A DNA stretch of 34,126 nucleotides from an uncultured Schlesneria sp. (lineage in GTDB: Bacteria > Planctomycetota > Planctomycetia > Planctomycetales > Planctomycetaceae): assembly GCA_903834925.1 (NCBI GenBank), contig CAILLA010000001.1:1-34126 (forward strand), written 5' to 3'. This document shows positions 1 through 34,126 of this stretch, piece after piece. Each line of letters starts with the position of its first letter. The stretch's first letter is position 1. Position numbers and translations under genes: made by a program. The notes beneath the pieces were generated by a model. The model was given only the letters and a program-made list of their open reading frames with translations, searched no databases and had not been told where the DNA came from.

Positions 1-1596
1 GATCAGGCATTCAAGGGGTTTGACGTCGGTTCCGGTGGCGATCATGTCCACGGTGACGGCGATCCGTGGGAAGTACATCGTGCGGAACGCGGATAAATGC
101 TCCTTCGGAGTTTTACCCGTGCTCTTGGACGTAATCTTCTGACAGAAATCGTTTCCCTTGCCGAATACGTCCCGGATGGCCTGAACGATGTCCTCAGCGT
201 GTTGATCAGTTTTGGCGAAGACGAGCGTCTTGGGGACTTCGGTCCGGCCTGGAAAGATTTCTTTCAACTTGTCGCGGAACGTGCTGATGACGAGTCGAAT
301 CTGGTTGTCGGAGACGACATCGCGGTCTAACTGATTGGCGGTGTAGGTCAGATCGTCATCCAGTTCCTTGTACTTTTTCACCTTGGTCCGACGATCGCGG
401 TGCGGGACGAACACACCCGGTTCGCGGGCGAGTTTGGCTCCGTTTTTCGTGATCTGGGTTTCGATCCGATAGACGTCGTAACCGACGTTGACGCCATCGA
501 CGACCGCCTGTTCGTGGGTGTAGTCCTGGACGAAGTTCCCGCCGAAGAAACCGATCGTCTGCTTGGTCGGCGTGGCGGTCAGACCGATCAGAGTCGCGTC
601 GAAGTAGTCGAGAACCTGTCGCCAGATGTTGTAGATGGACCGATGGCATTCATCGACTACGATGACGTCGAAGGTTTCAATGGGGATCTTGGCGTTGTAA
701 ATGACCGGGAGCGGTTCCTTGATGAGAGAATTTTCGGTCTCGAACAGCGATCCTTCCTCGTTCTCTTCCTGGAATTCGTCCTCGCCCTTCAGCATGGAAT
801 AAAGACGCTGAATCGTGGTGATGCAGACTCTGGAGGCGGGGGTGATGGTGTTCTTTTTCAGGTGCTGGACCGTGTATTCCTCAGTGAACTTGTAGCCGTT
901 GACCGGGCTGATGAACTGCTGGAATTCGTTGAGCGTCTGCTCGCCCAGGTTGTTGCGGTCGACCAGGAACAAAATCCGTTTGGCCTGGGCGTACTTGATC
1001 AGCCGGTAACAGATATTGACCGCCGTAAAGGTTTTTCCTGAGCCTGTTGCCATCTGGATCAACGCTCGCGGACGGTTGGCGGCCAGCGACTTTTCGAGCT
1101 TTTCGATGCTTTCGATCTGGACTCGCCAGAGACGACCGATATCGAGCGGGGGCATCGCCTGGAACGCGGATCTCAACTGCTGGTCAAGTTTCGCGAGACG
1201 GATCAGTTCTTCAGGACGATGGAACGTGAAGACCGTCCGGCTTCGGGCATCAGGTTCCAGGGCATTCGTGAACTGCGTGACTTCGCCGGTGGACTCGTAC
1301 GCGAACGGAAGGGGCAACCGGTGATTGGGAAACAGGTCCGGCAGCCCTTCCAGGTATTTTCCCGACTGGGTTTCGACGCCGGTGAGCGTGTGGCCTTTGG
1401 GTTTGGCTTCGACCACGCCGATCGCCTTGGAATCCGCGTAAAGCATGTAGTCAGCGAACCCGGTCTTGAGCGGAAACTCCCGCACGGCAACACCCAGCCC
1501 CGCCGAGATGTTCATCTGGCGGTAATCCTGGACGTTCCAGCCAGCCTGTTCAAGCTGGTGGTCGATGTGTTGACGGGCGCGTTGCTCGGGCGTCAT
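1..1596 (-). CDS. hsdR: Type I restriction endonuclease R subunit, 5' part (runs off left edge)
   Basis: The minus frame is open from ATG at 1596 to the first base of the window, giving 532 codons and no stop. HsdR is the DNA translocase and nuclease subunit of a type I restriction complex, working with HsdM and HsdS in the cytoplasm. The N-terminal region has the PD-(D/E)xK nuclease pattern: D49 in GFADYML, then E63-A-K65. The helicase core follows: Walker A MATGSGKT at about residues 182-189, a DECH box at about 314, TATPTKQT at about 338, and near the edge ATGTDVKPLECLI, which leads into motif V. The start overlaps the TGA of an upstream frame as ATGA, and no clear Shine-Dalgarno site is seen. 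hsdM and hsdS are not visible to the right, so they would have to lie left of the window. The motif order is diagnostic; the subtype is not resolved. Confidence 0.93.
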   Translation of the reverse strand, partial: MTPEQRARQHIDHQLEQAGWNVQDYRQMNISAGLGVAVREFPLKTGFADYMLYADSKAIGVVEAKPKGHTLTGVETQSGKYLEGLPDLFPNHRLPLPFAYESTGEVTQFTNALEPDARSRTVFTFHRPEELIRLAKLDQQLRSAFQAMPPLDIGRLWRVQIESIEKLEKSLAANRPRALIQMATGSGKTFTAVNICYRLIKYAQAKRILFLVDRNNLGEQTLNEFQQFISPVNGYKFTEEYTVQHLKKNTITPASRVCITTIQRLYSMLKGEDEFQEENEEGSLFETENSLIKEPLPVIYNAKIPIETFDVIVVDECHRSIYNIWRQVLDYFDATLIGLTATPTKQTIGFFGGNFVQDYTHEQAVVDGVNVGYDVYRIETQITKNGAKLAREPGVFVPHRDRRTKVKKYKELDDDLTYTANQLDRDVVSDNQIRLVISTFRDKLKEIFPGRTEVPKTLVFAKTDQHAEDIVQAIRDVFGKGNDFCQKITSKSTGKTPKEHLSAFRTMYFPRIAVTVDMIATGTDVKPLECLI

Positions 1597-1766
1597 GCGT
1601 AACCGTGATCTTTTAAATTGGCCCGGATCTGGTGGTACTCATCGGCTCGGGAATTTTTGTAATTGCTGAAACAGGATGGGCTTAGATCGTACGAAATGTA
1701 ACACAAACGAACAACCAAAACCGCCGAAGTTCTTTGGAGACATGCAATTACCTGATCGTGACGGAA
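1593..1766 (-). pseudogene. Possible C-terminal remnant of a gene upstream of hsdR
   Basis: A 57-codon open stretch follows an in-frame TGA at 1767-1769 and ends in TGA at 1593-1595, overlapping the hsdR start as ATGA. The last residues, SRADEYHQIRANLKDHGYA, look like real protein, and the overlap is typical of translationally coupled genes. There is no ATG in the frame; the only candidate start seen is a TTG at 1716-1718 without a ribosome binding site. No family is recognised. It may be the tail of a decayed restriction-associated gene, or chance. Confidence 0.25.
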
Positions 1767-1994
1767 TCATGTCTGTCACATTTGAGTCGCTTATTGAAGC
1801 TCGTTTTCCATGAGCACCTTCTAATCGTTAAGAAAGTATCTCTATTTTTCAATTGACGCGCAACACGTTATCTTGTATTTTTTTGTCGTTGCGATTTGCG
1901 GCAACGAAGAAATCAGAGACGACTCAGTCGACGCTCCGATGTTGTCAATTTTGTTCGTGTGGCCTCTTGCCTGCACACACTGTTGTTTGGAACG

Positions 1995-2208
1995 GGCGGC
2001 GCCGAAGCGGCGAGAGAGTAGTTTTGAGAAAGTGGAAAGTAGACAATTTAAGAAGAATCTCGGCTTGTCTGGATTTCGGAAATCAAAACCTTACGCCGAC
2101 AATTGATCTTTGACAACTTGGAATAAATTAAATTCGGATCGCCCCCGGCGGCGAAGCGCCGAGAGAGTAGTTTTGAGAAAGTAGTGAGTAGACAATTTAA
2201 GAAAAATC
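1995..2208. repeat. Direct repeat pair, about 64 bp, spaced 149 bp
   Basis: Copy 1 spans about 1996-2059 and copy 2 about 2145-2208. Both run from a GC-rich start (gcgaag core) through an identical 23-base block (2010-2032 and 2159-2181), then a shared AGTAGACAATTTAAGAA block. The sequence between the copies is unrelated. No terminal inverted repeats or coding potential were seen. Confidence 0.75.
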
Positions 2209-2310
2209 CGGAAGCGCGACGAAGCACCGAGCGAGTTGAGCGTCATAAGCTGTGATTGGAATGGACGAGGAATCTGCGGCTTGACTGCGGGAGATGATGG
2301 GTTTCGAAGT

Positions 2311-2360
2311 CGTGCGAACTCTGGTGAAGTCGGGTGAACTCGCGCGAACTCGGGTGAACT
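2311..2360. repeat. Decamer tandem repeat, five units
   Basis: Five consecutive 10-base units fit CKSGYGAAST: cgtgcgaact, ctggtgaagt, cgggtgaact, cgcgcgaact, cgggtgaact. Two more units (cgctcgaact, cgcgcgaact) lie at 2426-2445. A period of 10 bases is close to one helical turn, so the GAACT words would sit on one face of the DNA. There are no spacers, so it is not a CRISPR. Confidence 0.8.
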
Positions 2361-2425
2361 TTTTAACGATGGAAACGGGGCAAATGATTGCCAAAAGCCT
2401 ATAAATTATGGGGAATGATCGAAGT

Positions 2426-2445
2426 CGCTCGAACTCGCGCGAACT
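2426..2445. repeat. Second short run of the same decamer, two units
   Basis: Two units (cgctcgaact, cgcgcgaact) continue the decamer family after a gap of 65 bp from the main run. They are preceded by GAAGT, as the main run is. Confidence 0.7.
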
Positions 2446-2490
2446 TTTACACCAAATTTGTCAGGGCGGGTTACACCAGAGAAGAAGTGA

Positions 2491-2672
2491 AGATTTTTGA
2501 ACAGAAGTTAACGAAGGTAATGAAGTGAAAAAGATTATACGAAACCTTCGGTCGGTCGTTTGTGCCGGGGTAGGAATCCACTCGCACAACCTCGGAACCG
2601 ACCGGGCCGTTCGGAATGAACTCTTCATTCCGTATTCCTTTGTGGCCTTCGTTAACTTCTGTTCAAAAGTCT
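2491..2672. repeat. Inverted repeat with 27-bp arms and 128-bp spacer
   Basis: The left arm 2491-2517 and right arm 2646-2672 are reverse complements at 26 of 27 positions; the shared core contains GAACAGAAGTTAACGAAGG. The spacer holds a perfect small hairpin, CGGAATGAA-ctc-TTCATTCCG at 2612-2632. The size and structure suggest a small non-autonomous hairpin element. No target-site duplication is evident at its edges. Confidence 0.75.
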
Positions 2673-2746
2673 TTGTGTTTCCCGATTTTCGCGTTGGATT
2701 CGGTGGGCCTCGAAGACTCGACCACGCCCTACTTGCCAGCCAGATT

Positions 2747-2996
2747 GAACTTTGCCAACTTTGTCAACTTGATCAACTTTTTTTCGATGCTTCGGTGAGC
2801 CTTAAAGCCTGCCGCGTCGTTCGGAAGGAAGAATCCCGGGATTTACATCGCCCGGCTCGCCGGGAGGAAAGGCGAGACATGAAGTTGGCCAACTTGGCCA
2901 ACTTCAAAACGTGACGAAACCCTACAAAACAGGGAACTTGGCCAACCTTGTCGAACTTGGCCAACTCTTTTTCGATGTTTCGGTGGGGCTTCGAAC
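2747..2996. repeat. Imperfect direct repeat pair, about 60 bp, with TTGGCCAAC palindrome between
   Basis: Copy A (2747-2805) and copy B (2934-2996) share the order GAACTT-GCCAAC-TTGTC-AACTTG-CCAACT-TTTTTCGATG-TTCGGTG, with scattered differences. Between them, 2881-2905 is a near-perfect palindrome built from two GTTGGCCAAC-like words with one central mismatch. The copies are clearly related by eye but diverged. Confidence 0.65.
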
Positions 2997-3066
2997 ACTC
3001 GACGCGATACGATCCGACATTTCGCGGAGTCCGATTTGCGCCGCCACCTGTCGTGGCCGGAGAACC

Positions 3067-3219
3067 GGTCAGCGATGGCGGCTTGAAACATGGGAACATG
3101 AGCTTGCCATTGTTGCCGCGTTGCCGACATTGCCACTGTGGCTGCCAAATGAATTGATGATTCCTTTGGAACTCGAATTCACCTACGAGGAAACGTGTCG
3201 CTCGTTACGGATTCGTTGA
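3067..3219 (+). pseudogene. Possible 3' remnant of a DUF4058-like gene
   Basis: The frame ending in TGA at 3217-3219 has a protein-like final stretch, with TWEHELAIVAALPTLPLWL then VPLELE-like and YEETCRSLRI-like segments. This resembles the C-terminus of DUF4058 family proteins as I remember them from planctomycetes, where a proline-rich LPxLPLxL segment precedes a PLxLExxYEETC ending. Upstream in the same frame the translation turns into repeat-derived sequence with no family features. It is most simply a gene end left behind after the 5' part was lost or replaced by repeats. The family assignment is from memory and tentative. Confidence 0.35.
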
Positions 3220-3254
3220 GATGTTTTTGGCTTGTTGAGTGGCCGACTCAAGCT

Positions 3255-6200
3255 TCATTCAGTGCTCCAGAGTCCCAGCTTATCGGCTGGGTCTGTGACC
3301 TGAGGTTGAGGTGCGGCGGCAATTGATGGCGGGTTTGGTGTCAGTGATCGACGGAAGCGGTTTTTACTTTCGTACAAATTCAGCCGATTCGCAACGCCGG
3401 GGATTTTTGGTGAGATCTGAACGGATTTTCGTTGGAACTCGACTGCCTTTTCGAAATTGCCACACTCCGCATGCGCTGCCGCCAATGCGCCAAACGTGAT
3501 CCACGATTTCGCCTCACGCCTTTGGAAAGCTTGTTCTGCATGTGCAAGTGCTTCCTGGCCGTTTCGAATTTCGTCTTTTTCGCAACTCGACAATAGCCAG
3601 GCCAGATTGTTGTGCGCAACGACGTAGTTGTCGTCATGGCTCAACGCTTCGCGATAGTCGGCGATCGCTGCCTTGAAATCACCTTTCAATTCGTTGAGTC
3701 GACCTCGTGCAATCAGTCCAGGGAGAAAACCAGGTCGCTGATCGAGCGCCCGTTTCAAGAAATTTCTGGCATCATCCAATCGTCCGTCGATTTGAGCCAA
3801 CTTGGATTTGCGCACAAGTTCGGCAAGTGGTGCCAATTCGTCTGGGAGTTCAAACTGCCGCGTCTTGCCGACCGTCACGGATTGTTTACGAAGCGCAAGA
3901 TTGGATAATAAACAGGCGGACGTCGCATTGATGGATGTCGCGGCGCATTCCAGGTACTGACTTCCAAGAGGTTCATTCCCGTGCCGACCGAGGAATTTTC
4001 CTGCCGCATCGTAAATATGGCCGAGAACGTCGCGTCGAGCACCGACAACCAGCAATTCGAACTCATTCAGATCCCACTGATTCGGGTTTTTGTCTCGCAG
4101 GACGATCTGAAACAGGTTTACCAGATCGACAAAATTCGTTTGGAGATCAGGCTTGGTGCGAAGGCTTTCGAAGATCGAATCCCGTGTTGCGGGTTGATTT
4201 AACTCATCTGCAAGAATCGCCGCTCTTAAGGCAGCAAACGAATCATTGAACTGCTCATAAACCTCTTGATTGAGCTTCATGGCTTCGTCCAATTTTCCGT
4301 CCACCATGTCATACAACGCCAGTCCTTTTTTCTGGGACTGGTTCAGGGGCGGGCTGAAAGAATCAAAATAAGCCTTGGCGAGTTTTTGGGCGGTCGCTCG
4401 GTCACCCCGATTCGCTCGAACGCACCAGAAATACCATTCGGCGCTGCTTTCGAAATATCTCTCCGAAATGGCTCGATAATAGTTTTCCGCCTCGGTCCAA
4501 TTTTCCAGGCCCTCTTCACAGCGTCCGGCCACTTCCAGCCCCCAGCCAGCATAAGATTCCGCGGCGGCCTGGGCATACGGTTTCGCCCGATTCCAGTCAC
4601 CTTTGACCATGTATAACGCGGCCAGCCGTCGGAAGATCTCGGTCTGTTCCAAGCCCATGCTGGGGAGCAGAAGTGCTCGTTCGAGGATTTCCTGCACTCC
4701 TTCATCGTCGTCTCGTTGCTGGCGAACGTCGGCCAGCGCGAGGCAGGATGCGTGAGTCGGAGTCAACTCGTTGATTTTCGCGAGACATCGTTCGGCGTCG
4801 GCCGATCGCTGTAATTCCTGATATTTCTTACTGAGTGCCAGAATCACGAGCGGCGAACGCGAATATTTTTGCTCCCAATCCTTCGCTTTGGATTCGACGG
4901 CGCGCCAATCGGATTCGATTTGCGACGCAATCGCGAGCGGCCACTGCGGACTGCAACGAGGTAGTTGAAAAGAGGTGATCTGCCGACCTGCCTGCAGAGA
5001 GCGTATACGAACCATATCCTCAAAGACGATGTCGAAATGCCGTTGAATTGGCAACGCGATTTCACCGTAAGACGGCGCGCTGAGCAAGCGGAGAAATTGA
5101 TTCAGCGCTGGGATGATCGGTAGTTCCAGCATGGTCTTATCGAGCGTCTTTTCCAAGCTCTGAATCGCGTCCACTGCAACCGATTTCTGACTGGAGTAGC
5201 TATCGAGCAATCTCTCGAAAGGATGACCAACGACCAGAGGTTTTAACGCCAAGATCGTTTCATCAGCATTCACCGCCTGCATTTTCGCTTCATATTCCAA
5301 CGTACGCCACGCTTCAACAAACATCGATTCGCTCAACAATCCTGCCAACGCGGTCCAGGACGGCTCCGTTCGATCCTGACGAGTCGCGTCGGACTGACGC
5401 AACACTTGGGGGATCTTCGCGCGAGCGGCCCGGGCGTTGGGACCTAGTTTGGCGGCGACCTTCGGTGGTTTCGATTCGATTTCATTCCCGATCTCGAAAA
5501 CGGTTGAAGGGAGGTTTTTGATTTCTGTCAATTGTGCATAGGTATTTGGCCATGTCTGCGGCCAGACCTCGTACACCGCCATTTGCCTTGATCCCAGCGA
5601 TGGAATTTCACTCAACATCTCGACGGCTCGATCGCAGGCGGAATTGAGAGTCAGCATTTGGCGGATTGCTTTGATCGCCTCGAATTGGTCATTAACAGGG
5701 TCCCACATTCGCATCCGCAGGTAGGTTGCCAATTCCTTCGTCGATCCCGTTGCTTTGTCGAGGATTTCTGGTTCATAGCTGCAATACGCTTCCAGCAGTG
5801 GAAGCCAATCCGGAGTTGACACACCCTCCTTTGCCAACCCCTTCGCTGACTGGATATCGGCGAGTGCTGCGGCATGCCGACCGGCAAAACATCTCGCGTA
5901 CGCTCGATGCGCCAGTGTGAACGGGGTCGCACCCGACTTGGCCACAAGTCGTTCCGCATAGAGTAAACCTCGCGCCTTAAAAACTTTGCTGGCGGGACTC
6001 CAATGAAAGTCCGTCAAACTTCCCAAGTTCGAATATCCTCGTACGAGTGACGCCAGAAGTTCTGGAGTTTCTCCTTTGACGTGGATTAAAGCGTCGACCT
6101 GTCGCAGCACATTGAACTGTGACAGCGGATCCATGCGGTTGATCGTCTCGTCGGCAACGAGAGTCAGTTTGCGAGCCGCATCTGCTGACTTGCGGTATCC

Positions 6201-7049
6201 GGCTGATTCCAATGCCGCCACGAATTCTTTTCGGGAAAGAGACTCAGCTTTTTCGACAAACGATTCATTCAGGGTTTCACCCGGCACGTCGAAGCGAGGC
6301 GCGTCCCAGTGAAAGGCTTTTCCGCTCAGATTGGGCCGAGTCAACTCGATTTGAATCTGCAAGTTCTTCGGATTTCCCGGTGTTGGACGAATGCCAATCG
6401 TCATATCCAGAGCGAAAGTCTGAGGCGATTCAATTTCCTTAACGGTTTCGCCTAATGATGCGTCGAGCGTCAGTAAACCGAGTTCTTCGCGTGCGGCAAT
6501 CAGCACGCTTTGCCTCAGCAATTCTCGGATCAGACTTCCAACCCCGACCGGGACCTGTGCGGTGGCCGAAGTGTCTCGCGTCATCAGTGCGACGACGTGC
6601 TCTGAACCTGCTGGCAGCCCCGATTTTGGCAACGGAGCTTGAGGCACGACGACGTTCGACGGTTTTGGAACTTGTTTGGGACGTTCAAGAGAGTAAGTTT
6701 CCACATACGAAACGATCTGTTGCGCGTTGTGTACTAGTCCGAGTTTGTATCGCTTGAAAAGGCTTGGCCAGCGATAGGTTTTCACCTTTTGTTCGTCAAT
6801 CGTTTCTTCAGAGGCGAATTTCCAGCCCCGGACAAGTGTCTGCGCGTCCGATAGCGCAACTTGCTTGCCACTTCCCAGCGTCTCTTCCAAAGCAGACAAC
6901 GTTGATTGGTAGTTACGCTGCGACGTCCATTCCAGGATCACGAGCAGCAGCAACACGAGAATGCCACTCCAAACAGCAATCCGTCCCGCGATGGATCGTT
7001 TACGCGCCGCTTTCTGTTTCGCTTTTGTCTTCGACGTTGCTTTTGCCAT
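3255..7049 (-). CDS. Large membrane-anchored TPR-repeat protein
   Basis: This 1264-residue protein starts with a very basic tail (MAKATSKTKAKQKAARKRS), then one membrane helix at about residues 22-41, so the bulk should lie outside the cytoplasmic membrane. The long remainder is helical with tetratricopeptide-type repeats. The clearest are in the last 200 residues (repeat with AHNNLAWLLSSC, then ALAHAEQAFQ and FGALAAAHAECGNFEKAVEF). More degenerate ones lie at about 730-930. The start at 7049 is preferred because GAAGG lies eight bases before it; an in-frame ATG at 7094 has no such site. TPR proteins act as protein-protein scaffolds, and nothing here tells the partner. It is a single transcription unit by spacing. 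Large anchored TPR proteins of this kind are common in planctomycetes. Confidence 0.8.
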   Translation of the reverse strand: MAKATSKTKAKQKAARKRSIAGRIAVWSGILVLLLLVILEWTSQRNYQSTLSALEETLGSGKQVALSDAQTLVRGWKFASEETIDEQKVKTYRWPSLFKRYKLGLVHNAQQIVSYVETYSLERPKQVPKPSNVVVPQAPLPKSGLPAGSEHVVALMTRDTSATAQVPVGVGSLIRELLRQSVLIAAREELGLLTLDASLGETVKEIESPQTFALDMTIGIRPTPGNPKNLQIQIELTRPNLSGKAFHWDAPRFDVPGETLNESFVEKAESLSRKEFVAALESAGYRKSADAARKLTLVADETINRMDPLSQFNVLRQVDALIHVKGETPELLASLVRGYSNLGSLTDFHWSPASKVFKARGLLYAERLVAKSGATPFTLAHRAYARCFAGRHAAALADIQSAKGLAKEGVSTPDWLPLLEAYCSYEPEILDKATGSTKELATYLRMRMWDPVNDQFEAIKAIRQMLTLNSACDRAVEMLSEIPSLGSRQMAVYEVWPQTWPNTYAQLTEIKNLPSTVFEIGNEIESKPPKVAAKLGPNARAARAKIPQVLRQSDATRQDRTEPSWTALAGLLSESMFVEAWRTLEYEAKMQAVNADETILALKPLVVGHPFERLLDSYSSQKSVAVDAIQSLEKTLDKTMLELPIIPALNQFLRLLSAPSYGEIALPIQRHFDIVFEDMVRIRSLQAGRQITSFQLPRCSPQWPLAIASQIESDWRAVESKAKDWEQKYSRSPLVILALSKKYQELQRSADAERCLAKINELTPTHASCLALADVRQQRDDDEGVQEILERALLLPSMGLEQTEIFRRLAALYMVKGDWNRAKPYAQAAAESYAGWGLEVAGRCEEGLENWTEAENYYRAISERYFESSAEWYFWCVRANRGDRATAQKLAKAYFDSFSPPLNQSQKKGLALYDMVDGKLDEAMKLNQEVYEQFNDSFAALRAAILADELNQPATRDSIFESLRTKPDLQTNFVDLVNLFQIVLRDKNPNQWDLNEFELLVVGARRDVLGHIYDAAGKFLGRHGNEPLGSQYLECAATSINATSACLLSNLALRKQSVTVGKTRQFELPDELAPLAELVRKSKLAQIDGRLDDARNFLKRALDQRPGFLPGLIARGRLNELKGDFKAAIADYREALSHDDNYVVAHNNLAWLLSSCEKDEIRNGQEALAHAEQAFQRREAKSWITFGALAAAHAECGNFEKAVEFQRKSVQISPKIPGVANRLNLYESKNRFRRSLTPNPPSIAAAPQPQVTDPADKLGLWSTE

Positions 7050-7220
7050 GAAAGGAACCTTCGCCAACGGAGAGGTGAATTCGGCGGCGGTCAAGTCAAG
7101 AATTTACATTGACCGCGTAAGAGGCTACCAAATTAAGGATTGTCATAACAATGTCAGCGCCGGGAACGCGACAACACCGATTCGGACTTCTTCGCTTCAT
7201 GATCCATTAGTTCGACGACG

Positions 7221-7244
7221 GCATGGGCTGAAGCCCATGCTACG
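7221..7244. repeat. REP-like palindrome
   Basis: GCATGGGCT-ga-AGCCCATGC forms a perfect 9-bp stem at 7221-7240 and is followed by TACG. The same words recur in the double hairpin at 33988-34055. It lies between the kdpE stop and the TPR gene start, both on the minus strand, so it could also end kdpE transcription. Confidence 0.8.
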
Positions 7245-7255
7245 AGTTGTGAACG

Positions 7256-7957
7256 CTATTCATCCATTAGCCGATAACCGACACCTGCTTCGGTTTTGAT
7301 ATATCTTGGTCGTGCAGCGTCCTGTTCGATCTTTCGGCGAAGCTGGCCCATGTAGACGCGCAGATATTGATTTTCGTAAACGCTGTCCGGTCCCCAGACG
7401 TCTTTCAGAAGTTGCCGGTGTGTGACGACTTTTCCTGCGTGACTGACGAGGACAAGCAGCAAGCGGTACTCGGTCGGGGTGAGGTGAATCGCCTCGTCCC
7501 CGATCGCGACTTCACGCCGTCCAAGGTCAACTTTCAATTCCCGCACACGAAAAACGGATTCCGAGGTTGGGCTGGCGACCGTCGCCGAATGACGCAAGGC
7601 GACCCGCAGCCGGGCCAACAACTCGCCGACGCCAAATGGCTTTGTCAGGTAGTCATCTGCCCCAGCGTCCAAAGCCGACACTTTGTCCGATTCACGACCT
7701 CGGGCTGAAACAACGATGACGGGGACTTTTGACCATTCCCGCAATCGGGCAATGACCTGCAGTCCATCCTGATCTGGCAAACCAAGATCAAGAATCACAG
7801 CATCAGGCGGTTCGGTAATCGCATGCCCGATCCCCGCTGCTGCCGTGCTGGTTTCGATCACGGTGTAGCCGTGCGACTCCAGCGAGATTCGCAGAAACTT
7901 ACGAATCGGCGGCTCGTCTTCAATCACAAGGATTTTTGGGGCATCTTGAATCGGCAT
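7256..7957 (-). CDS. kdpE: KdpE-type two-component response regulator
   Basis: This 233-residue OmpR-family regulator has a receiver domain with acidic pocket E13-D14, phosphoacceptor D57 (ILDLGLPDQDG), S84 and K106 (DDYLTKPFG). A winged-helix DNA-binding domain follows at about residues 135-230 and ends in YIKTEAGVGYRLMDE. Spacing and wording match KdpE closely (LDLGLPDxDG, SARxxESDKxxALDAGADDYLxKPFG, YLRxYMGxLRxKxEQDxARPRY). KdpE activates the high-affinity potassium pump genes when phosphorylated by KdpD. The ATG at 7957 begins right before the conserved receiver. A longer in-frame start at 8146 would translate a dispersed repeat and is rejected. No kdpD or kdpFABC is nearby, so the partner kinase and targets must be elsewhere. 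Confidence 0.9.
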   Translation of the reverse strand: MPIQDAPKILVIEDEPPIRKFLRISLESHGYTVIETSTAAAGIGHAITEPPDAVILDLGLPDQDGLQVIARLREWSKVPVIVVSARGRESDKVSALDAGADDYLTKPFGVGELLARLRVALRHSATVASPTSESVFRVRELKVDLGRREVAIGDEAIHLTPTEYRLLLVLVSHAGKVVTHRQLLKDVWGPDSVYENQYLRVYMGQLRRKIEQDAARPRYIKTEAGVGYRLMDE

Positions 7958-7985
7958 CTCGAAGCACCCGCGTTGAGTTTTCAGT

Positions 7986-8166
7986 GTAGCCCTCTCACTA
8001 CGCCGAGAGGAAAGCCGCATGGCATCATACCTCGACTGGCACTTGAAAGCCCCAATGGATCGCAAGGTAAACGGCGATTCGGCTTTCTTCTCGGCGGAGC
8101 GAGAAGGCGACTTGGCAGAATTCCTGGAACTTGACTCGAAAGTCAAGTCTCAAAATCGAAGAAGTT
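7986..8166 (+). repeat. Dispersed approximately 180-bp repeat with inverted arms, copy A
   Basis: The outer 126 bp (7986-8111) begin with GTAGCCCTCTC and end with a matching inverted arm, GATTCGGCTTTCTTCTCGG onward. The two 36-bp arms can pair with several mismatches. Downstream, homology to copy B (21672-21854) continues for about 55 bp, ending in TCGAAGAAGT. Both copies share the same internal words (TGGCACTTGAAAGC, ATGGATCGC) and orientation. It fills the 325-bp gap between kdpE and the gene at 8283, so any kdpE promoter must lie in or beside it. Confidence 0.85.
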
Positions 8167-8282
8167 TGATGCGCATGCACGTCACTTAAACAAAATGATT
8201 CACGCAATGCTTGCCATTCGACGAATCGGTGGTTCGAATTGAACAAACGCTTGCCGGTACTTAAGCAACGAAGGTGCAAATC

Positions 8283-9062
8283 ATGAAGGGTTCGATTCTT
8301 TACTGTGGCGACACAGAACTTAACTCAGCCGCCTCGTACCTGGCCGGGCTCATGACGGCCTGGGGTTGGTCGTTCCACTACATTCCCAGTCATCAGGCGA
8401 TGAAACAGACTGAAATCGAAAAGCCCTGGTCGTTGCTGATCATCAGTGACTATCCACACTATCAGATCAATGAAGCGTGCCAGCAAATCGCACTTTCGCA
8501 TCTCGAAAAGGGTTTTGGATTATTGATGATTGGTGGTTGGGAATCATTTCATGGACAAGGCGGGAACTGGGATACGACACTGCTCGGTTCGGTCTTGCCA
8601 GTGGAAATTCAAGCGAGCGACGATCGAGTGAACTTCGATCAGTCCGCCTGGCTCTCGCCAAACACAATGCACCCGATCACAGCAGGACTTCCCTGGCAGA
8701 CGCATCCCCCGGCGATCGGCGGAATGAATCGTGTTGTTGCCAAGACCAATGCCACGACGTTGCTGAGCGCCAACTCCTTCTCGATCGCGGCGCCGACGTC
8801 TGGCAAAGGATCGGGCTCGCCAGCGTGGTCATTCACCCAATCGCAGACCCTTCCAGCTCTTGTTGTCGGCGAGCATGGGCAGGGACGAACGGCAGCATTT
8901 ATGAGCGATGTCGCTCCACACTGGGTTGGGGGCTTTGTCGACTGGGGATTGCCCCGTGTGACGGCGGAGGCAGCCGGTGGCCAGCCAATTGAAGTCGGCA
9001 GGCATTACGCACAATTCTGGAAACAGCTTCTGGAATGGACCGGGCGACTGTCACACGTATGA
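8283..9062 (+). CDS. Glutamine-amidotransferase-like protein (GATase1_like type)
   Basis: This 259-residue protein has a class I amidotransferase-like alpha/beta fold: MKGSILYCGD start, a strand LLIISDYP at about 51-58, and a loop GFGLLMIGGWESFHG at 77-91 where the nucleophile elbow would be. That loop has no cysteine, so the usual GxCxG nucleophile is absent and amidotransferase activity is unlikely. A second conserved part is GEHGQGRTAAFMSDVAPHW followed by a tryptophan-rich C-terminus. The family (PF07090 type) is common in planctomycetes as stand-alone or membrane-fused forms, and its role is unknown. The ATG at 8283 is chosen because AAGG sits eight bases upstream; a GTG at 8274 overlaps that site. 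It has no signal peptide. Confidence 0.7.
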   Translation: MKGSILYCGDTELNSAASYLAGLMTAWGWSFHYIPSHQAMKQTEIEKPWSLLIISDYPHYQINEACQQIALSHLEKGFGLLMIGGWESFHGQGGNWDTTLLGSVLPVEIQASDDRVNFDQSAWLSPNTMHPITAGLPWQTHPPAIGGMNRVVAKTNATTLLSANSFSIAAPTSGKGSGSPAWSFTQSQTLPALVVGEHGQGRTAAFMSDVAPHWVGGFVDWGLPRVTAEAAGGQPIEVGRHYAQFWKQLLEWTGRLSHV

Positions 9063-9320
9063 GTCGCACAGTGAAACATTTATCGTTTCGGCTTCAACCG
9101 GATGTGCCACTGGATCGAAGTCTTCTCCGACACAGTGTCTTCACCTTTCAAGCTCGCAATTACAAGACACGGAGTGACCGAAGACGGTCATTCAGTGGCA
9201 CAGGAGTTATTTCGAACCGCAGCTTTCCCGACGAAAATTCCGTGACTCGGTTGGCCGATCAGTCGCATGGGATTCTCTGAAGCGATAACATGCAGTGACT
9301 GAGGAGTCTTATCGCAATAG

Positions 9321-9326
9321 AAGGAG
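9321..9326 (+). promoter_or_regulatory. Ribosome binding site fixing the GTG start of kdsA
   Basis: AAGGAG lies five bases before a GTG codon. No ATG is available near the conserved N-terminus, so this site decides the start. Confidence 0.8.
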
Positions 9327-9331
9327 CTATC

Positions 9332-10177
9332 GTGGCGAATAATCCCGTTCAAGTGGGGCAATGGAAATGTGGTCGTGGTCTGCCGCTGCTGTTTATCGCC
9401 GGACCATGCGTGATCGAGAGTGAAGAACTAGTCCTGGAAGTGGCAAGTCGGCTCACCGAGATTTCGCAGTCCAAAGGGGTTCAGATCGTCTTTAAGTCGA
9501 GCTTCGACAAAGCGAATCGAACCAGTGGCGACAGTTTTCGCGGCCCCGGTTTGGAGCGAGGCCTCGAAATCCTTGCCAAAGTCCGCGAAGTAACCGGCTT
9601 GCCCGTCACGACCGATATTCACGAGACCTCGCAAGCTGAACCCGCAGCCAAAGTCTGCAAGATTCTGCAGATCCCGGCTTTCCTGGCACGACAAACCGAC
9701 CTCGTCGAAGCGGTTGCGGCGGCAACCGCCAAAAGCGGTGGCATTATCAACGTGAAAAAACCTCAATTCATCGCGCCCGAAGACATGGTTCATGTCGTGA
9801 AAAAGTGCGAAGCGTTTGGCAACCCAAACGTACTGCTCACCGAACGAGGAACGATGTTCGGCTACGGTCGACTGGTCAACGATTTCCGCTGTATTCCCGT
9901 GATGCAATCATTCGGCCCACCCGTGATTTTTGATGCGACGCACAGCGTGCAAATGCCAGGCGGCGCCACGACAGGCGGACGGCGAGAGTTAGTACCGTTC
10001 CTGGCACGAGCTGCAGTCGCCTGTGGCTGCGACGGAGTCTTTTTCGAGACTCATCCGAATCCGGATAAAGCATTAAGTGATGGCCCCAATATGGTTCCGT
10101 TGGCAGAACTTCCTCGGCTGATCGATCAGTTAGTACAATTGAGGTCTATGATTCAGGGGTTTGAATCCGACAATTAG
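9332..10177 (+). CDS. kdsA: 3-deoxy-D-manno-octulosonate 8-phosphate synthase
   Basis: KdsA condenses phosphoenolpyruvate with arabinose 5-phosphate to make Kdo-8-phosphate, the committed step to Kdo for lipopolysaccharide or related surface glycans. The 281-residue length is normal. Diagnostic motifs are [11 protein letters not shown] (22-32), [29 protein letters not shown] and [16 protein letters not shown]26 in the IAGPC motif, together with the histidine of DATHS, the glutamate of FFETH and the aspartate of LSDGPN, matches the metal-dependent class of KdsA; the metal-independent E. coli type has asparagine at the cysteine position. It starts with GTG behind a strong AAGGAG site. It lies immediately beside the polysaccharide locus, which fits a role in supplying Kdo. 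Confidence 0.95.
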
Positions 10178-10190
10178 TCAGGGATCGTCG

Positions 10191-11063
10191 TCAATAGAAT
10201 CTTCGGCTTAGCCGTCCCAGAAGATATGCTGCGGAACCAATAAGATCCGAACAAAACAGCCAGATAACTCTCATCAGGGTCGAATCAGGCTGAGACATCA
10301 TGGCAGACTGAACACTCAATCTTTGGCGAAACGTGAGCGGACGTGTGCCGGTCGTTGGGCTGTAAACACCATAGCTTCTCGCGTATATCCACAGCTTCGA
10401 GAACCATATAAATGAACTGTCAATCTCCCAGTGCCGGACCTGCATTTCGGGCACAAATTGCACTGCATCGCATCCATACTTCGCAATAATTCGACTGCCG
10501 AATACGACGTCCGCACCACGGAGGATCGTTTCGAATGGTCCGCACGCATCGAAACCCGAACGCCGGACTGCAAGATTGTTGGTATACATGTAGTAATACT
10601 GCGGAGTTTTCTCGTCGCAGATATACCGAACCTTTTCATTTTCATAATCAGCTCATGTTCGCAGGAAAAACGTCTCTTTGGCAAATCGATTGGCACCCAG
10701 GATCATGACAACCTGAGGTTCTTCGAACGCAGTGACGATGCTCTGCAGCCAGTCCGCACCCGCCTCGCAGTCCCCGTCGGTGAAGACGAGGATACTGCCG
10801 CTCGTCTGACGCACCGCCGTATTTCGGGCCGCGAAGCCCCCCCGTTGGAATTCTTGAATCAGTCGAACACGACAAAACTGCCTTGCAATTTCGACGGAGC
10901 GATCCGACGAACCATTGTCGGCGAGAAAGATTTCATAGTCTTCGGCAGGATAATTTTGATTGATCAGGGAAGTGAGGCACCGAGAGATTGTGTCTTCCTG
11001 GTTGTAACACGGGACAACCACAGAAACGGTCACACAAGGGGTTAAATTAGCACTTTCTGACAA
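10191..11063 (-). pseudogene. GT2 glycosyltransferase interrupted by an in-frame TGA
   Basis: The frame starts with TTG at 11063, three bases after the methyltransferase stop, and shows a GT2 (GT-A fold) enzyme: VSVVVPCYNQEDT, ADNGSSDRS, AARNTAV and the DxD motif FTDGDCEAG. After residue 136 it meets TGA at 10653-10655. The same frame then continues without any other stop for 153 codons, still as GT2 sequence (YYYMYTNNLAVRRSGFD, RGADVVFGSRI, a hydrophobic C-terminus) to TGA at 10191. The break is therefore a single nonsense codon and not a frameshift; one base change from several sense codons would explain it. Alternatives are a sequencing error or readthrough. Without readthrough, the C-terminal half of the acceptor site is lost. 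Confidence 0.85.
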
Positions 11064-11066
11064 GAT

Positions 11067-11732
11067 TCAGATTCCCAGGCAATTGCAATCGGGTCGGTAA
11101 AAAATTGTTGTCCGATGGCTATCAAAATGAGTTGGCTTCAGGCCGTCGAAGTCGAGTGAGCGAAAGCCGTGGCTATGGGCGTGTTCGAACGCTTCACGAT
11201 ACTTGTCGCGCTGAGAATCATCGAGAATCACAACGCCTGCCTCAGACAAAGCGGACACGCTTTGTTTCAGGCAATTCACACGATCTCGGCCATCAATGAC
11301 AATCACTTCGAACTTCAATCCTGAGGTATGAACTGTGCGACAGTAAAGCCCATCCGAATCCTGCGGTTCATAAATCAGTCGAACATTGTCGGGTGCCCTC
11401 TTTTTGACAATCTCAAACCATTTTTCATCATATTCTACAGAAGTGACTTGACTCACAAGATTCGCGAAAAACGTCGTCGAGTATCCGCTGCCGTACTCAA
11501 AAAGTGTAAATTCCTTTTTAAGTCGAGGGGTCAGGAAATGGAGCACGGGATAATTCATCCAGGGAAGGTCGCGGCCTTCCCTGTCAATGGGAATTTCTTC
11601 GGTCAGACTTCGAATCCAGCCAGTCGTGTGAAGGTAGGATTTCTTGTCTAAGATCAGCGACGTAAATGCACGGTAATACGCGTACGATCGCGGAGCGAGA
11701 TGCACGACAATTCGTCGAAGAAACGGTGGCAT
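11067..11732 (-). CDS. Class I SAM-dependent methyltransferase
   Basis: This protein of 221 residues has the SAM-binding glycine loop LFEYGSGYSTTFFANL, the acidic end of strand 2 (SVEYDEKWFE), and later VIVIDGRDRVNC and AGVVILDDSQRDKY, which form the central sheet. It resembles small-molecule or sugar methyltransferases found inside exopolysaccharide loci. The substrate cannot be named. The start at 11732 (MPPFLRRIV) is preferred; an in-frame ATG at 11885 adds 51 residues that do not look like protein. Its stop is three bases from the TTG start of the GT2 gene, so the two genes form an operon. Confidence 0.8.
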   Translation of the reverse strand: MPPFLRRIVVHLAPRSYAYYRAFTSLILDKKSYLHTTGWIRSLTEEIPIDREGRDLPWMNYPVLHFLTPRLKKEFTLFEYGSGYSTTFFANLVSQVTSVEYDEKWFEIVKKRAPDNVRLIYEPQDSDGLYCRTVHTSGLKFEVIVIDGRDRVNCLKQSVSALSEAGVVILDDSQRDKYREAFEHAHSHGFRSLDFDGLKPTHFDSHRTTIFYRPDCNCLGI

Positions 11733-12363
11733 GGGAACGAGCTTTGATCTACAAGTAAAGAAGGTCAGGCAAGGTCGCAAGGTGGGAAGTCCCCAGTTCG
11801 GACGACGATCATCCCATCGCAGGTCACTGGGAAACTCAATAGCGGCGAATTGGTCGATGAAATTTCCCTTGATTGGGAGTTCCATCTCAAAATGTTAACA
11901 TTTCGTTTTTGATCAACACAACCCTTCGCAGACGCGATTTTTCTCAAAGTTCCGCCTTCGGCTATTTAGCGAAAGATTTTGCGATTTCACGCAGTCGTTG
12001 CTATTCGGAAATCCACGTTAAAAGACACGCGAACTGCGTGCGTTCTCATCACTTATAGACTAAGGTGAGTGTTTGGCGGGGCTTAATGCGATCGATACTT
12101 GCAAGTAAGATATTCTGCATTTGTGACCTGTAACATATTAAAAATGGATGAGAATTCGTTTAAGAACGTTGCTTTTGGAACGTGCCTCGTGTCAAATCTA
12201 AGTTGTTGTTCGTCGAAAGTCTCGGGCCGAATTGATGCTCCGCGACAATCCAGGCTGCGTCGACTGCGGTTAAACTTCAACGCATTCGGATTAACGAATC
12301 GTGGTCGACATAAATCGATTTAAATCGAATAATATCGGCTGCTGATAAGGAAAGGTTCAGTTT
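11733..12363. other. Divergent intergenic region of the polysaccharide locus
   Basis: This region lies between the divergent methyltransferase and GT2 genes and should hold both promoters. A perfect 14-bp palindrome, AAATGTTAACATTT, is at 11890-11903 and could be an operator, but nothing else supports that. The short frames in it are without family features or ribosome binding sites. Confidence 0.4.
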
Positions 12364-13278
12364 GTGAATCGAGGGAAGTGTGGTCTTTCCATCATCATTC
12401 CGACATACGCGCGGCCCGCTCAGATCGCTTCGTGTCTCGAATCCCTGACAAAGCTTGTGCCTCCCCGCTCGGGGTTTGAGGTTATTGTCGTTGATGATGG
12501 CAGCCCCGAGCCGATTGACTCCGTTGTCAGGCCATTTCAGGATGCACTGAATATTACCTTGTTGAGACAAGTGAATAGCGGTCCAGCCCGAGCCCGCAAC
12601 GCGGGCGCTGAGATCGCGAAAGGACAATTTCTGGCATTTACGGATGATGATTGCTGCCCAGAACCTGAATGGCTATGTGCGATTGAACGAGCCTTGGAAG
12701 CGAATCCAATGTGCATGGTGGGTGGCGTGACCAAGAATTTATTGCCGAACGAACTTTTTGCCACGACAAGTCATGTCATCCACCTGATGGTTTATGCGTT
12801 CTTCAATCGCAATCCTGAAGATGCCTTGCTCCTGGCCTCCAATAACATGGCGATCCCTGCTGAGATCTTTCATCGGCTTGGTGGATTTGATGCAGAATAT
12901 TTCCGCAAAGCGGCTGCTGAGGACCGTGACCTTTGCTTTCGATGCCGCGAACTCGGTCATCAGTTGAAACTCGTTCCCGATGCGGTCATCGGACACGCTC
13001 ACAGTATGTCCCTCAGCAAGTTCTGCAGGCAGCATTTCTGGTATGGGCAAGGTGCTTTCCAATACCACCGAAAACAATCGCGCGTCGTCGTACAAAGTCT
13101 TAAGAACGACACGCGGCTGCATACTCAGTTCTATCGATGGCTTCCCGGCGCTTTGGGAAGTATTCCGCTCATCATGAGGATTCCGGTCCTGCCACTACTG
13201 GTGATCTGGCAATTGGCTAATGCCGCAGGATTCTTCTACGAATCGTATTACGGTCAAAGATTACATGAGGCACGCTGA
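12364..13278 (+). CDS. GT2 family glycosyltransferase
   Basis: This 304-residue GT-A enzyme shows LSIIIPTYARPAQI (8-21), the UDP-contact motif VIVVDDGS (40-47), GPARARNAGA, the metal-binding DDD at residues 94-96 (AFTDDDCCPEP), the acceptor-side NNMAIPAEIF and the base motif AAAEDRDLCFRC. A hydrophobic segment near the C-terminus (ALGSIPLIMRIPVLPLLVIWQLA) suggests membrane association. Such enzymes add single sugars during repeat-unit assembly on the inner membrane face; the sugar is not predictable. Translation starts at GTG, with GAAAGG about ten bases upstream. It heads a + strand run with the FAD oxidoreductase and the flippase. Confidence 0.88.
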   Translation: MNRGKCGLSIIIPTYARPAQIASCLESLTKLVPPRSGFEVIVVDDGSPEPIDSVVRPFQDALNITLLRQVNSGPARARNAGAEIAKGQFLAFTDDDCCPEPEWLCAIERALEANPMCMVGGVTKNLLPNELFATTSHVIHLMVYAFFNRNPEDALLLASNNMAIPAEIFHRLGGFDAEYFRKAAAEDRDLCFRCRELGHQLKLVPDAVIGHAHSMSLSKFCRQHFWYGQGAFQYHRKQSRVVVQSLKNDTRLHTQFYRWLPGALGSIPLIMRIPVLPLLVIWQLANAAGFFYESYYGQRLHEAR

Positions 13279-13354
13279 TCGAACCGGCATTAATCGCTTT
13301 GTTGAGATGTCGTATGAGATACACCGACCTGTCGAAAAGTCTCGAGAACGAGAT

Positions 13355-13373
13355 AGACATCTTGGAGATGTCT
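13355..13373 (+). other. Stem-loop between two polysaccharide genes
   Basis: AGACATCT-tgg-AGATGTCT is a perfect 8-bp stem with a 3-base loop in the 122-bp gap. No T-run follows, so it may be an attenuator, a processing site or chance. Confidence 0.4.
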
Positions 13374-13400
13374 GTGCCTGCCTAAAGTTGAAAGTGCTTA

Positions 13401-14939
13401 ATGCAACCTGTTACTGATACACCTGAGGAAAATGTCAAAGAGGTAGTCGTCATCGGTGGCGGACCTGCCGGTTTGACTGCAGCCCATGAGCTTGCGCGGA
13501 CGAAAATTCTGCCACTTGTCCTGGAGAAATCGGACCAGCTGGGGGGAATTGCCCGTACTGCGAAGTACAAGGGAAACCGTCTCGACATCGGCGGACATCG
13601 CTTTTTCACCAAAATTCCTGAGGTCGAGCGATTTTGGCGCGACGTGCTTGGTGAGGAATTCCTTCGAGTCCCGCGAAAGTCAAGAATTTTCTATCAAGGG
13701 CGATTTTTCGAGTACCCTCTCGTCGCTATGAATGCATTCATCAACCTGGGGCCAATAGAAAGTCTTCGCATCTTTTTAAGCTGCTTGCGCTGGAAAGCCT
13801 TTCCCTACGCACAGGAAGAAACCTTCGAAGAGTACGTGACAAACCGCTTCGGCAAACGACTCTATTTAACCTTCTTTAAAACCTACACCGAGAAAGTCTG
13901 GGGAATCCCCTGCAACCAAATCCGTGCCGACTGGGCAGCACAACGAATTCGCGGCCTTTCACTGAAAACAGCAGTTTTGAACGCGTTAACCGGGCGAGGT
14001 GAGGCTAAGACATTAATTAAGGAATTCGACTATCCGCGTCTGGGTCCTGGAATGTTGTGGGAGAAGTGCGGCGAGTTCGTCGAACAGCACGGGGGACAGG
14101 TGCAGATGCAGGCGGAAACGATCCGACTGGAGCTGGACGGTCAACGTGTCGGCCGAGTCGTTTATCGCCAAAACGGAGAAACTCGAACCGTTGCCACAAG
14201 CCACGTACTGTCTAGCATGCCTCTAAACGAGTTGATCGCCTGCCTGTCCCCGTCCCCACCAGAGGAAGTGCTCGCGGCGGCGCGCGGACTATCGTATCGT
14301 GACTTCTTGATTGTCGGTCTTTTCGTCGATCAAGAGAAGCTTTTCCCCGATAATTGGTTATACGTTCACACTCCAGGCGTTCGTGTCGGGCGCATCCAGA
14401 ATTTCGGCAACTGGAGTGCCGCAATGGTGGCTAAGACCGGTCAGAGTGGCTTGGGTATGGAGTATTTTTGCAGTCGCGGTGACGACTTGTGGGAGATGCC
14501 GGACGCCGAGTTGATCGCTCTGGCCACAAAAGAACTAGGCATCTTAAAACTGGCTGATACTGCAAAGGTTCAAGATGGGGTGGTCGTACGTCAGGAGAAG
14601 GCCTATCCAGTCTATGATGGCGAGTATCGTCATCAGGTCGACATCATCAAAAAGTATCTTGGAACGATCGAGAACCTGCAAACGATCGGCCGCAACGGCC
14701 TGCACCGTTACAACAATCAGGATCATTCGATGCTGACGGCCTTCCTGGCAGTTCGGAACATCCTGGGGGAGAAACATGATCTCTGGGATGTTAACACAGA
14801 ACGATCCTACCACGAGGACTTCCAAACCGACAAGAAAGTACCTGAATCGATGCATTCGCTAATTGAAGGGGACCACAAAAGCGATGGCAAATTGTCGAAG
14901 CAGGGAAAGACGGGGATTCAGGCGAAACCCTCGATTTGA
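13401..14939 (+). CDS. FAD/NAD(P)-binding oxidoreductase, amine-oxidase/UGM-like
   Basis: This 512-residue flavoprotein has an N-terminal dinucleotide fold VVVIGGGPAGLTAAHELA with GGGPAG at 19-24, then LEKSDQLGGIARTAKYKGNRLDIGGHRFF, the FAD-contacting segment typical of protoporphyrinogen-oxidase-like and UDP-galactopyranose-mutase-like enzymes. The C-terminal FAD motif includes NLQTIGRNGLHRYNNQDHSMLTAFLAVRNI. Proteins of this type recur in bacterial polysaccharide clusters and are often annotated only as NAD(P)/FAD-dependent oxidoreductases. A sugar-ring mutase or redox role on a nucleotide sugar is possible but not shown. It lies between GT2 and the flippase on the same strand, with gaps of 122 and 69 bp. 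Confidence 0.85.
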   Translation: MQPVTDTPEENVKEVVVIGGGPAGLTAAHELARTKILPLVLEKSDQLGGIARTAKYKGNRLDIGGHRFFTKIPEVERFWRDVLGEEFLRVPRKSRIFYQGRFFEYPLVAMNAFINLGPIESLRIFLSCLRWKAFPYAQEETFEEYVTNRFGKRLYLTFFKTYTEKVWGIPCNQIRADWAAQRIRGLSLKTAVLNALTGRGEAKTLIKEFDYPRLGPGMLWEKCGEFVEQHGGQVQMQAETIRLELDGQRVGRVVYRQNGETRTVATSHVLSSMPLNELIACLSPSPPEEVLAAARGLSYRDFLIVGLFVDQEKLFPDNWLYVHTPGVRVGRIQNFGNWSAAMVAKTGQSGLGMEYFCSRGDDLWEMPDAELIALATKELGILKLADTAKVQDGVVVRQEKAYPVYDGEYRHQVDIIKKYLGTIENLQTIGRNGLHRYNNQDHSMLTAFLAVRNILGEKHDLWDVNTERSYHEDFQTDKKVPESMHSLIEGDHKSDGKLSKQGKTGIQAKPSI

Positions 14940-15008
14940 TCCACTTCTCGTCTTCGCCATTTTTCCCACCAGATCAATTAGCACCCCGCATAAGAAACAG
15001 ACTTCTCC

Positions 15009-16469
15009 ATGAGTCCTCGTCCAACCCCCTTGATCCGCAGCCTGCTTAGCGGTTCCTCGTGGGTTTTCCTGGCCGAAGCACTAGCTGTGCCGACGGGGCT
15101 TATCACTGCGGGTCTTCTCACACGGAAACTTGGAACCAGTGAGTATGGCTTGTTGACCCTGACTGCAACGATCGTCGGCTGGGTTGAATGGAGTGTTGCG
15201 TCGGTACTAGGGCGGGCCTCGATCAAGTTTGTCAGCGAAACATCCGACTGGCGGCCTGTTGGGACGGCCTTGGTTCGTTGGCATTTGATCCTTGGCATCG
15301 TAGCCGCAGTTGCGGTCTTGCTTGCAGCCGCACCGCTGGAGGTGATACTGGATGAACCTGGACTCGCCCCTTTAATGCAATTGATGGCGATCGGTATTCC
15401 AATTTTTAGCGTTGCTCAGGCACATCGTAACATGCTTGCCGGAAAAGGGGACTTCAATGGCCGAGCCGCGTCGGTTGCAGGTCGCTGGCTTGTTCGACTC
15501 GGCTTGATCCTGCTGTTCGTGGAAGCGGGCCTCCGTACGTCGGGGGCAGCTCTGGCCGTAATCGGTGCCATGCTTGCCGAGTTGTTGATCTGCCGCTGCT
15601 ATATATGCCCGGCGTTTATCGGCCCATGTGCTCCCATGCAAAAACTCTGGGCGTTCGCCGTTCCGCTCTTCCTGGCGGGTCTCAGTTTTCGAGTGTTTGA
15701 GAAGCTGGATCTGTTGGCTCTGAAAACGCTTGGTGGTACTTCGGAACAGGCGGGATGGTACGGTGCCGCACAGAATCTGGCTCTGCTTCCCAGCCTGATC
15801 TCCATGTCATTCGGACCAGTCTTCCTCGGTATGCTCGGTCGGGAATTAAGTCAGGGAAACGTCGATGGTGCTCGCGGCCTGGCACGCGACACCCTGCGCG
15901 CTGTGGTGCTGATGCTGCCGCTACCCGCGATCATTGCCGGAAGTTCACTAGAAATCACGCGACTGATCTTTGGCCCGGCATTCGCTCCCGCTGCATCAAA
16001 CTTGTCAATTTTGATCTTCGGTTCCTCGGCAATAATGTCAATTGCCGTGACATCTTGCATTCTGACCGCCGTCGGCCGTGCAGGTCTAGTGCTTAAACTG
16101 ACTCTGCCGCTGGTCCCGGCGGCGGTGGTTGGGCACTATTTTGCTGTGCCCGCGTTCGGACCGTCTGGTGCCGCGATCGTCACAACTGCTGGGGCTTCAA
16201 TTGCAGCCCTCGTGCAGCTTATCGTCGTTCAGCTTTATTGGGGCATTCTCCCCGCGCCCGCGACATTCGTTCGAGCGGTGCTGTCTGCCGTGCTCGCCGG
16301 TACTTTCGCCGCGTTTCTCCCCACGCCTGGGGCTTTACTTTTTCTGAAACTGCCAGCCGCTTGTCTTATTGCTTTGATTGCTCTCTATGCATTCGGGGAG
16401 TTTGCATCAGGCGAAGTCGCAGCAGTCCGTGCGATGCTCCCTCGACGACTTATGCCCACCCGTCATTAG
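15009..16469 (+). CDS. Wzx-type polysaccharide flippase (MOP superfamily)
   Basis: This 486-residue, highly hydrophobic protein has about 12-14 predicted membrane helices. It opens with LLSGSSWVFLAEALAVPTGLITAGLLTRKLGTSEYGLLTLT, the usual first two helices of oligosaccharide flippases, where the LGTSEYGLLxL wording is characteristic. A loop with PLFLAGLSFRVFEKLDLLALKTLGGTSEQAGWYGAAQNL at about residues 218-256 matches the second-half start of the family. It would move lipid-linked repeat units across the inner membrane. The polymerase partner (Wzy) is not obvious in the window. It ends 20 bp from a convergent GT2 gene, with a hairpin in between. Confidence 0.87.
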   Translation: MSPRPTPLIRSLLSGSSWVFLAEALAVPTGLITAGLLTRKLGTSEYGLLTLTATIVGWVEWSVASVLGRASIKFVSETSDWRPVGTALVRWHLILGIVAAVAVLLAAAPLEVILDEPGLAPLMQLMAIGIPIFSVAQAHRNMLAGKGDFNGRAASVAGRWLVRLGLILLFVEAGLRTSGAALAVIGAMLAELLICRCYICPAFIGPCAPMQKLWAFAVPLFLAGLSFRVFEKLDLLALKTLGGTSEQAGWYGAAQNLALLPSLISMSFGPVFLGMLGRELSQGNVDGARGLARDTLRAVVLMLPLPAIIAGSSLEITRLIFGPAFAPAASNLSILIFGSSAIMSIAVTSCILTAVGRAGLVLKLTLPLVPAAVVGHYFAVPAFGPSGAAIVTTAGASIAALVQLIVVQLYWGILPAPATFVRAVLSAVLAGTFAAFLPTPGALLFLKLPAACLIALIALYAFGEFASGEVAAVRAMLPRRLMPTRH

Positions 16470-16476
16470 TCACGAC

Positions 16477-16510
16477 ACGTCAGAGTGAATCATTCAATTC
16501 CCTCTGACGT
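16477..16510. terminator. Candidate bidirectional terminator
   Basis: ACGTCAGAG (16477-16485) pairs with CTCTGACGT (16502-16510), giving a 9-bp stem between the convergent flippase and GT2 genes. The right arm overlaps the last codons of the GT2 gene. No clear T-run follows on either strand. Confidence 0.5.
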
Positions 16511-17578
16511 CAGCGAAGAATTTGCGGGTTTGACCGTTGATGGAGGTGAATTCGACAAGATTTTGTCTCTCTCGTTCATCGAATAGTGCTGGGCAAGAAC
16601 AGCGGCAAACGCGACCCCTGAATAGAAATGGCTGAACCAATGCCAGGGAATAATCCCTATTGCAAACAAAAGTCCCCGCTCTCGGCGAAACCAGTTCAAG
16701 ACGGGAAAGTCCAGGATCAATAATGTGATCATGAACCCAACAGCAACCCATAACATGGCTGGCCAGACCGTGGCCAACACGCTAGACAAGGCAAGGAGAC
16801 CGGATACGGCAACACGAGCCCGACACCAGTAGCTCAAATTCAATGAGTTTTTCATCTGACCGTACTTCAATAGAAGTTTGCTCCATGGGATTGCCCTTTG
16901 GAACAGATCGGTGCGAAGCAACGAGACCGAATCCCATCGCTTCAAGTGTTTAACCTGTAAGTCAGGGAATACTGCAATCTTATAGTTTGCGGCATTCAGT
17001 CGATACCCAAGCTCGATGTCTTCAATGCTGGGAAGGGCGTAATTTTCGTCAAAACCACCCTGTTCCAGAAATACCGTTCGTCGGATAGCACCACAAGCGC
17101 CCCAGAAAGTAAACCCCTCCGACGACGACTGCTGATGCGTATAATGATGCAGTAGATTCTTGTACTGAGATAAGAGGTTTGATGCTCCAGGTAAGTTGTC
17201 GTACGAGCCAATCAGAGCATCAAGACTCTCATCACCCGCAATCTTGCTTTTCAGAATCCCGATTGTATTCGGGGCGATCGTGACATCGGCATCAACAAAG
17301 AAAATCCAGTCACATTTGGCCCGCTGAACACCCTGATTACGGGCAACAGCGGGGCCCTGTTTGCGACCCGAATGAAGCAGGCAAACCCCTTCTTTTCGAG
17401 CAATTTCACATGACAGATCCGTACTCCCGTCATCAACCACGATGATTTCATCTGGAGCAGGGTTTGCCGCAAGCACACTTGCCATACATCGTTCGAAGGC
17501 AGGACCACCATTATAAACAGGAATAACGACAGTCACCGTCGCAGGACGCAGTGTGTTACTAATGTTGAGATTGGACAT
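16490..17578 (-). CDS. GT2 family glycosyltransferase with C-terminal membrane helices
   Basis: This 362-residue protein has a cytoplasmic GT-A domain: VTVVIPVYNGGPAFERC (about 15-31), EIIVVDDGSTD, GPAVARNQGV, DxD motif FFVDADV, FWGACGAIRRTVF and the ED motif SIEDIELGYRL. Three or so hydrophobic helices follow at about 255-335 (LLALSSVLATVWPAMLWVAVG and others). This layout fits a membrane-anchored transferase acting on lipid-linked acceptors. The sugar is unknown. It is transcribed against its neighbours, and the 471-bp gap upstream should contain its promoter. Confidence 0.87.
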   Translation of the reverse strand: MSNLNISNTLRPATVTVVIPVYNGGPAFERCMASVLAANPAPDEIIVVDDGSTDLSCEIARKEGVCLLHSGRKQGPAVARNQGVQRAKCDWIFFVDADVTIAPNTIGILKSKIAGDESLDALIGSYDNLPGASNLLSQYKNLLHHYTHQQSSSEGFTFWGACGAIRRTVFLEQGGFDENYALPSIEDIELGYRLNAANYKIAVFPDLQVKHLKRWDSVSLLRTDLFQRAIPWSKLLLKYGQMKNSLNLSYWCRARVAVSGLLALSSVLATVWPAMLWVAVGFMITLLILDFPVLNWFRRERGLLFAIGIIPWHWFSHFYSGVAFAAVLAQHYSMNERDKILSNSPPSTVKPANSSLTSEGIE

Positions 17579-18049
17579 AAAGCGAAAACTTTGTCTGGAG
17601 ACAATTACTTCGACAAAAATTCGAACAAGTAATTGCTTGTTTTGGCTGTTTTTTGTTGTCTTGGCAGGCTCTATCGGGGGAGTTCAAATCACGCGGAATC
17701 AAAACGGATACTTTTAAACGATGAAACTGATATCAAAAATCAGAAATCGACGTTTGGCGTCTGGCCGCAGGTCGTTTTGGGGAAAAGGAGCGATTTCAAA
17801 AGTAAAGATCGAAACTTATCCAAGGTCGAAAGGACAATCGTCGTTGTCCCGCTTGACAATACCTCGGTGATCAACTGGAATCAAAGGCAACGTGCTGAAC
17901 AAACTCTGATTTCTCAAAAAATGAATCGACGCTTCGGTTTCCAGCAGTATTTCATGCATTTTTTGCGAAGTTCGCATAAAAAGAAACGGACTTTTCATAC
18001 GTTTGTTGCGATGTAAAAGTAAGGTATATAACTTTCGACTGTAATCCTG
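17579..18049. other. Divergent intergenic region
   Basis: This AT-rich region lies between the GT2 and GT39-type genes, which are transcribed away from each other. Promoters are expected here. An imperfect palindrome ACAAG-taattg-CTTGT is near 17624-17639. No coding sequence with family features was found. Confidence 0.4.
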
Positions 18050-19816
18050 ATGAGTTGTATTTTTTCCTCGTGTCGCTGGGTTTCCCGGCCAATTGGATTG
18101 CAGGTCTGCCTTCTCCTGCTTTCCTGGTCAGTGACATGCTGGGCTCATTGGAACAATGATGGACTTTGGTTCCAGACCGACGCACCGGCACATGCAATTA
18201 CAGGGTTGTTCTACCGCGATCTTCTGACTCGCGGATGGCACCAGCCGATGGAGTTTACACGGCAGTATTATGCCCGGTATCCAACCATTTGTCCGAACGC
18301 GTATCCACCGGTGTTTTATTTGCTTGAAGCGATTGCGTTTTTCTTGTTTGGACCTTCACCCGAGGTCGCCAAGGGAATCGTGTTGCTCTGCTCGTTAGGC
18401 GCGGGGCTTTACACATTAGCCTGGCTGAGGCGATGGATCCAACCGACAGCAGGATTCGCAGCGGGCTTGATGCTGTTGACTCCTGGCGTCGTTACGTGGT
18501 CGCACTCCATCATGACGAATATTCCCGCGATGATGTTTGGAATCGGGGGCCTGTACCATGTTTTGCGAGCTTTCGAGTCAACGGACGAACGATTCGCCCG
18601 CAACCATTTGTGGCTTGGATGCCTGTTAGCCACTTTGGGAATTCTGACCCACCCCCTGGTTGGTGTCGTGGTGCTGGTTGGTGTCGGCTGGATGCTGGCG
18701 CTGGGGCGCTGGCAGATACTTTCTCGACCGTCCACTTGGTTCGCGGCCTTCGTCATAGCGTTAATTCTGTTGCCCGTTGCGGTGATGCTCTTTCGTTGGG
18801 GTCCGAATCAATTTACCCAGCTCACCAGGGAACCTACCGCCGTTACGCTCAATCATCGCTCGTTTAATTACTTTGGGAACTTGAAATACTACGCTCGACA
18901 CTTCGTTGTTCCGCTGACTGGAATTCCTGTGCTCAGCGGTGCCTCAGCTGGACTGTTGATCGGATTGATGCGATCTCGGTTCCGCAGAGTGACGATCCTA
19001 CTTCTGATTTGGGCCACGGTTCCGTACCTCGTCCTAGCACTCCTATGGGCGAAGGATCAGCGATACTTGTTGATTTGCTGCCCCCCGCTGACCGGGTTGA
19101 TCGCCATTGCCATCATTGGAATCACAGATTGCCTGTGCATCACGATGTCCGGTCGACGATCCGAAGCGAGCCAACGTAGCGGGAAAGAATCCATCCAATC
19201 GACGCAAATTCCCAATGAGTCCGCCCCAGTTGTCGTAACGGCGTCTCCTTCATTTGCTCGAGCGGGCTCTTGGCCCATCATATTCTCCACACTGTTGGTA
19301 ACTTTTGCGGTCACGATCATTTTGTTCGATCCCAACGACCCGATGCCGACCGTCGGGCCATTAAAGGATTGCACGGAATTCCTGAAGCAGACTGCACCGT
19401 GCGAGCCGGTTCTGTATCACGGTCGGATGCAAGGAGTCTACACCTTTCACCTTAGCGCTGGTGACCCGGGATACCAACGTCAAATGGTGAGTTTGCGAAA
19501 TCTTCTTGGGGTTGGAAAACAGCGTCAGCTCGATTTGCCGACAATCCGACAAATCATTTTATCTGCTGGGCCCCGATGGCTGGCTGTGGAAACACCCATC
19601 GCAACGCTGGATTTCACACTCCCTGACAACTTGCGTGAATTTCTAAAATCTGATGAGGTCGAATTAGTGCACAGCTTCCTGCGGCCGGCGAACCAGCTGC
19701 AGCAGTTAGACCTTTACCGTATCGTCAGCAGATTTCGCGACGATGCCAACCAAAAAGATTGCTTCGATCTGCCGCAGCGGGTCTTGGGGAAAGTTGTTAA
19801 CCCAATCCGAAGGTAG
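18050..19816 (+). CDS. GT39-type (ArnT/PMT-like) membrane glycosyltransferase
   Basis: This 588-residue polytopic protein has the hallmark first periplasmic loop of GT-C enzymes: FQTDAPAH with the presumed catalytic-base D44, then TRQYYARYPTICPNAYPPVFYLLEA. The repeated hydrophobic helices include LLCSLGAGLYTLAWL, GILTHPLVGVVVLVGVGWMLAL and YLVLALLWAKDQRYLLICC. The last 150 residues (after the helix near 415-435) form a soluble domain with KDCTEFLKQTAPCEPVLYHGRMQG. GT39-like enzymes transfer a sugar from a polyprenyl-phosphate donor to protein or lipid acceptors on the outer face. Here it may finish or attach the polysaccharide made by the locus. There is no clear Shine-Dalgarno site at the ATG. 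Confidence 0.78.
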   Translation: MSCIFSSCRWVSRPIGLQVCLLLLSWSVTCWAHWNNDGLWFQTDAPAHAITGLFYRDLLTRGWHQPMEFTRQYYARYPTICPNAYPPVFYLLEAIAFFLFGPSPEVAKGIVLLCSLGAGLYTLAWLRRWIQPTAGFAAGLMLLTPGVVTWSHSIMTNIPAMMFGIGGLYHVLRAFESTDERFARNHLWLGCLLATLGILTHPLVGVVVLVGVGWMLALGRWQILSRPSTWFAAFVIALILLPVAVMLFRWGPNQFTQLTREPTAVTLNHRSFNYFGNLKYYARHFVVPLTGIPVLSGASAGLLIGLMRSRFRRVTILLLIWATVPYLVLALLWAKDQRYLLICCPPLTGLIAIAIIGITDCLCITMSGRRSEASQRSGKESIQSTQIPNESAPVVVTASPSFARAGSWPIIFSTLLVTFAVTIILFDPNDPMPTVGPLKDCTEFLKQTAPCEPVLYHGRMQGVYTFHLSAGDPGYQRQMVSLRNLLGVGKQRQLDLPTIRQIILSAGPRWLAVETPIATLDFTLPDNLREFLKSDEVELVHSFLRPANQLQQLDLYRIVSRFRDDANQKDCFDLPQRVLGKVVNPIRR

Positions 19817-20038
19817 TCGGCAACGTTAAAAATAAAAATACGGGACGATCATACGAGCTTACATCAACATCGTCACTCACCCAAATTGACGTCGATGAAG
19901 GAGCAGAAAGTTGATCGATCAGTAAAGCGCAACCTCTAGTGAGCGGTGATGTATCCAAGAACGACAAATGCAACACAAAAACTCCGACAACGAGTCTGTT
20001 CTCGCAACAATCACGGAAGCATTTTTGCCGGGATATAC

Positions 20039-21358
20039 CTACGGCCTCGTCGATAGCATCGGTGGGGCCACGAGAAATTCAAACGTGCGACCTCGATTGA
20101 CGATCACCTCCAGTTGCACTTCGGTCGATTCCGGTTTCGGCTCGAATTGGACAATTCGCATGCTCGAACGGTTCATCCCGTATGTTCCGCTGTTCTCTAT
20201 CGATAGCTTGGTCCCGTTCTGATCCCGGATGGTGAGAATTAATTCGGTTTCTTCGTCGATCGTTGAGTACTTCACGGGAATAAATGGAAGCCCTGAATGA
20301 ATCCGTTGAAACAGGCCCATTGCTCCGCCACTTCCCCATTCCATGGAGATGCCAGCACCCGTATGCGTGGTTTGCTCGACGTTGAGAGTTGTGCCGTCAT
20401 CTGACACCTTGCCTGCCGGAGCGAGAATCGGTACGTCGATTTCAACTCCCAAAACAGTCTTTTTCAGGCTCAGTTTTTCGGCTTTTGTCGGCGATGGAAG
20501 CGGGTAGAACTCGGTCTTCCAAAATTCCTCCGCAGAAAACTCGGCGTCCGAACTTCGCCACAAACGAACGTTTAACTTCCACGCCGGCTCAAATGGCGAA
20601 AGCCCAGGAAACACATAGGTCGTATTTCCCGTCGCATCCGACAACCAGAAGTGTCGCTTAGGCCGTGTTCGAAGCCATCGAGGATCAGTGGATGTGATTT
20701 CAATGTCTTCGTCAGCAAGATATTTTTTCTTGAAATCTCCAAGACCGTGCTTTAATGTCACTCTGACTGGTTCTGCCACTTTTGTGATAGGAATCGCTTC
20801 CGGCGACCATTCCGTCACGTGGGGCTGATAACCGGGATTGGAAACCGTCAGATCGAACAGCAAGCGATCGGTTCCCAGTTCAAACAGTCGCACGTGCAGC
20901 ATGGGGTCGCGACGTGGAAACGGCACATCAGCGATACGCATCAGATTATAAGACGAATTGTAACCACCTACTGAGGAATTGAAGACAAAACCGGTCGATT
21001 CGACAAATTCGATTCGCGACAGAAACGGATTTGAATTTTGTTTGCGTTTGCCTTCTTTGGTCCAGATTGAAAACAGCACGCCTAGCTGATCCGGATTTAC
21101 GCCAAACGTTGTTTTGATTCGTTCACCCAATCGACTTTGAAACCGATTCGGTACATAGCCGGACAAGAACGCTTTGACGCGGGAGTAGGAATCATACGAG
21201 GTCGTTCCGATAAACACCTTCTCAAACCGGACGATTGTCCCATCACTCAGTGTCACTTCGGTTGGTGGAGGCTCTTTCAACTGATTCACGAGAACGAACG
21301 TTGCGAAAGCCAGGCTGCATAGTAGCAGTCCCGCGACGATCCAGATTCGATGACGCAT
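20039..21358 (-). CDS. Membrane-anchored or secreted protein of unknown function
   Basis: This 439-residue protein starts MRHRIWIVAGLLLCSLAFATFVLV, an uncleaved anchor or signal peptide (residues 4-25). The rest is beta-rich and polar, with an early DGTIVRFEKVFIGTTSYDSYSRVKAFL segment and no catalytic motif I can name. Two beta-sandwich-like parts are plausible: about residues 130-260 (MLHVRLFELGTDRLLFDL) and 330-435. I recognise no characterised family. It is divergently transcribed from the 58-residue gene across a 97-bp gap and has no operon partner. Confidence 0.7.
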   Translation of the reverse strand: MRHRIWIVAGLLLCSLAFATFVLVNQLKEPPPTEVTLSDGTIVRFEKVFIGTTSYDSYSRVKAFLSGYVPNRFQSRLGERIKTTFGVNPDQLGVLFSIWTKEGKRKQNSNPFLSRIEFVESTGFVFNSSVGGYNSSYNLMRIADVPFPRRDPMLHVRLFELGTDRLLFDLTVSNPGYQPHVTEWSPEAIPITKVAEPVRVTLKHGLGDFKKKYLADEDIEITSTDPRWLRTRPKRHFWLSDATGNTTYVFPGLSPFEPAWKLNVRLWRSSDAEFSAEEFWKTEFYPLPSPTKAEKLSLKKTVLGVEIDVPILAPAGKVSDDGTTLNVEQTTHTGAGISMEWGSGGAMGLFQRIHSGLPFIPVKYSTIDEETELILTIRDQNGTKLSIENSGTYGMNRSSMRIVQFEPKPESTEVQLEVIVNRGRTFEFLVAPPMLSTRP

Positions 21359-21455
21359 GCTCTTTCTCTCTTCGGCAAATAAGTACTAAAACACTGGAAC
21401 AACGCGTATCATGAGGATTGGATCACTCGAATCGCCATAAAATAAGGATCAGTTC

Positions 21456-21632
21456 ATGCCATTCCAAGACTCCTCCTTTTTTGTTGGTTGGGGAACATTG
21501 TCTCTGATCAACGCCGGATTAGCTCAGTCAAAGGGGCACAGCGGACTGATCTGGTGGTTTTTTTCGCTCATTTTTGGTCCGCTTGCGACCCTGATAATCG
21601 TCATCATGCCCAAAGAATCTCAGGGGGAGTGA
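21456..21632 (+). CDS. Small membrane protein, 58 residues
   Basis: ATG at 21456 is preceded by AAGGA with eight-base spacing. The frame encodes MPFQDSSFFVGWGTLSLINA, then a GLAQSKGHSGL linker, then a hydrophobic helix SLIFGPLATLIIVIM and a charged tail PKESQGE. The pattern 'xxKGxSxLxWFxxxLxFGPLAxLxxxxxPKx' is familiar from many short bacterial membrane proteins of unknown role. Two membrane segments are likely, with the KGHSG turn between them. A small stem, AGAGGC-ttt-GCCTCT at 21650-21664, follows the stop and may end transcription. Confidence 0.7.
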   Translation: MPFQDSSFFVGWGTLSLINAGLAQSKGHSGLIWWFFSLIFGPLATLIIVIMPKESQGE

Positions 21633-21974
21633 GATTCCTTAGAAACCAGAGAGGCTTTGCCTCTGACCAAAGTAGCCCTCTCGCTCCGCCGAGAGGATAG
21701 CCGAATTGAAGCAGAACTGGATTGGCACTTGAAAGCTCCGATGGATCGCTCGGTAATTGGCAATTCGGCTTTCTTCTCGGCGGAGCGAGAAGGCTACGAT
21801 GAAAGAAATCCTGAAACTCGACTCGTTCAGTCAAGTCTTAAACTCGAAGAAGTCCAAGATGATCACCCTAAGCCAGTTGTCCGAACAGCCTGTCGTCTGA
21901 CATAATCATTCCAATATAGAGATGCGTCCATGACGCGGACTTGTCTACAGTCACCACCTAACGAGGAATCCTTG
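21633..21974. other. Intergenic region carrying repeat copy B
   Basis: Apart from the stem at 21650-21664 and the dispersed repeat (next entry), only about 120 bp remain before the next gene. The promoter of the WD40 fusion gene should lie there. Confidence 0.5.
21672..21854 (+). repeat. Dispersed approximately 180-bp repeat with inverted arms, copy B
   Basis: The left arm 21672-21707 and right arm 21762-21797 are reverse complements at about 33 of 36 positions, so the 126-bp core can fold into one long hairpin. A tail of about 55 bp ending in TCGAAGAAGT is also shared with copy A at 7986-8166. Both copies lie in gaps, in the same orientation. Confidence 0.88.
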
Positions 21975-24086
21975 ATGAATCGCGTGTTGCTTGGACTTTT
22001 GGCGGCGCAGTTTTGGTTGTTCTCGTCGTTTGCGCTGGCAGCGGATTTGACTAAGGATCTCGGCGCTTTAGGTGGGGGCAAAGCGCCGACGAAGGGGCAT
22101 GAGCTAAAACAATTGACCCGTTGGTCGGGGCTTCCGAGTTGGGCTACCAGCGTTGCGTTCTCAGCCGATGACAAAACGCTGGCGATCGGCTTAAAGGACA
22201 AAATTCAACTTGTCGATCTCTCAACCAAATCGGTTGCGAAAACGATTGAACTGAAATCAGGACAAGTTCGAAGCCTGACATATTCACCCGATGGAAAAAC
22301 ACTGGCGGCGGGGAGCTACCAGAAGGCGACACTCTTGAACACCACCACTGGCGAGATTGCTCAGGAGTTAAAAGGTCATCGCGGATATGTCACCGGCGTC
22401 GCTTTTTCTCCTGATGGCAAACGACTCGCCACCGCCTGTGAGGACGAAGTTGGGCGAATCTGGACATTACAGAGCGAGCCGATGGTGCTCGTGCTGAAAG
22501 GGCACGGAAACCCTGTAACGGGTATTACATGGTCAGCAGACGGAACCCTCGTTGCAACGTCGGCGGGCGACGACATGCGACCAACGAAACCAGGACAGGT
22601 TAAAGTGTGGGACGCATCAACCGGATCAATCAAGCATCAATTCGAATTACATTCGAAAGCGGCGACCGGCGTTGCATTCTCTGCCGATGGTCACTTCCTG
22701 TTGTCGAGCAGCGTGGATGAACGTGTTAACGTTTACGATCTGATCAAGGATAAACCATTGGGATTTTTCGGTGGCCATTCCCGGCCGACGAATGCCGTGA
22801 CCGTACATCCTGACGAGGAAACAGCAATCAGTGTTAGCGGAGGTCGAGCCGTGGGTAAGAATGAACTGATCGTCTGGGAATTTGAAACGGGTGAACCGCT
22901 TGCTGGAATTGAAGCTCATGAAGCCAAGATCACGGCATTGGCGGTCTCTCACGACGGACGCCAGGTTGCTACAGCCGGTCAGGACCAATCGGTCGCACTC
23001 TGGAATGTTGCATTCCTGGCAGTGGGGCTTTCGGAACTGACCGCAGCCAAGACGGAATCGCGTCCGGCTGATGCAGCTGAGGCGGTTGCCGTTGCCACAG
23101 AACAAACAAACCAACAAGCCACAACGGCCGTTCAAAATGCCCCTGGCGAAACGAAATCAAAAATCATTCGCGTGGGAATTATTGGACTCGACACATCGCA
23201 CGCCCCGGCATTTGCCAAAACGATGAACGCAAATCCGCCGGTTCCAGGAGCGGAAGGATGCCAGATCGTTGCGGCTTATCCTAAAGGAAGCCCCGACATC
23301 AAGTCGAGTGTTGATCGTGTGCCGGGCTACATCGAAGAGATGAAAAAACTGAATGTGGAAATTGTCGAGTCGATCGACGAGCTATTGAAACGGGTTGATG
23401 CCGTATTAATTGAAACCAACGACGGTCGGCCTCACTACGAGCAATTGCTTCCCTGCTTGAAGGCGGGAAAGCCCTGCTTCATCGATAAGCCGATTGCCGG
23501 ATCACTCTCAGACGCGATCGCAATTTTTGAAGCTTCCAAAAAATATCGCGTACCGGTCTTCTCGTCGTCGTCGCTACGTTTCGGCAAGAATTCGCTCGCG
23601 GTCAGAGGCGGGTCCCTCGGAAAAGTCATTACTAGTGAAACCACCAGCCCTGCGTCACTGGAACCAACTCATCCCGATCTGTTCTGGTACGGAATTCACG
23701 GAGTCGAATCGCTGTTTACGGTGATGGGGACTGGTTGCAAATCCGTCGTACGTGGCAAGACTGCGGAAGGAAAGATTGAAGTCGTCGGTCAGTGGGCTGG
23801 TGGCCGTACCGGAACTTACCGCGAGGGTGGTGGCTACGTCGGAAAGGCCATTGGTGAGAAGGGAGAAAGCCCGGTTGGTTCCTACGACGGATACGACCCG
23901 CTGGTCTTTGCCATCGTCAAGTTCTTTCATACGGGTATCGTACCGGTGACTCCGGAAGAAACGCTGGAAATCTACGCCTTTATGGAGGCGGCAGATGAAA
24001 GTAAACGACAGAATGGTGCCAGCGTCACTCTGGAACGCGTGATGGAGAAAGCTAAGGCCGAAGCGGCGAAGAAATTGGAGAAGTGA
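21975..24086 (+). CDS. Secreted WD40 propeller fused to a Gfo/Idh/MocA-like domain
   Basis: This 703-residue protein starts at ATG 21975, behind GAGGA, with signal peptide [23 protein letters not shown]. Seven WD40-type repeats follow at about residues 45-355, each with an [19 protein letters not shown] strand and an ending such as VKVWD or VALWN; seven blades make a closed propeller. An alanine/glutamine/threonine-rich linker leads at about 397 into [15 protein letters not shown], the start of a Rossmann-like domain of the Gfo/Idh/MocA family. It has D504-K-P in FIDKPIAGS where typical members have EKP. The GxGxxG loop is altered to GIIGLDTSH, as in a planctomycete subgroup. Export suggests a periplasmic sugar- or polyol-modifying role; the substrate is unknown, and NAD(P) binding outside the cytoplasm would need tight cofactor retention. 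Confidence 0.85.
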
Positions 24087-24129
24087 AATCGCATCGAATG
24101 CTGACCGCTTAAACCAGCTCGACAAAGAC

Positions 24130-25461
24130 ATGGTCTGGCATCCGTTTACTCCGATGTCCGAGTTCCGGAATGAAAATGCCCCCGTCATTGTCGAGGCGGA
24201 CGGATTCCATCTGATCGATGCCCGGGGCCGTCGGTATCTCGACGGGCATTCGTCATTGTGGTGCAACATCCACGGACATCGCGTTCCTGCCATCGATCAG
24301 GCGATTCGTTCTCAATTGGATCGAGTTGCTCATTCAACATTACTTGGACTTTCCAACGGCCCGTCAATCGAACTGGCCGATGAATTGGTACGCAGAACAC
24401 CCGATGGAATACAGAAAGTTTTCTATTCCGACTGCGGTGCGGCGGGCGTCGAAGTCGCGTTAAAAATCGCGTACCAGTTCTACCAACAACGACCGAACAG
24501 CGGGCAAGTACGAGACAAGTTTCTGCACTTCGATGGAGCTTATCACGGTGACACGATCGGAACGATGAGTATCGGTTCGATTGGGCGATTCAAGAATCTC
24601 TTCAATCCACTTCTATTCCCGGTCGTCTGGACGAGCGTCCCGAGTGCATCACCTGACGACCCGGATCTCGAACAACAGCAACTTTACCACTGGTCATCAG
24701 AGCTTGAGAAGTTGCTTGAGTTACACCATGAGTCACTCGCCGGAGTGGTGATCGAGCCATTGGTTCAAGCCGCCGCAGGGATCAAAGTCCAGGCGTCTGG
24801 GTTTCTGAAACGAGCTAGAGAATTGACCCGGCGCTTTGACACCCTGTTGATCGCCGACGAAATCGCGGTTGGCTTCGGGCGAACGGGGACTTTGTTTGCA
24901 TGCGAACAAGAAGAGGTTGCTCCTGATATCCTAATTCTGTCAAAGGGATTGACGGGGGGATACCTGCCGCTGGCCGCGACACTCGTCACGGACGAGATTT
25001 ACGATGCCTTTCTGGGCGATCCGTGGCTCGGTCGAACCTTTTATCACGGGCATACCTATACAGGAAACCCGCTGGCCTGTGCGTCGGCACTCGCTTCGAT
25101 TCGACTGATCGATGAGAACCACGTGCTCAAAAACGCCTGTCAGCTTGAGGGAGTTTTGCGACGCGAACTGGCACCGCTTAAAGCACACTCCCACGTCAAA
25201 GAGATTCGCCAGAAGGGAACGATGGTCGGCATTGAGCTCGATCATGATGACAAGCCATTTCCCGCCGAGTTACGAATCGGCCACCAGGTCACCTTGGCAT
25301 GTCGCAAGCGAGGGGTCGTGCTGCGAAACATCGCAGATGTCATCGTCCTGATGCCCGCTCCGGCGATGCCCGAACAATTCGTCGAGGAACTCTGTCAGGT
25401 TGTTGGGGAATCGATTGCAGAAGTGATGCAAGCGGTGAAACAGCGGAGATCACTCCTTTAA
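24130..25461 (+). CDS. bioA: Adenosylmethionine-8-amino-7-oxononanoate aminotransferase
   Basis: BioA transfers the amino group of S-adenosylmethionine to KAPA, giving DAPA, in biotin synthesis; it is a PLP-dependent class III aminotransferase. This 443-residue chain shows VWHPFTPM at the start, [30 protein letters not shown] (phosphate-binding turn), [23 protein letters not shown] and the PLP lysine K272 in [13 protein letters not shown], then [12 protein letters not shown]. The ATG at 24130 is the only normal start in the frame, but the frame stays open upstream and reads LNQLDKD before MVWHPFT, matching the residues that precede WHPFT in other BioA proteins. The true start may therefore lie about 14 codons earlier at a non-standard codon (ATC at 24088, eight bases after GGAG). 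No other bio genes are in the window. Confidence 0.93.
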
Positions 25462-25474
25462 CCTCCGCTGTTTC
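25437..25474. terminator. Terminator between bioA and metY
   Basis: GAAACAGCGGAG (25437-25448) and CTCCGCTGTTTC (25463-25474) form a perfect 12-bp stem with a 14-base loop containing the bioA stop. It lies between convergent genes and probably serves both directions. Confidence 0.75.
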
Positions 25475-25499
25475 TTGAATTCTTCAGGCAAATTGCAGT

Positions 25500-26798
25500 T
25501 CAGACACCTTCAAGGGCCTGTTTCAGGTCCGCAATGATATCCAGAATATCTTCGGTGCCAACCGACAATCGCAAGAAATCTGGAGTGACACCCGTGGCGA
25601 GTTGTTCCTCCGGCGTCAGCTGTTGATGAGTGGTGCTGTTGGGATGAATGATCAATGACTTGCTGTCGCCGACGTTGGCCAGGTGGCTGAACAATTTGAC
25701 CCGGTTGATTACCTTGATCCCATTTTCCTTCTGCTGAGTCGGCGTCGCACCCTTGATACCGAATCCGAGGATCGCTCCACATCCCTTGGGCAGATACTTT
25801 CTACCGTGTGAATACGACGGATGATCTTCGAGGCCGGTATAATTGACCCAACTGACCTTTGGATGTGATTGCAGGAAGTTCGCGACCGCCAGTGCATTTT
25901 CGCTGTGTCGCGGCATCCGCAGGTGTAACGTTTCCAAACCCTGCAGTAATTGGAATGCGTTAAAGGGACTCATTGCCGGACCGAGGTCTCGAAGCAGTTG
26001 CGTACGCGTCTTGAGAAGATACGCCAGATTCATCGGCCCGAACGTTTCGAAGAACTTTATTCCGTGATAACTGGGGTCTGGCTCCGTCAATTCAGGGAAT
26101 TTTCCATTACCCCAGGGGAATCCACCCTTCTCGATGATGATTCCGCCGATGGAGGTCCCGTGGCCACCGATAAACTTGGTGCAGGAATGGACCACGATGT
26201 CAGCACCCCATTTGAACGGCTGACAGAGGACTGGCGAAGCGAGAGTGTTATCGACGATTAAGGGGATACCCGCATCATGAGCGATCTTGGCGATCGCTTC
26301 AAAGTCGGGAACATCAACTCGTGGGTTGCCGATTGTTTCGAGGTACACACAGCGAGTTTTCTCGTCGATCGCCTTTCGAAAGTTTTCGGGATCGGCTTGC
26401 TGCACAAACTTGGTTTGAATGCCAAACTTGGGAAACGTGTAGTGGAACAGATTGTAAGTGCCACCGTAAAGACTGGTCCCCGAGACGATGTTTTGTCCGC
26501 ACTGTGTGATATTCAGAATCGCCAGCGATTCGGCGGCTTGACCTGAGGCCACCGCCAAGCCGCCTGACCCGCCTTCGAGTGCCGTCAATCGTTTTTCAAG
26601 CACATCACAGGTGGGATTCATAATCCGAGTGTAGATATTGCCGAACGCCTGTAACCCAAACAGACTGGCTGCGTGGTCGGTGTCATTAAACGTGTACGAC
26701 GTCGTTTGATAAATCGGCACAGCCCGGGAATTTGTCGCCGAGTCTGGCACTTGCCCAGCGTGAATACACTGAGTCGAAGGTTGCATGTTGTCAGTCAT
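25500..26798 (-). CDS. metY: O-acetylhomoserine aminocarboxypropyltransferase (sulfhydrylase)
   Basis: This 432-residue PLP enzyme of the Cys/Met metabolism family makes homocysteine from O-acetylhomoserine and sulfide. Features are the N-terminal [87 protein letters not shown] and the PLP lysine K208 in [11 protein letters not shown], with the insertion [22 protein letters not shown] that distinguishes MetY from cystathionine gamma-synthase and MetZ. The C-terminus has [21 protein letters not shown] and [14 protein letters not shown]. It is transcribed alone; no SAM or other riboswitch pattern was recognised upstream. Confidence 0.95.
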
Positions 26799-27177
26799 GA
26801 GAAGTCTTTCTGTCGGTAAAATGAACTACGGCGTTACGCCGGTACGGTTGGCGGGAGAGGACAAGATCGTAAAAGTCGGGTATCGGAAACACAAACGTCC
26901 GAATTGCCGTCATCAAAGTCGGCGCTGATGGGGTCGCTTCGTTCAGCTACCGGTGGCTCGCTAATGTGCGTGGCGGGAAACACAAAGCGATGATGCGGTA
27001 TTCGCCAGGAAAACTGTATTGCCACTTGGTCCGTTATGGTCCGATGAAAACTTTCGAAATTGAAAGTGTCACAGATTGATGGTTCTGATAGCCTGTGTTG
27101 TTCAGGGTTCATTGGGAAATGTGAATTCTGTCGTTTTATCATCGATCAAATCGTTTTCCGTTCTGTGGGGACGGGTC
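26799..27177. other. Divergent intergenic region
   Basis: This region lies between metY (-) and the monooxygenase gene (+). It contains a small hairpin CGGCG-tta-CGCCG at 26829-26841 and two copies of GGAAACACAAA (near 26885 and 26977). No gene is supported. In-frame extension of the downstream gene into 27076-27177 lacks a ribosome binding site. Confidence 0.4.
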
Positions 27178-29136
27178 ATGAATCACCTGAATGTAAGTCG
27201 CATCGCCCTCATCGGCTGGTTGGCCCTTGGTCTATCGGCTGCTGGTCTGGTGAGTGGTCTTTGCGGAAACGAGAAGCCGAAGATCGGCATAGATACTTCC
27301 GACACGATTTCCCTGCCAAAACCGTTACGAGTCAACGATCTGAACGGTCGCCAGCACGTGCTGCTGGATACACCCGAATGCCGCGGCGTGGTGCTGATCT
27401 TTCTGTCTACCGAATGCCCGATGTGTAACGAAGCCATTCCCAGACTAAACAAGCTGTCTACGCAATATCAGAAGCTGGGAATCGAATTGTTCGGGGTCAT
27501 CTCCGACCGAACGGTGACACGGCAACAGGCTTTGGAACATCACACGAAATTCCGAATCAAGTTTCCGATGATTCTCGACGCCGGAAAATCACTTCGCGAA
27601 TTGACCGGGGCGTCGCATACTCCCGAGGCGTTCGTCTTTGATCGCGACGGAAAACAGATTTATCGCGGTTTGATTGATGACTCGAGCGAGCGACTCGGAA
27701 AAAAGAATTCTGCGAAAAAGAATTATCTGGCGGACGCCATGCACGCCGCTGCTGGCAATCATCGATTGCCAGTCTCTCGGACTCAGGCAGTCGGATGTTT
27801 GCTGGAAGAACCAGGATCAGGAGCAACAGAGGGAGATGTCACATTCAACCGCGATATCGCCCCGATCATTTTCTCGAATTGCACAGCCTGCCATCGTGAT
27901 GGTGAAGTGGCACCGTTTGCTCTAACGAACTACGAACAAGTCTCGAAACGAGCAAAACAGATTGCCGATGTTGTCTCGTCACGGTTGATGCCACCCTGGA
28001 AACCGTCTCCCGATTATGGGCATTTTTCCGGCGAGCGACGTTTGTCTGAGACACAGATTTCACTCCTGAAGCACTGGTCCGAGACCGATGCCCCGGAAGG
28101 AGAACCTGCGGATCTACCACCGTTACCGAAGTTTCCGACCGGTTGGCAATTGGGTAAGCCCGACATGATCGTGAAAATGCCACGCAAATTCGCCTTGTAT
28201 GCCGAGGGGGTGGATCTTTACAAGCATTTTGTGATTCCGACCGGAATGACCCAGGACCGATTGATCCGAGCGATCGAGGTTCATCCCGGGAACCCCAAGA
28301 TCGTCCATCATGCACATATGTTTCTCGACAATACGGGCGAAGCCCGAGTGCTGGACGAGGGTGATCCGTCGGAAGGGTATACTCGGTTCGGTGGGCATGG
28401 CCTTTCGTCTGCGGCTTATCTCGGTGGATGGAATCCCGGGGCGACGCCTCATTTCTTTCCAAAAGGAACAGGGCGTCTGATGCCCAAGGGCGGCGATGCA
28501 GTTTTTCAGATCCATTATCACCCGTCAGGCAAACCGGAGTACGACCAGACCGAAATTGGGATCTATTTCGCACCACCCGATGCTCAACAACTAATCGCCG
28601 ATCTTGTGATCGGGAACGTCGACCTGCTGATTCCCGCAGGGGCCGACAATGTCGCGTTTACAGGCGAATACACAATTCCTTCCAACCTGTTATTGATGGA
28701 AATCCGTCCGCACATGCACCTGCTAGGAAAAAGTTACCAGGTACGCGGGCTGCTTCCGTCCGGCAAGGAAGTCCCGTTGATCAAGATCGAAGAATGGGAT
28801 TTCAACTGGCAGGACTCATACGTTTTTAATCCCGTGATTCGACTCCCCGTCGGTTCGAAGATCCAGATTCAAGTTGTTTACGACAATTCATCGAAGAATC
28901 CGGCGAATCCCAGTTCACCACCGAAAACAGTTTATTTCGGTGAAGAGTCGACCGATGAAATGTCCAATTGCGCCATTCGGGTCACAGCAGACACGTACGC
29001 CGAATTCCAGCAGGTCGTCTCTGATAACGCGAACTACTGGTCAGCACAGATGAAGAAGTACCTTGATCGCAACATGACTCCCGACAAAAAGGTTCGGGAA
29101 CGGCCTGCGACAAAAAGCGGGCGGACAAAAAACTGA
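27178..29136 (+). CDS. Redoxin / cytochrome c / PHM-like copper monooxygenase fusion
   Basis: This exported 652-residue protein (signal sequence about 1-29) has three parts. Residues about 45-190 are a thioredoxin-fold AhpC/TSA-like redoxin with C80-P-M-C83. Residues about 220-305 carry a haem c motif C235-T-A-C238-H239 and M271 as a possible sixth ligand. Residues about 325-640 are a copper type II monooxygenase. There H377 and H378 (IVHHAHMF), H446 (QIHYHPSG), H512 and H514 (RPHMHLLGKSY) and M595 (STDEMSN) match the CuH and CuM ligand motifs of peptidylglycine hydroxylase: HH, VHY, HxHxLG and DEMCN. The haem could feed electrons to copper in place of ascorbate (inference). ATG 27178 is chosen because the signal peptide starts there. 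It faces the PAL-like gene. Other monooxygenase substrates remain possible. Confidence 0.85.
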   Translation: MNHLNVSRIALIGWLALGLSAAGLVSGLCGNEKPKIGIDTSDTISLPKPLRVNDLNGRQHVLLDTPECRGVVLIFLSTECPMCNEAIPRLNKLSTQYQKLGIELFGVISDRTVTRQQALEHHTKFRIKFPMILDAGKSLRELTGASHTPEAFVFDRDGKQIYRGLIDDSSERLGKKNSAKKNYLADAMHAAAGNHRLPVSRTQAVGCLLEEPGSGATEGDVTFNRDIAPIIFSNCTACHRDGEVAPFALTNYEQVSKRAKQIADVVSSRLMPPWKPSPDYGHFSGERRLSETQISLLKHWSETDAPEGEPADLPPLPKFPTGWQLGKPDMIVKMPRKFALYAEGVDLYKHFVIPTGMTQDRLIRAIEVHPGNPKIVHHAHMFLDNTGEARVLDEGDPSEGYTRFGGHGLSSAAYLGGWNPGATPHFFPKGTGRLMPKGGDAVFQIHYHPSGKPEYDQTEIGIYFAPPDAQQLIADLVIGNVDLLIPAGADNVAFTGEYTIPSNLLLMEIRPHMHLLGKSYQVRGLLPSGKEVPLIKIEEWDFNWQDSYVFNPVIRLPVGSKIQIQVVYDNSSKNPANPSSPPKTVYFGEESTDEMSNCAIRVTADTYAEFQQVVSDNANYWSAQMKKYLDRNMTPDKKVRERPATKSGRTKN

Positions 29137-29144
29137 CTTCAGAG

Positions 29145-29174
29145 TAGGTCGTACTGGTCCAATTACCAGACCTA
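29145..29174. terminator. Weak hairpin between convergent genes
   Basis: TAGGT and CTGGT (29145-29158, with a 4-base bulge) pair with ACCAG and ACCTA (29165-29174) around a 6-base loop. It lies between the two convergent genes and is a modest candidate for shared termination. Confidence 0.4.
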
Positions 29175-29179
29175 TTCTT

Positions 29180-30112
29180 CTACGGCTTAGTCGTCTTACG
29201 CGCGAATTTTTGCAACCTCTTTCCATCGACTTCGGCAACAAACAGGTTTCCTTCAGCGTCAAACGCCAGCATGTGTGGCATTTGAAATTGGCCAACACCG
29301 CCCCCTTGCCGACCCCAGCGTTTCTTCACTTTGCCATTTTCATCTAACAGCAATACCTGACCCGCGCGACCGTCCGCGACAAAAAGCCTTCCTTCAGCAT
29401 CCAGCGCCATGCCATACGGTGCAAACCCTTTCCATATCGCCTGCCATTTTCCATCGCCGTCAAAGACTTGAATCCGGTTGTTTTCGCGATCACCCACCAG
29501 CACACGACCTTCACCATCAACGATGATGGAATGCGGCAGCTGAAATTGCCCCTTTTCGACGCCCGGTGTTCCCCAGGAGGAGATATACTCCCCGTCCTGA
29601 TTAAACTTCATCACGCGACTGTTGCCATAACCGTCAGAGATATAGACCTCGTCCTTTGGACCGAATGCAATGTCTGTCGGTTCGTCAAACTGATCTTTTC
29701 CAGTACCAGCAACGCCTGTTCCCAATGAGAGCAGCGGCTTGCCCGTGGGATCAAACTTATAAACGCGACTGCTTCCAACATCGGTGACCCAGACGTTGTC
29801 GTCGCGGTCGACCCTCAGACCATGCGCTGTCTTGATGAGTTCATCCCCCCACGCTCGCAGAAATTTCCCTTCCGAATCAAAACAGAGGATTGGTCGGGGT
29901 CCACGATGAAAGACGTACAGTTCACCCTTTTTATTTACGGCAACAGCAGAGCATTCAGCCAGACCAAACCCTTTGGGCAGTCGCAGAAATTGACGCTGCG
30001 GCTGTAGGGTGAATCCTAATTCCCTCGCCACTTTGTCTGCGGCGTTCGCGGATTGACAGAATAACAGGCAGGCAAAGATCGGAACGATCGCAAGTTTATG
30101 ACCAACCGTCAC
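29180..30112 (-). CDS. Secreted NHL propeller, PAL-like (peptidyl-hydroxyglycine lyase fold)
   Basis: This 310-residue protein starts at GTG 30112, seven bases after AGGGAG, giving signal peptide MTVGHKLAIVPIFACLLFC-QSANA. Further ATGs upstream lack such a site. Six NHL-type blades follow. It aligns by eye with the lyase half of animal PAM: FHRG (H69-R70), AHGL (H97) then NVWVTDV, FDEPTDIAF, ISDGYGNSR (Y162, R166), LPHSI (H194), DRENNRIQVF (R209, R213) and MPHM (H280). In PAL the corresponding HRG arginine, DGYxNSR tyrosine and DREN arginine are catalytic, and the three PH histidines bind zinc. All are kept, unlike in most generic NHL proteins. It would cleave hydroxyglycine-type hemiaminals outside the cytoplasm; the substrate is not shown. 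It faces the PHM-like gene 43 bp away. Confidence 0.82.
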   Translation of the reverse strand: MTVGHKLAIVPIFACLLFCQSANAADKVARELGFTLQPQRQFLRLPKGFGLAECSAVAVNKKGELYVFHRGPRPILCFDSEGKFLRAWGDELIKTAHGLRVDRDDNVWVTDVGSSRVYKFDPTGKPLLSLGTGVAGTGKDQFDEPTDIAFGPKDEVYISDGYGNSRVMKFNQDGEYISSWGTPGVEKGQFQLPHSIIVDGEGRVLVGDRENNRIQVFDGDGKWQAIWKGFAPYGMALDAEGRLFVADGRAGQVLLLDENGKVKKRWGRQGGGVGQFQMPHMLAFDAEGNLFVAEVDGKRLQKFARKTTKP

Positions 30113-30119
30113 GACGATT

Positions 30120-30125
30120 CTCCCT
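30120..30125 (-). promoter_or_regulatory. Ribosome binding site fixing the GTG start of the PAL-like gene
   Basis: On the minus strand AGGGAG lies seven bases before GTG 30112, directly ahead of an ideal signal peptide. It decides against the longer frame reaching 30424. Confidence 0.75.
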
Positions 30126-30275
30126 ACATTCGAACTTTCCGAAATCATACAACGGATTGACAGCTTTTGTTCGGAACATATGCGAGTTGATTGATCCAGG
30201 CTTTCAGCAGGTCTTACACCCGAATACAATACCGATCTGTGTGCTGAATCGTAACTCGCAAACAGGTAATCTGTT

Positions 30276-32564
30276 TTGGACTTTCCCGTGAAATTTCGTA
30301 CGACATTGTTGATCGCGATCCTCGCTTGGTTGTCGTGTCTCCGAGGCTCGATGACTGCTGCGGAGATTTCGTTTCGAAATGATGTGATGGCGGTCCTGTC
30401 GAAATCGGGATGTAACCTTGGCACGTGTCATGGAAACGCCCGAGGCAAAGGGGGATTTCAGATCTCTCTCAGGGGGCAAGACCCGACAGCCGACTTTGCT
30501 GTTTTGACACATGAACTTTACGGACGGAGGTCTAACTCAAACGATCCTGATCAAAGCCTTTTGTTACTCAAGCCATCGATGCAGATGGCGCACGAGGGGG
30601 GCAAGCGGTTTTCGGTCGATTCCTACGAATATCGATTGCTTCGCGAATGGATCGCTTCAGGGATGCCGAACGACCAATCGGATGCTCGACAATTGGTCCA
30701 ATTGAAAGTCACTCCGGACGAAGTTTTCCTGAACGACAAAACAACGCAGACATCAATTCGCTGGCAGCAGCAAATCACAGCAATTGCTATTTTTTCCGAT
30801 GGATCGTCGCGAGATGTTACTCCATTAGCTGTTTATGAAGTCTCACAACCCATTGCTGAGGTATCACATGACGGGATGGTCACGGGACATACCGCAGGCG
30901 AAGTCACAGTGATCGTTCGATATCTGCAACAACAAGTCGCGGTCCGGATTGCGTTTGTTCCAGAGCAACCCAACTTTGTCTGGTCGGCACCTGAGCCAGC
31001 GAACTTTGTCGACGAACTTGTCTTTTCGAAACTGCGAAAGATCAATGTTAACCCATCAGCCGTTTGCGACGATGCCACGTTCATTCGCCGAGTAACCCTT
31101 GATTTGCTTGGTCTTCCTCCAACTGCCGACGAGGCCAAACGATTCGTTAGCGATGCGTCGACAGGCAAACGGTCGGCTTTGATTGATTCGCTGTTGGAAC
31201 GGCCCGAATTTGCCGATTGGTGGGCAATGAAATGGTCTGATTTACTGCGCGTTGAAGAAAAAACACTCGACCGAAAAGGGGTCGAGAATTTTCATGGGTG
31301 GCTACGTGACGCGTTCGCCACACATAAGCCGCTCGACCAACTGGTTCGCGAAGTCGTGGCAGGACGCGGCAGCACTTATGAGGTTCCACCGGCGAACTTC
31401 TACCGGGCATTGCGAACCCCGTTTGAACGATCTGAAGCGGTTGGTCAATTGTTCCTTGGTGTCCGTTTGCAATGTTCCAAGTGCCATAACCATCCCTTTG
31501 ATCGCTGGACGCAGGACGATTATTACAGCTGGGGAAGTCTCTTTTCTCGCGTTGATTACAAGATCATCGAGAACCGCCGCCGTGACTCGAACGATTCACA
31601 CGAGTTCGATGGCGAACAGATCGTCTATTTGAAGGAATCGGGCGAAGCCAAAGATCCACGAATCGACAAGACTCGCGCAGCAAAGTTCCTGGGAGACGCG
31701 AAGAATCTTGAACCGCAACAGGACCCCTTAACGGGATTGGCGAAGTGGTTGACCGATCCGCATAACGACCGATTCGGACAAATGCTGGCCAATCGAACAT
31801 GGCAACAGGTGATGGGGCGCGGTATCGTCGATCCGATCGATGACTTTCGTGCAACAAATCCTCCGTCGAATCCGGCATTACTGAAAGCGCTGGCAAATCA
31901 CCTTGTTTTTGGTACGAGCGATGGAAAACCATCATCGGCTCAGCATGATAAGGGGTTCAATTTGCGTAGTCTGTTGCGAGTGATCTTGAACTCGCGCACG
32001 TACCAGCTTTCTTCCAACATCAACGAATCAAACCGTGACGATGAAACGAATTTCAGTCACGCGTTTGTTCGACGGCATTCCGCCGAACAACTGCTGGACG
32101 CAACAAGCCAGGCCCTGGGTGTCCCACTCGATTTTGCCGGATACCCATCAGGTCGTCGAGCTGCTCAATTGCCCGGCGTCCCTTCAAACCGCGATCGGAA
32201 TAACAGTCAGAATGACGCCGATCGATTTCTGAAGCTGTTTGGAAAGCCGCCGCGACTGCAATCCTGCGATTGTGAGCGTTCGGACGAAACAACGCTCGGT
32301 CAGACGTTTCAGCTTGTCAGTGGTTCGCTTATCAATCGCATGCTGACGACGAAGGGGAATTCACTCGAATCACTGGCAACGTCCGGAAAAACATCGTCGG
32401 AGATTGTCACTGAGCTGTATTGGATGGCGATTACGCGGTCACCCGGACAGGATGAATTATCTGCGACAGTCCAGTTTCTTGAAAAGTCAAAAGATCGTCG
32501 CCAGGCGATTGAAGACATTGCTTGGGGATTGTTTAATTCGAACGAGTTCCTGCTACGTCGATAG
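30276..32564 (+). CDS. PSCyt1-like / Big_2 / DUF1549 / DUF1553 exported protein
   Basis: This 762-residue planctomycete-type protein has a signal sequence at about 5-28 (TTLLIAILAWLSCLRGSMTAA). A cytochrome-like region follows with C46-x4-C51-H52 in SKSGCNLGTCHGNARGKGGF. A bacterial Ig-like (Big_2) domain at about 145-235 has ITAIAIFSDGSSRDVTPLAVYEV. DUF1549 (PSCyt2) at about 245-440 has TFIRRVTLDLLGLPPTADE and RLQCSKCHNHPFDRW with a CxxCH motif. DUF1553 (PSD1) at about 500-755 has LTGLAKWLTDPHNDRFGQMLANRTWQQVMGRGIVDPIDDFRATNPPS. These proteins pair with DUF1501 partners across the phylum; their biochemical role is unproven. Start is TTG 30276 with AGG about nine bases upstream; GTG 30288 is the alternative. 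It precedes the DUF1501 gene by a few bases. Confidence 0.92.
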   Translation: MDFPVKFRTTLLIAILAWLSCLRGSMTAAEISFRNDVMAVLSKSGCNLGTCHGNARGKGGFQISLRGQDPTADFAVLTHELYGRRSNSNDPDQSLLLLKPSMQMAHEGGKRFSVDSYEYRLLREWIASGMPNDQSDARQLVQLKVTPDEVFLNDKTTQTSIRWQQQITAIAIFSDGSSRDVTPLAVYEVSQPIAEVSHDGMVTGHTAGEVTVIVRYLQQQVAVRIAFVPEQPNFVWSAPEPANFVDELVFSKLRKINVNPSAVCDDATFIRRVTLDLLGLPPTADEAKRFVSDASTGKRSALIDSLLERPEFADWWAMKWSDLLRVEEKTLDRKGVENFHGWLRDAFATHKPLDQLVREVVAGRGSTYEVPPANFYRALRTPFERSEAVGQLFLGVRLQCSKCHNHPFDRWTQDDYYSWGSLFSRVDYKIIENRRRDSNDSHEFDGEQIVYLKESGEAKDPRIDKTRAAKFLGDAKNLEPQQDPLTGLAKWLTDPHNDRFGQMLANRTWQQVMGRGIVDPIDDFRATNPPSNPALLKALANHLVFGTSDGKPSSAQHDKGFNLRSLLRVILNSRTYQLSSNINESNRDDETNFSHAFVRRHSAEQLLDATSQALGVPLDFAGYPSGRRAAQLPGVPSNRDRNNSQNDADRFLKLFGKPPRLQSCDCERSDETTLGQTFQLVSGSLINRMLTTKGNSLESLATSGKTSSEIVTELYWMAITRSPGQDELSATVQFLEKSKDRRQAIEDIAWGLFNSNEFLLRR

Positions 32565-32590
32565 GCGCGTTCACAGTGCTGGTGGAGTTA

Positions 32591-33973
32591 ATGAAAAACA
32601 TCATGTGGAATGGATCTGGTCTCATCCCGCGACGTAAGGCGCTCCAGATCGGTGGGACGGGGATGTTTGGTTTGACCCTTCCCAGGTTGATGCGTGCGGC
32701 GGAACGGACCGAAGCAAAGCCGGGTCGAGCCAAATCGGTTATCTTCCTCTATCAGTTCGGCGGACCAAGTCATCTCGATACTTTCGATCCGAAACCAATT
32801 GCTCCCGCAGGAGTGCGAAGTCACTACGGAGTGATCGACACGTCGGCACCGGGAATCCAGATTTGTGACCAATTGCCGAAGACGGCTCAAGTCATGAATG
32901 ATGTAACACTCATTCGGACCGTCCATCACACGATGAAAAATCATAATCCCGCGGCGTACTACGCGCTGACGGGACATGCGCCTCCGTTGGATGATATTCG
33001 ACTGCGCGATTCGCAAGACTTGTTTCCCGCTTACGGCTCTGTGGTTGATCAATTGGCCCCGAACATAAACGGTATGCCGACGTTCGTGGCGTTTCCTCAT
33101 GTGATGCGTGATGGTGAAATCACTCCGGGCCAGCATGCGAGTTTCCTCGGGAAAGGGCACGATCCGCTACTGGTGACGTCAGATCCGAATGATCGTCGTT
33201 TCTCATTACCGGAATTGAGCCTGCCCAGCGGCTTGACCGCCGAACGGTTACATGACCGGCGCGAGATTCAACAGCTGATCAATCGACAAGTTAACCAACT
33301 CGAACAGTCGCCGGCCGCCCGCGGCCTGGATGCGTACTACGAAAAGACGTTGGGGATGCTTAATTCCTCCAAGGTTCGCGATGCGTTTAATCTGGCTGCC
33401 GAGCCGCAATCGGTACGAGACAAATATGGTCGGACGACCTACGGCCAAAGTTGCCTTCTGGCAAGACGGCTGGTCGAATCAGGCGTGAAATTTGTCAACG
33501 TTTATTTCTCAAGCAATATCGGTGGACGGCGCAACGAGGGAGGTTGGGATACGCACGGTTTCGATAATACGCGGATGTATCCGATCCTGTCGGAATATCA
33601 GTTGCCGATGACCGATCAGACGCTACCGACCCTGATTACCGATTTGAAAGAACGAGGCATGTTCGATGACACTCTGATTGTCTGGATGGGGGAATTCGGA
33701 CGGACGCCGCGAATCAACGACAACATCAGCCGCGACCATTGGCCGCAGTGCTACACCGCTTTGTTGGCAGGTGGCGGGGCCAAACGGGGCTTTGTTTATG
33801 GTACGTCGGACAAACAGGCGGCCTACCCTGATAAAGATCCTGTTCAACTGGACGATCTGATGGCTACGGTGTTTGCCCTGATGGGAATCGATCCGCAAAC
33901 GGAGCTTCACGATAAACTCAATCGACCGATACTTGTCTCTGCTGGGCGGGTTGTGACCGGGGTCATGGCTTGA
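32591..33973 (+). CDS. DUF1501 protein with Tat-type signal
   Basis: This protein of 460 residues begins MKNIMWNGSGLIPRRKALQI, a twin-arginine-type export signal (PRRKALQIGGTGMFGLTLPRL). The mature part has VIFLYQFGGPSHLDTFDPKP, TVHHTMKNHNPAAYYALTG, GGWDTHGFDN and IVWMGEFGRTPRINDNISRDHWPQC, the hallmark DUF1501 motifs; the fold is related to alkaline phosphatase and sulfatase enzymes. A GTG at 32576 is an alternative start; ATG 32591 follows a close GGTGGAG site. It forms an operon with the DUF1549/DUF1553 gene, and the two are expected to work together outside the cytoplasm. The substrate is unknown. Confidence 0.92.
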   Translation: MKNIMWNGSGLIPRRKALQIGGTGMFGLTLPRLMRAAERTEAKPGRAKSVIFLYQFGGPSHLDTFDPKPIAPAGVRSHYGVIDTSAPGIQICDQLPKTAQVMNDVTLIRTVHHTMKNHNPAAYYALTGHAPPLDDIRLRDSQDLFPAYGSVVDQLAPNINGMPTFVAFPHVMRDGEITPGQHASFLGKGHDPLLVTSDPNDRRFSLPELSLPSGLTAERLHDRREIQQLINRQVNQLEQSPAARGLDAYYEKTLGMLNSSKVRDAFNLAAEPQSVRDKYGRTTYGQSCLLARRLVESGVKFVNVYFSSNIGGRRNEGGWDTHGFDNTRMYPILSEYQLPMTDQTLPTLITDLKERGMFDDTLIVWMGEFGRTPRINDNISRDHWPQCYTALLAGGGAKRGFVYGTSDKQAAYPDKDPVQLDDLMATVFALMGIDPQTELHDKLNRPILVSAGRVVTGVMA

Positions 33974-33987
33974 TTCGATCCATCACC

Positions 33988-34055
33988 CGTAGCATGGGCT
34001 TCAGCCCGTGCGCGACAATATATTTTGTGGCGCACGGGCTGAAGCCCATGCTACG
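33988..34055. terminator. REP-like double palindrome and probable terminator
   Basis: Two 26-bp arms (33988-34013 and 34030-34055) are perfect reverse complements around a 16-base AT-rich loop. Each arm holds the GCATGGGCTTCAGCCC or reverse word also seen at 7221-7244. It lies 15 bp after the DUF1501 stop, so the very stable hairpin probably ends or protects that transcript. Confidence 0.8.
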
Positions 34056-34126
34056 AAACCGTGACAATTCGCCTGTTCGCTTGCTTTGTAGGCGTAAGGC
34101 CGGAGAATGCAGGGCCACTTCTTGAC
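34056..34126. other. Right edge, no gene seen
   Basis: Seventy-one bases after the hairpin show no start of a supported gene. Confidence 0.5.

Follow-up and report, generated by a model that had tools for sequence, protein, structure and literature searches.

Organization of the locus

The window analysed here, a stretch of 34,126 nucleotides from an uncultured Schlesneria sp. (contig CAILLA010000001.1), holds two convergent genes, A and B, at the coordinates given in Table 1. The first-pass annotation had placed them 43 bp apart, and the open frames bear this out, with 29137-29179 separating the two stop codons. Its GTG start for gene B is possible, and the ATG frame extends further upstream. 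Because the genes converge, they are not expressed as one transcript. The intergenic stem is a weak candidate terminator, as the region holds 7 terminator-like sites against 4.2 (sd 1.9) in shuffled sequence, and a scan of the region for sigma-70-like promoters found none. Both genes are under purifying selection, with dN/dS against three congeners of 0.043-0.061 overall (0.043-0.057 for gene A and 0.050-0.061 for gene B) at dS values close to saturation (1.0-1.4). The N-termini of both products look by eye like signal peptides, in keeping with the export that had been proposed for them.

Table 1. Features of the gene A/gene B locus (positions in the window).
Feature	Position	Strand	Basis
Gene A	27178-29136	+	ATG open frame, 652 aa
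Signal-peptide-like hydrophobic N-terminus, gene A	27178..27261	+	judged by eye
AhpC/TSA-redoxin (ResA/TlpA-like) domain, residues 52-171	27331..27690	+	Pfam AhpC-TSA 8e-14, Redoxin 2.3e-12
Covalent haem c motif CTACH, residues 235-239	27880..27894	+	sequence motif
Met271, possible distal haem ligand	27988-27990	+	invariant in 24-row alignment
PHM-fold copper monooxygenase domain, residues ~330-603	28165..28986	+	Foldseek 3mll/1sdw/1phm; profile match to rat PHM
H377-H378 = rat H107/H108, CuH site	28306..28311	+	alignment to rat PHM
H446 = rat H172, CuH site	28513..28515	+	alignment to rat PHM
R510 = rat PHM R240	28705..28707	+	alignment; clade-specific
H512-M-H514 = rat H242-T-H244, CuM site	28711..28719	+	alignment to rat PHM
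M595 = rat M314, CuM ligand; N597 = rat N316	28960..28968	+	alignment to rat PHM
Intergenic stem, weak terminator-like	29154-29169		5 pairs, 3 GC
Gene B	29180-30148	-	ATG open frame, 322 aa; GTG start at 30112 also possible (29180-30112)
H292 of MPH = rat PAL H786	29273..29275	-	rat FDMPHD aligned with MPH; 49/49 homologs
R221 = rat PAL R706, catalytic dyad	29486..29488	-	alignment, rat letters approximate; 48/49 homologs
H206 = rat PAL H690	29531..29533	-	alignment, rat letters approximate; 49/49 homologs
Y174 = rat PAL Y654, catalytic dyad	29627..29629	-	alignments; 47/49 homologs
H109 = rat PAL H585	29822..29824	-	alignments; 49/49 homologs
R82, probably = rat PAL R533	29903..29905	-	HRG in both; aligned in non-scoring stretch (-0.6 bits), outside second alignment's range; Arg in 47/49 homologs

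Gene A and its copper domain

A single gene A chain joins a redoxin domain, a monohaem CxxCH motif and a copper domain with the fold of peptidylglycine hydroxylating monooxygenase (PHM), and its product is probably an exported redoxin-cytochrome c-PHM-like copper monooxygenase. The earlier description of gene A as PHM-like thus stands for fold and ligands, and had missed the redoxin and cytochrome parts. The redoxin domain carries CPMC at residues 80-83; this CxxC is present in five of the seven gene-A orthologs and absent from those of G014 and G003, which argues against a catalytic thioredoxin as an essential component. C235, C238, H239 and M271 are invariant in a 24-row alignment, and the G003 ortholog, which lies outside that alignment, also has CxxCH. 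The Pfam match to Cytochrome_CBB3 (0.027) falls under the gathering score.

PHM, with its two-domain fold, is the top PDB match of the AlphaFold model of gene A (pLDDT 82; Foldseek E 4.0e-12, TM by target 0.69), the PHM matches showing 16-18% identity; dopamine beta-hydroxylase (DBH) is also among the fold matches (4zel, rank 22). A profile built from 20 copper domains found rat PHM at E 2.9e-8 with the six ligands in register. These five His and one Met correspond one-to-one with rat PHM, are invariant in the 20 aligned domains, and lie in the motifs HH377/378, IHYH (H446), RPHMH (H512, H514) and DEMSN (M595), so that all of the PHM copper-ligand motifs read earlier from the letters of gene A align as claimed. 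His-Pro replaces H377-H378 in one fetched relative, from G026. The Pfam search that the first-pass annotation had suggested went the other way: gene A has no match to PF01082, and PF03712 scores 17.2 bits over the full length and 18.9 with the domain alone, under the gathering cutoff of 23. No NCBIfam match to the copper domain was found, and of the 20 aligned copper domains, 16 and 6 match the two Pfam models at E 0.01. Judged by these weak scores across the set, the domain is a distant member of the PHM/copper type II monooxygenase superfamily, of which its own genome encodes 6 genes.

Two further residues set gene A apart from its bacterial relatives. R510 and N597 align with rat PHM R240, which we take to contact the peptide carboxylate, and N316, presumably a second peptide contact. 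Both equivalents are found in all seven gene-A orthologs, which belong to one genus. Outside this clade, Arg occurs at 510 in 0/99 distinct fetched homologs and Asn at 597 in 0/82 readable ones, with 17 more unreadable; these counts cover 106 distinct fetched sequences from a PHM-like list of at least 150 places. Among other stretches of the named genomes, which represent in part the same genes, Arg is found in 0/76 and Asn in 0/69 readable cases. The copper domain has 12 clade-specific positions, 10 of which align to a rat residue, and at two of these ten, R510 and N597, the residue is that of rat PHM. By our estimate, two matches among ten would arise by chance about 9% of the time at 1 in 20 each, which is not by itself unlikely; the weight of the match lies in which two positions match, both being presumed peptide contacts. 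The position of Y318, by our assumption the third peptide contact, is A599 in gene A and Asn in G003. No paper confirming the roles of R240, N316 and Y318 turned up in the open-licence literature searched. In the tree, the gene-A clade sits within a subgroup with support of 100/98, and its stem is 0.87 changes per site long, a length that fits a shift of function; R510 and N597 therefore look gained. Since gene A is nested among bacterial homologs that have neither the Arg nor the Asn, its likeness to PHM at these sites looks convergent.

Gene B and its resemblance to PAL

Gene B probably encodes an exported, six-bladed NHL propeller resembling the amidating lyase PAL. The first PDB match of its AlphaFold model (pLDDT 89) is PAL 3fvz (E 6.1e-23, TM 0.77/0.75, 27% identity), with TRIM and Thin NHL domains close behind. 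The sequence match to 3fvz reaches E 5.6e-33, and in a plain sequence search the NHL domains of vertebrate TRIM proteins and fly Thin score above PAL, which ranks 9th. The best NCBIfam match is ScyF (120.9 bits against a cutoff of 350). Identity is 34% over 229 columns to a partly approximate rat PAL sequence and 33-37% to four plasmid-borne bacterial proteins named PAL.

Of the PAL motifs noted earlier in gene B, AHGL (H109), DGYGNSR (Y174), PHS (H206), DRENNR (R221) and MPH (H292), which hold the His trio and Tyr/Arg dyad, align with rat PAL; HRG (R82) occurs in both proteins and lines up only in a non-scoring stretch. We take rat H585, H690 and H786 to be the Zn ligands. The Tyr/Arg dyad is conserved in gene B, and its Arg has been tested by mutation in PAL (PMC10303134). 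The completeness of this active-site set had been put forward as mattering more than the fold. It is not unique to gene B: the same RHYHRH set occurs in 6/20 other NHL places (G000, G003, G015, G007), two of the six being in gene B's own genome, and all six residues are missing in 4/20 other NHL paralogs. PAL-type sites are multicopy in planctomycetes. A DUF1501-like gene lies upstream of the gene B homolog in G015.

Distribution and linkage of the two genes

A gene-B ortholog (66-100% identity) is present in all seven gene-A genomes, in G004 as a fragment at a contig end. It adjoins gene A in five of them, within a larger syntenic block, and is unlinked in G014 and in G004, where the ~2 kb of contig downstream of gene A lacks gene B. 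The expectation that adjacency would be conserved in relatives therefore holds for five genomes, at the depth of one genus and inside general synteny, which weakens adjacency as proof of coupling. Across the class, gene-B homologs occur in 91/397 genomes and 37/185 genera, and gene-A orthologs in 6 of 397 genomes, all of one genus; a gene-A ortholog is missing from 85 of the 91 genomes that carry a gene-B homolog, in which gene B therefore has a different role or a different partner.

The proposed survey for co-occurrence of the wider families gave no excess. PHM-like and PAL-like genes are found together in 36/397 genomes (odds ratio 0.67, Fisher p 0.12, the p being rough for related genomes), and we rejected an association. 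G003 alone, among 14 genomes assembled into 1 to 20 contigs, carries a PHM-like gene beside a PAL-like one; the members of the second-closest pair are separated by 36 kb. Apart from the five gene-A pairs, no same-contig pair within 60 kb was found among at least 150 PHM-like and 94 PAL-like places, in assemblies whose fragmentation hides pairs. Nor does gene B have a further neighbour that is conserved: within 7 kb, no family recurs in more than two of the ten loci examined outside the syntenic block.

Discussion

Our findings confirm that PHM-like and PAL-like genes, counterparts of the two parts of the peptide-amidating enzyme of animals (PAM), stand side by side at this locus, and partly support the earlier reading of the pair as a peptide-amidation system. 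From the genes, domains, folds and residue sets observed, and from the restriction of R510 and N597 to one clade among the sequences examined, we infer an exported copper monooxygenase that feeds an exported zinc PAL-like lyase to give a primary amide, a reading we hold tentatively and judge somewhat less than evenly probable. In this scheme, electrons would reach the gene A monooxygenase by way of its own c-type haem instead of coming from free ascorbate, with the redoxin domain perhaps joining the electron path in most orthologs. The enzyme would hydroxylate the alpha-carbon of a glycine-ended peptide or N-acylglycine, R510 holding the substrate carboxylate and N597 the amide, and gene B would cleave the resulting hemiaminal to the primary amide and glyoxylate. 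The pair may thus yield amides from glycine-ended molecules. The copper ligands, the top fold matches, R510 and N597, the gene-B ortholog in every gene-A genome and the conserved dyad speak for this scheme; against it stand the loss of Y318, the unlinked pair in two of seven genomes, the convergent gene order, the 85 gene-B genomes that lack gene A, the missing association of the wider families and the absence of any recurrent gene B neighbour beyond two of ten loci.

Alternatively, A and B may be periplasmic enzymes with no relation to each other whose proximity is accidental. Gene A would then hydroxylate another carboxylate-bearing substrate, and gene B would keep an older function of the widespread planctomycete PAL-like family, such as cleaving hemiaminals that other enzymes produce. 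This account, too, is a serious candidate that falls a little short of an even chance. It agrees with an adjacency that is genus-deep and lies within a syntenic run, with the rarity of such neighbours in the genomes surveyed, with the far wider spread of gene B, and with the survival of both genes where the pair is split (G014 and G004). It is countered by the clade-specific match of R510 and N597 to rat PHM and by a chance of adjacency that we estimate at ~1 percent per genome, given 6 copper monooxygenase genes and a handful of PAL-type genes, though with many genomes and windows open to picking.

NHL propellers are often binding modules, and the higher sequence scores of TRIM and Thin would suit a non-enzymatic scaffold role for gene B; we consider this improbable, as PAL is its top fold match and each of the six PAL positions is kept in 47-49 of 49 homologs (mostly the best match per genome, and hence a biased sample), against the four NHL paralogs devoid of all six. 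That gene A is instead a DBH-like or other small-molecule copper hydroxylase, or a redox or sensor protein in which the Arg and Asn are incidental, would accord with the DBH fold match, the lost Y318 and the size of the copper family in these bacteria, and is equally improbable in light of the complete ligand sets at both copper sites and the confinement of R510 and N597 to its clade.

Returning to the reading in which A feeds B, a more specific and rather unlikely version is that peptidylglycine (or acylglycine) hydroxylation re-evolved in Schlesneria, a haem- and thioredoxin-fused copper monooxygenase having gained the Arg and Asn and come to feed a pre-existing PAL-like lyase in an exported, ascorbate-free amidation. 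If the pair is a genuine amidation system, it would show how the large family of bacterial copper monooxygenases can give rise to PHM activity, would provide a haem-fused PHM that may need no ascorbate, and would hint at amidated exported products in planctomycetes. R510 and N597 open the substrate class to direct test by mutation.

PHM and PAL are known to carry out copper-dependent peptide amidation in eukaryotes, and the open-licence literature searched yielded no description of a bacterial pair of the two. The PAL name has already been applied by NCBI, on similarity, to bacterial proteins of the gene B kind, for which we found no assay in the same literature. A split between the two activities is not new as such: Drosophila encodes PHM and PAL in separate genes (PMC6123673). 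There the two activities reside on two proteins, as is proposed for A and B, and the Drosophila genes are animal. Drosophila PHM is not known to carry a haem or redoxin domain. Oxidation of an alpha-carbon to give a C-terminal amide is also described for the RiPP enzymes PosC/PflC and MovX, which differ from the A/B pair in being iron enzymes with no separate PAL-type lyase in the sections consulted (PMC12636437). Methylguanidine demethylation by MgdH/MgdL pairs a bacterial oxygenase with a dedicated hemiaminal lyase; the oxygenase is 2-OG/Fe(II)-dependent and MgdL is reported to have no sequence homology to PAL (PMC12508155). PAL itself (PDB 3fvz) shares with gene B the propeller fold, the His trio and the Tyr/Arg dyad, whereas gene B is a separate gene without equivalents of Cys634 and Cys655, in a family that is multicopy in planctomycetes and mostly lacks a gene-A partner. 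PHM (a domain of PAM; PDB 1phm, 1sdw, 3mll) has in common with gene A the fold, the six copper ligands and the R240 and N316 equivalents; unlike PHM, gene A carries Ala in place of Y318 and has a redoxin and a haem c domain in the same chain.

Results

Both reading frames that the first-pass annotation had placed here are present, convergent and 43 bp apart (see table). Its description of gene A as PHM-like (the hydroxylating monooxygenase half of animal PAM) stands for the copper domain and had missed the redoxin and haem-c parts. The 652-aa product carries an AhpC/TSA-redoxin domain (8e-14) bearing CPMC in its N-terminal third, then a haem-c motif, CTACH, followed downstream by an invariant Met, and the copper domain is confined to its second half. 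The profile of this domain (20 rows) matches rat PHM at 2.9e-8 with all six copper ligands aligned, as had been proposed from the motifs, and PHM is the first fold match of the AlphaFold model (E 4.0e-12, TM by target 0.69), for which, as for gene B, alignments of relatives served as input. Assignment to the PHM family in Pfam did not hold up: because gene A falls below the curated scores of these models and no NCBIfam model matches its copper domain, it is, judged by sequence, a distant relative. The wider family does not keep the ligands throughout: one relative, from G026, has His-Pro in place of His-His. A separate copper-monooxygenase subgroup (L155, L159, L160) carries HAHY, not HMHL, where the two His of CuM lie. 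The N-termini of both gene products are signal-peptide-like by inspection, and both genes give dN/dS values of 0.043-0.061 when compared with three congeners, dS being near saturation.

Coordinates of the features discussed
Feature	Position	Strand	Description
Gene A	27178-29136	+	Redoxin/haem c/PHM-like copper monooxygenase
Gene B	29180-30148	-	PAL-like NHL propeller
WD40/GFO_IDH_MocA frame	21930-24086	+	Single 718-aa frame; WD40 repeats (about 58-361) and Rossmann domain (413-544); homologs in syntenic block of four congeners
PSCyt2/PSD1 (DUF1549/DUF1553) and DUF1501 genes	30276-33973	+	Flank gene B
Weak NHL match (32%)	L212:9707-10423		Planctomycetales MAG; <4 kb from PHM-like gene, likely by chance

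Gene A and its six orthologs, all from one genus, share an Arg at the rat R240 position (R510) that is found in 0 of 99 other distinct homologs among the loci sampled, and an Asn at the rat N316 position (N597) seen in 0 of 82 readable others (17 more unreadable). Among the best 80 of 227 named GTDB loci, five Schlesneria have both residues; the other homologous stretches overlap in part with the 99 and come from Planctomycetota, Armatimonadota, Acidobacteriota, Verrucomicrobiota and others, and they have neither (Arg 0/76, Asn 0/69 readable). At 12 of 311 positions the whole clade shares a residue whose frequency outside it does not exceed 2%; a rat residue is aligned at ten of these and matched at two, R510 and N597. 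We estimate that two matches in ten are not rare alone (about 9%, taking one in twenty for each position), and the weight of the match lies in which two positions are concerned, not in how many. Rat R240, N316 and Y318 are, we assume from PHM crystal work, peptide contacts; Y318 is not kept (A599 in gene A). In a 107-row tree the clade sits, on a stem of 0.87, inside a subgroup of 28 (support 100/98). We claim no rooting, because support for joining the clade to its closest relatives is weak (88/56), rat is on a long branch and the tree is midpoint-rooted. We read R510 and N597, from these comparisons, as gained and not retained.

Gene B encodes an NHL propeller of 322 aa whose model finds PAL, the amidating lyase half of PAM, as first fold match (E 6.1e-23, TM 0.77/0.75); the Thin and TRIM71 propellers follow closely, both standing above PAL by sequence score, and ScyF is the best NCBIfam model, well under cutoff. 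The PAL residues noticed on first reading are there, H109, Y174, H206, R221 and H292 aligning with rat H585, Y654, H690, R706 and H786; the rat letters used around 690-706 are presumed correct, their numbering being consistent with the other rat segments aligned. R82, in HRG, aligned only in a non-scoring stretch, is probably the equivalent of R533. The Tyr/Arg pair of PAL is reported as the catalytic dyad by crystallography, with a 97% loss in the Arg706Ala form of the rat enzyme (PMC10303134). Across 49 distinct homologs (from the loci sampled, deduplicated, each with roughly 180 or more residues aligned, mostly best match per genome) the equivalents are kept in 47 (R533), 49 (H585), 47 (Y654), 49 (H690), 48 (R706) and 49 (H786); one long-branch homolog (L018, G009) has Ser at the Arg706 position. 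That this set is special to gene B is ruled out, as it recurs in full in six of 20 further NHL places from four genomes, two of the six in the source genome; four places lack all six residues and the remainder are mixed.

The adjacency, expected to recur in relatives, is seen in five genomes (G000, G001, G002, G005, G003), but there the pairs lie within a longer common syntenic block that takes in the flanking genes for a Cys/Met-metabolism PLP enzyme, an aminotransferase, a WD40 protein, PSCyt2/PSD1 and DUF1501. The genes are interior to different contigs in G014 and unlinked in G004, where about 2 kb of contig downstream of gene A is without gene B, a fragment at the end of another contig. 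A gene-B ortholog directly follows a DUF1501-like gene in G015 (L069). Among 14 genomes assembled into between 1 and 20 contigs, PHM-like/PAL-like neighbours occur only in G003, the next nearest pair lying 36 kb apart (G053). The source genome spreads 6 copper monooxygenase genes and 12 NHL matches over 10 contigs, the window pair being the only such combination on one contig.

Gene-A orthologs (>75% identity; next identity down, 48%) occur in 6 of 397 class genomes, a draw without G004, the seventh gene-A genome. Five of the seven are Schlesneria records; the source genome and G003 belong to the same genus. At E up to 1e-60 for both families, gene-B homologs are found in 91 of the 397 (37 of 185 genera) and PHM-like genes in 187. 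The anticipated co-occurrence did not emerge: 36 of the 397 genomes have both, with no association (Fisher p 0.12, odds ratio 0.67).

Discussion

Our findings partly support a split amidation system, the observation behind it being secure. Electrons would reach the gene A copper via haem, along a redoxin - haem c - copper chain, a route suggested because bacteria, to our knowledge, generally make no ascorbate. All seven orthologs have CxxCH, whereas G014 and G003 have lost the CxxC of the redoxin, which on this pattern of conservation is the less essential part. Gene A would hydroxylate a carboxylate-anchored glycine substrate, and gene B would then cleave the hydroxylated product to an amide and glyoxylate. 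Of the readings that draw on all the features, this is the simplest. A reading that gives gene A a product of its own and gene B an older role is, in our view, about equally likely, since 36 genera retain gene B and the search found no gene-A ortholog in any of them.

A search of open-licence full text, in which few subscription papers are included, turned up no bacterial PHM/PAL pair. A split PHM/PAL arrangement is described in Drosophila (PMC6123673), and related bacterial solutions are found in PosC/PflC and MovX (PMC12636437) and in MgdH/MgdL (PMC12508155). Human NHLRC2, which has planctomycete homologs, joins a thioredoxin fold to an NHL propeller according to PMC6107167, whereas in the window it is the copper protein that bears the thioredoxin fold, the propeller being a protein of its own.
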